DNA of 64,000 bases. It comes from an uncultured bacterium. Lineage in GTDB: Bacteria; Bacteroidota; Bacteroidia; Bacteroidales; Bacteroidaceae. Position 1 is the stretch's first letter. Every line of letters starts with the position of its first letter. The DNA lies in assembly GCA_946546825.1 (NCBI GenBank), contig CAMNOK010000002.1, positions 1-64,000 of the forward strand. The letters are read 5' to 3'. Below are positions 1 to 64,000 of the stretch, piece after piece. Both the position numbers and the translations under genes were made by a program. The notes beneath the pieces are model-generated. The model ran no database searches. It was given only the letters and a program-made list of their open reading frames with translations, and had not been told where the DNA came from.

Positions 1-2
1 TG

Positions 3-86
3 TATTTTTACGACTCCGGCTATGCGATGCGCTGCTATGGTACCAGCAAAGCAGGTATTAATAATTTAGGTATCGGGACACTTTGA
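3..86 (+). CDS. C-terminal fragment of an unidentified protein, cut by the window edge
   Basis: An open frame enters from the left edge and stops at TGA 84-86, giving 27 residues that begin YFYDSGYAMRCYGTSKAG. The composition (Tyr, Gly, Cys, no low-complexity bias) looks like real coding sequence, perhaps the end of a secreted or surface protein, but 27 residues are too few to name a family. The last eight codons lie inside the 22-bp repeat register that starts near 61, so the natural C-terminus may have been changed by repeat insertion. Confidence 0.3.
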   Translation, partial: YFYDSGYAMRCYGTSKAGINNLGIGTL

Positions 87-215
87 ACAGGTTATTCGGA
101 CAGTGTGTCCGAGGCATCGGGATAGTGTGTCCGAGGCATCGGGACAAAGTGTCCGGGCCATTGGGACAGAGTGTCCGGGCCATCGGGACAAAGTGTCCGG
201 AGGCCCTCCGGACAC
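61..215. repeat. Tandem array of about seven 22-bp units with internal dyads
   Basis: The heptamer GTGTCCG recurs at 105, 127, 149, 171 and 193, exactly 22 bp apart each time. Two degenerate units precede it in the same register at 61 and 83. Each good unit contains a 19-nt dyad such as TGTCCGGGCCATCGGGACA (172-190), in which TGTCC pairs with GGACA around a central GGCCATCG or GGCATCG. The array begins inside the last codons of the partial gene and continues into noncoding DNA. There are no unique spacers, so it is not CRISPR. Because 22 is not a multiple of three, every frame crosses it without conserved meaning, and spurious ORFs on both strands result. Confidence 0.9.
193..215. repeat. Perfect hairpin formed by the last repeat unit
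   Basis: The final unit of the array changes so that its two 10-nt arms, GTGTCCGGAG (193-202) and CTCCGGACAC (206-215), pair perfectly around a 3-nt loop. No T-run follows, so it is not a standard intrinsic terminator. It may cap the array or act as an RNA 3' structure for the upstream gene. Confidence 0.7.
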
Positions 216-719
216 CTCAGGGACCACAAATAGCTGCCGACGGTCAATAGAAGCCGACGACACTCAGGTAGTGGTCAATCCTGATGGGGTCGTTGTATTC
301 TAATCTGCGGGTGAGGCTTCTGATCCTTCAGCATATTTTTGCACTCACAAAGATACTAAATTTTCGGCCAAAAATCAAGATTTTCGAGCCTTAGAATTGT
401 GTTTTAAGAAATATTAACTCATTTCCTCATAATTTCCTCACACCTCACAAAGCCTTTATTCATCGGCCTTTCAGCTCGTGGAATGAGGAAATGAGGAAAA
501 AACTGAAAATAAAAATTTCTGGTTCGCGCACGCGCGCGAGAGAACTTTTTTTGCCCGGTAAATATCAACGCATTCACAACGAAGCGGAGGAAGAGCTTCC
601 AAAAACTTTAACAAAATTAATAAGCCCTGACTTTTTGCGGTATATTACACTTTTTTTACTAATCCTTTTTCCACATTGCCACTTTGATTTTTCGGATGCC
701 ATGAACTCCTTTTAGGTGT

Positions 720-739
720 GTTCTATTAATTAATAGAAC
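720..739. repeat. Perfect 20-bp AT-rich palindrome
   Basis: The sequence GTTCTATTAATTAATAGAAC is its own reverse complement over all 20 bases. It lies 19 bp upstream of the -33 element of the promoter at 759-793. A palindrome of this size suits a dimeric DNA-binding regulator better than a terminator, because it has no loop and no following T-run. Its role is inferred. Confidence 0.6.
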
Positions 740-758
740 CTACCTTAAATTTAAAGAT

Positions 759-793
759 TTTGTGCTACGAATAAAAATTAATGTGTAAATTTG
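759..793 (+). promoter_or_regulatory. Bacteroidetes-type promoter for the AI-2E-family gene
   Basis: TTTG at 759-762 and TAAATTTG at 786-793 match the Bacteroidetes -33 (TTTG) and -7 (TAnnTTTG) elements. The spacing is 23 nt, slightly long. The -7 element ends 25 nt before the ATG at 819. Confidence 0.6.
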
Positions 794-818
794 CACTCAG
801 AAACAAACTTCGGTATTT

Positions 819-1889
819 ATGGCGCACAAGGAAATTACGTTTGATACATTTATCAGAGGTTTCATGTTGGTCGTTTTGGTGACAGGCATCGTGATGCTAT
901 TACATCGTTTGAGTAGCGTTTTGTTGCCCTTCTTTTTGGCATGGCTGATTGCCTACCTGTTGTTTCCTATGGTCAGGTTTTTTCAGTATCGTCTCCACAT
1001 GAAGTATCGCATATTGGGGATTCTCAGTGCTTTTGTCGTGGTAGGTGCGACGTTGACGATAGCGTTTATGCTAATCGTGCCGCCAATGGTAGAAGAGGCT
1101 TTCCGGGTGAAGGACCTTTTGGTTGATTATATCGAGAACGACCACATGATGAGCAACATTCCGAGCCGTGTGCAAGAATATCTGCGTGAGAACCTCACCA
1201 GCGAACAGGTGAAGGCCATTGTGACGCAAGATGGCTTTATGAGCAGCTTGAAGGATGCGTTGCCGCATGTGTGGGGATTGGTCACACAGTCGGTCAATGC
1301 CCTCTCGGGTCTGTTCTCCCTGACGATGGTGGTGCTCTACACCTTATTTATATTGTTAGATTATGAGCGCTTGTGCGAGGGGTGGCCCAATCTTTTGCCC
1401 GAGCGAATGCGAAGCTTTGCCGTTCAGTTGGTAGGTGATGTGGAAGAAGGCATGAACAAATATTTTCGTGGTCAGGCATGTGTGGCCTTCTGTGTGGGCG
1501 TGTTGTTCAGCATAGGTTTTCTGATTATAGACTTCCCGATGGCGGTAGGGCTGGGCATGTTCATAGGCTTACTGAACATGGTTCCCTATCTACAGCTGGT
1601 CGGTTTCTTGCCCACCATTCTGTTGGCCATCGTCAAGGCGGCCGATACGGGGCAGAGCTTTTGGGTCATCATGCTGATGGCAGTGGCTGTGTTTGCTGTC
1701 GTCCAACTGATTCAAGATATGTTCCTTACACCGAAGATTATGGGTAAGGTCATGGGGCTGAACTCGGCCATTATACTTCTTTCCCTCTCAATTTGGGGCG
1801 CTTTGCTTGGCATGTTGGGAATGATTATTGCCCTGCCGCTGACAACGCTCCTGTTGACCTACTATCAGAAGTATGTCATCAAGAAGTAA
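819..1889 (+). CDS. AI-2E family transporter (UPF0118/PerM-like membrane protein)
   Basis: This is a 356-aa integral membrane protein with about seven or eight hydrophobic segments. There is a hairpin pair near residues 13-45, one near 65-88, a soluble stretch at about 90-165, then more helices, including the family-typical GLLNMVPYLQLVGFLPTILLA and LTPKIMGKVMGLNSAIILLSLSIWGALLGMLGMIIALP at the C-terminus. Length and motif order match the AI-2E/PerM family. Members are variously implicated in autoinducer-2 export or Na+/H+ exchange, and the substrate here cannot be told. The gene has its own promoter, and its last 11 bp overlap the convergent asparaginase gene. Confidence 0.85.
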   Translation: MAHKEITFDTFIRGFMLVVLVTGIVMLLHRLSSVLLPFFLAWLIAYLLFPMVRFFQYRLHMKYRILGILSAFVVVGATLTIAFMLIVPPMVEEAFRVKDLLVDYIENDHMMSNIPSRVQEYLRENLTSEQVKAIVTQDGFMSSLKDALPHVWGLVTQSVNALSGLFSLTMVVLYTLFILLDYERLCEGWPNLLPERMRSFAVQLVGDVEEGMNKYFRGQACVAFCVGVLFSIGFLIIDFPMAVGLGMFIGLLNMVPYLQLVGFLPTILLAIVKAADTGQSFWVIMLMAVAVFAVVQLIQDMFLTPKIMGKVMGLNSAIILLSLSIWGALLGMLGMIIALPLTTLLLTYYQKYVIKK

Positions 1890-2910
1890 TCTCTCCGGCT
1901 ATACTTTGCTCCATGAGATGGCTGATGGTTTCGTTGTCGCCGGCGTATGTGCCGTGTAGGTGCATGAGTTTGGTGACAGCAGCCTCCACGGTGCTATCAT
2001 AGCCGCTGATGACGCCGGCATCTTTCAGTTGAAACCCAGTGTCATAGCGGTTCATTTCTACAAAACCTGCAATACATTGGCTGATGTTCACGACAGTGAC
2101 ACCCCTTAGCGTGGCATTTCTGAGGAGCCTCAGTAACCATTGACTCTGCGGGGCATTGCCACTGCCGAAGCTTCTCATGACGATGGCCTTGAGACCGGGT
2201 ACATTGAGCATTTGTTCAACGATGTTTTCCTGAATGCCGGGAAAGAGGGAAAAGACGGCCACGTTGGTGTCCATGTTGAGGTGGGGCGTCGGTGGTCTTT
2301 TGTAGTCAGGACAGAGGATGTGGTGGCCGTGGAAGTTGAATGTCACGCCGGCATCGCAAAGATGAGGATAGTTGAATGACTCAAAAGCGTGAAAGCCGTC
2401 AGCGTTAATTTTCGTAGAGCGATTGCCGCGAAGCAACCTTCCGCTAAAGTAGATACATACTTCAGGCACCATGGGCCTGCCGTCTTCGCTATAGGTGGTA
2501 GCCAGTTCGAGACTTGTCACAAGGTTCTCCTTGCCGTCAGTTCGTGGTTGTCCGATTGGCAACTGGCTGCCGGTGAGGATAACAGGTTTTGTCAGGTTGC
2601 CCAACATGAAGGAAAGAGCGGCTGCGGTATAGGCCATCGTGTCGGTTCCGTGCAGGACAACGAAGCCGTCGTAATTGTCAAAACGAGAAATAATCAGTGT
2701 GGCCAGCTGTTTCCATATCTCAGGTGACATGTCACTGGAGTCAATGGGAGTGGCAAATTGTTCTATGTCAATCTGGATCTTGAGATATTTCAATTCGTGA
2801 ACGTCCCTGAGCAAATGGGTGAAGTTCAGGGGCTCGAGAGCGCCTGTGACAGGATTCTTTCCCATACCAATGGTGCCACCCGTATAAATGAGAAGTACTT
2901 TGTTTGTCAT
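1879..2910 (-). CDS. ansA: Type I L-asparaginase
   Basis: The 343-aa protein hydrolyses asparagine to aspartate and ammonia. Both halves of the active site are visible: TGGTI at residues 10-14 (nucleophilic Thr) and HGTDT at 87-91. There is no signal peptide, which fits the cytoplasmic type I enzyme rather than the periplasmic type II. The length matches cytoplasmic bacterial enzymes. The start ATG lies about 40 nt downstream of a good minus-strand promoter. The 3' end overlaps the convergent permease gene by 11 bp, so each transcript carries antisense sequence to the other. Confidence 0.9.
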   Translation of the reverse strand: MTNKVLLIYTGGTIGMGKNPVTGALEPLNFTHLLRDVHELKYLKIQIDIEQFATPIDSSDMSPEIWKQLATLIISRFDNYDGFVVLHGTDTMAYTAAALSFMLGNLTKPVILTGSQLPIGQPRTDGKENLVTSLELATTYSEDGRPMVPEVCIYFSGRLLRGNRSTKINADGFHAFESFNYPHLCDAGVTFNFHGHHILCPDYKRPPTPHLNMDTNVAVFSLFPGIQENIVEQMLNVPGLKAIVMRSFGSGNAPQSQWLLRLLRNATLRGVTVVNISQCIAGFVEMNRYDTGFQLKDAGVISGYDSTVEAAVTKLMHLHGTYAGDNETISHLMEQSIAGEITS

Positions 2911-2950
2911 AGAAATCTGTCAGAAAAAGAGATTTTATGTATAACTTGTG

Positions 2951-2981
2951 CAAATATAGTTTAATTTTCCTGCCATTCAAA
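2951..2981 (-). promoter_or_regulatory. Promoter of the asparaginase gene
   Basis: Read on the minus strand, TTTG (2981-2978) is followed after 19 nt by TATATTTG (2958-2951), a full match to the Bacteroidetes promoter. It is back to back with the promoter of uxaC. Confidence 0.75.
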
Positions 2982-2999
2982 AAAAAAACTGTATTTTTG
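2966..2999 (+). promoter_or_regulatory. Promoter of uxaC
   Basis: TATTTTTG at 2992-2999 matches the -7 consensus. The -33 position has TTTC at 2966-2969 (spacing 22), an imperfect match. The ATG of uxaC follows 32 nt after the -7 element. The element overlaps the upstream part of the divergent ansA promoter. Confidence 0.6.
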
Positions 3000-3031
3000 C
3001 AACAAGAATCTTAAATAAAAAGTCTATTTAC

Positions 3032-4435
3032 ATGAAAGAGTTTATGGATGAAAACTTCCTGCTTGATACACAAACTGCGCAGGAACTCTACCACAACCAC
3101 GCGGCTAAGATGCCGATCATTGACTATCATTGTCACCTCGACCCGAAGATGGTTGCAGAAGACCATCAGTTTAGAAACATCACGGAGCTGTGGCTTGGTG
3201 GCGACCACTACAAGTGGCGTGCTATGCGTACCAATGGGGTGGAAGAGCGCTTCTGCACCGGGAAAGACACCTCCGACTGGGAGAAGTTTGAGAAGTGGGC
3301 AGAGACCGTTCCCTATACCTTTCGCAACCCTCTGTACCACTGGACACATCTGGAGTTGCGGACAGCCTTTGGCATCAAGAAACTACTCTCTCCCAAGACG
3401 GCGCGTGAAATCTATGACGAATGCAACGAGAGACTGAAGGAACCAGAGTTCACTGCCCGTGGCTTGATGCGCAAATATCATGTGGAATGTGTCTGCACAA
3501 CCGACGACCCCGTTGATGATCTTTACTATCATCAGCAGGTGCGTCATGATGGCTTTGAAATCAAGATGATACCCGCATGGCGCCCAGACAAAGCCATGAA
3601 CATCGAGAAACCGGAGTTCGGCAACTATGTGGAGAAGCTGAGCGAAACTGCCAAGATGGACATCAGAACCTTTGCCGACATGATGGATGCGCTTCAGAAG
3701 CGTCATGACTTCTTCCACGAAAACGGTTGCCGGTTAAGCGACCATGGCATAGAGGAATTCTACGACGAGCCTTACACTGATTCTCAAATAGATGTCATCT
3801 TTGAGAAAGCCATGCGTCATCAGAAGCTTTCGGCACTCGAGACGCGTCAATATAAGAACTGCTTCCTGACCCGCATGGCAGAAATGGACAATGATGCCGG
3901 ATGGAGTCAGCAATACCACTATGGTGCTATTCGCGACAACAATGCTGCCATGTATGAGCAGTTGGGGCCCGACACAGGCTTCGATTCTATCGGTGAGTTC
4001 AATACAGCAAGGGCCATGAGTCATTTCCTGGACGGATTGAATCAAAGGGGGAAGCTGACGCGAACCATCATCTACACCCTCAACCCCTGTGCCAACGAGG
4101 TTGTGGCTACCATGTTAGGTAACTTCCAGGACGGCTCCTGCCCCGGAAAAATACAGTTTGGCTCTGGCTGGTGGTTCAACGACCAGCTGGATGGAATGAC
4201 TCGCCAGATGAATGCGTTGTCGGTGCTTGGACTTCTCAGCCGTTTCGTGGGCATGCTTACAGACTCTCGCTCTTTCCTCAGCTATCCGCGACATGAGTAT
4301 TTCCGCCGTCTGCTCTGCAACTTGCTGGGTAACGACGTTGAACGCGGCCTGCTTCCCAACGACAGGGAAACACTCTCCCGCATGGTGGAAGATATCTCCT
4401 ACAACAATGCAAGGAAATATTTTAATTTCTATTAG
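3032..4435 (+). CDS. uxaC: Glucuronate isomerase
   Basis: This 467-aa member of the UxaC family (amidohydrolase-like TIM barrel) isomerises D-glucuronate to fructuronate and D-galacturonate to tagaturonate in hexuronate breakdown. The metal-binding HxH sits in YHCHLDP at residues 32-38. The QFGSGWWFNDQLDGMTRQMNALS block and the RRLLCNLLG...ISYNNARKYF C-terminus are typical of the family. Length is as expected. Its pathway partner, tagaturonate reductase, lies 18 kb away on the other strand (22785-24263), so the pathway is split here. The next gene starts 69 nt downstream under its own promoter. Confidence 0.93.
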   Translation: MKEFMDENFLLDTQTAQELYHNHAAKMPIIDYHCHLDPKMVAEDHQFRNITELWLGGDHYKWRAMRTNGVEERFCTGKDTSDWEKFEKWAETVPYTFRNPLYHWTHLELRTAFGIKKLLSPKTAREIYDECNERLKEPEFTARGLMRKYHVECVCTTDDPVDDLYYHQQVRHDGFEIKMIPAWRPDKAMNIEKPEFGNYVEKLSETAKMDIRTFADMMDALQKRHDFFHENGCRLSDHGIEEFYDEPYTDSQIDVIFEKAMRHQKLSALETRQYKNCFLTRMAEMDNDAGWSQQYHYGAIRDNNAAMYEQLGPDTGFDSIGEFNTARAMSHFLDGLNQRGKLTRTIIYTLNPCANEVVATMLGNFQDGSCPGKIQFGSGWWFNDQLDGMTRQMNALSVLGLLSRFVGMLTDSRSFLSYPRHEYFRRLLCNLLGNDVERGLLPNDRETLSRMVEDISYNNARKYFNFY

Positions 4436-4440
4436 AAATC

Positions 4441-4472
4441 TTTGCCAATATCAAAAAATAGTAGTAATTTTG
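4441..4472 (+). promoter_or_regulatory. Promoter of the polysaccharide export lipoprotein gene
   Basis: TTTG (4441-4444) and TAATTTTG (4465-4472), separated by 20 nt, form an ideal Bacteroidetes promoter. It covers the position of an in-frame upstream start at 4442, so translation must begin downstream, at ATG 4505. Confidence 0.85.
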
Positions 4473-4504
4473 CGGAGAAAATCACTGAAACGTTAAAGAA
4501 AGAT

Positions 4505-5314
4505 ATGAAAAAGCTATGCAACAAGATGGCAGTCATCATGATGGCTGTTGTGATGGCAGGATGCTCGGGTAGCAAACAAATTGCCTATTTCCAGAACATA
4601 GATAACATTGACTTGTCGCAGTCGAAAGGCCTCTACGACGCCAAGATCATGCCGAAAGACGCCTTAACCATTACGGTCAGCGCCAGCAACCCCGACGCCG
4701 TGCGTATGTTCAACCTCTCGGTGTCAAAGCCACTGAACCCATTGAGTAGCCAGACGTTGAGCTCAAGTGGATATGGTACGCTGCTGCCTTACCTGGTTGA
4801 CAACGAAGGTGACATCAACTTTCCAATGTTGGGACGCCTGCATGTAGCTGGCTTGACCAAGCGCGAATGTGAAACCATGATTGAAGAGAAGGTTCAACCT
4901 TATCTACAGTCGTCTGAGCGGCCGGTCGTTACGGTTAATATGTCGAGCTTCCGCGTGACGGTTATCGGTGAGGTAGGACACTCGGCAGTAATTCCTGTGA
5001 CAACAGAGAAGATGAGCATTATCGAGGCCTTATCTACAGCGGGCGACCTCTCTATCTACGGTAAGCGTCAGAACATCATGCTGATTCGCGAGGATGCCAC
5101 CGGACAGAAGAGTGCCCACCGCATTGACTTGACCGACGGAAATCTGTTCAATTCACCGTATTATTACCTTCAGCAGAACGACATCATCTATGTTGAGCCC
5201 AATACGGTGAAGGCAAAGAACTCCAGCATCGGCCAATCGACAACAATTTGGTTCTCCTTTATCGGTATCGTAACATCAGTAGCTTCACTACTTGTAAACA
5301 TTCTTAGAGACTAA
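4505..5314 (+). CDS. Polysaccharide export outer-membrane lipoprotein (Wza-like, Poly_export/SLBB)
   Basis: This is a 269-aa lipoprotein. MKKLCNKMAVIMMAVVMAGC gives a signal peptide with lipobox MAGC (Cys20). Residues about 45-140 are the poly-export domain (KIMPKDALTITVSASNPDAV). Residues about 150-240 are an SLBB domain (VTVIGEVGHSAVIPVTTEKMSIIEALSTAGDL). A C-terminal hydrophobic helix near residues 243-264 could cross the outer membrane as in Wza. The start at 4505 is chosen because a longer frame would begin within the promoter. Family members export capsule or exopolysaccharide with a Wzc-type partner, but none is adjacent and a terminator follows directly, so the gene is monocistronic. 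Confidence 0.88.
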   Translation: MKKLCNKMAVIMMAVVMAGCSGSKQIAYFQNIDNIDLSQSKGLYDAKIMPKDALTITVSASNPDAVRMFNLSVSKPLNPLSSQTLSSSGYGTLLPYLVDNEGDINFPMLGRLHVAGLTKRECETMIEEKVQPYLQSSERPVVTVNMSSFRVTVIGEVGHSAVIPVTTEKMSIIEALSTAGDLSIYGKRQNIMLIREDATGQKSAHRIDLTDGNLFNSPYYYLQQNDIIYVEPNTVKAKNSSIGQSTTIWFSFIGIVTSVASLLVNILRD

Positions 5315-5335
5315 ATAAGATAATAAAAAAATATG

Positions 5336-5393
5336 AAGGATGAAGAATTTATAACAACCTCAGCGCTTGTTACCATTCTTCATCCTTTTTTTA
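5336..5393 (+). terminator. Intrinsic terminator after the export lipoprotein gene
   Basis: The 13-nt arm AAGGATGAAGAAT (5336-5348) pairs perfectly with 5375-5387 and is followed by a run of T. It separates the lipoprotein gene from the glmS cluster. The 26-nt loop is long. Confidence 0.85.
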
Positions 5394-5474
5394 TATGATA
5401 GCATTGACAACACATAAAGTATAGACTTTGGCGACATCTAACAAACACAACAACATTTAATACAAATTAATTAT

Positions 5475-7319
5475 ATGTGCGGAATCGTAGGTTACATAGG
5501 TCATCAAGATGCCTATCCCATCTTGATTAAAGGACTAAAAAGATTGGAATACAGAGGCTATGACAGTGCCGGCGTGGCACTCATCAACGACGACAAGTCG
5601 TTGAATGTCTATAAAGCAAAGGGAAAGGTAGCCGACTTAGAAGACTATTGCAAAGACAAGAACGTGAGTGGCAGCATAGGTATAGCTCATACTCGATGGG
5701 CAACCCACGGAGAGCCTTCTTCCGTCAATGCCCATCCACATTATTCTGAGTCAAAGAATCTGGCCATCATTCATAATGGTATCATAGAGAACTATGCTGA
5801 TTTGAAGTCCAATCTCATGGAACGTGGTGTAAACTTCCGCTCTGAAACCGACACCGAGGTACTCGTGCAGTTGGTGGAATACATTATGGTAAAGAAAGAC
5901 CTCGATCTGCTGACAGCTGTTCAGGTGGCTCTCCACCAGGTAATAGGTGCCTATGCTATCGCCATTATTGACAAGCGGGTGCCCAACCAGATTATCGCTG
6001 CTCGCAAGCAAAGTCCCCTTGTGGTAGGTATCGGCGACCAAGAATTCTTCTTGGGTTCCGACGCAAGTCCGATTGTAGAATACACCGATAAAGTCGTCTA
6101 TTTGGAAGATGGCAACATCGCCGTTATGCGTCTTGGAGAAGAACTGAAAGTCGTTGACATCTACAATGACGAACAGATACTCAGCGTCAAGACCGTGGAT
6201 ATCGATCTCGGACAGATTGAGAAGGGCGGCTTCCCTCATTTCATGTTGAAGGAGATTTTTGAACAACCGGAAAGTCTTACGACCTGCATGCGCGGGCGTA
6301 TTAATGCTGAAGCCACTGAGGTGAAACTTTCTGCTGTCATCGACTATAGAGAGCAACTGCTCAACGCCAAGCGTTTCATCATTGTTGCCTGCGGCACCTC
6401 CTGGCATGCCGGGCTCATTGGCAAACAGATGATAGAAACCCTCTGCCGCATACCCGTAGAGGTGGAATATGCATCAGAGTTTCGCTACCGAAACCCTGTC
6501 GTAGGAAAAGGCGATGTCGTGATAGCTGTCTCTCAAAGTGGTGAGACGGCCGACACCCTTGCAGCCGTTGAACTGGCCAAGAAAAACGGCGCCTTCATTT
6601 ACGGCATCTGTAACGCCATAGGCTCCAGCATACCCCGTGCAACAGACACTGGCAGCTACATCCATGTAGGACCTGAAATCGGTGTCGCTTCTACCAAAGC
6701 CTTTACGGGACAGGTGACGGTGCTTACCATGTTGGCTCTCGCCATAGCCAAAGAGAAAGGAAGTTTGACGGAAGAAGAATACCTCGACATTGTCAAAGGC
6801 CTTAATAGGATTCCCGAGCTGATGAAGACAGTACTGGCATTGAATGACCGTATTGCTGATCTGAGTCGAACTTTCACCTACGCCAGAAACTTTCTCTATC
6901 TTGGCCGTGGCTTTAGCTATCCAGTAGCTCTTGAAGGCGCTTTGAAACTGAAGGAAATCAGTTATATCCACGCTGAAGGCTATCCAGCAGCCGAGATGAA
7001 ACATGGCCCCATAGCATTGATTGACTCCGACATGCCCGTTGTTGTCATCGCTACACATAACGCCATGTATGAGAAAGTGCTGAGCAACATACAGGAAATT
7101 AAGGCTCGTAGCGGAAAGGTCATTGCTCTTGTCACCCAAGGAGACGAAACCATCAGCAAGATTGCAGACGAGGTGCTGGAACTCCCGAATGTTCAAGAGT
7201 GCCTCGAGCCGCTGATAGCAACGATACCTCTCCAGATGCTGGCCTATCATGTGGCTGTATGCAAGGGAAAGAATGTCGATCAGCCGAGAAATCTCGCAAA
7301 GTCTGTGACTGTAGAATAA
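5475..7319 (+). CDS. glmS: Glutamine--fructose-6-phosphate aminotransferase (isomerizing)
   Basis: The 614-aa enzyme makes glucosamine-6-phosphate from fructose-6-phosphate and glutamine, the entry to UDP-GlcNAc for peptidoglycan and lipid A. The N-terminus is MCGIVGYIG, with nucleophile Cys2 exposed after Met removal, followed by the class II amidotransferase domain (about 1-240). Two SIS sugar-isomerase domains follow (about 290-430 and 460-600; SQSGETADTL, GRGFSYPVALEGALKLKEISYIHAEGYPAAEMKHGP). The C-terminus DQPRNLAKSVTVE is canonical. The 5' leader (5394-5474) shows no glmS-ribozyme-like structure. It begins a tight four-gene run, with the next ATG 16 nt downstream. Confidence 0.97.
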   Translation: MCGIVGYIGHQDAYPILIKGLKRLEYRGYDSAGVALINDDKSLNVYKAKGKVADLEDYCKDKNVSGSIGIAHTRWATHGEPSSVNAHPHYSESKNLAIIHNGIIENYADLKSNLMERGVNFRSETDTEVLVQLVEYIMVKKDLDLLTAVQVALHQVIGAYAIAIIDKRVPNQIIAARKQSPLVVGIGDQEFFLGSDASPIVEYTDKVVYLEDGNIAVMRLGEELKVVDIYNDEQILSVKTVDIDLGQIEKGGFPHFMLKEIFEQPESLTTCMRGRINAEATEVKLSAVIDYREQLLNAKRFIIVACGTSWHAGLIGKQMIETLCRIPVEVEYASEFRYRNPVVGKGDVVIAVSQSGETADTLAAVELAKKNGAFIYGICNAIGSSIPRATDTGSYIHVGPEIGVASTKAFTGQVTVLTMLALAIAKEKGSLTEEEYLDIVKGLNRIPELMKTVLALNDRIADLSRTFTYARNFLYLGRGFSYPVALEGALKLKEISYIHAEGYPAAEMKHGPIALIDSDMPVVVIATHNAMYEKVLSNIQEIKARSGKVIALVTQGDETISKIADEVLELPNVQECLEPLIATIPLQMLAYHVAVCKGKNVDQPRNLAKSVTVE

Positions 7320-7335
7320 CTATATAATTTAATGT

Positions 7336-9231
7336 ATGGAAACATTAAAGCATGAGTGCGGTGTTGCCATGATCAGGCTTCTGAAGCCATTAGATTACTA
7401 TCAGAAGAAGTATGGAACCTGGATGTACGGGTTGAATAGGCTTTACCTGATGATGGAGAAACAGCACAACCGCGGACAGGAAGGTGCCGGTATGGCCTGT
7501 GTGAAACTGAATGTGGAACCTGGTAATGAATACATGTTTCGTGAGCGTGCTGAAGGTAAAGACGCCATCACGGAAATCTTCGGACATGTGCAGAAGCAGT
7601 TTAAGGGTCTTGCTCCCGAACAGCTTTCTGATGCCGAGTATGCTAAGAAGAACCTTCCGTTTGCCGGTGAGATTTATATGGGACATTTGCGCTATTCCAC
7701 AACGGGAAAGAGCGGATTGACCTATGTGCACCCGTTCTTGAGACGTAACAACTGGCAGGCAAAGAACCTCTGTCTCTGCGGCAATTTCAACATGACGAAC
7801 ATTGACGAGATATTTGAGAAACTGACCCTTCAGGGACAATATCCGAGAATCTACAGCGATAGCAACATCATGCTGGAATACCTGGGACATCGGCTCGACC
7901 GAGAGGTGGAACGCAACTTTGTCAATGCACAAAAGCTGGGCTATGCCAACCTCGACATCACCCGCTATATTGAGGAAAACGTGCAGATGGGCAACGTCTT
8001 GAAAACCTCGATGCCGGATTTCGATGGTGGCTATGTCGTCTGTGGCATGACAGGAAGCGGTGAAATGTTTTCCATGCGTGATCCTTGGGGCATCCGCCCT
8101 GCCTACTATTATCAGGATGAGGAAATGGTGGTGCTGGCCAGTGAGAGACCTGTCCTGCAAACCACTTTCAATATTTCTTGTGACGATATCCTAGAGTTGC
8201 AACCCGGATCAGCGCTGATGGTTAAGCGTGATGGCAGCGTGCATATCGAAACCGTCATTGAACAGAAAACCAAAAGTGCCTGCTCCTTTGAGCGTATTTA
8301 TTTCAGCCGCGGTAACGACCGCGATATCTATCAGGAGCGCAAGCAACTTGGCAAGCAGCTCACCCAGCCGGTCTTGCAAGCCATCGGCGGCGATACCAAC
8401 AACACTGTATTCTCCTATATTCCCAATACAGCAGAGGTTGCTTTCTATGGTTTGCTGGACGGCTTCAAACAGTATGTCAATGAGCAGAAGATACAGCGCA
8501 TAGAACAGTTGAATCATATCCCGACAAGGAAGGAACTGGAAGAAATCCTAAACGACTATGTGCGTAGCGAGAAGGTTGCCTGGAAGGACATCAAGCTACG
8601 CACCTTCATTACGGAAGGCAATTCACGCAACGACCTTGCCTCCCATGTCTATGACATCACCTATGAGAGCGTACGACCATATCTGGACAATCTTGTTGTC
8701 ATTGACGACTCCATCGTCCGTGGTACGACGCTTAGAGAGAGCATCTTCCGCATTCTCGACCGTCTGCACCCCAAGAAGATTATCGTTGTCTCCAGTGCAC
8801 CCCAGATTCGTTATCCCGATTACTACGGCATTGATATGGCTCGTCTGGAAGAGTTCTGCGTATTTCGTGCCACCATCGAGTTGCTGAAACAACGCAACAT
8901 GCACCAGCTGATTATCGACACCTACTATCATTGTAAGGAAGAACTCCGAAAGCCTAAGGAGGAGATGCGCAACTGTGTGAAAGACATCTACAAACCGTTC
9001 TCCGTTGATGTTATCAACCAGAAGATTGTGCAGATGTTGTTGCCTGAGGGCATGCAGACACCCGTAGAGTTGGTGTTCCAGTCAATCGAAGGGCTGCATG
9101 AAGCTTGCCCCGAACATCTTGGTGATTGGTATTTTACGGGCGATTTCCCCACACCTGGAGGTATTAGGCTTTGTAACCAGGCCTATATCAACTATATAGA
9201 GAAATACTACCAGTTTGAACAGAAATTCTAA
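7336..9231 (+). CDS. Amidophosphoribosyltransferase-type glutamine amidotransferase (long PurF-like)
   Basis: The 631-aa protein joins a class II glutamine amidotransferase domain (CGVAMIRL, HNRGQEGAG, MGHLRYSTTG, CGNFNMTN) to a phosphoribosyltransferase domain with the PRPP-binding motif VVIDDSIVRGTT at about residues 454-465. The reaction expected is PRPP + glutamine to phosphoribosylamine, the first step of purine synthesis. It is much longer than the usual PurF of about 470-505 aa, with extra sequence in the middle and at the C-terminus. The putative nucleophile is Cys8, behind a leader METLKHE, so proteolytic maturation would be needed. Assignment to purF itself rather than a paralogue is uncertain. 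It lies between glmS and carA with gaps of 16 and 8 nt. Confidence 0.85.
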   Translation: METLKHECGVAMIRLLKPLDYYQKKYGTWMYGLNRLYLMMEKQHNRGQEGAGMACVKLNVEPGNEYMFRERAEGKDAITEIFGHVQKQFKGLAPEQLSDAEYAKKNLPFAGEIYMGHLRYSTTGKSGLTYVHPFLRRNNWQAKNLCLCGNFNMTNIDEIFEKLTLQGQYPRIYSDSNIMLEYLGHRLDREVERNFVNAQKLGYANLDITRYIEENVQMGNVLKTSMPDFDGGYVVCGMTGSGEMFSMRDPWGIRPAYYYQDEEMVVLASERPVLQTTFNISCDDILELQPGSALMVKRDGSVHIETVIEQKTKSACSFERIYFSRGNDRDIYQERKQLGKQLTQPVLQAIGGDTNNTVFSYIPNTAEVAFYGLLDGFKQYVNEQKIQRIEQLNHIPTRKELEEILNDYVRSEKVAWKDIKLRTFITEGNSRNDLASHVYDITYESVRPYLDNLVVIDDSIVRGTTLRESIFRILDRLHPKKIIVVSSAPQIRYPDYYGIDMARLEEFCVFRATIELLKQRNMHQLIIDTYYHCKEELRKPKEEMRNCVKDIYKPFSVDVINQKIVQMLLPEGMQTPVELVFQSIEGLHEACPEHLGDWYFTGDFPTPGGIRLCNQAYINYIEKYYQFEQKF

Positions 9232-9239
9232 GTGTAAAT

Positions 9240-10349
9240 ATGAAGAAAGTAACTTTGGTCCTCAGTGATGGCACACAGTTTCACGGTGAGTCTTTTGGCT
9301 ACGACATGCCTGTGGCTGGAGAAGTGGTTTTCAACACGGCGATGATGGGCTACCCGGAGAGTCTCACTGACCCTTCCTATGCTGGTCAGCTGATGGTGCT
9401 TACCTATCCGTTGGTGGGCAATTATGGCGTTCCGCCATTCACCTTCCAAGGCACTTCGAAGGCGATGGCGAGTGCTAACCCCATGCGGCATCTTCCCAAC
9501 TTTATGGAGAGCGACCGCATCTATGCCTCTGCCATTATTGTTGCCGATTATAGTGAGACATTCAGTCATTGGAATGCTGTCGAAAGTCTTGGCGACTGGC
9601 TCAAGCGTGAGAAGGTGCCGGGCGTTACAGGCATTGATACCCGTGAGCTCACCAAGGTGCTCCGTGAACACGGTGTGATGATGGGAAAGATACTTTTCGA
9701 TGATATGCCCGACCAGATTCCAGAGGCTCGCTATGAAGGAGTCAACTTCGTTGATATGGTTTCTACTAAGGAAATCATTCGTTATAACGAAGGAGCCGGC
9801 TTGAAGGTTGTGCTGGTTGACTGTGGTGTAAAGGCAAATATCATACGTTGCCTCGTCAACAGGAATGTAGAGGTCATCCGTGTACCTTGGAATTATGACT
9901 ATACTGACATGGATTTCGACGGATTGTTCCTTGCCAACGGACCTGGCGACCCGGATATGTGTGAAGATGCAGTGAATATTCTGCGTAGGCAGATGTCGGC
10001 TTCTGCCAAGCCCATTTGCGGTATTTGCATGGGAAACCAGTTGCTGGCGAAGGCCGGTGGAGCCACCATCTATAAATTGAAATATGGTCATCGTTCCCAC
10101 AATCAACCGGTCAGAATGGTGGGTACAAACCAGTGCTTTGTTACAAGTCAGAATCATGGATATGCTGTTGACGCCCAGACACTTGGAGGTGATTGGGGGG
10201 AGTTGTTTGTTAATATGAATGATGGCTCTAATGAAGGCATTCGTCACAAGCACAACCCTTGGTTCTCCAGCCAGTTCCATCCTGAAGCCTGTTCCGGTCC
10301 AGTTGATACGGAGTTTATATTTGACCGTTTTGTTGAAACCCTCAAATAA
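9240..10349 (+). CDS. carA: Carbamoyl-phosphate synthase small (glutaminase) subunit
   Basis: The 369-aa subunit supplies ammonia from glutamine to CarB for carbamoyl phosphate, the precursor of pyrimidines and arginine. The N-terminal CPSase small-chain domain (LVLSDGTQFHGESFGYD, GVTGIDTRELTKVLREHG) is followed by a class I GATase with nucleophile Cys263 in CGICMGNQL and the His/Glu pair in SSQFHPEA near the C-terminus. GICMG replaces the common GICLG, a conservative change. Spacing to carB is 9 nt, consistent with coupled translation of the two subunits. Confidence 0.96.
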   Translation: MKKVTLVLSDGTQFHGESFGYDMPVAGEVVFNTAMMGYPESLTDPSYAGQLMVLTYPLVGNYGVPPFTFQGTSKAMASANPMRHLPNFMESDRIYASAIIVADYSETFSHWNAVESLGDWLKREKVPGVTGIDTRELTKVLREHGVMMGKILFDDMPDQIPEARYEGVNFVDMVSTKEIIRYNEGAGLKVVLVDCGVKANIIRCLVNRNVEVIRVPWNYDYTDMDFDGLFLANGPGDPDMCEDAVNILRRQMSASAKPICGICMGNQLLAKAGGATIYKLKYGHRSHNQPVRMVGTNQCFVTSQNHGYAVDAQTLGGDWGELFVNMNDGSNEGIRHKHNPWFSSQFHPEACSGPVDTEFIFDRFVETLK

Positions 10350-10358
10350 GACAAAGAT

Positions 10359-13300
10359 ATGAAAGAACAAGATATCAAAAAAGTATTGTTGCTTGGTTCC
10401 GGTGCCTTGAAGATTGGTGAGGCCGGAGAGTTCGACTATTCTGGTAGCCAGGCGCTGAAGGCCCTGCGTGAAGAAGGAGTGGAGACCATTTTGATCAATC
10501 CGAATATTGCGACGGTACAGACGTCAGAGGGTGTTGCCGACCAGATTTACTATCTTCCTGTACAGCCCTATTTTGTGGAGAAGGTCATCGAGAAGGAGCG
10601 CCCCGACGGCATCTTGTTGGCCTTTGGCGGTCAGACAGCCCTCAATTGTGGTGTTGAGCTCTATCAGTCAGGTGTTCTTGAAAAATATGGTGTTAAAGTT
10701 CTGGGTACTCCAGTGCAAGCCATTATCGACACCGAAGACCGAGAACTCTTTGTTAAGAAACTCGATGAGATACAGGTGAAAACCATCAAGAGTGAGGCCT
10801 GTGAGAACATTGAGCAGGCTCGCCGTGCCGCCTCCGAATTAGGATATCCCGTCATCCTTCGTGCTGCCTACGCATTGGGTGGGCTTGGTTCTGGCTTCTG
10901 CGACAATGAGGATGAACTCAATCGCCTTGCGGAGAAAGCCTTTTCGTTTTCGCCCCAGGTGTTGGTGGAGAAAAGCCTGAAGGGTTGGAAGGAAATAGAA
11001 TATGAAGTGGTGCGCGACCGCTATGACAACTGCATCACCGTCTGTAACATGGAGAACTTCGACCCGCTGGGCATACATACCGGTGAGTCTATCGTCATAG
11101 CTCCCTCTCAAACTCTTACCAACAGCGAATATCATAAGCTTCGTGCTCTCGCCATCAAAATTATACGTCACATTGGCATTGTGGGCGAGTGTAATGTGCA
11201 ATATGCCTTCGACCCTCAGTCTGAAGACTACCGTGTCATTGAAGTTAATGCGCGCCTGTCGCGCTCATCAGCCCTGGCGTCTAAAGCCACTGGCTATCCT
11301 TTGGCTTTTGTGGCTGCCAAGCTGGGCATGGGATATGGTCTCTTTGAGTTAAAGAACTCCGTTACCAAGACCACCTCGGCCTTTTTTGAGCCTGCTCTCG
11401 ACTATGTGGTATGTAAGATTCCACGTTGGGACCTCTCAAAGTTCCGCGGTGTTGACAAGGAACTTGGTTCCAGCATGAAGTCCGTAGGCGAGGTAATGGC
11501 CATCGGCCGGACCTTTGAAGAGTCTATCCAAAAGGGTTTGCGCATGATAGGGCAGGGAATGCACGGCTTTGTGGAGAATAAGGAACTCGAGATTCCCGAT
11601 ATCGATGCCGCTCTTCGTGAGCCTACTGATAAGCGAATCTTCGTCATCTCCAAGGCTATGCATAAAGGCTATAGTGTTGACCAGATTCACGAGTTGACAA
11701 AGATAGATCGCTGGTTCCTGGAGAAGCTGAAGCATATCATTGACATCGACGAGTGTCTGAAGGCTACGACACCAGAGACGTTGACCAGAAGTCAGATGCT
11801 GGAGGCCAAGATCTATGGCTTCACCGACTTCCAGATAGCCCGTGCTATAGGGTTGGAGAGTAGTGAGGGTAGCATGCACCGTGCCATGTTGGTGGTGAGA
11901 AACATTCGCAAGCAGATGGGCATCCTTCCATCCGTTAAACAGATAGACACTCTTGCCGCTGAATATCCCGCCATGACCAACTATCTGTATCTAACTTATC
12001 AAGGCAACACAGTGCGTCCGTCCCATGATATTGACTTTGCTGCCGACCAGAAATCATCGGTCATAGTACTCGGCTCAGGAGCCTATCGCATTGGTTCTTC
12101 TGTGGAGTTCGACTGGTGTGGTGTTCAAGCTTTGAACACCATTCGTCAGCAAGGTTACCGTTCAGTGATGATCAACTACAACCCCGAGACGGTTTCCACC
12201 GACTACGACATGTGTGACCGTCTTTACTTCGATGAGCTTACATTTGAGCGTGTGATGGATATTGTTGACTTGGAGACGCCCTATGGCGTCATCGTCTCTA
12301 CGGGCGGTCAGATACCCAACAACCTTGCCATGCGTCTTGACGAGCAGCATGTGCCCATACTTGGTACGTCGGCCGCCGACATCGACAATGCTGAAGACCG
12401 TGCGAAGTTTTCCGCCATGCTCACCCGCAACGGTATCAACCAGCCAGAGTGGAGTGCTTTGACCTCGATGGACGACATTCATCGTTTCATCGACCGAGTA
12501 GGCTTCCCTGTCTTGGTGCGTCCGAGCTATGTGTTGTCTGGTGCTGCCATGAATGTTTGTTCCAACATGGACGAACTGGAGCGTTTTCTCAAGTTGGCTG
12601 CCAACGTCTCGGAAGACCATCCTGTCGTTGTCTCCCGATTCATCGAGAATGCCAAGGAGATAGAGATGGACGCGGTGGCCAAGGATGGAGAGATTCTGGC
12701 ATACGCCATCTCTGAGCACATTGAGTTTGCAGGTGTTCACTCTGGTGATGCCACTATCCAGTTTCCGCCGCAAAAGCTCTATGTGGAGACTGTGCGTCGT
12801 ATCAAGCGTGTGAGTCGTCAGATAGCTTCTGCGCTTCACATCAATGGACCTTTCAATATTCAGTATATGGCGCGTGATAACGAGATACTCGTCATCGAGT
12901 GTAACCTTCGTGCCTCTCGCTCCTTCCCGTTTGTCTCCAAGGTTTTGAAACTGAATCTGATAGACCTTGCCACCAAGGTTATGCTGGGTGTACCTGTAGA
13001 GAAGCCTGGCAAGAATCTCTTTGATCTCGACTATGTGGGCATCAAGGCCTCGCAATTCTCCTTCAACCGTTTACAGAAGGCCGACCCCGTGTTGGGTGTC
13101 GATATGGCATCGACGGGAGAGGTGGGGTGTCTGGGAGACGATACCAACCAAGCCTTGCTCAAGTCGATGCTAAGTGTTGGTCACCGCATTCCGAAGAAGA
13201 CCGTGTTGCTCTCTACTGGTGGTGCCAAGCAAAAGGCCGAGTTGCTCGATGCTGCTCACATGCTCAAGGCCAACGGATACGAGCTCTATGCTACGGGCGG

Positions 13301-13601
13301 TACCAGCAAGTATCTCACTGACAACGGCATCGACAATACGCGTGTCTATTGGCCTTCAGACGAGGGCTGTGAACCGCAGGCCCTCACGTTACTCCACGAA
13401 CATAAAATCGACATGGTGGTGAATATTCCGAAAGACCTCACGCCGCGTGAGTTGACTAATGGTTACAAGATTCGGCGTGCTGCCATCGACCTGAATGTAC
13501 CGCTCATTACTAATAGTCGCTTGGCCAGTGCCTTTATCAATGCTTTCTGTACCCTCAAACTCGAAGATATTGACATCAAGAGCTGGGCGGAGTACAAGTA
13601 G
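10359..13601 (+). CDS. carB: Carbamoyl-phosphate synthase large subunit
   Basis: The 1080-aa protein has the standard duplicated architecture: two pre-ATP-grasp/ATP-grasp halves (first half about 1-400, starting KKVLLLGSGALKIGEAGEFDYSGSQALKAL; second about 555-935, starting VIVLGSGAYRIGSSVEFDWCGVQAL), an oligomerisation domain between them, and a C-terminal MGS-like allosteric domain (about 940-1080, KTVLLSTGGAKQKAELLDAA). It makes carbamoyl phosphate from bicarbonate, ATP and CarA-derived ammonia. Full length with no frame break. It ends the glmS-purF-like-carA-carB cluster. Only a very weak stem follows the stop, so the cluster terminator is not clear. Confidence 0.97.
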   Translation: MKEQDIKKVLLLGSGALKIGEAGEFDYSGSQALKALREEGVETILINPNIATVQTSEGVADQIYYLPVQPYFVEKVIEKERPDGILLAFGGQTALNCGVELYQSGVLEKYGVKVLGTPVQAIIDTEDRELFVKKLDEIQVKTIKSEACENIEQARRAASELGYPVILRAAYALGGLGSGFCDNEDELNRLAEKAFSFSPQVLVEKSLKGWKEIEYEVVRDRYDNCITVCNMENFDPLGIHTGESIVIAPSQTLTNSEYHKLRALAIKIIRHIGIVGECNVQYAFDPQSEDYRVIEVNARLSRSSALASKATGYPLAFVAAKLGMGYGLFELKNSVTKTTSAFFEPALDYVVCKIPRWDLSKFRGVDKELGSSMKSVGEVMAIGRTFEESIQKGLRMIGQGMHGFVENKELEIPDIDAALREPTDKRIFVISKAMHKGYSVDQIHELTKIDRWFLEKLKHIIDIDECLKATTPETLTRSQMLEAKIYGFTDFQIARAIGLESSEGSMHRAMLVVRNIRKQMGILPSVKQIDTLAAEYPAMTNYLYLTYQGNTVRPSHDIDFAADQKSSVIVLGSGAYRIGSSVEFDWCGVQALNTIRQQGYRSVMINYNPETVSTDYDMCDRLYFDELTFERVMDIVDLETPYGVIVSTGGQIPNNLAMRLDEQHVPILGTSAADIDNAEDRAKFSAMLTRNGINQPEWSALTSMDDIHRFIDRVGFPVLVRPSYVLSGAAMNVCSNMDELERFLKLAANVSEDHPVVVSRFIENAKEIEMDAVAKDGEILAYAISEHIEFAGVHSGDATIQFPPQKLYVETVRRIKRVSRQIASALHINGPFNIQYMARDNEILVIECNLRASRSFPFVSKVLKLNLIDLATKVMLGVPVEKPGKNLFDLDYVGIKASQFSFNRLQKADPVLGVDMASTGEVGCLGDDTNQALLKSMLSVGHRIPKKTVLLSTGGAKQKAELLDAAHMLKANGYELYATGGTSKYLTDNGIDNTRVYWPSDEGCEPQALTLLHEHKIDMVVNIPKDLTPRELTNGYKIRRAAIDLNVPLITNSRLASAFINAFCTLKLEDIDIKSWAEYK

Positions 13602-13679
13602 AAGTGTAACTTCATTTTCACCCTCGTAAGCTTTAATAAAGTCGGACTTGTGATACTTAGAAAACAAAAATAAGTAAAA

Positions 13680-14333
13680 ATGGATTGCGGAACACGGAAG
13701 GAACGGTATCAGTATATCTTAAACTACTTCAGAGAGAAGATGCCGTTGGTAACCACCGAACTGGAGTTCGGTTCGGCCTTTCAGTTGCTTTGTGCCACTG
13801 TGCTCAGTGCTCAATGTACTGACAAACGGGTGAATATGGTCACACCGTCCCTCTTTCGTGCCTATCCAACATCGCGGGAGATGGCACAAGCCGAACCCGA
13901 TGATGTGCTGACCTATGTGAAAAGTGTTTCCTATCCCAACAGTAAAGCACGACATCTGGTGGAGCTATCGCGTATGATAGAAAGTGAGTTTGGCGGAGAG
14001 GTGCCTGACACGATGGAACTGCTTACCAAACTGCCTGGGGTGGGGCGCAAGACGGCCAATGTCATGCAGGCAGTGTGGTTTGGTCGTTCTGCAATAGCTG
14101 TTGACACCCATGTCTTCCGTGTGAGCCACCGTCTGGGGCTTGTCCCCAAGACTGCCAACACCCCTCGAAAGGTGGAAGACTATCTCCTGAAGCATATTCC
14201 TGCTTCGGATGCCGCCGATGCCCATCACTGGCTTTTGCTTCATGGCCGTTATGTTTGTACCAGCCGCTCACCACATTGTGTCACCTGTCCGTTTACGGCA
14301 TTCTGTCCGAAGAACGATGCCATGAAACCTTAG
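13680..14333 (+). CDS. nth: Endonuclease III (base excision repair glycosylase/AP lyase)
   Basis: The 217-aa protein removes oxidised pyrimidines and nicks the abasic site. All key features are present: helix-hairpin-helix LPGVGRKTANVM with catalytic Lys124, catalytic Asp142 in AVDTHVFRV, and the [4Fe-4S] cluster cysteines 193, 200, 203 and 209 with the canonical C-x6-C-x2-C-x5-C spacing. Length is normal. Five bases separate its stop from the start of the DUF2461 gene, so the two are probably co-transcribed. Confidence 0.96.
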   Translation: MDCGTRKERYQYILNYFREKMPLVTTELEFGSAFQLLCATVLSAQCTDKRVNMVTPSLFRAYPTSREMAQAEPDDVLTYVKSVSYPNSKARHLVELSRMIESEFGGEVPDTMELLTKLPGVGRKTANVMQAVWFGRSAIAVDTHVFRVSHRLGLVPKTANTPRKVEDYLLKHIPASDAADAHHWLLLHGRYVCTSRSPHCVTCPFTAFCPKNDAMKP

Positions 14334-14338
14334 AAAAC

Positions 14339-15040
14339 ATGCAAACAGAACGAATATTATCTTTTCTGCGTGCTATTGCAGCTAATAACAACCGCCCTTG
14401 GTTCCTTGAACACAAAGACGAGTACACGTCCTGCCGTCAAGATTTTGAGGACGGTGTGTCAATGGCTATCAATCACATAGCCGAGTTTGATCCAGAGATA
14501 GCTCATCTCACGGTGAAGGATTGTGTATATCGTTTCAATCGTGACACCCGTTTCTCGGAGGACAAATCACCCTACAAGCGCCACCTGGGTGCCTATATCT
14601 GTGCCAAAGGCAAGAAGTCGTTGCGTGGCGGTTATTACATTCATCTTGAGCCAGGCAACTGCCTGCTGGCAACAGGCTCCTATTGGCTACCAACCAACAT
14701 CCTCACCTCTACGCGCAATGAGATTATGGGCAACATTGACTTGTGGCGTGAGGCTGTGGAGAACCGTCAATTTATCTCCTTCTTCGGTCGTCCTGGCGGT
14801 GGCAAGTGGGAACATTCGTCCAAGGGCTTTGGCCTGGAAATGCTCAAGACCTGCCCATCTGGATTTCCGCGCGACTATGAGTTCATTGAATATCTGCGTA
14901 TGAAAGACTATTGTTGCTGGAAGCGTGTGCCCGACACTTTCTTCGATGGTGATGCTTGGGTGAAGGAAGCCGTCAGAATTTTCAAGGTTGCTAAGCCCAT
15001 GATGGACATCATCAACAATGTCATTGATGACTACGAATAA
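14339..15040 (+). CDS. DUF2461 family protein
   Basis: This 233-aa cytoplasmic protein has family signatures throughout: LSFLRAIAANNNRPWFLEHKDEY at the N-terminus, VYRFNRDTRFSEDKSPYKRHLGAYI in the middle, GGYYIHLEPGNCLLATGSYWLP, and a C-terminal LRMKDYCCWKRVPD block. The biochemical function of DUF2461 proteins is unknown. An in-frame start further upstream (14255) would overlap nth; ATG 14339 is preferred because homology-like sequence starts there and it follows the nth stop by 5 nt. The flavoprotein gene follows 15 nt later. Confidence 0.85.
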   Translation: MQTERILSFLRAIAANNNRPWFLEHKDEYTSCRQDFEDGVSMAINHIAEFDPEIAHLTVKDCVYRFNRDTRFSEDKSPYKRHLGAYICAKGKKSLRGGYYIHLEPGNCLLATGSYWLPTNILTSTRNEIMGNIDLWREAVENRQFISFFGRPGGGKWEHSSKGFGLEMLKTCPSGFPRDYEFIEYLRMKDYCCWKRVPDTFFDGDAWVKEAVRIFKVAKPMMDIINNVIDDYE

Positions 15041-15055
15041 TCAACCTTTTGCTTT

Positions 15056-16645
15056 ATGACCAACGAATACCAACTACGCTTGCTGCCACAACAGGCGGCA
15101 TCCGAACAACACATCATAGAATATATCGCCCGTGAGAAAGGTCTTGACGCCCGCACGCTGAAACATGTACGCGTCTTGAAACGAAGCATTGATGCCCGCC
15201 ACCGCACAATCTTTATCAATCTGACGGTACGTGCCTATATCAACGAATTTCCTGCCGATGATGCCTATGAGCACACCGACTACCCTGATGTCAGCGATCG
15301 TTCGCAGGCCATTGTTGTTGGGGCAGGCCCTGGCGGACTCTTTGCTGCCTTGCGACTGATAGAGTTGGGGGTGCGCCCCGTTGTATTGGAACGGGGAAAA
15401 GACGTGCATGAACGTAAGAAAGACCTTGCCTTGATAGCCAAGACTCAGCGTGTCGATGAAGAGAGTAACTATTGCTTTGGCGAGGGCGGTGCCGGAGCCT
15501 ATTCAGATGGTAAGCTCTATACTCGATCTAAGAAGCGTGGCAGTGTGGAGAAGATTCTGAATGTGTTCTGTCAGCATGGAGCGTCCACCGCAATTTTGAG
15601 TGATGCTCATCCGCATATCGGAACCGACAAGCTTCCGCGTGTCATAGAGAACATGCGAAACACCATTCTGCGTTGTGGCGGCGAGGTGCATTTTCAAACG
15701 CGCATGACGCGCTTGTTGACAACGGGCAACCGGGTGACGGGCGTGGTGGCAGAGAAGAGAGAGGGAGAACGACTTCAGCAACAAGTCTTTACAGGTCCTG
15801 TCATTCTTGCCACTGGTCATTCGGCTCGTGATGTCTATCACTATTTGTGGGAAGAGCATATTGCAATCGAAGCCAAGGGCATCGCCGTAGGTGTGCGCCT
15901 GGAGCATCCTGCAGAACTTATCGACCAGATACAGTATCACAACAAGCAGGGCAGGGGACGCTATCTGCCTGCTGCCGAGTATAACTTTGTGACCCAAGTG
16001 GAAGGGCGTGGCGTGTATAGCTTCTGTATGTGTCCGGGTGGTTTTGTCATTCCAGCTGCTACGGGAGCCGAACAGATTGTTGTCAATGGCATGAGTCCTT
16101 CCAATCGAGGCACACGATGGTCGAACAGTGGCATGGTGGTAGAGTTGCATCCCGAGGATATAGAAGCCTCTGGCGATGAGCTTCGTGTGATGCGTTTTCA
16201 GGAAGAGTTGGAGCGCACTTGCTGGCAACAAGGCAACCGTCGGCAAACGGCTCCTGCTCAGCGTATGGCCGATTTTGTAAACAACCGTCTCAGCTACGAC
16301 CTGCCTCAGAGTTCTTATGCTCCCGGTTTGCTCAGCAGTCCTTTGCATTTCTGGCTGCCCCCGTTTGTGAGTAAGCGGCTGCAGGAAGGTTTTAAAAAGT
16401 TTGGCCGGATGAGTCATGGATTTCTGACCAATGAAGCCGTATTGATTGCTGCAGAGACGCGCACAAGCAGCCCTGTGCGAATCCTCAGAGACAAAGAAAC
16501 CCTCCAACATGTTCAGTTGGAGGGCTTGTATCCTTGCGGAGAGGGTGCCGGTTATGCTGGAGGCATTGTTTCGGCAGGCGTTGATGGTGAACGTTGTGCC
16601 GAGATGTGTGCCGGCTATTTAACCACAAATTTCCTGCCTGCTTGA
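15056..16645 (+). CDS. FAD-dependent oxidoreductase (COG2509-type flavoprotein)
   Basis: The 529-aa protein has a nucleotide-binding Rossmann motif VVGAGPGGLFAALRLIELG (GAGPGG at 89-94), followed by ERGKDVHERKKD and the CFGEGGAGAYSDGKLYTRSKKRG block typical of the uncharacterised FAD-dependent dehydrogenase family COG2509. A second dinucleotide motif (PVILATGHSARDVY) and the C-terminal LYPCGEGAGYAGGIVSAGVDG FAD loop are present. The first 80 residues form a separate small N-terminal domain seen in this family. Substrate unknown. The last 31 bp overlap the convergent metalloprotease gene. Confidence 0.85.
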   Translation: MTNEYQLRLLPQQAASEQHIIEYIAREKGLDARTLKHVRVLKRSIDARHRTIFINLTVRAYINEFPADDAYEHTDYPDVSDRSQAIVVGAGPGGLFAALRLIELGVRPVVLERGKDVHERKKDLALIAKTQRVDEESNYCFGEGGAGAYSDGKLYTRSKKRGSVEKILNVFCQHGASTAILSDAHPHIGTDKLPRVIENMRNTILRCGGEVHFQTRMTRLLTTGNRVTGVVAEKREGERLQQQVFTGPVILATGHSARDVYHYLWEEHIAIEAKGIAVGVRLEHPAELIDQIQYHNKQGRGRYLPAAEYNFVTQVEGRGVYSFCMCPGGFVIPAATGAEQIVVNGMSPSNRGTRWSNSGMVVELHPEDIEASGDELRVMRFQEELERTCWQQGNRRQTAPAQRMADFVNNRLSYDLPQSSYAPGLLSSPLHFWLPPFVSKRLQEGFKKFGRMSHGFLTNEAVLIAAETRTSSPVRILRDKETLQHVQLEGLYPCGEGAGYAGGIVSAGVDGERCAEMCAGYLTTNFLPA

Positions 16646-18360
16646 ATGTAGAGGCCTTTTTTCAGTGACTTCGGCGAGGTTTCCATGCGGCGTCCATCTA
16701 TGCCATAGATGGGTAGCTTTGTGTTGTTTGTGTTGTCGAGGATAAGGTCTTCAATGCCAGTTCCTAAGTTCTGGTCAAGGAACTTAAATGTGATTATTCC
16801 GTTATCTTCCACGATATCGTAGATGGGCTTTCTGATGGTCGTGGCGTTCATTTTTACACTCAACAGCTGAGTCACATTATTAGCACCTGGGAAGGGGTCG
16901 CCCGCATGGCTTTGCTGGTGCTCAAGCGGTGTGTAAGATTTGTTGTCACCATTAATTAGCAGATTGTCGGCGGCAACGACTGTGATTCCAGGCTTGCCTG
17001 CGGTGTTGTTGGGGTAGTCGGTTATGTTCACGTTGCTGTGATTGTAGTCAATCCTGTAAACCAGCATGCCGTGACCCAGTTGCCGGGATGCCCATCCCGT
17101 AGTCTGCACATTATGGAGAATGAGGTATTCGTCGTTCTCACTATTGGTGATTTTGCGGGCTTCTTGATTGTCCAATGTCACGATGGCGGGTTCAGTCAAC
17201 TCTTGCAGCTCTGTCCACCCCATGACTTCCTTCTCCCAGGGTGTGTAGGGGGTCGGCGTATAACCGTTGTCTGTATATTCTCCGTAATCCATCAGGTCCC
17301 AGTATTCCATGCATTGGTTGTCGATTTTAGCTGAGTTGTCGGTGGCATACATGTCGGGCAATCCGAGCGTGTGAGAGAATTCGTGACAGAATAGTCCTAT
17401 GCCGTTGATGCGTTTATAGGGTGGAGCGCTCAACCTGTAAGACGGAGTGTAGTTCAGTTCGTTGTTCAAGCCATAGCGTGAAATCTTCTTTCCGTCGAAG
17501 GTGCCAAAGTTGGTAGTACCCGATCTTGGCCAGATGGTGTAGGAGGGGCCACCAACGCTCTGACTGTAGCCGGCGAAGATGACGTAGAGGAGGTCAACGA
17601 ATCCGTCGTTGTCAGCATCATACTGGCTGAAGTCGAGCGAGTCATCCATCAGTGTGCAAGCATCTTTGAGCATGGCATTGAAGTTGACGTCTTTGTTATT
17701 TCCCTGATCGTTACCATAGTAGGAGAGCTTTTTGGGCAGCTTCACGGGGCCATAGATGTCGAACTGTGGGGTGAATTGGCCGTTGCTCATGTCCTTGAAG
17801 TATTGGCGCACGCTACCGTAGTTGCGGTCTTCTCGGAAGCCCTCGTTAGTCAGCGGTCCTTCAGCATTCAAGTAGTCGTTGAAGGTTTTTCGCGGGTTGG
17901 GTACACTGAAGGTTGAATCTTGAAACTCTATCAAGATGACCATGCTCTTCGGCGAGCCCGTGTGGGGAAAGTAGGGTGGGTTGGCGTTGCCCACGCCGAT
18001 TCTGCGTGTCAAGTTTCGGTGTTTCAGTTTGTCGGCATTGCCGGCAAAAAGCTCGCGAGACTGATGGTCCACAGCATTAGCTTCCGCCTCTTGTCTAAAA
18101 TCTTTCTCGTGGGCAAGGATTGCGGTAGGGAGCAGGCTTCCGTCTTCCGCAACCTGAGCAACGAAGAAGTGGTCGCCCTCCTGTACCAGTAACACACCGT
18201 CGGTGGTGGTGTACCAGCTGAGGTCTTCATCTCCATGTGCAATGACGGTAAGTTGGGTTCCATCGGGCTGTGTCACTGTCCGGGGGTGCTTATAGGCTCT
18301 GGAGGCCCACATTGACGTTGCCATGATTACCAGGCAGATGGTAAGTAGAATTTTTCTCAT
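16615..18360 (-). CDS. Secreted M6-family zinc metalloprotease
   Basis: The 581-aa precursor has a Sec signal (MRKILLTICLVIMATSMWAS) and an N-terminal propeptide-like region (about 25-115). The M6 (immune inhibitor A-like) catalytic domain contains the zinc motif HEFSH at 326-330 within FCHEFSHTLGLPD. A calcium-loop-like DADNDGFVD lies at 248-256. The C-terminus (GIDGRRMETSPKSLKKGLYIQAGRKFVVK) resembles the short sorting tail seen on many Prevotella exported proteins, suggesting type IX secretion or surface anchoring (inference). It is downstream of an iron-sulfur flavodoxin gene (gap 18 nt). Its stop lies inside the convergent flavoprotein gene. Confidence 0.9.
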   Translation of the reverse strand: MRKILLTICLVIMATSMWASRAYKHPRTVTQPDGTQLTVIAHGDEDLSWYTTTDGVLLVQEGDHFFVAQVAEDGSLLPTAILAHEKDFRQEAEANAVDHQSRELFAGNADKLKHRNLTRRIGVGNANPPYFPHTGSPKSMVILIEFQDSTFSVPNPRKTFNDYLNAEGPLTNEGFREDRNYGSVRQYFKDMSNGQFTPQFDIYGPVKLPKKLSYYGNDQGNNKDVNFNAMLKDACTLMDDSLDFSQYDADNDGFVDLLYVIFAGYSQSVGGPSYTIWPRSGTTNFGTFDGKKISRYGLNNELNYTPSYRLSAPPYKRINGIGLFCHEFSHTLGLPDMYATDNSAKIDNQCMEYWDLMDYGEYTDNGYTPTPYTPWEKEVMGWTELQELTEPAIVTLDNQEARKITNSENDEYLILHNVQTTGWASRQLGHGMLVYRIDYNHSNVNITDYPNNTAGKPGITVVAADNLLINGDNKSYTPLEHQQSHAGDPFPGANNVTQLLSVKMNATTIRKPIYDIVEDNGIITFKFLDQNLGTGIEDLILDNTNNTKLPIYGIDGRRMETSPKSLKKGLYIQAGRKFVVK

Positions 18361-18378
18361 AAAATGTTTACTTTTTTT

Positions 18379-19164
18379 TCATTCATTCTTCGGAGGTTGA
18401 AAATAATACTGTCCCTTACCGTCTGTTCGGTGTCCGAAGGCAATGGCATGTTGCGGACAGTGGTGATAGCAGGCGAAGCAGGTGAGGCATTTGCCGTTGT
18501 GCTTCCATTGCGGGTGGCTTTCAGTGTCAAGTACAAGGTCACCACTGGGACAAACTTTCTGGCACATTCCGCAACCTATGCAGGCCGTTTCATCTACTCG
18601 AAAAGGCTTGTCGTTGACCAGTCGGCTCACGAAGTAGGAGCCTATAAGTCGGGTGTTGATGCGTGGCCAGTGGCCGATGACCAGATTGTGGTCGATGGCG
18701 CGTCGGAATAAAACGACATCGATGAATATTTTCAAATCCTTGCTGGCCGTCACAATCTTCTGTCGTTCCTTCTTCGGTTTATCAACGTCCATGAAGGGAA
18801 GTCCGACATAGCTTTCCGGCATAATAAGTGAGCAGTGTGCCTTTATCTGCAAGCCGCTCTCTTTCAGGTCTTCATGGAGCAGGCGCATGGTTTCACCGAT
18901 GTTGTCTCCTGCCGTACAGAGAGCAAAGGCGTAGTGACCCTGAGGGTTGCTAAAGTGTAGCCTTCGGCAGAAGTCTCGCACGTTCTTGGGCGGTCGCCAG
19001 CCGTGGACAGGGAAGCAGAATCCCACTCGCTCGTCTTCCTTGAGCGTAATCTCGGAGGTGGCATTGTTGTCGTCGCCCATCCAGATTAGCCTTTCACCGG
19101 TAGCCTTGGCCAGCTTTTCTGCAGCCCAGCGGGTATTTCCTGTGCAGGAGAAGTAGAAGATCAT
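18379..19164 (-). CDS. EFR1-type protein: flavodoxin-like domain fused to a 2[4Fe-4S] ferredoxin
   Basis: The 261-aa protein starts with a flavodoxin-like segment (MIFYFSCTGNTRWAAEKLAKATGE, FMN phosphate loop TGNTR). It ends with two clusters, CIGCGMCQKVCPSGDL and CLTCFACYHHCPQHAI, each with the CxxCxxCxxxCP spacing of bacterial-type [4Fe-4S] ferredoxins. Such EFR1 proteins are predicted low-potential electron carriers, and the partner enzyme is unknown. The gene lies 8 nt after the DUF1573 gene and 18 nt before the M6 protease gene on the same strand. Confidence 0.88.
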   Translation of the reverse strand: MIFYFSCTGNTRWAAEKLAKATGERLIWMGDDNNATSEITLKEDERVGFCFPVHGWRPPKNVRDFCRRLHFSNPQGHYAFALCTAGDNIGETMRLLHEDLKESGLQIKAHCSLIMPESYVGLPFMDVDKPKKERQKIVTASKDLKIFIDVVLFRRAIDHNLVIGHWPRINTRLIGSYFVSRLVNDKPFRVDETACIGCGMCQKVCPSGDLVLDTESHPQWKHNGKCLTCFACYHHCPQHAIAFGHRTDGKGQYYFQPPKNE

Positions 19165-19172
19165 GGTGGCTG

Positions 19173-19601
19173 CTACTTGGCTTCTTCCATTACACCCTCA
19201 ATGTAGAGACGTGTCATTTCGGGAATGCCGTTGGTGCGTATAGTGATAGTCTTCTTGAAGTGACCGGGGAACTTTCCCTTTCCATTATATGTCACCTTAA
19301 TTTCACCTTTCCCGTTGGGCTGAATAGGTTGCTTGGTGTATTCAGGAACGGTGCAGCCGCAACTGGCCACCGCCTGGTTGATGATGAGCGGAGCTTTGCC
19401 TATGTTGGTGAAGGTGAAGACGCAACTCTGCACCGGGTTGGCCTCAGAGAAGTTTCCAAAGTTGTGAGTTGTCTTGTCAAACTTGATTTGTGCTTGGTTA
19501 GCCTGTGCAACAGTTGTTGTCTGAACAGTCTTGTTGTCTTGCGCCATCGCTCCCGTCAGTATTAGGAAGAAGAGGCTTGTTAGAAGAATCAGTTTTTTCA
19601 T
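19173..19601 (-). CDS. DUF1573 domain protein, exported
   Basis: The 142-aa precursor has a signal peptide (MKKLILLTSLFFLILTGAMAQ). A DUF1573 immunoglobulin-like fold follows: FDKTTHNFGNFSEANPVQSCVFTFTNIGKAPLIINQAVASCGCTVPEYTKQPI, with the hallmark SCGCT motif. Such small periplasmic or surface proteins are abundant in Bacteroidetes and have no established function. A start three codons upstream (19610) is possible; the chosen ATG directly precedes the KK of the signal peptide. It is first in a three-gene minus-strand run with EFR1 and the M6 protease. Confidence 0.85.
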   Translation of the reverse strand: MKKLILLTSLFFLILTGAMAQDNKTVQTTTVAQANQAQIKFDKTTHNFGNFSEANPVQSCVFTFTNIGKAPLIINQAVASCGCTVPEYTKQPIQPNGKGEIKVTYNGKGKFPGHFKKTITIRTNGIPEMTRLYIEGVMEEAK

Positions 19602-19610
19602 ATCTTTCAA

Positions 19611-20006
19611 AATGTTTTGTTCTTAATGTTTTAGTTCGTTTTTGCTATAGTGGGTAGTTATATTATTGCGTGAATGATATTTAATTCGTTACAAAAGTAC
19701 AAATTTCATGTCGGTCATTGTTGTCTTCTCCTTTTTATTTAGTTTTTTTTATATTGCATGCTTTTTCATTTATATTCTTTAACCCATTTCGTCCATTTTC
19801 TTATTGCGTTGTAATGTTATTCTTTTTGTTTGGCAATGTTATTCTTTTTTAAAAAATTATGCTTCGCTGGTATTATGCATTCAATTAAAACATCAAACAT
19901 TGTATATTTTACGAACGAACAGTTCGAATAGTTGTTGCGTGTGGAAGAGGTTTGATAATACCAATTTTTGTTGACTTTCCTAAGTGAGGGAGGAAAGGCA
20001 TGGAGT
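19611..20006. other. AT-rich intergenic stretch without a gene
   Basis: This region between the DUF1573 gene and the small-RNA candidate is very T-rich on the plus strand. It contains a 15-bp direct repeat, AATGTTATTCTTTTT, at 19813-19827 and 19835-19849 (offset 22 bp). A minus-strand frame running through 19817-20104 is not credible because it would start within the promoter/RNA unit and cross its terminator. Confidence 0.6.
19692..19699 (-). promoter_or_regulatory. -7 element for the DUF1573 gene
   Basis: TACTTTTG on the minus strand matches TAnnTTTG and lies about 90 nt upstream of the start codon. No TTTG is seen at the ideal -33 distance. Confidence 0.5.
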
Positions 20007-20042
20007 AAAAAGAAAAAGCGATGACCCTCACGGGCAATCGCT
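20007..20042 (-). terminator. Intrinsic terminator of the small-RNA candidate
   Basis: On the minus strand AGCGAT (20042-20037) pairs with ATCGCT (20022-20017), with an inner CCC/GGG stem. It is followed by TTTTTCTTTTT (20017-20007). Confidence 0.85.
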
Positions 20043-20096
20043 AAATCTTCAATAGGTATTAGTCTCCTTAAGGTAAAAAGATTGTTTTCAGGATAA
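20007..20096 (-). ncRNA. Candidate small RNA of about 90 nt
   Basis: On the minus strand a full promoter (20133-20102) places a transcription start near 20096, and a strong intrinsic terminator ends near 20007. The 90-nt product has a 5' stem in which AATCTT (minus-strand 20083-20078) can pair with AAGATT (20049-20044), enclosing a palindromic CCTTAAGG and a Shine-Dalgarno-like AAGGAGA. The terminator stem follows. No plausible reading frame fits between promoter and terminator. I cannot match it to a named RNA family from memory. Confidence 0.65.
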
Positions 20097-20101
20097 CGAT
20101 G

Positions 20102-20133
20102 CAAAGATATGCCATTTTTCTTCTATCTGCAAA
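20102..20133 (-). promoter_or_regulatory. Promoter of the small-RNA candidate
   Basis: On the minus strand TTTG (20133-20130), 20 nt of spacer and TATCTTTG (20109-20102) form an ideal Bacteroidetes promoter. Confidence 0.8.
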
Positions 20134-20217
20134 TTTTTCCTTACCTTTTTTGTGTTTTTTTTGTAAAATATTTGTGTGCGGGCGCACAGATGCACAATAA
20201 GTGACAGAAAAATCTGT

Positions 20218-20253
20218 TTTGTTATTTATTTATTTGTTTTTTTATTATCTTTG
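20218..20253 (+). promoter_or_regulatory. Promoter of the GH2 gene
   Basis: TATCTTTG at 20246-20253 is a perfect -7 match located 23 nt before the ATG. A TTTG at 20218-20221 is 24 nt upstream, longer than ideal. A small dyad TGTGCG/CGCACA lies at 20175-20188 upstream. Confidence 0.65.
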
Positions 20254-20276
20254 CGGCATCAAATTATTGATATTAT

Positions 20277-22694
20277 ATGAAAAGATTTTTTTTATTTTTT
20301 GTGTTATTGTGTGTGTGCTCATGGTGTTCCGCAGAAGAACGTCACGAGCTGAATTTACGCAACTGGCAGTTTTCTTATGATGAGAAAGTATGGCAACCCG
20401 TCACTGTGCCCCACGACTGGGCCATCAGTGGTCCTTTTGACAAAAAGTGGGATCTCCAGGTAGTGGCCATTGAACAAAATGGGGAGAAGGAGAAGTCAGA
20501 GAAGAGCGGCCGTTCTGGTGCGCTTCCCTGGATAGGCAAAGGTTTTTACCGCACAAAGATATATATAGAGAAGGTAGCACAGCGTGCTGAGTTGGTGTTC
20601 GACGGTGCCATGAGTGAGCCTGTAGTATATGTAAACGGTCAGGAAGCTGGGCGGTGGGCCTATGGATACAATGCGTTTCGTGTTGACGTGACACGTTTCC
20701 TACATGTGGGTGAAAACGAAGTTGGCGTAGCTTTGAGCAATATGGAGGAGAGCAGCCGCTGGTATCCTGGTGGAGGGCTCTATCGCCCAGTGAAGTTAGT
20801 GATGACACAACAGACGGCCATCGACCCTTGGGCCACCAGTTTTGCAACACGTTCTTGTAGTGACAAGGAAGCCTGGGTAAGCCTCGAAACCCAGCTACGC
20901 GGCATCGTGCGTGACAAGGATTTCAAGTTGACGGCTACGCTGACAGATGCCAAAGGTCAGCAGATAACACTTTATGACGGACAACCCACGGCAGGTGGTG
21001 TTGTCAATGCTATTGCGCGCGTGCAGCGCCCGCATCTCTGGTCACCAGAACACCCGTCGCGCTATCGCCTTGAGATGAGTCTTTATCATGGCAAGGAACT
21101 GGTGGATCGCTATGTCCAGATGGTGGGCATTAGGACGGTTTCGGTCGATGCTGAGCATGGTTTTCGACTGAACGGACAGAGTCGCAAACTGAAAGGTGTC
21201 TGTCTGCACCACGACTTGGGACCGCTTGGTGCTGCTGTCAACAAGGCTGCACTGATACGTCAGGTGCACATACTGAAAGACATGGGTTGTGATGCAATTC
21301 GCACCTCTCACAACATGCCTTCGACTCTACAGATGGAGGTCTATGACTCGTTGGGAATGATGGTGATGGCCGAGTCGTTCGACATGTGGATATACCCTAA
21401 ATGTAAGAACGGCTATGCCCGCTTCTTCAAGGAGTGGAGTGGTCGCGATATGGAAAACCTGGTGCGCAACCATCGCAACCACCCGTCACTCGTGATGTGG
21501 TCAATCGGCAACGAGATTCCTGAGCAGTGGAGTCAGGAGGGAGTCTATCATGCCCGCCGCCTACAGGATATCTGTCATCGGCTGGCACCATCCATTCCTG
21601 TCACCCAGGGTATGGATCGTGTGGATGCTGCCTTGAAGTCGGGCTTTGCTCAGTCGATGGATGTGCCAGGCTTCAACTACCGCGTACAAAAATATGATGG
21701 AGCCATCGGCCAGTTGCCACAAGGCTTTCTGCTCGGTTCTGAGACGGCTTCCACTGTCAGTTCACGCGGTGTTTATAAGTTTCCGGTAAAGTATTCCAGT
21801 CACCAGACCTATGCCGATGGCCAATGTTCCAGCTACGACACGGAGTATTGTTCGTGGAGCAACCTGCCCGACGATGACTTTATCCTTCAGGATGATCGCC
21901 CGTGGACTATCGGTCAGTTTGTATGGACGGGTTTCGACTACCTGGGTGAGCCCACGCCCTATGATGGCTACTGGCCGTCGCGCAGTTCCTATTTTGGTAT
22001 TTGCGACTTGGCCGGACTCCCTAAGGACCGTTTCTTCCTTTATCGCTCCCAATGGAACAAGACCGATCATACCATCCATCTTTTGCCTCACTGGACGTGG
22101 CCGGGCAGGGAAGGACAGATCACGCCCGTCTATTGTTACACCGACTATCCCGAGGCAGAGTTGTTCGTGAACGGCAAGTCACAAGGTCGCCGCACTAAGA
22201 ATACAAACATCAAGGCTATTGGAAAGGAAGATAACCTCGACCGCTACCGCCTGCGCTGGAACGAGGTTGTCTATGAACCAGGTGAACTGAAAGTGATTGT
22301 CTATGACGAAGGGGGCATGAAGGTCGGAGAACAAGTGTTACGCACGGCTGGAAAAGCTGCCTGCATAAAGTTGGACAGCGACCGCAAGGAACTGACTGCC
22401 GATGGCGACGACCTGGCGTATGTCACCATATCGCTCACCGACAAGGCTGGCAACGAGCTTCCCGATGCCACCGACCAGTTGGAATTCAGGGTGACGGGAG
22501 CAGGAACATTTCGTGGTGTCTGCAACGGCGACGCAACGTCTTTGGAGCCTTTTACCCAGCCTCGCATGAAGCTTTTTAGTGGAAAACTGGTCGTAACCCT
22601 GCAATCAGGCAACAAGACCGGCATGCTGCGTCTCGACGTCATCGATAAAGATAACAAGCGTCTGCGCGGACACATTGATATTCCAGTAAGATGA
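20277..22694 (+). CDS. Exported glycoside hydrolase family 2 enzyme (beta-galactosidase type)
   Basis: The 805-aa precursor has a signal peptide (MKRFFLFFVLLCVCSWCSA). The GH2 order is present: sugar-binding jelly-roll domain (PVTVPHDWAISGPF...WYPGGGLYRPV), immunoglobulin-like domain (about 190-290), and TIM barrel (RLNGQSRKLKGVCLHHDLGPLG, AIRTSHNMPS). The likely acid/base is Glu413 in SIGNEIPEQ and the likely nucleophile is Glu489 in LGSETAS. C-terminal parts include a DUF4982-type domain (about 610-680) and an Ig/invasin-like domain (GELKVIVYDEGG...). The substrate is probably a beta-galactoside or related glycan. No SusCD pair or regulator is adjacent, so it is not part of a visible polysaccharide-utilisation locus. 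A clear terminator follows. Confidence 0.9.
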   Translation: MKRFFLFFVLLCVCSWCSAEERHELNLRNWQFSYDEKVWQPVTVPHDWAISGPFDKKWDLQVVAIEQNGEKEKSEKSGRSGALPWIGKGFYRTKIYIEKVAQRAELVFDGAMSEPVVYVNGQEAGRWAYGYNAFRVDVTRFLHVGENEVGVALSNMEESSRWYPGGGLYRPVKLVMTQQTAIDPWATSFATRSCSDKEAWVSLETQLRGIVRDKDFKLTATLTDAKGQQITLYDGQPTAGGVVNAIARVQRPHLWSPEHPSRYRLEMSLYHGKELVDRYVQMVGIRTVSVDAEHGFRLNGQSRKLKGVCLHHDLGPLGAAVNKAALIRQVHILKDMGCDAIRTSHNMPSTLQMEVYDSLGMMVMAESFDMWIYPKCKNGYARFFKEWSGRDMENLVRNHRNHPSLVMWSIGNEIPEQWSQEGVYHARRLQDICHRLAPSIPVTQGMDRVDAALKSGFAQSMDVPGFNYRVQKYDGAIGQLPQGFLLGSETASTVSSRGVYKFPVKYSSHQTYADGQCSSYDTEYCSWSNLPDDDFILQDDRPWTIGQFVWTGFDYLGEPTPYDGYWPSRSSYFGICDLAGLPKDRFFLYRSQWNKTDHTIHLLPHWTWPGREGQITPVYCYTDYPEAELFVNGKSQGRRTKNTNIKAIGKEDNLDRYRLRWNEVVYEPGELKVIVYDEGGMKVGEQVLRTAGKAACIKLDSDRKELTADGDDLAYVTISLTDKAGNELPDATDQLEFRVTGAGTFRGVCNGDATSLEPFTQPRMKLFSGKLVVTLQSGNKTGMLRLDVIDKDNKRLRGHIDIPVR

Positions 22695-22731
22695 ACTAAG
22701 CCTCTCTTGTCCAGAGAGAGCCGTAATATGA

Positions 22732-22775
22732 AGAGAGCCATCCGCTTCTGGGAAGGGATGGCTCTCTTTGTTTTG
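22732..22775 (+). terminator. Terminator after the GH2 gene
   Basis: AGAGAGCCATCC (22732-22743) pairs perfectly with GGATGGCTCTCT (22756-22767) and is followed by TTGTTTTGT. It sits between the convergent GH2 and tagaturonate reductase genes. Confidence 0.85.
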
Positions 22776-22784
22776 TAAGGGTGT

Positions 22785-24263
22785 TTAGAGAATGGTTTCT
22801 ACGGCGTGAAGCATGCCCTTCTCCTGAATGAGGTCGAGATAGTGTTTGACCAGTTCTGCCAGTCCTTTCACGCCGTGCAGGTCTTCGCCCCAGATGAAGT
22901 TGGCAGCAAGAACACCGTCGGTGACCTTCTGGGTGTCGCCCGAGGCCCATAGCTCCTTCAAAAGGTCCATGATGCGCTGGTCATCGTTGGGTTGGATGGC
23001 AGCTCCGTCCTGTCGAGTGCCACCCTTGTAGTAGGTGATGATGGCAGCCAAGCCGAAGACAAGGCCTTTGGGTAACTCTCCCTTGCGCTCCAGATAGGTC
23101 TTCACACCGGGCAGGTCGCGAGCTTGGAACTTTGGGAAGGAGTTAAGCATGATGCTTGTCACCTGATGGTCAACATACGGGTTGTTGAAGCGCTCCAGCA
23201 CGTCGGCGGCAAACTGTTGAAGTTCTTCTATCGGGAGGTTCAGCGTTTGCATGAGTTCATCGAACTGTACCTTGTGGATGTAGCGTCCCAGCACAGGATG
23301 GTTGCAAGCATCTCTAACGATGTCAACACCGCTCAGATAGCTGACGGGAGAGAGTACCGTGTGAGGACCGTTGAGGAGTGTAACCTTACGCTCGTGGTAT
23401 GGTTTCTCGCTTTCGGCGATAAGGACGTGCAACCCTGCTTTCTCTGCCGGAAACTCTTGGCGCAGTTCGTCACAGGTCATGTTCTCGGCCTTTTCAATGA
23501 CCCAGAGGTGGAAAATCTCGGCCTGAACGACCAGGTTGTCCTTGTAACCAATCTTTTGCTGGATATCGACAATCTCCTTACGCGGGAAGCCCGGCACGAT
23601 GCGATCAACGAGGGTGGCGCAGACATAGTTATATAGGGTAAACCACTCCTTGAAAGCAGAGTAGTCAGCTCCGAAGTCTTCTTTCCAGAGCTCAATATAT
23701 TTATAGATGCAGTCCTTCAGGTGGTGTCCGTTGAGGAATATCAGTTCGCAAGGCATGATGATGAGTCCTTTCTTCGGATCGCCGTTAAAGGTTTTGAATC
23801 TACGGTAGAGTAACTGCACCAACTTGCCCGGATAGCTGCTGGCGGGAGTGTCGGTAAACTTACAGCTATCATCGAAGGCTATGCCGGCTTCTGTCGTATT
23901 GGAAATGACGAAGCGAATCTCTGGCTGCTCGGCCAGAGCCATGAAGGCAGCGTTCTGACTGTAGGGATTCAGGGCGCGACTGATGACATCGATGCGTTCC
24001 AGCGTGTTCACGGCTTCACCGTTCTGGCGCCCCTGGAGGTTTACATGATAGAGGCAATCCTGACCGTTGAGCCAGTCGGCCATGCCCTTCTCAATGGGCT
24101 GAACAACGACAACCGATCCGTTGAAGTTGGTCTTCTGGTCCATGTTCCACACAATCCAGTCAACAAAGGCCCGAAGGAAGTTTCCTTCGCCAAACTGGAT
24201 GATTCTTTCTGGCATGACACTCTTGGGTGCTGTCAGCTTGTTCAATGATTTCAATTGTTCCAT
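22785..24263 (-). CDS. uxaB: Tagaturonate reductase (altronate oxidoreductase)
   Basis: The 492-aa protein belongs to the mannitol dehydrogenase/UxaB family. It has the N-terminal IIQFGEGNFLRAFVDWIVWNMDQK Rossmann entry, VISNTTEAGIAF, LNGPHTVLSP and KVQFDELMQTL blocks in the expected order. It reduces tagaturonate to altronate with NADH in galacturonate catabolism and should act after UxaC (3032-4435). Length is typical. It is the last gene of a minus-strand run, 15 nt behind feoAB; no other pathway gene (uxaA, kdgK, kdgA) is in the window. Confidence 0.9.
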   Translation of the reverse strand: MEQLKSLNKLTAPKSVMPERIIQFGEGNFLRAFVDWIVWNMDQKTNFNGSVVVVQPIEKGMADWLNGQDCLYHVNLQGRQNGEAVNTLERIDVISRALNPYSQNAAFMALAEQPEIRFVISNTTEAGIAFDDSCKFTDTPASSYPGKLVQLLYRRFKTFNGDPKKGLIIMPCELIFLNGHHLKDCIYKYIELWKEDFGADYSAFKEWFTLYNYVCATLVDRIVPGFPRKEIVDIQQKIGYKDNLVVQAEIFHLWVIEKAENMTCDELRQEFPAEKAGLHVLIAESEKPYHERKVTLLNGPHTVLSPVSYLSGVDIVRDACNHPVLGRYIHKVQFDELMQTLNLPIEELQQFAADVLERFNNPYVDHQVTSIMLNSFPKFQARDLPGVKTYLERKGELPKGLVFGLAAIITYYKGGTRQDGAAIQPNDDQRIMDLLKELWASGDTQKVTDGVLAANFIWGEDLHGVKGLAELVKHYLDLIQEKGMLHAVETIL

Positions 24264-24278
24264 AAATGATATGTATAT

Positions 24279-26639
24279 TTACACGAATAATCTTCCAATC
24301 TGATAGAATAGGGCCGAGACGATCCACGCCAGCAAGGTGGTGTAGCAGGCCGCAAACAATGCCCACCGCCACGAGCCGGTTTCGCCTTTGATGGCGGCAA
24401 TGGTGGCGATGCAGGGAAAGTAGAGTAGCACGAAGAGGAGGAAGCTGTAGGCTGTCAGTGCATCCATGCTCTCGCTCAGGTTGCTGCCATTATAGAGAAC
24501 GCCCATCGTAGAGGCGACAATCTCTTTTGCTCCAACGCCGGAGATGATAGCCACATCCAGTTTCCAGTCGAAGCCCTGTACTTCGAAGATTGGCTCTATT
24601 AGTTTGCCAATCTGTCCGATGTAGCTTTGTTCCATATTGGTGGAAAAATGAGCATCGTCGGTGGAAGGACGGGGAAAATAGCCCAGGGCCCAGACTATGA
24701 TACTTGCCACAAGGATGATGCCTCCCATTTTTTTCAGATACTGCTTGCCTTTTTCCCAGGTGTGGCGGACGATGGCTTTCATCGTTGGAAAGCGGTATGG
24801 TGGAAGCTCCATGACGAAAGGCGTGTCATCGCCTTTCACCAGATAGCGGCTGAAGAGCCGGCTCATCAGCACTGCCATCACCATTCCGATAACATAGAGG
24901 GAGACCATAACCCACGACTGATAGGGGACGGCAAAGAAAATGCCGATTATCATGATATAAATAGGTAGGCGGGCAGAGCAGCTCATCAACGGCAGCACCA
25001 GCATGGTGATGAGTCTCGAGCGGCGGCTCTCGATGGTGCGGGTGGCCATCACTGCCGGCACGTTGCATCCAAAACCCATGATGAGCGGTATGAACGATTT
25101 GCCGTGAAGTCCCATGCGGTGCATCAACTTGTCCATAATGAAGGCGGCACGAGCCATATACCCCGAGTCCTCCATGAAAGAGATGAAGGCGTAGAGAATG
25201 AGAATCTGTGGCAGAAAGACAATGACGGCTCCCACGCCGCCGATGATGCCATCGACCATCATGTCCTTCAGAGGCCCTTCTGCCATGTGGTTGGTAAGTT
25301 CCTCGCCAAGCCACGCTACGCCTTGCTCTATCCAATCCATAGGGTATTGTCCCAGTGTGAAGGTGGACTCAAACATGAGCCAAAGCAGGAATAAGAAGAT
25401 GGGGAATCCCAGGTATCTATTGGTGAACATCCGGTCGAGTATGTGAGTGGTGTGATAGGTATCCTCCTTGTTCCCCGTTTGGTAGCCAGCTTCTTCCAGG
25501 GCACCGCGTATGAAACCATACTTGGCATCCATGATGGCAGTTTCGCTATCGGTGTTTGTCTCCTCTTCTATCTGTGCAGCGGCACGGTCGCGCGCGCTGA
25601 GAATACGTTTAGCATTGGGCAGCGTGTGGATGAGTCCCACAGTGTGGGTGTCGTGTTCCAGCAGCTTGATGGCAAGGTAGCGGGTGGAGTAATGTATCTT
25701 TAGTTCCTCGTTGTCGGTCTTCAGTTCCCGTTGGACGGTGGTAATGCCTTCTTCCACACTGTGTCCGTGGTTTACATGGATGTGGCGGTAGTCGGGTCGC
25801 TCGTCTTCATTGGTTTCTACCATCTCGATGATAGTTTGAAAGAGTTGCTCCACACCGCGGCCGGTGGTGAACACCGTTGGCACCATCGGCACACCGAACA
25901 GGTGACTCAGCGTCTGGTAGTTGGCCTTGTCACCGCGTCGCTCGGCCTCATCGAACATGTTTAGGGCACAAACCATGCGCAGGTGCATATCAATGAGTTG
26001 TGTCGTCAGGTAGAGGTTGCGCTCGAGATTACTACTGTCTATGACATTGATGACTATGTCGGGCATATTCTCGATGAGCTGGTTGCGCACATAAAGTTCT
26101 TCCGGCGAATAGGCCGAGAGACTATAGGTGCCTGGCAAGTCAACGAGGTTGAAGGTATAACCTCCGTATTCGGCATGTCCCACTTTTGCATCTACGGTTA
26201 CCCCCGAATAATTGCCCACATGCTCGTGGGCACCGCTGGCAAAGTTGAATAGCGAGGTCTTTCCGCAATTGGGGTTTCCGACAAGGGCAACGGAGATGGT
26301 CTTCATAGAGGTGTCAATCTGGTGTGGCCGTTCCGTCTCTTCTTCTTGACCCGTGAAGGGCAGCTGATGACCGTCAGCTTTAGAAGTAGCGTTGAGGGCT
26401 CCAGCCTCTTCATCGTCGAGGAGAGCCACCTCAATCATGGAGGCCTCACTGCGTCGAAGCGACACCTCGTAATTCATAATCTTGTATTTGATGGGGTCTT
26501 GTAGCGGGGCGTTGAGCAGCATTTCCACCTGTTGCCCCTTCACAAAGCCCATCTCCACAATGCGTTTTCGGAAACCGCCGTGGCCTGTCACTTTGATGAT
26601 GACGGCATGGTCGCCAGTCTTCAGTTCTGATAATTTCAT
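24279..26639 (-). CDS. feoB: FeoA-FeoB fusion ferrous iron transporter
   Basis: The 786-aa protein takes up Fe2+ across the inner membrane. Residues 1-75 are a complete FeoA SH3-like domain (MKLSELKTGDHAVIIKVTGHGGFRKRIVEMGFVKG). A charged linker (about 76-112) leads to the FeoB G domain, with G1 GNPNCGKT at 121-128, G3 DLPG at 167-170 and G4 NMFD near 231. The transmembrane core has about ten helices, including the Gate motifs ARAAFIMDKLMHRMGLHGKSFIPLIMGFGCNVPA and the second gate near the C-terminus (GVGAKEIVASTMGVLY). FeoAB fusion is common in Bacteroidetes. No FeoC or Fur box is evident. Confidence 0.95.
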   Translation of the reverse strand: MKLSELKTGDHAVIIKVTGHGGFRKRIVEMGFVKGQQVEMLLNAPLQDPIKYKIMNYEVSLRRSEASMIEVALLDDEEAGALNATSKADGHQLPFTGQEEETERPHQIDTSMKTISVALVGNPNCGKTSLFNFASGAHEHVGNYSGVTVDAKVGHAEYGGYTFNLVDLPGTYSLSAYSPEELYVRNQLIENMPDIVINVIDSSNLERNLYLTTQLIDMHLRMVCALNMFDEAERRGDKANYQTLSHLFGVPMVPTVFTTGRGVEQLFQTIIEMVETNEDERPDYRHIHVNHGHSVEEGITTVQRELKTDNEELKIHYSTRYLAIKLLEHDTHTVGLIHTLPNAKRILSARDRAAAQIEEETNTDSETAIMDAKYGFIRGALEEAGYQTGNKEDTYHTTHILDRMFTNRYLGFPIFLFLLWLMFESTFTLGQYPMDWIEQGVAWLGEELTNHMAEGPLKDMMVDGIIGGVGAVIVFLPQILILYAFISFMEDSGYMARAAFIMDKLMHRMGLHGKSFIPLIMGFGCNVPAVMATRTIESRRSRLITMLVLPLMSCSARLPIYIMIIGIFFAVPYQSWVMVSLYVIGMVMAVLMSRLFSRYLVKGDDTPFVMELPPYRFPTMKAIVRHTWEKGKQYLKKMGGIILVASIIVWALGYFPRPSTDDAHFSTNMEQSYIGQIGKLIEPIFEVQGFDWKLDVAIISGVGAKEIVASTMGVLYNGSNLSESMDALTAYSFLLFVLLYFPCIATIAAIKGETGSWRWALFAACYTTLLAWIVSALFYQIGRLFV

Positions 26640-26660
26640 TTTATTACGTTACGTTAAGCA

Positions 26661-28535
26661 TCATTTTTTCTTTCCGCCTTTGTGCTTGCCCGGAGCGAAG
26701 CCGTAGAGCTTGCTGATGAGGTCTGTTCGGCCAATGCGACGGAGTTCGTGTTCAATGTTGCGTCGTTCTTCAGGCTTATACCAGAAGAAGAACATGCGTT
26801 GTGCCAGTTTCTCTCTGGGTGTCTTGGCTGAGAAGATGGGTTCCAGCGTGTAGGGGTCGTATCCGGTGTACCAAGTCTCGGTAGAGATAGTCATTGGAGT
26901 CGGGGTGAAGTCTTGCACTTGTTCCAGCTGGAAGTCCAGTTGCTTGGTGGCGACGGCCAGCTCGGCCATGTCTTCTTCCCGACAGGCGGGGTGTGACGAT
27001 ATGAAGTAGGGTATAATCTGCTGGTGCAGTTGCTCTTCACGATTGATGCGGTCGAAGGCTCGTTTGAACTCTTCAAACAATCGGAACGAAGGTTTTCGCA
27101 TGAAATTCAGCACACGTTCGTTGGTGTGTTCGGGAGCCACCTTCAGTCGGCCACTGACATGTCGGCAGATGAGTTCCCGCATATATTCCCGTGCGGCCAC
27201 ATTGCTCTTTTCGTCTTGGCTGCGATGGAGCAGTAGGTCATAGCGAACACCGCTTCCTATAAAGCTTTTCTTGATGCCTGGCAATGCATCGACAGCATGA
27301 TAGAGGTCGAGGAGCTTGGAATGGTCGGTATTAAGGTTTGGACATATCTGCGGATGTATGCATGACGGGCGCTTGCACTTTTCGCAGGCCTTCTTGTTGC
27401 GCCCCCCCATGCCATACATGTTGGCCGACGGCCCGCCAAGGTCCGACAGGTAACCTTTGAAACCTTCCATCTGGATGACCTTCCTGACTTCGCGTAGAAT
27501 ATTCTCCTTAGAGCGGCAGGTGATGAATTTTCCCTGATGGGCAGAGATGGTGCAGAACGCACAACCGCCGAAGCAGCCTCGATGGATGTTTACGGAGAAC
27601 TTGATCATCTCGTATGCAGGGATACGCTTATTCTTGTATTTAGGGTGGGGCAGACGGGTGTAGGGCAGGTCGAAGGAGGCATCAAGCTCTTCGGTTGTCA
27701 TGGGTGGATAAGGCGGGTTGACCACCACATAGCGGTCGCCAACGGCTTGTAGGATGCGCTGGGCATGCATCTTGTTGGATTCCTCTTCCACATGACGGAA
27801 GTTCTCGGCTTGTGCCCGCTTGTTGCGAAGACATTCTTCGTGGCTATGCAAGACAATGTCCTCGTTACTGATGGAACCTTCCACCCGCGACTTCCGTGCA
27901 AGATAAACGGTTTGAGGTATATCGTGAATATCGGCTACGGGGATGCCGCGTTCCAGTTCTTCGGCAATGCGTATGATGGGTTTCTCGCCCATGCCATAGA
28001 CAATCAGGTCTGCACCGGAGTCGCAGAGTATGCAGGGACGCAGACGGTCTTGCCAATAGTCGTAGTGGGTTACACGACGCATGCTGGCCTCAATGCCGCC
28101 AAGCACAACGGGCACATCGGGATATAGTTTCTTTAGAATTTGGGTATAAACAATGGTGGGATATTCCGGTCGGCAGTCATGACGGCCGTCCGGACTATAG
28201 GCATCTTCACTACGGAGTCGGCGGTTGGCCGTATATTTGTTAACCATAGAGTCCATACAGCCAGGAGCGATGCCGAAGTACAGACGCGGACGACCTAATT
28301 TCTTGAAGTCGCGGAAATCTCCATGCCAGTCTGGCTGTGGTACAATGGCCACGCGATAGCCGGCGGCTTCCAACGTCCTTCCTACAACGGCGGCCCCGAA
28401 CGAGGGGTGATCTACATAAGCATCGCCTGAGAAGAGTATGATGTCCAGCTCATCCCAGCCTCTCAGTTCACATTCTTTCTTTGTTGTAGGTAGAAAGTCT
28501 GTCAGTTGTATCTTCTTTTTTTCTTCCATCTGCAT
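26661..28535 (-). CDS. YgiQ family radical SAM protein
   Basis: The 624-aa protein has the N-terminal YgiQ domain (FLPTTKKECELRGWDELDIILFSGDAYVDHPSFG) and a radical SAM core whose cluster cysteines are in CFGGCAFC, followed by SAHQG. A further cysteine cluster, CEKCKRPSCIHPQICPNL, and the C-terminal TPTPMTISTETWYTGYDP...PEERRN...YGFAPGKHKGGKKK tail are typical. The reaction catalysed by the family is unknown. The start could also be Met3 (28529). It lies between the secreted amidase-like gene (gap 31 nt) and feoAB (gap 21 nt). Confidence 0.92.
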   Translation of the reverse strand: MQMEEKKKIQLTDFLPTTKKECELRGWDELDIILFSGDAYVDHPSFGAAVVGRTLEAAGYRVAIVPQPDWHGDFRDFKKLGRPRLYFGIAPGCMDSMVNKYTANRRLRSEDAYSPDGRHDCRPEYPTIVYTQILKKLYPDVPVVLGGIEASMRRVTHYDYWQDRLRPCILCDSGADLIVYGMGEKPIIRIAEELERGIPVADIHDIPQTVYLARKSRVEGSISNEDIVLHSHEECLRNKRAQAENFRHVEEESNKMHAQRILQAVGDRYVVVNPPYPPMTTEELDASFDLPYTRLPHPKYKNKRIPAYEMIKFSVNIHRGCFGGCAFCTISAHQGKFITCRSKENILREVRKVIQMEGFKGYLSDLGGPSANMYGMGGRNKKACEKCKRPSCIHPQICPNLNTDHSKLLDLYHAVDALPGIKKSFIGSGVRYDLLLHRSQDEKSNVAAREYMRELICRHVSGRLKVAPEHTNERVLNFMRKPSFRLFEEFKRAFDRINREEQLHQQIIPYFISSHPACREEDMAELAVATKQLDFQLEQVQDFTPTPMTISTETWYTGYDPYTLEPIFSAKTPREKLAQRMFFFWYKPEERRNIEHELRRIGRTDLISKLYGFAPGKHKGGKKK

Positions 28536-28566
28536 GTCCTTTTTTGCTTGAATGGTTGTGAAGACT

Positions 28567-31167
28567 TTATTGCATGAGGAAGGCCATGATGCCTCGCATG
28601 ATGGTGTTGCGCAGACGACGGTCTTGTATGCATTCCAAGGGGAAGCCTATGGTGAAAGCATGATAGTCGTTGCCCTTATAGGCCACAGCGGCACTACATC
28701 CGTCGCTATATTGCATTGCACAGAAGGCTCCCGGTACAGGCACCAATATGTCGGGCGAGGTACAGGCATAGTGCTTCTCGTTCAGCTGACGGTAAATCTG
28801 AAACTGCTTGCCAAGGCCGTTGACTTGATTGTTGACATTTTCACGATCGTTGCCTCCGTGACTTATTTTTAAGATGTCGGCCAGAAACTGGCGTTCTTCA
28901 TCGTTGTTCATGTCAGTGCCCACATACGAACCACTGACCAGCAGACGGCCTCCTTGAGCAGCAAAGCGGCGCATTTGAAGACTGAGAGCTTCTGAGATGG
29001 TCTTGTAGTGTTTCAACTGATAGGGCACATCGCGCTCCAATCCGAGAATCAGATCCATACAATCGTAGTCTTCCAGTTTCATCATGCCGTTTTCCACGCA
29101 GCTCTTTGTGCAACTCACGATGTTGTATCGTCCGGCAGAAGCAATGGCTTCCGCATGCTCTTTTACAAACGAGAAGTCGTTACCGGCAATGAAGGTTCCC
29201 GCCAGATTGTTGTTGCAATAACCAAGCCCACCTTCTCCCTCTATGCCAATCATGTTGACATCGAAGCACTCTTGGTAGCCTGCCCATCCTGCCGTCAAGC
29301 CGTAGGATACACCGGGGTCTTCCGCCAAGTCGAAACCTTGTTCTTCCTCATTGTCACGAATAGCAGGACCTGACAGACGCTGGAATCCGTTGACAATAAG
29401 TACGGTCGGGGCTTTTTCATGATGATAAACTACCGAAACGGTTTCTGAGGGGAAACTCTCTCCACCCTTGTTAACGGCCGTCACTCGAAAGTTATACTGA
29501 ATGTCGGGTTTCAAGTTGACCATTACGGCATTGGTTTGCACGTTGATGCCATTATCGAAATCATCGTCACCAATGGCCAAATAGACATTATAGGATGTTG
29601 GCAAGGCAGTCTTTTCTAATGGGTCGCTCACGCCTTGCCAGGTAAGTCTCACCTTGCCTCCCTTTTCAAGTTTGGCATGGATGTTAACAGGTGGCAATGG
29701 CTGGACAACGGCTTGCTCATCGTGATTCTTGCAGATGTATTTGAGAAGGGTCTTATAGATGCATCGCGCAAGGGTGAAACGGAAGTTAGGATCTTGCCCG
29801 TAGCGCATGTCGGGAAAGTTCTGGTGGGACAAAGTTTCCAAAATGGCTGACGGGACCTCGGGGCAGCGTGTCTCTGAATAGTTGCGATCCCAAAGATATC
29901 GACGCGACCAGTTGCCGTAGATGGCCGTCATCTCATTGGTGACATTGCTAAGTAGTGATTCTGCCAAGTCGTAGGACATCGTACGCGGCTTACCAGCATT
30001 TAGCAAACCATCGTGAAAGCCTGTGGTACAAATGGCCAGCGAACCGACGAGATGGGTGCGCTCAGGATCGAAGCCGGCATCGCTATGAACTGCTAAGGAG
30101 AGCTCAAACGGAACCTTCTTGCCCTGTAGGGTGGGCATATATACCGAGCCGCCTCCCAGCCAGTTGGACATGTGGGAGCGGGCGTTGATGTCATCTCCAT
30201 AGTCATCGGCGCCATCCTTGGTGCTATAGACGCTATAGGGTGCTCCCGCCCATTGTGCATAGTAGCGTGAACCTTCCAAGGCGCGGGGGAGCCCACTTAC
30301 AAACCCCTCACGCTCAATATTGCCCATACCGCCTCCAAATCGGACGGCATCGGTCGTCACCACGCCGTCGTGATGACACAAATTGCTGACAATGACGCAA
30401 TTGCGGTCGTTGCATCCGGCATCGAAGTCGAAGGTGCCCAAATAGACCCATGTCCCGCCCCCCATCTGCTGGTTTACATGAAAGACGGTCTTCTGTCCTT
30501 TGTGGACAACGGTATATTGAGCGTCGGGTACGCTCTCCTCTGTTGTCTGATAGCTGACATACACGGCATGTCGGCCAGCTTCTTTCAGAAGAGGACGATA
30601 GATGGTTTCTGTGACATGCTTTTTCTTCTTGGTTGTAGGAATCATGAGAGCCGTTCCCGATTGAAAGGGGGCATCACCGTCCTTTAAATTGCCCTGAGGA
30701 ATGGCGAAGCCAGGCTCATCAGTCGGCGTCCAGTCATATCTTGAGGCGTTTACAATATAATATGGAGTGGCCGACTTCTGGTCGTTGTCAACGATGACCT
30801 CTTCCTTCTGCCAGTCGCGCTCGCGGGGTGTGAATACCACCGCACCTGCATTTTCCAGCATGGGAATGAGATAGGGCACAACGATGGTTTGTGTGAAGAG
30901 ATCTTCTGTGGTACCGAAGAGTAGGGGGCGCTGCCATTTCCAGATACCTTTCTTCAGGTCGAAATAGCGGCCATGGCTTGCCCACAGCGTGATGTGGCGA
31001 TTTTGAAGCCCTTGCTCAATCTTGTTGGGTTTAGATATGTTTTTCACCCACGGTTGTCCGCGGTATTCAATGTTATCCCATCCATTTTCTTTCTGTGCGT
31101 CTGCTGGTATCAATCCTAATATTATTAGCATGGTGAGCAACAGAGCCCTTTTTATCTCGTGTGACAT
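28567..31167 (-). CDS. Secreted golvesin/fibronectin-domain protein with amidase-like N-terminal region
   Basis: The 866-aa precursor starts at ATG 31167 (MSHEIKRALLLTMLIILGLIPADAQ signal peptide); an in-frame TTG at 31179 is less likely. Residues about 30-480 contain blocks reminiscent of N-acetylmuramoyl-L-alanine amidases (ITLWASHGRYF, FTPRERDW, SLAVHSDAGFD, AILETLSHQNFPDMRYGQDPNFR), interrupted by a golvesin C-terminal-like beta domain (GRHAVYVSYQTTEESVPDAQYTVVHKG). A fibronectin III module follows (about 505-590, VRLTWQGVSDP...YNFRVTAVNKGGES). The C-terminal 270 residues look like an amidotransferase-like fold. Similar Bacteroidetes proteins are often labelled xanthan lyase, without proof. 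The role is probably cell-wall or glycan processing in the periplasm or at the surface. Confidence 0.7.
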   Translation of the reverse strand: MSHEIKRALLLTMLIILGLIPADAQKENGWDNIEYRGQPWVKNISKPNKIEQGLQNRHITLWASHGRYFDLKKGIWKWQRPLLFGTTEDLFTQTIVVPYLIPMLENAGAVVFTPRERDWQKEEVIVDNDQKSATPYYIVNASRYDWTPTDEPGFAIPQGNLKDGDAPFQSGTALMIPTTKKKKHVTETIYRPLLKEAGRHAVYVSYQTTEESVPDAQYTVVHKGQKTVFHVNQQMGGGTWVYLGTFDFDAGCNDRNCVIVSNLCHHDGVVTTDAVRFGGGMGNIEREGFVSGLPRALEGSRYYAQWAGAPYSVYSTKDGADDYGDDINARSHMSNWLGGGSVYMPTLQGKKVPFELSLAVHSDAGFDPERTHLVGSLAICTTGFHDGLLNAGKPRTMSYDLAESLLSNVTNEMTAIYGNWSRRYLWDRNYSETRCPEVPSAILETLSHQNFPDMRYGQDPNFRFTLARCIYKTLLKYICKNHDEQAVVQPLPPVNIHAKLEKGGKVRLTWQGVSDPLEKTALPTSYNVYLAIGDDDFDNGINVQTNAVMVNLKPDIQYNFRVTAVNKGGESFPSETVSVVYHHEKAPTVLIVNGFQRLSGPAIRDNEEEQGFDLAEDPGVSYGLTAGWAGYQECFDVNMIGIEGEGGLGYCNNNLAGTFIAGNDFSFVKEHAEAIASAGRYNIVSCTKSCVENGMMKLEDYDCMDLILGLERDVPYQLKHYKTISEALSLQMRRFAAQGGRLLVSGSYVGTDMNNDEERQFLADILKISHGGNDRENVNNQVNGLGKQFQIYRQLNEKHYACTSPDILVPVPGAFCAMQYSDGCSAAVAYKGNDYHAFTIGFPLECIQDRRLRNTIMRGIMAFLMQ

Positions 31168-31171
31168 CTTT

Positions 31172-31726
31172 CTAATCAATAAGTCCTGTACAGAACTGAT
31201 CGGGGTTCTTTCCTTTGTAATCCTTGAAATATCTTTTGATTTCTTTCATCTCGGCCTCTACGTCGCCAGTTGGACGGAAACTGCGCGTACATTCTATTAC
31301 CTTGCGCTCAAAGTCAAGTCCATAGAGTAATACGGGGATGTCGGCCTTTTGGGCAATGAAGTAAAAACCCTTCTTCCAATCGGTGTTCAGAGAACGGGTT
31401 CCCTCGGGGGTGATGCAGAGACAGAAATGATTTGCCTTTTTAGCCGTTTCTGCCAGGTTGTCGGTCATACTGGTGTGTTTGTCGCGCCACACGGGAATAC
31501 CTCCCATCCGACGGAAAAGAATGCCCAGGGGACCTATAAACCATTCTTTCTTCATCAGAAAGTTTACATGCAGGCCTTCTGCCCGCATGTAAAGTTGCCC
31601 GATGACAAAGTCCCAGTTACTGGTATGCGGTGCCAGGCATATAATGTATTTGTCGGGGTGGTCAACGGTTACGTTTTTCTTCCATCCTAACTTTTGATAC
31701 AAAATCCATTGAAAAAAATTTCTCAT
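31172..31726 (-). CDS. 1-acyl-sn-glycerol-3-phosphate acyltransferase family protein
   Basis: The 184-aa protein carries the PlsC-type motif I HTSNWD (residues 34-39, H-x4-D), a motif like GGIPVWR (motif II region), and motif III PEGTRS. It is shorter than typical PlsC and lacks a long N-terminal membrane anchor, resembling the small Bacteroidetes acyltransferases of this superfamily. Acceptor not known. Four bases separate its stop from the ATG of the golvesin/amidase gene, and 9 nt separate its start from the upstream small gene. Confidence 0.85.
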   Translation of the reverse strand: MRNFFQWILYQKLGWKKNVTVDHPDKYIICLAPHTSNWDFVIGQLYMRAEGLHVNFLMKKEWFIGPLGILFRRMGGIPVWRDKHTSMTDNLAETAKKANHFCLCITPEGTRSLNTDWKKGFYFIAQKADIPVLLYGLDFERKVIECTRSFRPTGDVEAEMKEIKRYFKDYKGKNPDQFCTGLID

Positions 31727-31735
31727 GTACTTTTT

Positions 31736-32008
31736 TTAATGCAGGTTGTTGATGTGGTCAACGATTTCATCCACCTGCTTGTTGAAGTCGTTGATGAGCA
31801 CTTGAAAGTATTTCTTGGCAGGCATCCCCGGCTCAGGATGGGAGACTCTGCATGTAAAGTCATTGTTGATACGAAGTATTGATGCTAAAAGGTTTTCAAC
31901 ATCTTTTTTATCGGCCTTCCCACCATAAAGCGACATAGCGATGCATTCTGCAAAGAGACAGGAGCTTAACTGCGAAATCTCTCTCTTAAGTTTTCTTCTG
32001 TTTGCCAT
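31736..32008 (-). CDS. Small conserved-looking hypothetical protein
   Basis: The 90-aa soluble protein begins MANRRKLKREISQLSSCLFAECIA. It is predicted mostly helical, with basic N-terminus and acidic middle (GGKADKKDVENLLASILRINNDFTCRV) and no signal peptide or membrane helix. I do not recognise a family. ATG 32008 is preferred over an in-frame start at 32035 because a -7 element (TAACTTTG, minus strand 32040-32033) covers the latter. It is first in a minus-strand run with the acyltransferase. Confidence 0.7.
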   Translation of the reverse strand: MANRRKLKREISQLSSCLFAECIAMSLYGGKADKKDVENLLASILRINNDFTCRVSHPEPGMPAKKYFQVLINDFNKQVDEIVDHINNLH

Positions 32009-32032
32009 AAGTTGAATTTTAATTTGAAAGTC

Positions 32033-32040
32033 CAAAGTTA
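32033..32040 (-). promoter_or_regulatory. -7 element heading the minus-strand run that begins with the 90-aa gene
   Basis: TAACTTTG matches TAnnTTTG and lies 24 nt before the ATG at 32008. A -33 TTTG is not obvious at the right distance. Confidence 0.5.
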
Positions 32041-32134
32041 TGGAAAAAATCTGTAAACACCAAGTTTTTCCATAAAAAATGTTTTAAGAAGTTCAATTCT
32101 TTCGTTTTTCTTTCCATATCTCGTGGAAATATTA

Positions 32135-32142
32135 TAAATTTG
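32135..32142 (+). promoter_or_regulatory. -7 element of the phosphofructokinase gene
   Basis: TAAATTTG matches the -7 consensus, 45 nt before ATG 32188. It overlaps an in-frame upstream start at 32140, which argues against that start. Confidence 0.65.
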
Positions 32143-32187
32143 CAGCTTCATAAAGAATGTTTTTCTCTTTTATTTAATAAGCAAGTT

Positions 32188-33828
32188 ATGGAAATAAGCA
32201 TTTTGCAAAAAGAAAGAGCTGCCTACCAGCCTAAGCTCCCCAAAGGTCTCCAGGGTGCTGTGAAGGTTCAGGAAGGTGCAGCAACACAGAGCGTTGGTGA
32301 TCAGGAGGAAATCAAGAAACTGTTTCCCAACACTTACGGAATGCCTCTCGTAGAGTTTGTTCCCGGCGACGTGGCCAATGCCAAGAAGATGAATGTCGGT
32401 ATCATCCTTAGTGGTGGTCAGGCTCCTGGTGGACACAATGTTATCTGCGGTCTCTTCGATGCCGTCAAGAAGCTCAACCCGGAAAATCGTGTGTTCGGTT
32501 TCCTCATGGGTCCTGGCGGTCTCGTTGACCACAACTACATGGAGCTCACCTCCGACCTGATTGACCAGTATCGCAACACCGGCGGCTTCGACATGATTGG
32601 ATCCGGACGTACCAAGCTGGAGAAGGAAGACCAGTTTGAGAAAGGTCTTGAGATTATTCGTGAACTTGACATCAAGGCTATCGTTATCATTGGTGGCGAT
32701 GACTCCAATACAAACGCATGTGTTTTGGCCGAATACTATGCAGCCAAGAAATATGGCGTTCAGGTCATCGGTTGCCCGAAGACCATTGACGGCGACTTGA
32801 AGAACGACCAGATTGAAACTTCTTTCGGTTTCGATACTGCTACCAAGACCTATGCCGAACTCATTGGTAACATTGAGCGCGACTGTAACTCAGCTCGCAA
32901 ATACTGGCATTTCATAAAGCTGATGGGACGCTCTGCCAGCCACATCGCCCTGGAGTGTGCCCTGCAGGTTCAGCCCAACATCTGTATTGTCAGTGAGGAA
33001 GTAGAGGCTAAAGACCTCTCCCTGAACGATATCGTTGAACAAATCAGTGAGGCTATCTGCTATCGTGCTTCCAAGGGCTGGAACTTCGGTACTGTGCTCA
33101 TTCCAGAGGGACTCATCGAGTTTATTCCCGCCATCGGCCGTCTCATTCAGGAACTCAACGATCTGCTGGCCGCTCATGGAAATGACTACAAAGACCTCGA
33201 CAAACAGGCCCAGCGTGAATATATTCTCGCTCACCTCAGTGCTGAGAACCGTTCCACTTTCGAGACATTGCCCGAAGGCGTTGCTCGCCAGTTGTCTCTC
33301 GACCGTGACCCCCACGGCAACGTACAGGTGTCACTCATCGAAACTGAGAAACTGCTCTCCGAGATGGTTGATGCAAAGCTTGCTCAGTGGAAGAAGGAAG
33401 GCAAATATACAGGTAAGTTCTCGGCCTTGCACCACTTCTTCGGCTACGAAGGACGTTGCGCTGCTCCGTCTAACTTTGATGCTGATTACTGCTATGCTCT
33501 GGGTGTCAGTGCTGCCCAACTCATAGCCAATGGCAAAACGGGCTACATGGCAATTGTGAAGAATACCACGGCTCCCACCGACGAGTGGAAGGCCGGCGGT
33601 GTGCCCATCACGATGATGATGAACATGGAGCGTCGTAATGGTGAAATGAAGCCTGTCATCCGCAAGGCTCTCGTTGAACTTGACGGCAAACCCTTCAAGG
33701 CTTTCGCTGCCAAGCGTGATCAATGGGCTAAGGAGACATGCTTTGTCTATCCCGGCCCGATTCAGTACTGGGGCCCATCTTCAGTCTGCGACCGTACTAC
33801 CTGCACACTGAAACTGGAACAGGAATAA
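32188..33828 (+). CDS. pfp: Pyrophosphate--fructose 6-phosphate 1-phosphotransferase
   Basis: The 546-aa enzyme phosphorylates fructose-6-phosphate reversibly using pyrophosphate. The diagnostic GGDD (residues 169-172, [10 protein letters not shown]) replaces the GGDG of ATP enzymes, and [11 protein letters not shown] with catalytic Asp follows. The length and the [12 protein letters not shown]-terminal motif match the long plant-beta-like PFP class common in Bacteroidales. The start is ATG 32188 ([18 protein letters not shown]) because a longer frame runs into the promoter. An intrinsic terminator follows the stop. Confidence 0.94.
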
Positions 33829-33842
33829 ATCTGATATTTACC

Positions 33843-33880
33843 AGTAGGGCCGATGACTGTTTCACCGGCCCTACTTTTTC
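33843..33880 (+). terminator. Intrinsic terminator between pfp and the lysozyme gene
   Basis: AGTAGGGCCG (33843-33852) pairs perfectly with CGGCCCTACT (33866-33875), followed by TTTTTCTTT. Its T-tract ends only about 6 nt before the lysozyme ATG at 33888. Confidence 0.85.
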
Positions 33881-33887
33881 TTTATCT

Positions 33888-34739
33888 ATGAACAAGAAAA
33901 CCAGAAAGTCACGCAAACACCATCGCCATGGGTCTGTCTTCCATCTCCTTCCTCGTTGGACGTGGTGGTTGGGCGGCATCGCTATGGGAGTGTTCTATGT
34001 ATGGGCTTTCTACTATTTCTTTGTCGGGCCGACGGGCTTCCGTTGGCGTGCGCTCTATGGCGATGCCAACTATCCGGAAGGCTATGAGATTCATGGCATA
34101 GACATTTCTCACTATCAAGGCACTATCGACTGGGATGCGCTTCGTGGAGCACAAATCGACGGATGTCCTTTGCGCTTCATTATTATCAAGTCAACGGAAG
34201 GCTCCACCAAGACCGACAGCCGCTTCAAGGTGAACTTTGAAGAAGCGCGTGAACATGGATTCATTCGTGGTGCTTACCACTTCTGGAGCAATCGCTCTTC
34301 TGCACGCTCGCAAGCCTATTATTTCCTGGAGAAAGTGCAACTGGAAGACGGCGACCTGCCACCTGTTCTCGATATTGAACACATGCCGAAGAACAGGTCG
34401 ATAGAAGACTTCCAGCGCGACGTGCTTACCTGGCTTCACATTGTGGAAGACCGCTATCATGTGAAGCCCATCATCTATACTTACTATAAATTTAAGGAAC
34501 TCTACCTGAGTGCGCCAGTCTTCGATGACTATCCTTATTGGATTGCTCACTACTATGTCGATGAAGTCAAGTACAAGGGACCATGGAAGTTCTGGCAACA
34601 CACAGATGCCGGACGTTTGCCCGGCATCAAAGGGTATGTTGACTTCAATATCTATAATGGTTCATACTATGACCTGAAACAGCTCACCATTGGCAGTGAT
34701 GAGGAAGATGAAGACGAAGAGGTTTTTGAAGAACTGTAG
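33888..34739 (+). CDS. GH25 family lysozyme, membrane-anchored
   Basis: The 283-aa protein has a very basic N-terminus (MNKKTRKSRKHHRHGS), a single membrane segment (WWLGGIAMGVFYVWAFYYFF, about residues 25-44) and a GH25 muramidase domain. The domain begins GIDISHYQGTIDWDAL and contains the catalytic DIE in PPVLDIEHM. It should cut peptidoglycan between MurNAc and GlcNAc, facing the periplasm. The C-terminal tail is strongly acidic (DEEDEDEEVFEEL). ATG 33888 is chosen because upstream in-frame codons belong to the end of pfp and the terminator. It has no visible ribosome binding site or promoter of its own. Confidence 0.9.
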   Translation: MNKKTRKSRKHHRHGSVFHLLPRWTWWLGGIAMGVFYVWAFYYFFVGPTGFRWRALYGDANYPEGYEIHGIDISHYQGTIDWDALRGAQIDGCPLRFIIIKSTEGSTKTDSRFKVNFEEAREHGFIRGAYHFWSNRSSARSQAYYFLEKVQLEDGDLPPVLDIEHMPKNRSIEDFQRDVLTWLHIVEDRYHVKPIIYTYYKFKELYLSAPVFDDYPYWIAHYYVDEVKYKGPWKFWQHTDAGRLPGIKGYVDFNIYNGSYYDLKQLTIGSDEEDEDEEVFEEL

Positions 34740-34770
34740 CAGTATCCTTTTCTGAAAGATGTAGAAACTT

Positions 34771-35637
34771 TCATTGAAGGGCCAAAATCAGGCAGGCCCA
34801 TTGGTCTTCCACTTTTCTTCCTTTCTCTTGAAGTCCGTACTTGGCAGCTTCTTCAAGCAACAGCGGAATGTCATCTTCATAGAAACCGCTCAGAACAAGT
34901 GTGGCTCCGATGTTCATGACATCCTTAAACTGAGGAAGGTCGGCCAGCAGAATGTTGCGGTTGATGTTGGCCACAACTACATCGAAGACACCGCTGACAT
35001 GGGAAAGTACACTTGCATTACCATGAAAGACGGAGAACCCTTTTACCTTGTTGATATCGGCATTGTGTTTGGCATTCTCCACGGCCCACTCGTCAATATC
35101 GTAGCCTACGGCTTCTACTGCGCCAAGCTTCAATGCCGCAATGCTCAGGATGCCAGTTCCGCAACCGCAGTCGAGCAGACGCTTGTCTTTCAGAGATAGG
35201 TTTGTCAGTGCACTCACTACCATGCGGGTGGTTTGGTGAGTGCCGGTGCCAAAGGCCATGCGTGCCTCTATACCTATTAGAACCTGGTAGCCTTCATGTT
35301 CTTGCGGAAGAGGGCGACGAGCGTCGAAGATGAGCACTCTGCCGTCAACGTCTATCGGCTCAAAACCTTCTTCTTCCCATGTGGTGTTCCAATTTGTTTC
35401 GGGCACTTCTTCCAGTGTATAGCTGATGCAGACTTTCTCAATGGGGAAGTCGGCAATGCCTTCGTCCAACTTACTTCTGTCAAATAGTTCTGTCTGTGCG
35501 TAACCGTCAAGTCCGGCTGGAGTATCTTCAAACGACTCGAAGCCGGCTTCTCCGGCCAAGGCTGCTAAAAGGTCTTTGGCGGCTTCTCTCACATTATCCT
35601 CGCAGGTAATGTTGAATCTTGCGGCTGTATATTTCAT
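34771..35637 (-). CDS. prmA: Ribosomal protein L11 methyltransferase
   Basis: The 288-aa SAM-dependent enzyme trimethylates ribosomal protein L11. The SAM-binding motif LLDCGCGTGILSIAALKLGA and the FGTGTHQTTRMVV block that precedes it are typical of PrmA, as is the VVANINRNILL (NxxNP-like) motif. Length is normal. A minus-strand -7 element TAATTTTG (35670-35663) lies 25 nt before the start. It is convergent with the lysozyme gene, with 31 nt between the stops and no strong terminator. Confidence 0.92.
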   Translation of the reverse strand: MKYTAARFNITCEDNVREAAKDLLAALAGEAGFESFEDTPAGLDGYAQTELFDRSKLDEGIADFPIEKVCISYTLEEVPETNWNTTWEEEGFEPIDVDGRVLIFDARRPLPQEHEGYQVLIGIEARMAFGTGTHQTTRMVVSALTNLSLKDKRLLDCGCGTGILSIAALKLGAVEAVGYDIDEWAVENAKHNADINKVKGFSVFHGNASVLSHVSGVFDVVVANINRNILLADLPQFKDVMNIGATLVLSGFYEDDIPLLLEEAAKYGLQEKGRKVEDQWACLILALQ

Positions 35638-35662
35638 ACTTTCTATTGTTTAAAAAACACTG

Positions 35663-35670
35663 CAAAATTA
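35663..35670 (-). promoter_or_regulatory. -7 element of prmA
   Basis: TAATTTTG on the minus strand, 25 nt upstream of the prmA ATG, matches TAnnTTTG. Confidence 0.55.
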
Positions 35671-35712
35671 TAAAAAATAGGGAAAAACCTATCACTGTTT
35701 AGGGTTTTTCCG

Positions 35713-35743
35713 TAACTTTGTGTGCATTTTATTCATAATTTTG
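35713..35743 (+). promoter_or_regulatory. Two overlapping -7-like elements before the aromatic-rich protein gene
   Basis: TAACTTTG at 35713-35720 and TAATTTTG at 35736-35743 both match the -7 consensus, 54 and 31 nt before the ATG. The TTTG of the first could serve as an imperfect -33 for the second (spacing 15). Confidence 0.45.
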
Positions 35744-35774
35744 CGATGACAACAGTAAAAGAAAGGAAATAAAT

Positions 35775-36800
35775 ATGTCTATTCGAGCTTTATTTCTTAC
35801 GGTATCGTTTGTTTTCGTCATGCCTGTCGTGATAATGGCACAGGATGACCTATACTTCGTCCCAAAGACGAAGGCGCAGAAACAAGCGGAACAGGAAGCT
35901 TACGAGAAAGCTTTGTTAAAGCGTCACTATCGTTATGTAAAGAGCCGTCGCGATGTGGATGAGTACAATCGTCGTGCTCCCTTGCAGAGCACGATTGAGA
36001 ATATACAGGAAGATGGTACAGCCGATGATATCATCGACTTCGATGGCGAGACCGGTGTCTATCCCGACTCGTTGGCTGTCGATACGGCCTTTTCCTCTCT
36101 TCCGGAGGCCGGTGCTCCTGATGAAGACTTCACTTACAGCCGTCGGCTCAGTCGCTTTGAAAACTTCATGCCTTGGTACACTGCGACTTATCCGTGGTAC
36201 GACAGCTGGTACGGTTTGTGGGCCGACCCTTGGTATGACCCTTGGTTCTATGGTTACCGTGGCTATCGTTCCTATTGGCGCTCGGCTTATTGGGGATGGT
36301 ATGATCCGTGGTATAACGACTACTATGGTTTTTACAGTCCTTGGTTTAGTAGTTGGTATTATCCTTATTATGGCTGGGCATGGAGAGCTCCTTATTATGG
36401 CTATGCTTATTATGGACATCACGGGGGGCATGGTCACGGTTATGGATATCACGGAGGGGCGATATTGCCCCACTTTGGCACGGGCCGCTCTTCGTTGGCA
36501 GGTCGTACCACAACAGTGCGCGACCGACATCACACTGGTAACCAGAAAAATCCTAACCTCACCTCCGGACGTTCGCGCAATAGTTCATATAATGCCCAAA
36601 GTCGCTTCAACCGCTCTTCTGCCACGCTGACAATTCCGCAACAGTCGGGCACGGTCAATCGTTCTGCAACATCCAGTTGGGGCTCTTCAGGCTCGGGCAG
36701 CTTCTCTCGTTCGGGAGGTTTCGGAGGTTCTCACGGAGGTGGTGGCTCCTTTGGTGGTGGCTCCCGTGGAGGTGGCGGAGGCTTCGGTGGCAGACGCTAA
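35775..36800 (+). CDS. Exported Trp/Tyr-rich and Gly-rich protein of unknown function
   Basis: The 341-aa precursor has a signal peptide ending near MAQ23. Residues 24-130 are a charged region. Residues 131-215 are extremely aromatic, with 14 tryptophans between 134 and 203 and repeated WYDPW/WYGxW motifs. Residues 213-228 are a His-Gly patch (HHGGHGHGYGYHGG). Residues 240-310 are Ser/Arg/Asn-rich, and the last 30 residues are almost pure Gly/Ser/Phe ending GGGGGFGGRR. I recognise no catalytic domain. The composition suggests an adhesive or matrix-like surface protein, or metal binding through the His patch (inference). A FadL-type porin gene follows 65 nt later. Confidence 0.8.
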   Translation: MSIRALFLTVSFVFVMPVVIMAQDDLYFVPKTKAQKQAEQEAYEKALLKRHYRYVKSRRDVDEYNRRAPLQSTIENIQEDGTADDIIDFDGETGVYPDSLAVDTAFSSLPEAGAPDEDFTYSRRLSRFENFMPWYTATYPWYDSWYGLWADPWYDPWFYGYRGYRSYWRSAYWGWYDPWYNDYYGFYSPWFSSWYYPYYGWAWRAPYYGYAYYGHHGGHGHGYGYHGGAILPHFGTGRSSLAGRTTTVRDRHHTGNQKNPNLTSGRSRNSSYNAQSRFNRSSATLTIPQQSGTVNRSATSSWGSSGSGSFSRSGGFGGSHGGGGSFGGGSRGGGGGFGGRR

Positions 36801-36865
36801 ACAGGAGATTTAAAGATCAGCTTGTCATTCAATAAGTAAATAACAATACAAATATTACATTGTAT

Positions 36866-38476
36866 ATGAAAAAGATTTTCATAATAGTTATCGGGGGCTT
36901 GGTAACAAGTCTTTCAGCCATAGCACAGGAAACTTATGAGAATGCCCGAATCTCGGACAACGACTTGAATGGTACTGCCCGCTATGTGGGTATGGGAGGA
37001 GCCATGGACGCTCTGGGCGCCGATATCTCTACGATGTCCTCCAATCCGGCAGGAACCGCGCTGTTTCGTCGTTCGGCAGCCAGCGTCTCGGGAGGACTTG
37101 TCATGCAGAGCGGAACAGAAAAATTCACTGAAGGAAAGAAAACGGAGATGAGCTTCGACCAGTTGGGGTTTGTCATTGCCAAGGAGGTGTCGCAAAACGC
37201 CTGGCTCAATTTCGGTATCAATTATCATAAAAGCAAGAATTTCAACCAGATTCTTCGTGCCACCGGACGTATGGCTGACGGGGCATCGCAGGGTAGGGTG
37301 AGCTACGACAAAGGTGCTTATGGCAATGTGGTAGGCTTGAACGACATCCATTCCAATCCCAATCATCCTCTCGGACAAGAGGTTTATAGCAGCAATCCCT
37401 GTTTCAACCAGCTGGATTGGCTCTACTATAATTCTGTGGTCTATAATCCGGTAATCGAGCCAACGGCTCCTTTCGTATATCATGGAGCTGAAGCCTATGA
37501 CTTCGGACGTTCCCAGCGAGGCTTCATTGCCGCTTACGACTTCAATGTGTCAGGTAACTATGACGACCGCTTCTATTTGGGCCTGACTTTTGGAATCAAG
37601 GATGTTCACTACCGCAACTATTCTGAATACGCAGAGCTCTATGGAGCGAACACGCCTCAATTGGGAGGTATTCTGCTGGAAGACCACCGAAAGATTACCG
37701 GCACCGGATATGACTTGACGTTGGGCCTCATCTACCGTCCTATTGATGCGTCTCCCTTCCGTATCGGCTTGTCTGTCAAGACACCAACCTTCTACGACCT
37801 GAAGTCGAAGAACTATACGGCTATGTTTATTGATACAAATGAGGCTAACGATTATTACCAAGGTCCTTCTGGGCTCGACATTGAAAACACTTATGAATAT
37901 AAGATATACACCCCTTGGCAGTTCGGCCTAAGCGTCGGTCATACCATAGGCAGTGAACTGGCACTCGGTGCTTCGGTCGATTATGCTGACTATCGCTTTA
38001 CCAACAGCCGCATAGATGATTTTGGCTATGATGATTATTATTATGATGGTGCTGACGACGGCACTCATTCAGACAGTGAGATGAACCACAACACAAAGGG
38101 CGTTATGAAGGGAACTTTTACTTTCAAGCTTGGCGGTGAGTATAAGTTTACGCCAGAGGTGGCCCTCCGGCTGGGTTATAACTATATCACACCGCGCTAT
38201 AAGAGCAGTGGCTACAAGGACGGCATGCTCTACTCGCCGGGCAACAACTTCATGTCCACATCCGACTATACCAACTGGAAGTCCACCAATCGTATCACTG
38301 CCGGTTTGGGTTATAGTCATAAGAAGCTATCGGTTGATTTGGCTTATCAGTTCAGTCAGACAGACGGCACGTTTCATCCATTCTTTGATGCCCTTGATAT
38401 AACCAACTGTGCCGAGGCGGTCAAGGTAAGCAACAAACGTCACCAACTGCTAATGACTGTTGGTTGCCGATTTTAA
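36866..38476 (+). CDS. OMPP1/FadL/TodX family outer-membrane protein
   Basis: The 536-aa beta-barrel precursor has a signal peptide (MKKIFIIVIGGLVTSLSAIAQ). The family N-terminus follows: ENARISDNDLNGTARYVGMGGAMDALGADISTMSSNPAGTALFR, with the NPAG motif. Alternating hydrophobic strands end in TVGCRF, a C-terminal aromatic suited to barrel insertion. FadL relatives move hydrophobic molecules across the outer membrane; Bacteroidetes copies are often called hemin receptors on weak grounds. ATG 36866 is used because the codon two positions upstream is only a TTG. It may be co-transcribed with the aromatic-rich protein gene. Confidence 0.88.
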   Translation: MKKIFIIVIGGLVTSLSAIAQETYENARISDNDLNGTARYVGMGGAMDALGADISTMSSNPAGTALFRRSAASVSGGLVMQSGTEKFTEGKKTEMSFDQLGFVIAKEVSQNAWLNFGINYHKSKNFNQILRATGRMADGASQGRVSYDKGAYGNVVGLNDIHSNPNHPLGQEVYSSNPCFNQLDWLYYNSVVYNPVIEPTAPFVYHGAEAYDFGRSQRGFIAAYDFNVSGNYDDRFYLGLTFGIKDVHYRNYSEYAELYGANTPQLGGILLEDHRKITGTGYDLTLGLIYRPIDASPFRIGLSVKTPTFYDLKSKNYTAMFIDTNEANDYYQGPSGLDIENTYEYKIYTPWQFGLSVGHTIGSELALGASVDYADYRFTNSRIDDFGYDDYYYDGADDGTHSDSEMNHNTKGVMKGTFTFKLGGEYKFTPEVALRLGYNYITPRYKSSGYKDGMLYSPGNNFMSTSDYTNWKSTNRITAGLGYSHKKLSVDLAYQFSQTDGTFHPFFDALDITNCAEAVKVSNKRHQLLMTVGCRF

Positions 38477-38505
38477 GTTAAAAAACAGAAAGAATTCGAA
38501 AAACA

Positions 38506-38537
38506 TTTGCGAGAGAGGGGAAAAATGATTATTTTTG
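38506..38537 (+). promoter_or_regulatory. Orphan intergenic promoter
   Basis: TTTG (38506-38509), 20-nt spacer, TATTTTTG (38530-38537): an ideal match between two convergent genes, with no reading frame to drive. Confidence 0.7.
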
Positions 38538-38542
38538 CATAC

Positions 38543-38643
38543 GGTTAATAAAAACAAAATCATAATTATTTGTTTTTTAGTGGTTAATTTAGTTTTAGTA
38601 AGTATGGAAAAAAGGATTTGTCGTGAGACAAGTCCTTTTTTCT
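38543..38643 (+). ncRNA. Candidate small RNA of about 100 nt
   Basis: A perfect-spacing promoter (38506-38537) predicts a start near 38543, and an intrinsic terminator closes the unit at about 38643. The body is AT-rich. The only ATG with a short frame (38604) sits in the terminator stem, so a coding role is unlikely. The unit lies between the 3' ends of the FadL-type gene and hisB. The alternative is that the promoter match is fortuitous and only a bidirectional terminator is real. Confidence 0.5.
38608..38643. terminator. Bidirectional terminator between convergent genes
   Basis: The stem AAAGGATTTGTC / GACAAGTCCTTT (one mismatch, loop GTGA) is flanked by an A-run on the left and a T-run on the right. 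It can therefore terminate the plus-strand unit and the minus-strand hisB transcript. Confidence 0.8.
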
Positions 38644-38697
38644 TGTTCGTTCAGCACGAACATATTCTAATGGGTGAGAGTCCCCAACGCGCCTCGA

Positions 38698-39771
38698 TTA
38701 CAAGGTTCCTTTTGTAGAAGGTAGCTGAAAGTGTTGGATATCTCGGCGAACTGCCATTCTCAGTGCACGGGCCAAAGCCTTGAAGATACCTTCTATCTTG
38801 TGATGTTCGTTCTCACCAGTGGCTTGTATGTTCAGGTTCATTCTTGCTGCATCGCTCAAGCTCTTGAAGAAGTGGAGAAACATCTCCGTGGGCATCTCGC
38901 CGATACGCTCACGATGGAACTCAGCATTCCATATCAGCCACGGGCGTCCACCGAAGTCGAGAGCCACCTGGCACAGGCAGTCGTCCATGGGCAGCGCAAA
39001 ACCGTAGCGTTCAATGCCGCGCTTGTCACCCAGAGCTTTGTTCAGACATTCGCCCAAGGCCAGAGCCGTGTCTTCTATGGTGTGGTGTTCATCCACATGG
39101 AGGTCGCCTTTAGCGTGGATTGTCAGATCCATCATGCCGTGACGTCCAATCTGTTCCAGCATGTGGTCGAAGAATCCGAGACCGGTGTTGATGTCGCAGT
39201 GTCCATTACCGTCGAGGTTCAGCTTGACCAGAATGTCGGTTTCATGGGTTGTGCGGTGTACCTCTGCCGTACGTTCGCCGGCAAACAACAGTTCTGCAAT
39301 ACGGTGCCAATCCATGCCTTCGTTGTCGAGGATAAGGGCTTTGCACCCAAGGTTTTCGGCCAGTTGTCGGTCGGTGTCACGATCGCCGATGACATAGCTG
39401 TTTTCCAGGTCAAACTCCGGGTTGTCGATGTAGTGGCACAGCATGCCCGTTCCCGGCTTTCTCATGGGTGAGTTGTCTTCGGGGAAGTGCCGGTCAATGA
39501 GTTGTTCGTCGAAGGTGATGCCTTCACTCTCCAGTGTCTGGATGATGAAGTTATGAACAGGCCAGAAGGTATCTTCCGGGAAGGAGTCGGTACCCAGACC
39601 GTCTTGGTTGCTCACCATGACGAAGCGAAAGTCGGTGTGTTGGCGAATGAAGGCCAGGCTGTTGAAGACGCCGCGTGTGAACTTCAGTTTCTCAAAGCTG
39701 TCAATCTGTTCGTCTGCAGGTTCCTCGATGAGTGTACCGTCGCGGTCAATGAAGAGAAGTCGTTGTTTCAT
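38698..39771 (-). CDS. hisB: Bifunctional histidinol-phosphatase / imidazoleglycerol-phosphate dehydratase
   Basis: The 357-aa protein catalyses two steps of histidine synthesis. The N-terminal HAD phosphatase has [13 protein letters not shown] at residues 5-17 (DxDGT nucleophile). The C-terminal dehydratase (about 165-357) has the paired metal motifs [15 protein letters not shown] and [18 protein letters not shown]. No other his gene is visible in the window, unlike the usual hisGDCB cluster. It is the last gene of a three-gene minus-strand run, 8 nt behind a membrane-protein gene. Confidence 0.95.
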
Positions 39772-39779
39772 GTTGTCTG

Positions 39780-40679
39780 TCAGATTTCGGGTTGGTTGTT
39801 GTCAAGAGTCTTTCGTTCTTGTTCTTCACAGCTCACGGCGCCATAGGTGTAGGCTGCCACGAACCACGTCCAGGTGTGAAGGAACATCAGCAACACAGCA
39901 GCCACGGCAAAGGTGACAAGAAAGTTCATGCAGGCCATATAAGAAGGAAGGCCTGTCGGGTCACCATAGGCTTCCCCTTCAAGGGCCATCACCTGTGCAA
40001 AGGTCAAGACGCAGAGGGGTAGGGAGAAGAGCATGCTCACGGCATACCTGATGATGAAGAGGAGCAGAACCACCAGGAAGAGCTTGCCCCAGTGGTGGAA
40101 TCCTTCCCGGTAACCGCTTTTGATGGCAGTGCCAAGTGGTGTGTCGGTGAGCATATATTTCATATATACTACGATGCAGGGGATGAGAGCCATCATAAGA
40201 AGGATAGCCATCACCGCCACAAGTGCCATATAGCCTAAGACGTTGGCTACCATGGTAGGTGCGGCAATATCTTCTGCGCTTTTGCCCATGAACAGGATAG
40301 GTGCTGCAAAGAACGGGATGGCTATGACTATGATGGCTATCATGCAGAGTAGCATGGTGAACTCACGTTTGGCATTGCGTATCGTCGGCAGGTTGTTGAC
40401 CATTGTTGCCGTGGCTGCACGCAGCCAGAAGACACCTGCCATCAGCAGAATGTCGGCTGCTGCCATCACCAGTAGTAATGATATGGGAGGCACACTGAGG
40501 TCGAGTGTTGGGCTGATGCTGCTGATGGCGGCCGTGTAGAGTGTGCCCATGGCGGCAGCTGTCGTCAGCACCGGTGCCCACAACTTGCGCAGTATCTCTT
40601 TGAAGTGGCTGGTGAAAAAGTTCGTTGCTGCAGCAATGCAACTTGCTGCAGAGCGACTCTTGTACAAATCGTTAATCAT
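39780..40679 (-). CDS. Polytopic membrane protein of unknown function
   Basis: The 299-aa protein has about six hydrophobic helices (roughly residues 40-58, 67-86, 115-133, 148-170, 200-225 and 255-275) after an amphipathic N-terminus ([22 protein letters not shown]). There are no recognised motifs. Bacteroidetes proteins of this sort are sometimes mislabelled beta-carotene monooxygenase, for which I see no support. It lies between the SpoU methyltransferase gene (gap 10 nt) and hisB (gap 8 nt). Confidence 0.75.
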
Positions 40680-40689
40680 ATCTTTGACT

Positions 40690-41484
40690 TTAATTATTAT
40701 TTCCTTTCAATCTTCTTCTGAACTCCGCACATGTTACGGCTGTAGCGATGGCCACGTTCAAACTGTCAGCAGTGGGGCGGCCTGCGGGGAAGTTCGGAAT
40801 GAGCAGCCGGTGGGTCAGGCGGCGAGCCACCTCTTCGGAGATGCCGTTACCCTCATTACCCATGACGAGCAGACCATTGGCTGTCAGCTCGCTTGAGTAG
40901 AGGTCGTCGCCATTGAGCAGGGTGCCATAGACAGGCGTTCCCGCTGGTAGCCCATCTATCACTTTCTGCAGATCGGCATAGACCACTTCTACACGGGCCA
41001 AGCTGCCCATGGTGGCTTGTATGACCTTCGGATTATAGATATCGGCAGTGTCGTGGCTGCAGATGATGAGCTCTATTCCAAACCAGTCGGCAATGCGGAT
41101 GATGGTGCCGAGGTTTCCGGGATCCTGCACCCCATCGAGGGCGATGACCAACTCTTTCTCAGTTCGATGGCACCAATGGGCTGTTGCATGGATGTTGTCG
41201 GCTGTCAATGGAATGGGGAAGAGTCCCAGCACATCCTGAGGATGTTGCAGAAAGCTGACCTTCGACAGCTCTTCGGGACTCACCATGCACAACTCGTCGC
41301 ACAGCCTTGAAAGCTCTGCGTTGTGCTCGGCCCACTGCTGTGTGGCAACCAGCAGACGGGCACGACCCCGTTCCAGCAGGTCGGCCACCACCTTCGGACC
41401 CTCTGCTACAAATAGCTGGTGTTCTCGTCGTCCCTTCTTCTGACCAAGCGAACGAATGAGCTTTATCTTTGTCTTACTGAGCAT
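40690..41484 (-). CDS. TrmH/SpoU family RNA 2'-O-methyltransferase
   Basis: The 264-aa SPOUT enzyme has an N-terminal substrate-binding domain (KTKIKLIRSLGQKKGRREHQLFVAEGPKVVADLL) and the three SpoU motifs: ALDGVQDPGNLGTIIRIADWFGI, VMGNEGNGIS and IPN...ADSLNVAIATAV. The target is probably rRNA or tRNA; the exact nucleotide cannot be told. A minus-strand -7 element TATATTTG (41538-41531) is followed by a strong AAAGGAGG (41510-41503). That Shine-Dalgarno-like sequence is 18 nt from the ATG, too far for normal use. Confidence 0.9.
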   Translation of the reverse strand: MLSKTKIKLIRSLGQKKGRREHQLFVAEGPKVVADLLERGRARLLVATQQWAEHNAELSRLCDELCMVSPEELSKVSFLQHPQDVLGLFPIPLTADNIHATAHWCHRTEKELVIALDGVQDPGNLGTIIRIADWFGIELIICSHDTADIYNPKVIQATMGSLARVEVVYADLQKVIDGLPAGTPVYGTLLNGDDLYSSELTANGLLVMGNEGNGISEEVARRLTHRLLIPNFPAGRPTADSLNVAIATAVTCAEFRRRLKGNNN

Positions 41485-41530
41485 ATACTTTCTTTTCTAT
41501 AACCTCCTTTGCAACTTTCCCTTTAAGATG

Positions 41531-41538
41531 CAAATATA
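41531..41538 (-). promoter_or_regulatory. -7 element of the SpoU methyltransferase run
   Basis: TATATTTG on the minus strand, 46 nt before the ATG at 41484. Confidence 0.5.
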
Positions 41539-41581
41539 CAACAAAAATCATAGATAAGACTTCTTTCACCGAAAAATTTCG

Positions 41582-41589
41582 TAATTTTG
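41582..41589 (+). promoter_or_regulatory. -7 element directly abutting the start of the TamA-like gene
   Basis: TAATTTTG matches TAnnTTTG and ends 5 nt before GTG 41595, so transcription would begin at or next to the start codon. Confidence 0.55.
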
Positions 41590-41594
41590 CAGTT

Positions 41595-43835
41595 GTGAAA
41601 AGTCTATTGACACTTTTTCGTATAAAGAGTCTGGTTCCGACATCGCTCTCCGCTTTGGCGGTGTGCCTGCTGATGTCAGCTTGTTCGGCCACAAGGTTTG
41701 TGGGCGACGACGGCCTGTTGCTTACCAGTGTGAAGGTAAGCTCAGATACCAAGGATATCAACACGAAATTGTTTGAACCGTATGTCAGACAGAAAGCCAA
41801 CTCTAAATGGTTCTCGCTGTTCAAGATTCCCATGGGTGTCTATGAGCTCTCTGGTCGTGATACTTCACGATGGGTGAACAAAGTCCTGCAGCATATCGGT
41901 GAACAACCGGTGGTCTATGACTCAGTGGCCGCACAACAGTCTTGCCAGAACCTGACCCGGTTGTTGCAGAACATGGGCTATATGAATAGCTCTACAACCA
42001 TCTCGTCGAAGCGTAAGGGTAGGAAGATTCGCCTCAACTACCAGCTACATCCCGGAGAGCCTTATGTCATCAACCTGCTGGAATATGATATACAGGACGA
42101 GGAAATTGGACGGTTGCTGGATGCTAACAACACCAAGAAGACGTCTCGGCTGAAAGAGGGTTCACGCTTCTCTATAGATGCTCTTGATGCAGAGCGAAAA
42201 CGCATAACAAGTGTGCTGCTCGACAATGGCTACTACCGTTTCCACAAAGACTTTATCGCCTTTACGGCCGATTCGTCGGGCGGAGGTAAAGAGGTGAGAC
42301 TGACGCTCCACCTGCTGCCCTATAAGGCTAACAACAACGCGCCGGAAACAGCCCATCCGCGATACAAGGTGCGCCATGTGAACTATCTTCCCGGTAACGA
42401 TGACGGCCACCACCTGCGCCAATCTGTGTTGGAATATAACACCGCCATCCGGCCCGGCGGCTTCTATAGCAGCAGCGACTTGCAGAAGACATACAACAAC
42501 TTTGGACGGCTGCAAGCGGTGAAATACACCAATATCCGCTTTCGTGAAACGGAAGACACGCTCCTCCTGGATGCGAATATACAGCTGACATACAACAAAC
42601 CTTCGACCATCTCGTTTCAACCCGAGGGTACCAACACGTCGGGCGACCTTGGCGCGGCAGCCTCTGTAACCTATGAAAACCGCAACCTCTTCCGCGGCGC
42701 GGAAGTTTTCAGCGTGCAGTTGCGTGGAGCCTTCGAGGCCATCACGGGACTTGAAGGGTATCAGAATGAGGACTACGAAGAATATTCCATAGAGTCGAAG
42801 CTGACGTTCCCGCGCTTTGTGGCTCCGTTTCTGTCATATTCTTTCCGTCGGCGCAGCACGGCCAGGAGTGAGCTCAGCATTGGCTATAACCTGCAAAACC
42901 GGCCAGAGTTCCACCGGAGGGTCTTCTCTACGGCGTGGCGCTACCATTGGTCGGAGCCGAAGCATTATCTCAGCTACCGTTTCGACCTCTTCGACCTGAA
43001 CTACGTCTATATGCCGTGGATCAGTACAACCTTCCGTCATGACTATCTCGACAGCGAACAGAGCCGCAATGCCATCCTGCGCTATAACTATGAAGACATC
43101 TTTATCTTTAAGATTGGTTTTGGCATGGGATATAACGACGGCACACATGTGGCACGACTCAATGTGGAAACGGCAGGCAATGTTCTGCGTGGACTCTCCA
43201 GCCTGATTAAGCCTAAACAGAACAGCGAGGGACAATACACCCTGTTTAATATTGCATACGCGCAATATGTGAGACTGGACCTCGATTTCACCAAGCTCTA
43301 TCGCTTTGACGACCGCAACCTGTTGGCCATGCATGCCGGAATGGGCATTGCCTGTCCCTATGGCAACAGCAAGATTCTGCCGTTTGAGAAACGATACTTC
43401 TCGGGAGGTGCCAACTCTGTCAGGGGATGGAGCGTCAGAGAACTCGGCCCGGGAAAGTTCAAGGGAACGGACGGCCGTATAGACTTCATCAACCAGACAG
43501 GTGACATGAAGCTGGACTTGAACCTGGAGTATCGAACCTTCTTGTTCTGGAAATTCTATGGTGCGGCTTTCATCGATGCAGGTAATATCTGGACCTTGCG
43601 TGAATATAAGGACCAGCCTGGCGGGCTCTTCAAGTTTAATGAATTCTACAAACAGATAGCCGTGGGCTACGGCATGGGGCTCCGCCTGAATTTCGATTAC
43701 TTCATCATCCGTATGGATGCTGGCATGAAGGCTATCAACCCGGCTTATGAGACTCATCGCCAGCATTATCCTATCACCCGTCACAACATGGGGCGCGATT
43801 TTTCTTTCCACTTTGCAGTAGGTCTTCCGTTCTGA
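41595..43835 (+). CDS. BamA/TamA-family outer-membrane assembly protein
   Basis: The 746-aa protein begins at GTG (MKSLLTLFRIKSLV...). It has a lipoprotein-like signal with LMSAC (Cys at residue 30), POTRA-like repeats (about 40-330) and a C-terminal Omp85 barrel. The barrel includes RYFSGGANSVRGWSVRELGPG, the lid-loop VRGW/Y-type motif near residue 610, and ends in a hydrophobic-aromatic strand FHFAVGLPF. Omp85 proteins insert or export outer-membrane or surface proteins; this lipid-anchored variant is typical of Bacteroidetes. No ATG is available before the signal sequence. A repeat array begins about 25 nt after the stop. Confidence 0.88.
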   Translation: MKSLLTLFRIKSLVPTSLSALAVCLLMSACSATRFVGDDGLLLTSVKVSSDTKDINTKLFEPYVRQKANSKWFSLFKIPMGVYELSGRDTSRWVNKVLQHIGEQPVVYDSVAAQQSCQNLTRLLQNMGYMNSSTTISSKRKGRKIRLNYQLHPGEPYVINLLEYDIQDEEIGRLLDANNTKKTSRLKEGSRFSIDALDAERKRITSVLLDNGYYRFHKDFIAFTADSSGGGKEVRLTLHLLPYKANNNAPETAHPRYKVRHVNYLPGNDDGHHLRQSVLEYNTAIRPGGFYSSSDLQKTYNNFGRLQAVKYTNIRFRETEDTLLLDANIQLTYNKPSTISFQPEGTNTSGDLGAAASVTYENRNLFRGAEVFSVQLRGAFEAITGLEGYQNEDYEEYSIESKLTFPRFVAPFLSYSFRRRSTARSELSIGYNLQNRPEFHRRVFSTAWRYHWSEPKHYLSYRFDLFDLNYVYMPWISTTFRHDYLDSEQSRNAILRYNYEDIFIFKIGFGMGYNDGTHVARLNVETAGNVLRGLSSLIKPKQNSEGQYTLFNIAYAQYVRLDLDFTKLYRFDDRNLLAMHAGMGIACPYGNSKILPFEKRYFSGGANSVRGWSVRELGPGKFKGTDGRIDFINQTGDMKLDLNLEYRTFLFWKFYGAAFIDAGNIWTLREYKDQPGGLFKFNEFYKQIAVGYGMGLRLNFDYFIIRMDAGMKAINPAYETHRQHYPITRHNMGRDFSFHFAVGLPF

Positions 43836-43860
43836 ATACTTCTCCTGGTCTATGGCTTGC

Positions 43861-44113
43861 TCTGCCTCCCAATGGATATCCTTTCTGTTTCCTAATGGAT
43901 ACTTTCTGCCTCCCAATGGATATCCTTTCTGCCTCCCAATGGATATCCTTTCTGTTTCCTAATGGATATCCTTTCTGCCTCCAAGGGCTTCTCTCTTAGA
44001 CTCCAACAGGTCGGTCAATGAGATGCCAAGCGGCCATCGTTTGGCCCCCAAGAGGCCATCGTTTGGACTCCAAGAGGACAGCTTTTGGGAGGCAAACCGA
44101 CCGACAACTCATA
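43861..44113. repeat. Heterogeneous array of about eleven 21-23-bp units
   Basis: Six units starting TCTG occur at 43861, 43884, 43905, 43928, 43951 and 43974 (steps 23, 21, 23, 23, 23). They alternate between a CCTCCCAATGG form and a TTTCCTAATGG form, each followed by ATATCC. The register continues through CCAAG/CCAAC anchors at 43981, 44003, 44026, 44048 and 44070 (steps 22, 23, 22, 22). The later units change to 19-nt dyads, such as CCAAGAGGCCATCGTTTGG (44048-44066). There are no unique spacers and no gene. It fills the space after the TamA-like gene. Confidence 0.9.
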
Positions 44114-44170
44114 CCCTAACCAATCGACTGATTGTCCTCTAAAAGACCGAGCGTTCAGACGCTAAGAGAT

Positions 44171-44217
44171 ATACCAATGAGACCCCAAGTGGTGGTCACT
44201 TGAGGTCTCATCGGTAT
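44171..44217 (-). terminator. Large hairpin 3' of the AspT/YidE-type transporter gene
   Basis: Arms of 21 nt (44171-44191 and 44197-44217) pair around a 5-nt loop with two mismatches. In plus-strand RNA these are A-C mismatches; in minus-strand RNA they become G-U pairs, so the stem is fully paired only in the transporter transcript, whose stop is 33 nt away. No U-run follows, so it may stabilise the 3' end rather than terminate alone. Confidence 0.6.
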
Positions 44218-44249
44218 CTATGTGTCAGTCTTATAGGAGAGCCATCTTG

Positions 44250-45944
44250 TCAGGCTCCACAACAGAACAAGACAATCAGTTGGGCTGTGAAAATGCGGAG
44301 GAACATGCTCAGCGGATATACCGTAGAGTAGCCGATAGCCGGAGCCTCCTTGGTGCAGGATGCGTTGGCGTAGGCCAGTGCGGGCGGGTCGGTATAGGTT
44401 CCAGCCAACATACCCATAATCGTAAAGTAGTTGAACTTATATTTCAGTCGGGCAATGGTTCCGATAATCAGGATGGGGATGATGGTAATGAGGAAACCCG
44501 TATAGACATACTTGATGCCGTCTCCGGCAATCACGGTATCCCAGAATCCGGCACCTGCCTTGATGCCCACGCTGGCCAGGAAGAGCACAAGTCCTATCTC
44601 GCGCAGCATCATGTTGGCCGAAGTCGTGGTGTAGGTAACGAGTTTCATGCGGTAGCCAAAGCGTCCGATGAGGATGGCTATGATGAGCGGACCGCCTGCT
44701 ATACCAAGCTTCAGCGGAACAGGCATGCCGGGAATGGCGATGGGCAGGCTTCCAAACAAGATTCCCACAATGATGCCGATGAAGATGGTGGCGATGTTGG
44801 GAGCATTCAGACGCTTCACCGAGTTGCCCAGCAGCTCGGCCACGCGGTTCACGTTTTCCTCAGCGCCGACCACCATGATCTTGTCTCCTACATGGAAGTG
44901 GTGGTTGCGTGAAGCGAAGAGGTCGATGCCTTGGCGGGTAATACGGGTGATATTTACGCCATAGACACTGGAGAAATGCATCTTGCCCAGCGTCTTTCCG
45001 TTCATGCGGGGGTTGGTCACAACGACACGCTTCGATATCATGGGCTGCTTTTCTTCCTCAATGCCCCAGTCTGTTTCGTCTCTGGGCCCGATGAAAGCCT
45101 GTATGGCGTCGGCATCAGCTTCAGCGCAGACGATGAGTACCTTGTCGTTGAGTGAGAGCACTGTGTCGCGATTGGGGACGAGTACCTGACCATCATGGAG
45201 AATGCGGGTGCACACAATGTCACGGTTCAGGAACTCTGAAATCTGCATCAGTGTGCGACCTGCTATAAATTCGTTGGTCACCATCAGGTGTAGCTGGTAG
45301 GGCTTGGCGTGAGGATTCTGGGCCTCATCCTCTTGCAGTTGCATCTCCTCTTTCTCCAAGCTGACGCGGCAGATATAGCGCACTGCGATAGTGGCACCAA
45401 TGATGCCGACAACTCCCAGTGGGTAGGCACAGGCATAGCCAGAGGCTATCTGTGGCACTTCGCCACTGGTGAAGACGGAGCTCAGGGCTTCGTTGGCAGC
45501 TCCAAGGCCCGGCGTGTTGGTCACGGCGCCATAGAGGGTGCCCACCATCATGGGGAGGTTCACGGGGTTGGTGGTGTCGAAGAACAGGTAGTAGCATCCA
45601 AACATCACGGCGATGTTCAGCAGGATGGCCGACGTAGAGAGCAGGTTCAGCGTGACGCCGCCCTTGCGAAAGCTCTCAAAGAAGCCCGGTCCCACCTGCA
45701 GACCGATGCAGAAAACAAAGAGAATCAATCCGAAGTCCTGTATGAAAGTCAGAATATCGGTTGGTCCGGTAAATCCTACATGTCCTGCCAAGATACCGGC
45801 AAAGAGCACGAAGGTCACACCGAGTGAGATGCCGAAAACCTTGATTTTGCCCAGCAGCACACCGACGGAGATAACGATGGCGTAGAGCAGAACAATGTGG
45901 GCAACCGACTCGTTGTTAGTAAAGAGGTTGATAATCCAATCCAT
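44250..45944 (-). CDS. AspT/YidE-type membrane transporter with two RCK_C (TrkA-C) domains
   Basis: The 564-aa protein has five membrane helices (about 15-190), two soluble TrkA-C modules (about 205-290, [35 protein letters not shown]; about 295-375, [30 protein letters not shown]), and a second helix block (about 385-564) ending in [14 protein letters not shown]. That is the aspartate:alanine exchanger/YidE architecture. The substrate is unknown; an amino or dicarboxylic acid is likely. A -7 element TACCTTTG (minus strand, 45975-45968) lies 23 nt before the start. Confidence 0.88.
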
Positions 45945-45967
45945 GTGTTTTTAAAATTAAGAATGTG

Positions 45968-45975
45968 CAAAGGTA
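45968..45975 (-). promoter_or_regulatory. -7 element of the AspT/YidE-type transporter
   Basis: TACCTTTG on the minus strand, 23 nt upstream of ATG 45944, matches TAnnTTTG. Confidence 0.55.
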
Positions 45976-46020
45976 CAAATTATTTATGAATCAGATGGCC
46001 TTTACGACAGATTATTTCTG

Positions 46021-48930
46021 TTACAGGCCACATATTTGTCGATAGGGACAGTTCTGGCAGCGCGTGGTGTCAGCCGTGGGAGTGAAGGGTACTGACTTGT
46101 CGAGCATTTCGCTGATGAGGGTTGTCAGTCGTTCCATAAACTCTTTCTCCACAGCGCGTATGTCGCTCAGAAGCAGACGGTTATTGAATGTTCCTATTGT
46201 GAGGATGGGGTTGTAGTCGTCGCCGCCGGCATGTTGGATGAACAGCAGGGCCGGCGCCACGGCCAGCTCATTGGGGTTCAGCTTGGCAGAGTGGCTCACG
46301 ATGCTGGCATAGAGCATGGCTTGCAGGTAGTAGTCGGCATGTTTCTGAGTGATGTTTTCGCCACTGAAGATGTCGGCTACGTCGGCCACGCTTTGTGTGG
46401 CAGTCCGTCCGGTCTTGTAGTCGAGCACGCGGATGAGATCGCCTTGGTCTTGTGTGTGCACCAGGTCGAGACGATCGATGATACCACCGATGGTGAGTTC
46501 TCTCTCTCCGCTCTCCTGCAGGGTTGATTCAGCGTTGCTTGTGGGAATCTTCAGCTTGGTGAAGGCTTTGATTTCAGAACCTATCAGGGTGAAGGGGGCC
46601 AGTTGCTCGTCGAGCTTCAGCAACTGCTGCAGAAAGCCAATGATGACTTCGCGGTTGATGAGTTGAAGCCCATTGTACTCTGGTGAGAATCCTTTGACGG
46701 TTGTCTTGAACAATTCTTCTTTAAAAGCCTGATCGACAATGATTTCCAAGTTGTTGTGATGTTTGGAAAAGTTCTGAATATCTCCCTTCGTGATGATGTT
46801 GCTTTTCTCCGACAGACGCAGGTAGATGAGTTCTGCGGAGCGGTGGAAAATGTTTCCAAAGATGCGGTTGTCGATTTCATCGTCATCGTTTTGGTCGGGT
46901 TCCTTCAGGTCGGCCAGCAGGTGGTAGTAGAATTGTAGCTGGCAGCGCAGGTAGCGATTGATGGCTGTGGGTGACAATGTCTTCATCTCGTTGAGCAAGT
47001 TCATGATGTTGTCATCCTTTACTATGGGGCGGCGCCTGATGGCCGAGGCTGCCAGGCGGGTGCTCAGAATCGACTTTCTGATGGGGTGGTTGCTCTCCAC
47101 GAGAAGCTGCAGCATGAAGCGGCTCATTTGTCCCGATTGTCCGTCTTCAGTAGCGTTGTTGTAGCAGAGGGTGACATCCTGCGCCCTTTGCAGTAGTCGG
47201 TTGAAGTAGTAGGCATAGACGGCCACCTTGTTGTCGATGGTTGTCAGCCCGTAGGCCTTTCGGATAGCATAGGGTATGAACGAAACGTCGTTCACACCTT
47301 TAGGCATGTTTCCCTCGTTGCACGACAACAACAGAACATGGTCGAAGTCCAGATTGCGGGTCTCCAGCACACCCATGATCTGGAGTCCTTCTGCCGGTTC
47401 GCCGTGGAAAGGAATGGAGGTCGAGCCCACGAGCTGGCTGATGAGCCGTTGCAGCGTGACGAGTTCCACCGACAGTTCGCCCGTCCTGACCAGTTCGCAG
47501 AGACGGTTCAGCAACGTGTACATCCGGAAGAGCGACTCCTGGAAGAGAGGGTCTGCCTGTTCATGGGCTGCGTTGGTGCCGATGAGCCGCAGCACCTGAA
47601 GCAAATATTCCAGCAGCTGCAGGTTGCCTTTCGCCCCCTGGGGCTCCACTTGGGAGAACAGCAGCGTGCAGCCCTCGTCCTGAGCCATTAGCGCGCGGGT
47701 AGGGAAGAGCAGGTGCTCGGTGCTCAGTTTGGTAATCAAATCATGATAGTGGGGGGTGATGTAGGGTGCATAAGGGTGGCGCAGGGTGCGCAACACATTG
47801 CGCAGTCGGTACTTGTCGGTACCGTTGACATGACCTGTGGTCTGCAGTTCGGTGAGCAGGCTGACCAGTGAGGCGAAGGGCGACTGTGACAGGGGATATC
47901 CCGTCGTGATGTTCACCTTTTCCACCTCGGTGGGCAGACAATGGATGACAACAGGCAGCAGCGACTCGTCGCAGAGCACGACAGCGGTCTTGCGCCCTGC
48001 CTCGATGCGCCCTTCCTGGCGCAGCCACTGGCTGACGAAGCGCGCCTGGGCATTCTCTGTCTGTGCTGCCAGAAAGGTGATGGCTTGCTTTGGACGGCAG
48101 AATTGGCTGAAGATGGGGTCGTCGTCGGCCAGCTCATTGGGAAATTTGGGTAGGTATTCGCGCAGATAATGGCCGGCTTCGTTGTCGGGATTGTCTTTGA
48201 AATAGTGGTCGTAGTCCCAGTAGAAGACGGCTTTGCCGGCCTTGCGAAGACGGCTGAAGAGTCGTTGCTCCACCTGTTGTAGCACATTGAATCCTACAAA
48301 GACATAGCGTTCGTAGTTGAACTCAATGTTCTCGTCTTCTGCCACGGCCCGATAGAGAGCACCCTCGTAGGCCAGTCCTTCTTCTTTTAGCGTGGCATTG
48401 TAGCGAAGGTATATCTCGTGGAAACGACTCCACAGCGTAAGGAAGCGATGCTTCAATTCGCTCTCGCTGGCTTCGGTGAAGTTGCCGAAGAAGCGGCGTA
48501 GCAGGGCCTTCTGCTCTTCCGTGAGGTAGGATATATCATCCAGTTCGTGCAGGTCGCGCAGGTTGGCAAAGACACGTTCGGCTTGTGCCATATTCTTGTC
48601 CAGATCGTCGAAGTCGGCCAACAGTAGTTGTCCCCATCCGTAGAAATGGTCAAGGGTTTCCTCGGTGCCTGTTACCTGTGTGAAAATGCGGTGTAGTCGG
48701 CAGATGAGCAGTATGGGGTCGGCAACTTGTAGTGACGAATGGCTTCGAAAGAGGTCACTGATCGTGACATAGGCAGGACTCCACATGGGTCTGCCTGCCA
48801 AGCGGGCAAGGTGCTCATTCATGAAGAGGGCGGCACGCTTGTTGGGAAACACCACGGCTGTTTGCGACAGGTCGGTGCTGTATTTGGCCAGAAGGTCTTC
48901 GGCCACGCGCTCGAGAAAGGTCTTATTCAT
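46021..48930 (-). CDS. AddB-like PD-(D/E)XK exonuclease subunit
   Basis: The 969-aa protein has a degenerate helicase-like N-terminal half (AVVFPNKRAALFMNEHLARLAG). Its C-terminal nuclease domain contains VLDYKTGRT and iron-sulfur-type cysteines: one in YLRCQLQFYYHL and three in RCQNCPYRQIC at the end. This pattern matches AddB of the AddAB recombination helicase-nuclease. ATG 48930 overlaps the end of the upstream helicase gene by 8 nt (ATGAATAA), typical of translational coupling; a longer in-frame start at 48975 is less likely. It should process DNA double-strand ends for RecA loading together with its partner. Confidence 0.87.
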   Translation of the reverse strand: MNKTFLERVAEDLLAKYSTDLSQTAVVFPNKRAALFMNEHLARLAGRPMWSPAYVTISDLFRSHSSLQVADPILLICRLHRIFTQVTGTEETLDHFYGWGQLLLADFDDLDKNMAQAERVFANLRDLHELDDISYLTEEQKALLRRFFGNFTEASESELKHRFLTLWSRFHEIYLRYNATLKEEGLAYEGALYRAVAEDENIEFNYERYVFVGFNVLQQVEQRLFSRLRKAGKAVFYWDYDHYFKDNPDNEAGHYLREYLPKFPNELADDDPIFSQFCRPKQAITFLAAQTENAQARFVSQWLRQEGRIEAGRKTAVVLCDESLLPVVIHCLPTEVEKVNITTGYPLSQSPFASLVSLLTELQTTGHVNGTDKYRLRNVLRTLRHPYAPYITPHYHDLITKLSTEHLLFPTRALMAQDEGCTLLFSQVEPQGAKGNLQLLEYLLQVLRLIGTNAAHEQADPLFQESLFRMYTLLNRLCELVRTGELSVELVTLQRLISQLVGSTSIPFHGEPAEGLQIMGVLETRNLDFDHVLLLSCNEGNMPKGVNDVSFIPYAIRKAYGLTTIDNKVAVYAYYFNRLLQRAQDVTLCYNNATEDGQSGQMSRFMLQLLVESNHPIRKSILSTRLAASAIRRRPIVKDDNIMNLLNEMKTLSPTAINRYLRCQLQFYYHLLADLKEPDQNDDDEIDNRIFGNIFHRSAELIYLRLSEKSNIITKGDIQNFSKHHNNLEIIVDQAFKEELFKTTVKGFSPEYNGLQLINREVIIGFLQQLLKLDEQLAPFTLIGSEIKAFTKLKIPTSNAESTLQESGERELTIGGIIDRLDLVHTQDQGDLIRVLDYKTGRTATQSVADVADIFSGENITQKHADYYLQAMLYASIVSHSAKLNPNELAVAPALLFIQHAGGDDYNPILTIGTFNNRLLLSDIRAVEKEFMERLTTLISEMLDKSVPFTPTADTTRCQNCPYRQICGL

Positions 48931-51900
48931 GGTTTTCAGTGATGTTGACAGGAATGATTTGGTTGCTATAAACAAACCAGAGGTAGCCGCTGACGTTGTT
49001 GTAGCCCATATCGGTCAGCAGTGAGATGTAGTCAGATACTTGATGGCTATAGTCTGTAAGGTTAGCTTGCGTGGGGGCTCCGAACTTGAAATCTACAACG
49101 ATCATCTCTTGTCCGTTGGTCATCACGCGGTCTGGCCGGCGTTCCTTCACTTTCCCGGTCTCGTCATCGACATGCAGGATGGTGCACTCGTTGAACAGTT
49201 GCCAGCGGTCGGAGAACCAGTCGGCAACCTTCGGCGACTCCAGTCTGCGACGAATCATGTCGGCCAGTCGCTGACGTGATAACGTGTCATCGTAGAGCAC
49301 ACCGTCGCTTTCAAGCTGACGAATGGCAGCGGGAATGTCGGTCACAGTGTGCACGGTGGAAAAGATGTTGTGCAGAACACTGCCCATGCGGATATATTCC
49401 TTCTGTTTTTCTTCAGCTTCCGTGCCTTCGACGAAGTCTTTGCTCTTGTTGCTTTGGCGGAATACGGCTCGCAGTGGGAAGTTCTCCATGGTGAGTGAGA
49501 TGGAGGTGGGGCTGGTGGTGAAGACATTTTGACTCTTGCCTGTAGCAACGCTCTGCGGTTCTTGCTGGCTTTCGGTCGCTGGCAACGGGCGGCTCACGGT
49601 GTTGTCCAGAGAACCGTAGGTGAAAGTCAAGACATCGTTTTTCTCGGCAGAGTTTCCTTCCAGAAGGGAGTCTTCTAACAGATGTTTCAACTCAGGCATA
49701 CTGTCTTCAATGACACGTGAGCGGAGGTTGTTGCCACCTCTTCGGGCCATCACGAAGAGTGATTTCCTGGCTCGCGTGAAGGCCACATAGAGCAGGTTCA
49801 GGTTATCGACAGTGTCTTGGAGGTGCTCTGTCAGATAGTCGGCTTCAAAGATAGAGCCTTTCATCTGTTTCTCGCTGTAATCGACGGGAATGACAGGAAG
49901 TTGGTCGAATGGCGCCTGGCCATGTTCCGGTGTGCACCAGAGAAGTGACCCTTTGTTGAGCGTCCAGTCGCAGTTAGGTATGATGACGTGGTCGAATTCA
50001 AGTCCCTTGCTTTTATGGATGGTGATGAGACGAATACCGTCGGCCTCATCGCTATGAATGGTTTTTTCGTGCAGTGTATCGTCCCATTCGGCCAGAAAAG
50101 CCTCCATATTGGCCACATGCTCGTTGAGCCACTGTGCCATCAGGTCGAAGAATGCGCATAGGTAGGCACTCTGCTCCTGAAGTTTCTTGAGCTGGAAGAT
50201 GTCGAACAACTGTTCTGCCAGGTCGGTCATAGGCATGGCCGCCAGGTCGGCAAAGCTATTGCGGTAGGCCGGGGGCAACTGCTCGTCAAGGTCAACGGTT
50301 CGCAGTAGCAGGCTGCTCTCGGGGGCATCGTTGTGAAGGATGGCGCGTTGGTAGGCTTTGACGAGAGAAGCCTTGATGAGTCTGTCATCAGGTTGAAGTA
50401 GCAGGCGCATGGCATTGACAAGGATGCCGACGGCCAGTGAACTGTCGAGTCGGAAAGCCTCGTCGGACACCATCTTGATGTCTGGACGCTCCTGCATATA
50501 GTGTTCAGCAATGGCCTGTATGGTCTTGTTGGAGCGTACGAGGATGGCCATGTTGCTGTAGGGCACCCCACGCGCCGTCAGGGCATCGATATGTTCGGTC
50601 ATCAGGTGTAGGGCCTCTGTCTGTGCGTCTTTCTGCGGAAGCAGCGTCAGACAAACATAACCTTTGTCTGTGGGCTTGTTTTCCGGATATTGCTGGGCCA
50701 CCAGGTCATAGGCCTTTTTCATCTGAAGGGCCTCATCAGGGTTTTCCATATCCAGACGGTTATATTCCAGTTGTGCTGCTATGGTGAAAAAGGCGTTGTT
50801 GAACTCTATGATGTGCACGTCGGAGCGGCGGTTGTAGCGCATGGGTATAACGTCGAGCTGGCGAGTGTCAAACTCGCTTTCTATCTCGTTGAGCAAGCGC
50901 CAGTCACCAGAACGCCAGCGATAGATGCTCTGCTTGACGTCGCCCACAATGATGTCGTGTGACGATTCGTGACTTAGACATTCCTTCAGCAGTACTTTGA
51001 AATTGTCCCACTGAATGGTGCTGGTATCCTGAAACTCATCGATCATGATGTGTTCGATGCGATTACCAATCTTTTCGAAGATGAAGGGGGAGTCGGTGTC
51101 GCGGATGAGTTCGTTCAGCAAATGCTGTGTGTCGGACAGAAGGAAACGGTTGGCTTCGGCATTCAACTGTCTTACTTTCTCGTCAATGCTGTTTAAGAGA
51201 CGTAATTGGCTGAGGTGTTTGAGGGTGATGTCGGCCGACTTGTAAAGCTTCAGATGACGCGGACGCTCACGCTCGGCGTTCAGCAGCAGTGGAATGAGCG
51301 TCTCTACGACCAGTAGGTAGCGTGGATCGGATGCTGTCAGATCGCTCTTCTTCAGCCAGCCTTCAGCTCCGTTCATGGCGGCTTCTATGCGTTTGCCAAT
51401 GAGTTTGTCGCTGTCGAAGACCCCTTTGCGTAGTTTTACAAAATAGCCGCAGGCGCCATTGGCTCCGTTGGAGAAGTCGCTGACGTTGAGTCCATGCTGC
51501 TCCAGTATATCAAAGAACTGCTCTGCGGGTTGGAGCAGGTTTTTGTGGGCTTTCTCCTTGATGGCGCGAAGCTGACTTGAAAATGTCGTGAAGAAATCTT
51601 TCGTGGCAAGTTGGCGGCTCACTTCGGCCCCACGTTCCTTGTAGATGTCCTTAAAAATGTTTTCACCGAAGCGCTTAATCTGACCGATGACGTTCCAACC
51701 CTTGTCATCATCAATGTTGTCGCGAATGTAGCTCATGATCCACTTCAACTCCAGACTGCTTGCCTGCAGGTCTTCAATGAGCTGGTCAACGGCCTGCTGC
51801 TCCACCTGTTTGTCGTTGAGCCCGATATGGAGGTTGGCAGTAAGGTCGAGCTCACGGGCAAGGTTGCGGAGCACACTTTGGAAGAAGGAGTCGATGGTCT

Positions 51901-52234
51901 CGACGCGGAAGTAGTTGTAATGGTGAATCAGGTTGGTTAGAGCCAGGCGGGCATTGCGGGAAGCAAGGCTTCGACTGACATTCAGTTCGCTGGTCACCGT
52001 CTCAATATAGCTTTCGGAATCGGGGTCGAGCTTCCAAATGCCGTAGAGCTGGCTAAGTATGCGTGTCTTCATTTCCTCGGTGGCCTTGTTGGTAAAGGTC
52101 ACGGCCAGAATGTTGCGGTAGCAGTCAGGATTCTGCACCAATAGCTTGATATACTCTACAGCTAAGCGGTAGGTTTTGCCTGAACCTGCACCGGCTTTAT
52201 AGACAGTCAGTTGTTTGTCGGAGGTTTCTCTCAT
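48923..52234 (-). CDS. AddA/RecB-like UvrD-family helicase-nuclease
   Basis: The 1103-aa superfamily 1 helicase has Walker A AGAGSGKT at residues 14-21, motif Ia FTNKATEEMKTRI, motif II region IMIDEFQDTS, motif III-like VGDVKQSIYRWRSGD, and motifs V/VI (ITIHKSKGLEFDHVIIP, LLYVAFTRARKSLFVM). A C-terminal PD-(D/E)XK nuclease has MIVVDFKFGAP. This is the AddA layout, and the AddB-like gene follows with an 8-nt overlap. Together they would resect double-strand breaks. The gene lies 25 nt behind the DUF5686 gene. Confidence 0.92.
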   Translation of the reverse strand: MRETSDKQLTVYKAGAGSGKTYRLAVEYIKLLVQNPDCYRNILAVTFTNKATEEMKTRILSQLYGIWKLDPDSESYIETVTSELNVSRSLASRNARLALTNLIHHYNYFRVETIDSFFQSVLRNLARELDLTANLHIGLNDKQVEQQAVDQLIEDLQASSLELKWIMSYIRDNIDDDKGWNVIGQIKRFGENIFKDIYKERGAEVSRQLATKDFFTTFSSQLRAIKEKAHKNLLQPAEQFFDILEQHGLNVSDFSNGANGACGYFVKLRKGVFDSDKLIGKRIEAAMNGAEGWLKKSDLTASDPRYLLVVETLIPLLLNAERERPRHLKLYKSADITLKHLSQLRLLNSIDEKVRQLNAEANRFLLSDTQHLLNELIRDTDSPFIFEKIGNRIEHIMIDEFQDTSTIQWDNFKVLLKECLSHESSHDIIVGDVKQSIYRWRSGDWRLLNEIESEFDTRQLDVIPMRYNRRSDVHIIEFNNAFFTIAAQLEYNRLDMENPDEALQMKKAYDLVAQQYPENKPTDKGYVCLTLLPQKDAQTEALHLMTEHIDALTARGVPYSNMAILVRSNKTIQAIAEHYMQERPDIKMVSDEAFRLDSSLAVGILVNAMRLLLQPDDRLIKASLVKAYQRAILHNDAPESSLLLRTVDLDEQLPPAYRNSFADLAAMPMTDLAEQLFDIFQLKKLQEQSAYLCAFFDLMAQWLNEHVANMEAFLAEWDDTLHEKTIHSDEADGIRLITIHKSKGLEFDHVIIPNCDWTLNKGSLLWCTPEHGQAPFDQLPVIPVDYSEKQMKGSIFEADYLTEHLQDTVDNLNLLYVAFTRARKSLFVMARRGGNNLRSRVIEDSMPELKHLLEDSLLEGNSAEKNDVLTFTYGSLDNTVSRPLPATESQQEPQSVATGKSQNVFTTSPTSISLTMENFPLRAVFRQSNKSKDFVEGTEAEEKQKEYIRMGSVLHNIFSTVHTVTDIPAAIRQLESDGVLYDDTLSRQRLADMIRRRLESPKVADWFSDRWQLFNECTILHVDDETGKVKERRPDRVMTNGQEMIVVDFKFGAPTQANLTDYSHQVSDYISLLTDMGYNNVSGYLWFVYSNQIIPVNITENHE

Positions 52235-52259
52235 GAGGGTATATAGTTAAGGTGGGGTG

Positions 52260-54320
52260 CTACCAGTTGCGAAAGAGTTCCAATTCGAATTTGCAGCCAA
52301 AGCCTTCATACTTACCTTTCTTGCAGGCTATAAAGGTTCCTACAGACAGGTAGCGGGTGCTGATGCCATAGCCCAGTTCTATATAGGGTGTATAGGCTTT
52401 CACCGAGAGTGCGCTGGCATAGATGCGTTCCATCTCGACAAATCTGCCCAATAGCGGAAGTCTGCTTGCCAGCAGCAGGGGAGACTCGTAGGTGAAGTTT
52501 CCCCGCAGGTAGAACTGGGATGAATTGTACCACTCACTGCGGAGGAGTTCAAACTCGCCGGTCCAGTCGTCTTCCCGTCCAAGGGGAATGTTGTTTTCGT
52601 GGAAGTTGGCGAAGCTGATGAAGTAGCGTCCACTTCCACGTTTTGTGTAGAGACCGGACCCCATTCGTATGAAGTATCGGCGCAGACGGGTGAGACTATG
52701 GACATAGTTGGCATCAAGCTCCCAGCGTTCGAATCCCATGTTGGATTGAAACAATCCCTTGATACTTCGTTCGTATTCGGTCGTAATGTTCAGACCATCT
52801 AACCAAATAGGCTTATAGGTGAGAGAGAACATCGGGGCTACAGAGCGGAAGGTGTTGTCTATGTCGTAATGTATCAGGGCTGCAGAGTGGTGGCTACGTC
52901 GGTGCTGAATGTGTAGTCCACCATCAATGCGCCATTCGGGGGTAATGTCGATGCCGGCATGTAGATGTAGCTGAGTGTTACGAAAGTAGTCGAGTTGTTG
53001 ACGTTCCCAGTTGACGGTGTCTCCCTGTTCTCTGACAATGTCTTTCAGCAGGTTGGAGTCGTAGAGCTTGTCTCCGCAGCGGAAGTCTATGCCCACAAAG
53101 CCATTACGGTCTCGATCGAAGTCGTAACGCAGTGGCACCTCCATGTAGAGGCGTTTCTGCTTGAAGGAGTAACTGGCTTTTATCCGGGCGGTCAGGTCGG
53201 AGTTGCTGCCAAGAAGATATATGCTCTTGACATCAAACTTGTAGATTATGCCCTTAGAGTGGCTGTATCGCAGATAAAGGGGATTGAATATAGGACTTAG
53301 CTGCACATAGCCCCGTTTGCCGTGAAAGTCGGTTCTGATTTTGTTAAGCATGTTCTCACTCACCAGGTCCAAGGTGGTTTCCAATAGGCGGTTGTCTCCC
53401 GATGCAACGGTGTCATTGGCGACAACGGCAGAATCAATTGCTGACTCGGATTGCCTATCGGTCAATGCGAAGTGGCTGTCGAAGAGCTCTTGTTCGAAGG
53501 CTGTGAGGGGTTGAGGACGAATGGCTTTCATGCTTTCCAAAGGATGGGCAACGATGCTGTCTTCGCTGACCTCAATGCCGATATCGAAGAAACTCTTTAT
53601 CTCTGCTCTCAACACGTTTCCCATGAAGGCAAACCGACAATTTGCATAGCAGTAGTCTGGAAAGAGCGATTTTGCTCCTTGTTTGTTCATATTGACAAAA
53701 AGCGTGAAGCGAATCTGGTCGTACTCTCCTTTGAAGGAAGCCTCTATGAGACGACCGGTGAGTGTGTCAATTCTGGCTGTTCCATAAACCAGTTGTGTGT
53801 TGGAATGTGTCGGCGTAAATGTGATGTCGGCCGTACCGTTGTCGAAAGGTTCAATCTTGTATTTGTAGAAACTTCGGTTGTGGCGGTTCAGTGGAGAAAT
53901 GAGGTGATCATCTATGATGGTTTGTGCATAGGGGGTAGGAGTCGTGAATTGACGCAGGGTGCGCATGGTGCGGTGGGAGTGTGGAATCGTGGTCAGCGAG
54001 AGCAGTCGCTGAGTTTTCATGCTCATCTCGCCGTCGTAGGTCAGACAATCAAAAAATTCACCCACGAAGTGACGTTTCCTGGCTCTTGCAAGGTCGTACA
54101 TCGTGGGAAGACTTGCCATCAACACATTGCGTTTGTCGGTGTGCAGGGTAAGTTTGTGATAGTTGTATGATTTAGTGGGCAGGTTGTTCAACGTGTCTGC
54201 CTGTTGTGCATAGGCCCACATGCGTTCAAGCAGATGCGTCTTCAAACGGTCTTTGGCACTGACTTCAGTAGCCGTCAAGAGCCATGCCGTTGCAAAAAGT
54301 ATGCAGACACGCCAGACCAC
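52260..54320 (-). CDS. DUF5686 family outer-membrane protein
   Basis: The 686-aa precursor has a signal peptide (MVWRVCILFATAWLLTATEVSA). The N-terminal half carries conserved DUF5686 features (TIIDDHLISPLNRHNRSFYKYKIE, GTARIDTLTGRLIEASFKGEYD). A C-terminal beta-barrel follows (strands from about residue 340) and ends ELELFRNW, a terminal aromatic for barrel assembly. Function unknown. It lacks the N-terminal carboxypeptidase-regulatory domain often found in the family. It sits 14 nt after rpoD and 25 nt before the AddA-like gene. Confidence 0.8.
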   Translation of the reverse strand: MVWRVCILFATAWLLTATEVSAKDRLKTHLLERMWAYAQQADTLNNLPTKSYNYHKLTLHTDKRNVLMASLPTMYDLARARKRHFVGEFFDCLTYDGEMSMKTQRLLSLTTIPHSHRTMRTLRQFTTPTPYAQTIIDDHLISPLNRHNRSFYKYKIEPFDNGTADITFTPTHSNTQLVYGTARIDTLTGRLIEASFKGEYDQIRFTLFVNMNKQGAKSLFPDYCYANCRFAFMGNVLRAEIKSFFDIGIEVSEDSIVAHPLESMKAIRPQPLTAFEQELFDSHFALTDRQSESAIDSAVVANDTVASGDNRLLETTLDLVSENMLNKIRTDFHGKRGYVQLSPIFNPLYLRYSHSKGIIYKFDVKSIYLLGSNSDLTARIKASYSFKQKRLYMEVPLRYDFDRDRNGFVGIDFRCGDKLYDSNLLKDIVREQGDTVNWERQQLDYFRNTQLHLHAGIDITPEWRIDGGLHIQHRRSHHSAALIHYDIDNTFRSVAPMFSLTYKPIWLDGLNITTEYERSIKGLFQSNMGFERWELDANYVHSLTRLRRYFIRMGSGLYTKRGSGRYFISFANFHENNIPLGREDDWTGEFELLRSEWYNSSQFYLRGNFTYESPLLLASRLPLLGRFVEMERIYASALSVKAYTPYIELGYGISTRYLSVGTFIACKKGKYEGFGCKFELELFRNW

Positions 54321-54334
54321 CTGGAAAGAAGTGT

Positions 54335-55207
54335 TTATCCGAGGTACTTCATGAGGATGGAGGCATAGCCACTTTCGCGAAGCTTTGTGATGCTTTTCTC
54401 CCTGATTTGGCGAACACGTTCACGGGTGAGGCCGAGCTGGTCGCCAATTTCTTCCAGTCCCTTCTCATGGCAACCGATGCCGAAGCATTCGCGAATGATG
54501 GTAATCTCACGATCCTTGAGCACCTTTGAGAGTACGGAATTAAGTTCCTGCGACATTGATTCGTGGTCCACCTGACGATCGGTGCGGCTATCGTCTCCAG
54601 AAGGCATCACGTCGAGCATACAGTTATCTTCACCATCCTGAAATGGTGCGTCAATGCTGACATGATGACCATCGGCCATCATGCTCTGGCCAATCTTCTC
54701 TTCGTCGAGATTGGTGGCCTCAGAAAGCTCTGAGATAGAGGGGTGACGCTGATTCTCCTGCTCAAACTTGTTGATTTCGTGGTTGATTTTGTTCAATGAA
54801 CCAACCTGATTGAGTGGCAGACGTACGATGCGACTCTGCTCTGCAATGGCTTGCAGAATGCTTTGGCGAATCCACCAAACAGCATAGGAGATGAACTTGA
54901 AGCCACGGGTTTCGTCAAACTTCTGAGCAGCCTTAATCAAGCCAATGTTACCTTCGTCGATAAGGTCGGTGAGCGTAAGGCCTTGGTGCTGATACTGCTT
55001 GGCTACGGATACCACGAAGCGCAGGTTGGCAGTTACCAGCTTGTCTTTTGCACGCTCTCCCTCGGGACCGCCCTTTTTAATCTTCTGTGCCAACTCTATT
55101 TCCTCGTCAATAGTAATGAGAGGGGCACGTCCAATTTCAACAAGATACTTGTCAAGGGCTTCACTCGAACGATTGGTGATACTCTTCTGAATTTTTAACT
55201 GTCTCAT
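54335..55207 (-). CDS. rpoD: Primary RNA polymerase sigma factor (Bacteroidetes RpoD/SigA)
   Basis: The 290-aa protein has sigma region 1.2 (ALDKYLVEIGRAPLITIDEEIELAQKIKKG) and region 2 (ANLRFVVSVAKQYQHQGLTLTDLIDEGNIGLIKAAQKFDETRGFKFISYAVWWIRQSI). Regions 3 and 4.2 follow (LGLTRERVRQIREKSITKLRE). The short length, without an extended region 1.1, is usual for the Bacteroidetes group 1 sigma, which recognises TTTG / TAnnTTTG promoters seen across this window. A minus-strand -7 element (TAACTTTG, 55301-55294) implies a leader of about 80 nt. The DUF5686 and AddAB-like genes follow closely on the same strand. Confidence 0.95.
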   Translation of the reverse strand: MRQLKIQKSITNRSSEALDKYLVEIGRAPLITIDEEIELAQKIKKGGPEGERAKDKLVTANLRFVVSVAKQYQHQGLTLTDLIDEGNIGLIKAAQKFDETRGFKFISYAVWWIRQSILQAIAEQSRIVRLPLNQVGSLNKINHEINKFEQENQRHPSISELSEATNLDEEKIGQSMMADGHHVSIDAPFQDGEDNCMLDVMPSGDDSRTDRQVDHESMSQELNSVLSKVLKDREITIIRECFGIGCHEKGLEEIGDQLGLTRERVRQIREKSITKLRESGYASILMKYLG

Positions 55208-55293
55208 GTTCTGTTTCTCCTAAATGCATCTGCTTGATAATATAAGTGCTTGATTATCAAGTTAATAAACTACAAATCCTTTATAAAGCGGCG

Positions 55294-55301
55294 CAAAGTT
55301 A
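55294..55301 (-). promoter_or_regulatory. -7 element of rpoD
   Basis: TAACTTTG on the minus strand matches TAnnTTTG. The leader between it and the start contains a small dyad CTTGAT/ATCAAG near 55246-55258. Confidence 0.55.
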
Positions 55302-55350
55302 CTAAAAATTTAGTATCGTTGTGCTTTTTATTTCATAGCTTTTGCATTAT

Positions 55351-56094
55351 TTAACAATTTCTTTTAAGAAACTCTTCGGCGGCAGCGAGGTCGGCTGGGG
55401 TATCTATGCCCACGGTCTCAATATCGGTAAGACCAACTCGGATGCGGTAGCCGTTTTGTAGCCAGCGCAGTTGTTCAAGGCTCTCGGCCAGTTCCAGTGA
55501 CGATTGTGGCAAGCTGGTGATTTCGCGCAGCACCTTTGTGCGGTATGCATACAGGCCAAGATGTTTCAGAAAGGGATAATGGCTCAGCCACTCGCCCTTT
55601 TCTACTCCACGGACGAAGGGAATGATGCTTCTGGAAAAATAAAGTGCAAAGCCACGGTTATCGACAACAATCTTCGGTGAGTTGGTGTTCTCAACAGACT
55701 CCATGTTGGTAAAGGGCTTGCCAAGAGTGGCAATCTGCGTCTCCGGAATATCAAAACACTTGCAGACGGTTTCTATCTGTGTGGCATGGATGAAGGGCTC
55801 GTCACCTTGCACATTGATTACGACATCCCAGCTTCCGCCAATCTTTTCAACGGCTTCCTCGATGCGATCGGTACCACTCTTGTGGTTGGGCGACGTCATA
55901 ATAGCTTTGCCACCAAACTGTTCAACGGCCTGGAAGATGCGGTCGTCATCGGTAGCAACGTAGGCATCTGGAATGACATTGGTAACTTGTTCGTAAACGC
56001 GCTGAATGACAGGCTTGCCACCCAACATGGCTAAAGGCTTGCCTGGAAAACGTGTGGAGGCATAGCGTGCGGGAATGATAGCGATAAATTTCAT
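55351..56094 (-). CDS. kdsB: 3-deoxy-manno-octulosonate cytidylyltransferase
   Basis: The 247-aa enzyme activates Kdo as CMP-Kdo for lipopolysaccharide core synthesis. The N-terminus MKFIAIIPARYASTRFPGKPLAMLGGKPVIQRVYEQ is the classic nucleotidyltransferase signature. VATDDDRI, GTDRIEEAV and VINVQGDEPFI follow as expected. A start nine codons upstream (56121) is in frame, but the conserved sequence begins at 56094. It follows the DUF5687 gene by 77 nt. Confidence 0.95.
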   Translation of the reverse strand: MKFIAIIPARYASTRFPGKPLAMLGGKPVIQRVYEQVTNVIPDAYVATDDDRIFQAVEQFGGKAIMTSPNHKSGTDRIEEAVEKIGGSWDVVINVQGDEPFIHATQIETVCKCFDIPETQIATLGKPFTNMESVENTNSPKIVVDNRGFALYFSRSIIPFVRGVEKGEWLSHYPFLKHLGLYAYRTKVLREITSLPQSSLELAESLEQLRWLQNGYRIRVGLTDIETVGIDTPADLAAAEEFLKRNC

Positions 56095-56171
56095 TTGTAT
56101 ATATGGTTGTTTTAATTTCAATTGGATATCTTTCTTCTTTTCTCACTTTTCTGAGTGAAAGTCAACAACTT

Positions 56172-57686
56172 TTATCGGGTACTGTGAAGACCTTCCAAAA
56201 TCTCGTATTTGTGAGCCATCATGCGGTTGTAGATATTGCGCAACCAGAGCGATCTGCTGAAGATAAAGGTTAAACCTATGGCCATCATCACCAAATAGGC
56301 AGCAGTGTTACTCATAATAGACTCAAGCATGGTGACAAGTACGAGGGGCAGACCGAAAGCAGTGAGCGTGACAATAAACTGGATATAGTTGTTTTCAATG
56401 CCGTTGGATGAGATGAGCCTTGAGTTGAGTGGAAGGGTCGTGTGGTTATAGACGGCCATCTGGAAGAGCACGAAGAACTGGAATCCTGCTGTGAAGAGTC
56501 CATAGGAGATGAGCATCAGCAGCGACCACTTACCAGAAAAAACTGGGGGAAGCATGAGCGTGAAGGGTAGCAGCAGCAATGCAGAATAAAAGATATACTT
56601 AGCTTCGAGCATGTGGAGGATATTCTCTTTTCTAATCATCAGACAATCAATATAGTTGCCTTCATAACTCATGATTTTCTGTAGCAGAGTTCCTCCGAAT
56701 ATAACATAGTTATAGACACACCAAAAGTTGGTCATGAAGTCGCTGTCATAAACATCTGTGAAAGCGATGGCCAGGCTCATGACGACAACGATAGCGGTGG
56801 AAAAGATGAAGCTTTTGCGTGGGTTTTTATTGCGCAAGATGCTTTTCACCTCCAGCTTGATATATTGGCCAATTATGCCGTAGTGGTCCAGAAAACGGAA
56901 GGCAGTCAAGCGAACATGATGCGAAGAGGTGGAGTGAGAGAGTTCTTTCCAGATATAATAATGTTGCACCTGGCGATTGACGGCCAGCATAACGATGAGT
57001 AAGAATAATTCTGCCAAGAGAGGCCATAAACTGCCTTTGAGCAGAGCGTCGGCCACTTGTTCATAGAAATCAGTGAACTCTACGGCTGGATGGTCGGTCA
57101 CGAGGTAGGCCAGTAGCGGACTATAGACCAATAGGTAAAAACTCAGTGGTAGCAGCCAATAGATGAGACGGTCGTTGATGAGAGTTCGAACGAGTAGATA
57201 CCATTGGCTGTTTACTAATATCATCAGTAAGTAAAGGAGCAACAAGTTGACGGTGATGCCGATGCCATGTGTGAATACTACCGACATCAGGGCATAAGGT
57301 ACGAGAAAGAAAAACCAGGTCAGATTACTCCAGCTGCACAGCGTTGTTATCAAGAATGATTCGATGCAGGCATAGCGAGGTATGTTGATGAGCAGATATG
57401 GTCGTATGAGCTGAGCGGGGGTCTGCTGGGCAATGAAACGAAACAGGAAGTCGATGGTAAGTAGGAAGGGTGCAATGAGAAGAGCCATTTCCACGGAGTC
57501 GAGACTACGGGAACTGTTGACCATAAAAGCAAACATTACAGCAAAGCCCATTAAATAAATTACTGTAATGGTGGCAACAATGGCCATAACCCACTTGGCG
57601 GCCTTGTTGCGGGCAAAGTCCAGACTTCGTTTGTCTGCCAGCAGTCGGTGGCGACGCAGTTCCAGAAAAATCTGTAGCCGATTCAT
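56172..57686 (-). CDS. DUF5687 family membrane protein (ABC-transporter permease-like)
   Basis: The 504-aa protein has about eleven or twelve hydrophobic helices and a basic N-terminus (MNRLQIFLELRRHRLLADKRSLDFARNKAAKW). It matches the Bacteroidetes DUF5687 family, thought to be permease components of ABC exporters (inference from usual context). Here no ATP-binding gene is next to it; neighbours are a LolA-like chaperone (14 nt upstream) and kdsB. Substrate unknown. Confidence 0.75.
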   Translation of the reverse strand: MNRLQIFLELRRHRLLADKRSLDFARNKAAKWVMAIVATITVIYLMGFAVMFAFMVNSSRSLDSVEMALLIAPFLLTIDFLFRFIAQQTPAQLIRPYLLINIPRYACIESFLITTLCSWSNLTWFFFLVPYALMSVVFTHGIGITVNLLLLYLLMILVNSQWYLLVRTLINDRLIYWLLPLSFYLLVYSPLLAYLVTDHPAVEFTDFYEQVADALLKGSLWPLLAELFLLIVMLAVNRQVQHYYIWKELSHSTSSHHVRLTAFRFLDHYGIIGQYIKLEVKSILRNKNPRKSFIFSTAIVVVMSLAIAFTDVYDSDFMTNFWCVYNYVIFGGTLLQKIMSYEGNYIDCLMIRKENILHMLEAKYIFYSALLLLPFTLMLPPVFSGKWSLLMLISYGLFTAGFQFFVLFQMAVYNHTTLPLNSRLISSNGIENNYIQFIVTLTAFGLPLVLVTMLESIMSNTAAYLVMMAIGLTFIFSRSLWLRNIYNRMMAHKYEILEGLHSTR

Positions 57687-57700
57687 CTTGTTCTGTCGAG

Positions 57701-58312
57701 TTATCTCAGGTCGATGACTTCTGCTTTAGGAAAGTCTTTTTGTTGAAACACAAAGACATTGTCCGCCTGGTTTTTGGCTTGGAAATTGGTGATGTTGATA
57801 GTGGTCCAAGTATCTTTTTGCTTCATCTTTACCTGTTGTGGAACATAGCTGGTTTTGTTGATGAGAATATAGATCTCCTGTACACTGCGTTTCTTGTTCT
57901 GTGCGGTGAGATGAACAAGGTAGTTGCTACCAGAGTTGGTCATTGAAAGATCGAAGCCCTTCTTATACATCGTGATAAACAGGTAGGGGTTCATGGCTGC
58001 CTGCTGTGACTCGGTGGGGGTGGTTATATTGACTTCTTCCGTCTGCTTGAGGTAGGTCCACTGGGTCTTACCATTGTACCATACTACGGCCTGTGGGGTA
58101 GTGACATGAAATTTATTAGCCTTGATGGCAATAGTTCCAGTAGTCTTGCCGGTCTTAGGATTGCTTAGTGAAAACGAGGCACTGGCTCCACCTTTACGTC
58201 CGATGACGGAGGCTGTCTTGTCGAGGACTTTTCTGACTTTTTGTACATTTTGTGCTTCTATGCCAGTGACAGCCAGCAATAGCATTGTTAAAAGAATTAT
58301 AGACTTTTTCAT
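57701..58312 (-). CDS. LolA-like outer-membrane lipoprotein carrier
   Basis: The 203-aa periplasmic precursor has a signal peptide (MKKSIILLTMLLLAVTGIEAQ) and the LolA-type beta-barrel pattern, with GTIAIKANKFHVTTPQAVVWYNGKTQWTYLKQTEEVNITTPT in the middle and short strands to KDFPKAEVIDLR. LolA ferries lipoproteins across the periplasm. Bacteroidetes encode several divergent copies, so this may be a specialised paralogue. The DUF5687 gene begins 14 nt downstream; ftsK is 135 nt upstream. Confidence 0.82.
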   Translation of the reverse strand: MKKSIILLTMLLLAVTGIEAQNVQKVRKVLDKTASVIGRKGGASASFSLSNPKTGKTTGTIAIKANKFHVTTPQAVVWYNGKTQWTYLKQTEEVNITTPTESQQAAMNPYLFITMYKKGFDLSMTNSGSNYLVHLTAQNKKRSVQEIYILINKTSYVPQQVKMKQKDTWTTINITNFQAKNQADNVFVFQQKDFPKAEVIDLR

Positions 58313-58447
58313 TTTTTCTTCTTTCTATTTATTAATATGTTATCTACAAGTTTGTGTCTTCTAAATGTTCAAAGTAATGCGGAAAGCGCGATAAGTAGAG
58401 GCGTTCTAAGATCATCGAGAATACTGATGATCCATGAATTGTTGACT

Positions 58448-60928
58448 TTATGCTTGTTCTCTAAACTTGGCCAGAATGTTGTTTAGTGTGTTCTCGTCGG
58501 CAACAAGGACATCGCGTGGCTTGGCACCATTCGACTGTCCGACGATACCTGCGGCTTCCAGCTGATCCATGAGTCGCCCTGCTCGGTTGTAGCCGATAGA
58601 GAAACGGCGCTGTATCATACTGGTTGAACCTTGTTGAGTCGTGACAATGGCGTGAGCGGCTTCCTCAAAGAATGGGTCAAGGGAATGGCTGTCCACGTTA
58701 CCTGTACCACCTGTACCATTTTCTTCTATTGCGGGTTCGGGTAGTTCCATGGGTTCAACCGGTCCGGGCTGCTCTTGGATGAACTTGTTGATGCGTTCTA
58801 CTTCTGGCGTGTCAACAAAAGCACACTGCACACGTACGGGATCATTGCCTACAAGGATGAGCATGTCACCACGACCAACCAACTGGTCTGCACCTTTCTG
58901 GTCGAGAATGGTGCGAGAGTCTATCTGTGAACTTACGCGGAATGCTATACGTCCTGGGAAGTTTGCCTTGATGGTTCCAGTGATGATGTTGGTAGTCGGT
59001 CGTTGAGTGGCAATAATCATGTGAATACCGACGGCACGGGCCAGCTGCGCAATACGGGCAATCGGCAACTCGATTTCCTTGCCTGCTGTCATGATGAGGT
59101 CACCAAACTCATCAATGACAACCACGATGTAAGGCATATAGGCGTGACCGTCTGTCAACTTGAGCTTGCGGTTAATAAACTTCTCGTTATACTCTTTCAC
59201 ATTTCTGGCTCCTGCCAATTTCAACAGATCGTATCGGGTGTCCATAAGCTTGCAGAGAGAATTGAGCGTGCGTACAACCTTTGTTACGTCTGTGATAATG
59301 GGCTCTTCTTCGTTTTCTGGCAATGTCGCCATAAAGTGGTTGACCAAAGGCGAATAGATGCTAAACTCCACTTTCTTTGGGTCAACAAGCACCAGCTTCA
59401 GTTCGTTCGGATGTTTCTTGTAAAGTAGTGAGGTGATAATGGCATTCAAACCGACAGACTTACCTTGACCGGTTGCACCTGCCACCAGCAGATGGGGTAT
59501 CTTAGCCAAGTCAGCCATATACACATCGTTGGTAATGGTCTTTCCCAAGGCGATAGGCAGGTCCATCTTTGTTTCCTGGAATTTCTTTGAGTTCAGAATA
59601 CTCTCCATGGAGACAATGTTTGGCTTCTTGTTTGGGACCTCAATACCGATGGTTCCCTTACCAGGCATGGGTGCAATGATGCGAATACCTAATGCAGCCA
59701 GGTTCAAGGCGATGTCGGCCTCCAGATTCTTTATCCTTGAAATTCGAACACCTTCGGCTGGTGTGATTTCGTAAAGTGTGATAGTAGGGCCAACGGTGGC
59801 TTTGATTTCGCGGATGGCTACGCCGAAACTATTCAGCACTTCAATGATTCGGTTGTTGTTGGAACGCACTTCAACCATATCAACCTCAGGGGTGTCACTG
59901 TTATCATATTTTTTCAATAAATCAAGGGTCGGGAACTTGTATTTAAGGAATGGTTCGCGCGGATTGATGGGACTCTTAAGCAATTCTTCATCACTGACAG
60001 TTTTGCCAGTGGCGGCCTCGTCTGAGGGAGCTATTTCCACGGTTAGTTCTCCTGCGTGAAGATTATTTGTTATAGTGTTGGGCTTTTTTTCAGTCTTCTT
60101 GTTATTTGGCTCAGATTCGGTTTTAAACTCGGTCAAGTCAATGACTGTAGGAGCTTCTTCTTGTTTGGACTTAGGTGTCGGGTCAAAATCGGAGGAATCA
60201 TGGGCACCTGTCAATGTGTCATCTGTTATTTCAGCTTCTTCGTTATAGGGCTCTTCTTTTTTTGCCATGGCATTGGTGATGGTAAATTTTGTCTTGCTCA
60301 TGAGATGCCCCAGTGGGTTAAGAGACTTGCGTATATAGGTAATGGTTTCTGCACTGATAAAGGTGAGAAAACTAAGTGCAATGATAATCAATACAAGCGT
60401 GAGTCCTGGGGCGCCGATGAGATTTTCAAGCTGCTGGACACAGAAAAGTCCGTGGTTACCTCCTGCGTTGAATATCTGTTCACCCATGATGGGTGCGAGA
60501 AACTTTGCAAAGGTTACAGAACACCACAGCATGACGACGGCTAAACTAAAAAACCATTTCCATAAATTTACCGAATAAACCTTCATGAGTTTCAATCCTA
60601 CAAGAATGAAGAAGATGGGAATGAAGAAGGCAGCATAGCCGAAGTTTATGGTAATGAGCGAATAGGAAATGAGTGCTCCGATGGAACCGCAATAGTTGGT
60701 AAACTTGCGGTCAGAGTTTAGCCAGTCACCCGGACGCATGTCTTCAAGTATGCTTTGATCGGCCTGGCCTGTTGTTAGATACGATGACATCGCTATTATC
60801 ACATAGATGGCCATCAACACCAGTAGTGCTCCTAACAGAAAATCAGTGGTTTCATTGCTAAATATATTTTTGAATCCTACGACATCGTTGATACCTTTGG
60901 ACTTCTGTTTCATATTTTTCTTTACCAT
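58448..60928 (-). CDS. ftsK: DNA translocase FtsK
   Basis: The 826-aa protein has four N-terminal membrane helices (about 33-52, 85-112, 120-140 and 165-195), an acidic/Lys-rich linker (about 220-330), and a RecA-type motor. The motor has Walker A GATGQGKS near residues 480-490, Walker B VVIDEFGDLI, and the IATQRPTTNIITGTIKANFPGRIAFRVSS block. A C-terminal winged-helix gamma domain (STSMIQRRFSIGYNRAGRLMDQLEAAGIVG) reads KOPS-type sequences. It moves chromosome ends to the dif site at division. A start at Met6 (60913) is possible. A -7 element TACTTTTG (minus strand 60964-60957) lies 28 nt before the ATG, divergent from the exonuclease gene. Confidence 0.95.
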   Translation of the reverse strand: MVKKNMKQKSKGINDVVGFKNIFSNETTDFLLGALLVLMAIYVIIAMSSYLTTGQADQSILEDMRPGDWLNSDRKFTNYCGSIGALISYSLITINFGYAAFFIPIFFILVGLKLMKVYSVNLWKWFFSLAVVMLWCSVTFAKFLAPIMGEQIFNAGGNHGLFCVQQLENLIGAPGLTLVLIIIALSFLTFISAETITYIRKSLNPLGHLMSKTKFTITNAMAKKEEPYNEEAEITDDTLTGAHDSSDFDPTPKSKQEEAPTVIDLTEFKTESEPNNKKTEKKPNTITNNLHAGELTVEIAPSDEAATGKTVSDEELLKSPINPREPFLKYKFPTLDLLKKYDNSDTPEVDMVEVRSNNNRIIEVLNSFGVAIREIKATVGPTITLYEITPAEGVRISRIKNLEADIALNLAALGIRIIAPMPGKGTIGIEVPNKKPNIVSMESILNSKKFQETKMDLPIALGKTITNDVYMADLAKIPHLLVAGATGQGKSVGLNAIITSLLYKKHPNELKLVLVDPKKVEFSIYSPLVNHFMATLPENEEEPIITDVTKVVRTLNSLCKLMDTRYDLLKLAGARNVKEYNEKFINRKLKLTDGHAYMPYIVVVIDEFGDLIMTAGKEIELPIARIAQLARAVGIHMIIATQRPTTNIITGTIKANFPGRIAFRVSSQIDSRTILDQKGADQLVGRGDMLILVGNDPVRVQCAFVDTPEVERINKFIQEQPGPVEPMELPEPAIEENGTGGTGNVDSHSLDPFFEEAAHAIVTTQQGSTSMIQRRFSIGYNRAGRLMDQLEAAGIVGQSNGAKPRDVLVADENTLNNILAKFREQA

Positions 60929-60956
60929 AAAAAGTACTTGTTGATGATTTTTAGTG

Positions 60957-61015
60957 CAAAAGTAGTTGAAAAAACTTATATTCGTTCATCTTTTCATACT
61001 TTTTTTCTAATTTTG
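60957..61015. promoter_or_regulatory. Divergent promoter region of ftsK and the exonuclease gene
   Basis: A minus-strand TACTTTTG (60964-60957) faces ftsK and a plus-strand TAATTTTG (61008-61015) faces the exonuclease. The latter ends 24 nt before ATG 61040, which excludes upstream in-frame starts. Confidence 0.6.
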
Positions 61016-61039
61016 CACTTTGATTGCAAAAAATCAGTC

Positions 61040-61717
61040 ATGAAGAAAATTCTTTATAGTCAGTTTGATAAAGCTAAGATAGCAGAAATGCCCGTTGTAT
61101 CATTTCCCGGACGTATTGTGGTTATCCAGTCGGTTGGAGAGGCAGAACGGGCTGTCAGCTATCTGCTCTCGCAACCTATTTTGGGCGTTGATACAGAGAC
61201 TCGACCATCCTTCCGCCGAGGTGAGAGTCACAAGGTGTCACTATTGCAGGTTTCATCGAAAGAAATTTGCTTTCTGTTTCGTCTGAACATGATTGGAATC
61301 ACACCGGCTATCAAACAATTACTTGAAAATACAGAAGTGCCCATGATTGGCATTTCATGGCATGATGACATTTTATCCTTGAAACGGCGCGCTGCTTTTG
61401 TTCCAGGTAGATTTATCGATTTGCAGAACGTGGTTGGTGATATTGGAATCAAAGACATGAGTCTGCAGAAAATCTATGCCAACATTTTTCATAAGAAAAT
61501 AAGTAAGCGCCAGCGGCTAACCAACTGGGATGCCGATGTGCTCAATGATAAACAAAAACAATATGCTGCCATCGATGCATGGAGCTGTATCCAGCTATAT
61601 GAGGAGATTGAAAGACTGAAGCAAAATAATGAATTCGAACTTGTAGTGGTTCATATCCCAGAACCTTTGGTGATGCAAACAGAAACAAAATTGACGAATG
61701 AAAGCAATGATATATAA
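61040..61717 (+). CDS. 3'-5' exonuclease of the RNase D/WRN (DEDD) type
   Basis: The 225-aa protein has the DEDDy motifs: LGVDTETRPSF (Exo I), ISWHDDILSL (Exo II region) and YAAIDAWSCIQLYEEI (Exo III with Tyr). It consists of the exonuclease domain alone, without HRDC domains, so it resembles small Bacteroidetes exonucleases rather than full RNase D. The nucleic acid substrate is unknown. ATG 61040 is set by the promoter at 61008-61015. Its end overlaps the next gene by about 10-20 nt, implying co-translation. Confidence 0.87.
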   Translation: MKKILYSQFDKAKIAEMPVVSFPGRIVVIQSVGEAERAVSYLLSQPILGVDTETRPSFRRGESHKVSLLQVSSKEICFLFRLNMIGITPAIKQLLENTEVPMIGISWHDDILSLKRRAAFVPGRFIDLQNVVGDIGIKDMSLQKIYANIFHKKISKRQRLTNWDADVLNDKQKQYAAIDAWSCIQLYEEIERLKQNNEFELVVVHIPEPLVMQTETKLTNESNDI

Positions 61718-62891
61718 AACTGTTTATTTGAAACATGGAAAGGAAGAATCGCTTAAACGCTTCCATCCATGGATTTTTTCAGGTGCCATCCATCACACTG
61801 ACTCTGATATTGAAGAAGGCGAGGTGGTGCGAGTGTTGACGGAAAGTGGCGAATTTATCGCTGTTGGACATTACCAAATAGGCTCTATCAGTGTACGTGT
61901 TCTGTCTTTTCACGACGTTGTTATCAATGACCAATTTTGGGAGAGCCGTCTGCAGTCCGCACTTAACGTACGCCTTTCTCTTGGACTCGCTGATAACGAG
62001 AATAATAACACCTATCGCCTGGTGCATGGTGAAGGCGACAACCTTCCTGGACTCGTTATTGACTGTTATGGTCCAACTGCCGTTATGCAAGCCCATAGTG
62101 TAGGTATGCATGTTGATCGAATGGCTGTCAGCAAGGCTCTGGAGAAGATAATGGGCCAGCGTATCAAACATATCTATTACAAGAGTGAAACGACCTTACC
62201 ATATATGGCAGGGTTAGGACAAGAAAATGCCTTCATCATGGGAGGAACTCAGGAGAATACGGCGATGGAAAATGGTCTGCGTTTCCATGTTGATTGGTTA
62301 CGAGGCCAGAAAACTGGGTTCTTTATCGATCAGCGAGAAAACCGTAGTCTGCTCGAAACTTATGCACATGGACGCAGCGTACTGAACATGTTTTGTTACA
62401 CGGGAGGCTTCTCCGTTTATGCCATGCGAGGTGGGGCAAGACTCGTTCATTCTGTTGATAGCAGTGCAAAGGCCATCGAGCTGACCAATCGTAACATCGA
62501 GATGAATTTCCCCGGCGACAGTCGTCATGAGGCATTCTGCGATGATGCCTTCAAATATCTTGATGCTAACGACCAAAAATATGACCTTATCATTCTCGAT
62601 CCACCTGCTTTTGCAAAGCATCGCGGAGCCTTGCACAACGCTCTGAAAGGGTACATTCGCCTAAATGTCAAAGGCTTTGAACGCATCCGGAAGGGTGGCA
62701 TCTTGTTTACGTTCAGTTGTTCTCAAGTTGTTACGAAAGACAACTTCCGTAATGCAGTGTTCACTGCTGCTGCACAAGCTGGCCGCAAGGTTCGCATCCT
62801 TCATCAGCTACATCAACCAGCAGACCATCCTATTAATATATATCATCCTGAGGGTGAGTATTTGAAAGGATTGGTACTGTATGTGGAGTGA
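61698..62891 (+). CDS. RlmI-type 23S rRNA (cytosine-5) methyltransferase family protein
   Basis: The 397-aa protein has an N-terminal PUA domain (LKRFHPWIFSGAIHHTDSDIEEGEVVRVLTESGEFIAVGHYQ) and a Rossmann methyltransferase. The latter shows GQKTGFFIDQRENRSLLETYAHGRSVLNMFCYTGGFSVYAMRGG (SAM loop) and LIILDPPAFAKHRGAL (catalytic DPP). This is the RlmI/RlmK-like COG1092 family. The first Met (61698) overlaps the exonuclease gene by 20 nt; Met4 (61707) is an equally good start. Confidence 0.9.
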   Translation: MKAMIYKTVYLKHGKEESLKRFHPWIFSGAIHHTDSDIEEGEVVRVLTESGEFIAVGHYQIGSISVRVLSFHDVVINDQFWESRLQSALNVRLSLGLADNENNNTYRLVHGEGDNLPGLVIDCYGPTAVMQAHSVGMHVDRMAVSKALEKIMGQRIKHIYYKSETTLPYMAGLGQENAFIMGGTQENTAMENGLRFHVDWLRGQKTGFFIDQRENRSLLETYAHGRSVLNMFCYTGGFSVYAMRGGARLVHSVDSSAKAIELTNRNIEMNFPGDSRHEAFCDDAFKYLDANDQKYDLIILDPPAFAKHRGALHNALKGYIRLNVKGFERIRKGGILFTFSCSQVVTKDNFRNAVFTAAAQAGRKVRILHQLHQPADHPINIYHPEGEYLKGLVLYVE

Positions 62892-62966
62892 ATTTCTAAT
62901 CCGAGAATACCTTGGAATTAATGGTATTCAGACGTTCTTGACTATAGAGAGATATTGAACTTGTGA

Positions 62967-64000
62967 ATGATGATTAAGAGAACGGACAACTTCGTCGCAA
63001 AAGTTGGTGACTATATTTGTCGTCATAAACTTCTGGAACTTCAGGGCCACTATTTGGTGGGCTTGTCTGGTGGGGCTGATAGTGTCGCTTTGCTTTTGGT
63101 GCTACAACGATTGGGCTATCGGGTAGAGGCTGTTCATTGTAATTTTCATTTGCGTGGCGACGAATCTAAGCGTGACGAAGAGTTTTGTGCATCATTTTGT
63201 GATCGACTCCAAGTTCCGTTTCATCGTGTCCATTTTGATACCCAAGCCTATGCAGAGTTGCACCATGAGAGTATAGAAACGGCAGCACGTAATCTTAGAT
63301 ATCGTTATTTTAATCGACTATGTGATGATATAGGAGCCGATGCCGTTTGTGTTGCTCATCATCGCGATGATCAAGTAGAAACGGTGCTCATGCATCTTGT
63401 CCGCGGCTCAGGTCTTGACGGTCTCATCGGGATGCAGCCTCGCAACGGCAAGATTATTCGACCATTGTTGGGAGTGACTCGGGAAGAAATCGAGAATTTT
63501 CTCGCTTCTCTTTGTGATGCGGTGACGGGTAAACGGGGCCAGCATTATGTTATAGATAGTACCAACCTACTGACAGACGCAGCTTTGCGCAATCGTTTTC
63601 GTTTAGAGGTGCTGCCACTGCTGCGTACCCTCAACCCGGGCGTTGATAAAGTTGTTGCCAACATGGCTGAAAGGTTAAGCGGTGTGAAGAAAATCTATGA
63701 CGTTGCGATAAAACACGAAACAGAGAATGCGAAGTGCAGTGATGGCTACGACATAGAGACTATCTGTCACTCGGAGGCACCGGAATGTTTACTTTATGAG
63801 ATATTGCAGAGATATAATTTCTCCTCTCAGCAGGTTCATCTCGTTTTTCCACAACTTAATGGAGTGTCTGGAAGACATTGGGAAAGTAGTTCTCATGTGG
63901 CAACCGTTAATCGTGGAAAACTGATTGTTTATCCGAAAAACGACCTCATTCAAACCAGCATGCCATCGATTGTTGTGAAGGAGCCCGGGCGATATGTCTT
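62967..64000 (+). CDS. tilS: tRNA(Ile)-lysidine synthase, 3' end beyond the window
   Basis: The open frame runs from ATG 62967 (MMIKRTDNFVAKVGDYICRHKLL) to the window edge without a stop, about 344 codons. It has the PP-loop LVGLSGGADSVALLLVL and VEAVHCNFHLRGDESKRDEEF. The AHHRDDQVETVLMHLVRGSGLDGLIGM and IDSTNLLTDAALRNRFRLEVLPLL motifs are those of TilS, which converts the CAU-anticodon cytidine of tRNA-Ile to lysidine and is essential. The C-terminal TilS substrate-binding domain is partly present. ATG 62970 is an alternative start. It lies 75 nt after the RlmI-type gene. Confidence 0.93.
   Translation, partial: MMIKRTDNFVAKVGDYICRHKLLELQGHYLVGLSGGADSVALLLVLQRLGYRVEAVHCNFHLRGDESKRDEEFCASFCDRLQVPFHRVHFDTQAYAELHHESIETAARNLRYRYFNRLCDDIGADAVCVAHHRDDQVETVLMHLVRGSGLDGLIGMQPRNGKIIRPLLGVTREEIENFLASLCDAVTGKRGQHYVIDSTNLLTDAALRNRFRLEVLPLLRTLNPGVDKVVANMAERLSGVKKIYDVAIKHETENAKCSDGYDIETICHSEAPECLLYEILQRYNFSSQQVHLVFPQLNGVSGRHWESSSHVATVNRGKLIVYPKNDLIQTSMPSIVVKEPGRYV

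Follow-up and report, generated by a model that had tools for sequence, protein, structure and literature searches.

The question raised by this locus is whether two repeat arrays lying far apart in the same window (the whole stretch of 64,000 nucleotides analysed here, from an uncultured member of the Bacteroidaceae) belong to one modular repeat family, in which the two arms of the unit go on pairing with each other while their sequence changes, and, if so, what kind of element such a family represents. The units, the coordinates, the 8-base core and the complementary arms on which the initial annotation based this idea were all found in the sequence as quoted. The array-1 unit TGTCCGGGCCATCGGGACA is present, letter for letter, at positions 172-190, the array-2 unit CCAAGAGGCCATCGTTTGG at 44048-44066, and a one-base variant of the latter, CCAAGCGGCCATCGTTTGG, at 44026-44044; Tandem Repeats Finder assigned a period of 22 nt to both arrays (98-204 and 44026-44088, respectively). 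The features of the two regions are listed in Table 1.

Table 1. Repeats, stem-loops and flanking genes of the two array regions (window positions).
Feature	Position	Strand	Remarks
Array 1, one copy of the dispersed family-1 element	69..214	+	about six 22-nt units, hairpin at the end
Terminal hairpin TGTCCGGAG-GCC-CTCCGGACA	194..214	+	9-bp stem, 3-nt loop
Tail A	244..324	-	decayed 3'-terminal part of a gene of the DUF6078 type (IRSLTRRLEYNDPIRIDHYLSVVGFY*); common to other family-1 copies
Left flanking gene, Omp85 family with POTRA match	41595..43835	+	
Degenerate 22/23-nt-period array	43860..44195		about 15 units; outer limits approximate
Left part of the degenerate array	43861..43982		23-nt units TCTGCCTCCCAATGGATATCCTT (Tandem Repeats Finder)
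Array 2, best-preserved 22-nt units	44026..44088		CCAAGAGG-CCA-TCGTTTGG-ACT
Terminator-like stem-loop	44172..44216	-	20 counted pairs, right end of the array
Right flanking gene, Asp-Al_Ex permease with TrkA_C	44250..45944	-	

The 8-mer representing the common core, GGCCATCG, occurs 12 times in the window versus 1.8 expected, and nine of these copies lie outside the arrays; being so frequent a word, it constitutes weak evidence by itself. Several units of 43981-44100 nonetheless share 8-mers with family-1 units in register, GGCCATCG in two of them and AACAGGTC in the preceding one. Of 3000 within-unit shuffles, 2 gave as many as three such places, and of about 2970 random pieces of the window none did; the p value is optimistic, the test having been run once the match had been noticed. 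Among 84 other arrays (a set leaving out family 1 and the G014 and G097 loci), the only one to reach three places is the TGTCCGG array of the congener G055 (locus L072). Arrays 1 and 2 do share in-register sequence beyond chance. That they are unrelated, ordinary tandem repeats, with a core and a pairing that match by accident, is very improbable: the core is indeed a common word in the window, and the complementarity of the arms, tested for each array by column permutation, is marginal (p ~0.03 for array 1 and ~0.07 for array 2), but both the rarity of the in-register sharing and the genus-wide peak of 22-nt arrays with dyads, described below, speak against it.

The picture of two neat arrays is not supported, array 2 being the part of a longer degenerate array that has kept its sequence best. 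Self-identity at lags 22-23 is 0.42-0.45 in 43983-44170 (background about 0.25), so that array 2 and the 23-nt array on its left are parts of one degenerate array. This takes up most of the gap between the Omp85 gene and the Asp-Al_Ex permease gene, which lie 3' end to 3' end and which the stem-loop at 44172-44216 probably serves as a shared terminator. As single-stranded DNA, the unit at 44025-44045 forms a fold of -5.9 kcal/mol whose stem is 8 bp long; no comparable fold was obtained for the exact unit at 44048-44066 (-0.9 kcal/mol), and pairing is poor in the left part of the array. The search for the array-2 unit elsewhere in its own genome retrieved nothing above the control level. A related degenerate array is located on contig C13 of the same genome, and there a change in one arm is matched by a change in the arm on the other side of the 3-nt spacer (p 0.01), the arm pairs being TTCAG/CTGAG, TTTGG/CCAAG, CTCAG/CTGAG and CTTAG/CTAAG. 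The same analysis of the window array gave no significant result (p 0.38), with an automatic register that is wrong for at least one unit.

Array 1 has a different history. The family-1 element, to which it belongs, is present about 14 times in the window's own genome (G000, a 62% complete assembly of 84 contigs); this element is made of contiguous tandem repeats of period 22 nt, has many intergenic copies and is specific to the species. In array 1, units of the TGAACAGGTTATTC type precede those of the TGTCCGGGCCATCG type, and most copies follow an order of this kind, with GGACACTTTGAACAGGTCATC-type units first, GGACAGAGTGTCCGGGCCATC next and a strong hairpin last (TGTCCGGAGGCCCTCCGGACA or its GGACCCCCTTC version). 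The terminal hairpin of array 1, which closes many of the copies, has a single-stranded DNA fold of -9.2 kcal/mol (z -4.6). Moreover, two types of shared tail follow many copies, some others having neither, and the left flanks are unrelated to one another. The order of the unit types and the sharing of the tails imply that whole family-1 arrays were copied; for array 1, spread through copying is supported and local homogenisation is not.

Further arrays in related genomes had been named beforehand as what the idea of a repeat family depended upon, and related arrays were found in three congeners. Searched for by sequence, family 1 itself turned up in 3 of 150 congeneric genomes; the array-1 unit also gave four matches in named genomes, which belong to unrelated taxa and were taken as chance. 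Contig C14 carries an array between an intact DUF6078 gene and a VapE-like gene; the congener G014 has the same arrangement, and the two align continuously over 2 kb (74%). At least one array (L010 984-1090 and its ortholog L039 ~380-500, with the DUF6078 and VapE-like genes on either side in the two species) has thus probably been inherited at the same site from before the divergence of the two species. DUF6078 as a general partner gene was discarded, as it was not found in four array-bearing genomes.

Another explanation is that MITE-like mobile elements carry the arrays, as cargo or as internal parts, the repeat itself having no role. Flanks or tails around the arrays are shared in G000, G016 and G055, and BrickBuilt, the nearest described element (see below), has been described as a MITE (PMC4596501). 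However, the search for Y1/RAYT genes (PF01797) was negative in G003, G196 and the incomplete G000, all of them array-bearing; the left flanks of family 1 are unrelated to one another, and a shared tail is missing from some copies; and mobility of this kind would account for the spread of the arrays, not for their fixed period or their dyad. We consider this explanation rather unlikely.

The period itself proved to be a property of the genus. In seven congeneric genomes (1.61 Mb: 400 kb each of G055 and G016, 380 kb of the window's own genome, the window, and smaller samples of the four congeners G003, G004, G010 and G001), autocorrelation disclosed 71 tandem arrays at lag 22, the other lags from 14 to 40 having 3.6 each on average, and all seven genomes surveyed harbor 22-nt arrays. 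A sister genus of the same family (G196, 100 kb) has four arrays at lag 22 against 0.04, while seven genomes from other families of the order contain together a single one in 660 kb, and none was found in 50 kb of E. coli. The units themselves differ from species to species, e.g., GTAATTTG-agt-CANATTAC in G016, GCAAAATG-ccg-CATATTGC in G004, CCTTTTAC-aat-GTAAAAGA in G010, GTAATCAG-gnc-CTAATTAC in G001, TGTCCGAA-gcc-TTCGGACA in G097 and TGTCCGGG-cca-TCCGGACA in G000, and roughly a dozen unit families were counted by eye. Most arrays have unrelated cores, so the core shared by arrays 1 and 2 is not a general feature. These arrays represent a large class of non-coding intergenic repeats in the genus, whose unit is nearly always 22 nt long and usually self-complementary; the unit sequence is tied to the species or the repeat family, and the period and the dyad are common to the class.

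Some loci combine several units. Within one array of G055 (L045 ~1400-1560, contig C13), the arms change from GAGTAC/GTACTC to TGTCC/GGACA, and the core changes with them from GGAGGCT to GGAGCCT. At L166 114-442 (G000, contig C8), two distinct 22-nt units, CAATATAATTTATTTTACTTTG and TAAAGGGATAGCTTTCTGCAGA, are joined in phase in one array, and in G055 one composite 22-nt array with a fixed internal order recurs at several loci (L056, L063 and L065), followed in the same gaps by AACTATTAACAT palindromes, which probably constitute a second repeat family.

The self-complementarity of the arms was checked on the whole set by column permutation, re-optimising the axis. A dyad at p<=0.01 was found in 46 of the 92 22-nt arrays (63 at p<=0.05), and in 7 of 42 arrays of other periods (14 at p<=0.05); arrays of one species are often relatives, and the figures are therefore not independent of one another. 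The axis falls on a base in 61 of the 63 arrays with a dyad (null 56%), so both loops have an odd length; nearly every significant array has its dyad centres at a distance of 11 bp, and complementarity has its minimum near the two loops. This corresponds to an 8-3-8-3 layout, in which 8-nt arms with 3-nt loops describe the units better than the 5-nt arms around a 9-nt core previously suggested, and in which the same arms can pair either across the core or across the 3-nt spacer. Units of other species, too, fold as single-stranded DNA hairpins with an 8-bp stem and a 3-nt loop. The paired layout is kept while the arms differ, the window arrays being only marginal when taken singly. Neither of the two refuting outcomes named in the initial annotation, a lack of further arrays in related genomes and arm pairing no better than in shuffled units, was obtained. 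The pairing of changing arms is maintained between arrays and only weakly from unit to unit inside them: when the pairing centre is rechosen for each permutation, the compensation within arrays amounts to z ~2 overall and 3.4 in the window's own genome, the C13 array being a case in which covariation is seen. A first value of z 7.7, obtained by picking the better pairing centre from the same data, was discarded.

Could the arrays act as RNA, i.e., as rows of hairpins in transcribed 3' UTRs stopping transcription or protecting messages, as has been suggested for REP elements? Array 2 is placed where two convergent genes end, next to the terminator-like stem; folded as RNA, the gap is more stable than shuffled sequences (z -4.4 and -5.6, to which the terminator stem contributes); and 22 nt corresponds to two turns of an A-form helix. 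Nevertheless, no Rfam match at the gathering score was found within the window, and the arrays, nearly all intergenic, occur between genes of every orientation, divergent ones included, with frequencies near background (orientations from a simple home-made gene caller), which led us to discard a placement at 3' ends only. Furthermore, G-T and A-C mismatches on the gene-sense strand are equally frequent (321 to 322), giving no signal of RNA-sense selection, and three-base loops suit hairpins of single-stranded DNA and are atypical of stable RNA hairpins. A function as RNA thus appears quite improbable.

The lack of any RNA-strand signature would also fit the main rival, less unlikely than the RNA and mobile-element readings and still doubtful, according to which the arrays are platforms for a dimeric DNA-binding or nucleoid protein, or for gyrase (as for BIMEs), with a loose or co-evolving preference. 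Dyad centres every 11 bp, about one helical turn, would place dimers on one face of the DNA, and the period is fixed across unrelated sequences; yet no common sequence to be recognised exists between species, the units are strongly degenerate, and the arms can change within one array, as in L045.

The equality of G-T and A-C mismatches, the presence of arrays in every orientation and the three-base loops favour hairpins at the DNA level. To the following reading we assign a probability of about one half: the arrays would be DNA-level, largely selfish, hairpin-forming intergenic minisatellites, similar to BrickBuilt and REP, spread by slippage and copying. With 8-nt arms alternating with 3-nt loops, a single DNA strand could fold into a row of small hairpins; the hairpin-forming unit may stall or slip in replication, the duplication step being one hairpin plus its linker (22 nt); and whole arrays would be copied into new intergenic sites, at times with flanking DNA, and then decay. 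The fixed period, the dyad, the intergenic placement, the copying of family 1 and the inheritance at one orthologous site belong to the direct observations; extrusion of the hairpins, slippage as the generator and the absence of a function for the host are presumed. The weak unit-by-unit covariation fits decay after expansion. Array 2 weighs against this reading, given its marginal dyad and the poorly pairing left part. Moreover, slippage itself was not observed in the material covered (one genome per species); alone, it requires no self-complementarity and explains neither the exact 22-nt unit nor the absence of the arrays from other families of the order. More tentatively, a period-locked generator (an enzyme or a replication feature) present in the family might make exact 22-nt arrays from any self-complementary sequence, in which case the class would be defined by its geometry (8-3-8-3) and not by its sequence.

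The nearest described element in the literature covered is BrickBuilt of Porphyromonas gingivalis, which the arrays resemble in their organisation: it consists of 23-nt units with predicted stem-loops, in about 19 intergenic copies, has a leader and a tail, and shows bidirectional promoter activity (PMC4596501). Like it, the arrays of the genus are made of contiguous tandem units (22 instead of 23 nt), have predicted stem-loops and have species-restricted sequences; family 1 counts about 14 copies versus about 19, and many of these have one of two shared tails, which may correspond to the tail of BrickBuilt, next to left flanks that are unrelated. BrickBuilt, however, is one sequence family in one species, whereas many unrelated units share one period here, and no terminal inverted repeats were seen by eye in the oriented family-1 flanks. 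With REP and BIME elements (GTAG-/CGTC-tagged palindromes, PMC3733652), the class has in common short extragenic palindromes in high copy number, often clustered; it differs in its contiguous arrays of exact period, in a sequence that changes between species and, judging by G003, G196 and the incomplete G000, in the lack of a general link to a Y1/RAYT transposase. CRISPR arrays also have a regular period and partly palindromic repeats, but here the units are directly adjacent, with only 3-nt linkers and no unique spacers, degenerate, and present at many loci per genome. Literature searches for such a class retrieved nothing directly relevant besides the BrickBuilt and REP papers, and those for 22-bp repeats in Prevotella found nothing.

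Should the 22-nt period and the dyad hold family-wide, short bacterial repeats could be defined by geometry rather than by sequence, and what sets the unit length of a minisatellite in bacteria would become directly testable. Sequence searches miss repeats of this type, as shown by family 1, found in 3 of 150 congeners, versus the 22-nt arrays, found in all seven genomes of the genus surveyed for period. The arrays may also interrupt assemblies, several of them being situated at contig ends or close by. Lastly, other tandem repeats lie close to two of the arrays of the window's own genome, i.e., a long TCGTTA/TCGTTG hexamer repeat about 100 nt past the C13 array (L027 1800-1950) and a 33-nt purine-rich repeat near a family-1 array on contig C69 (L017 3688-3800).
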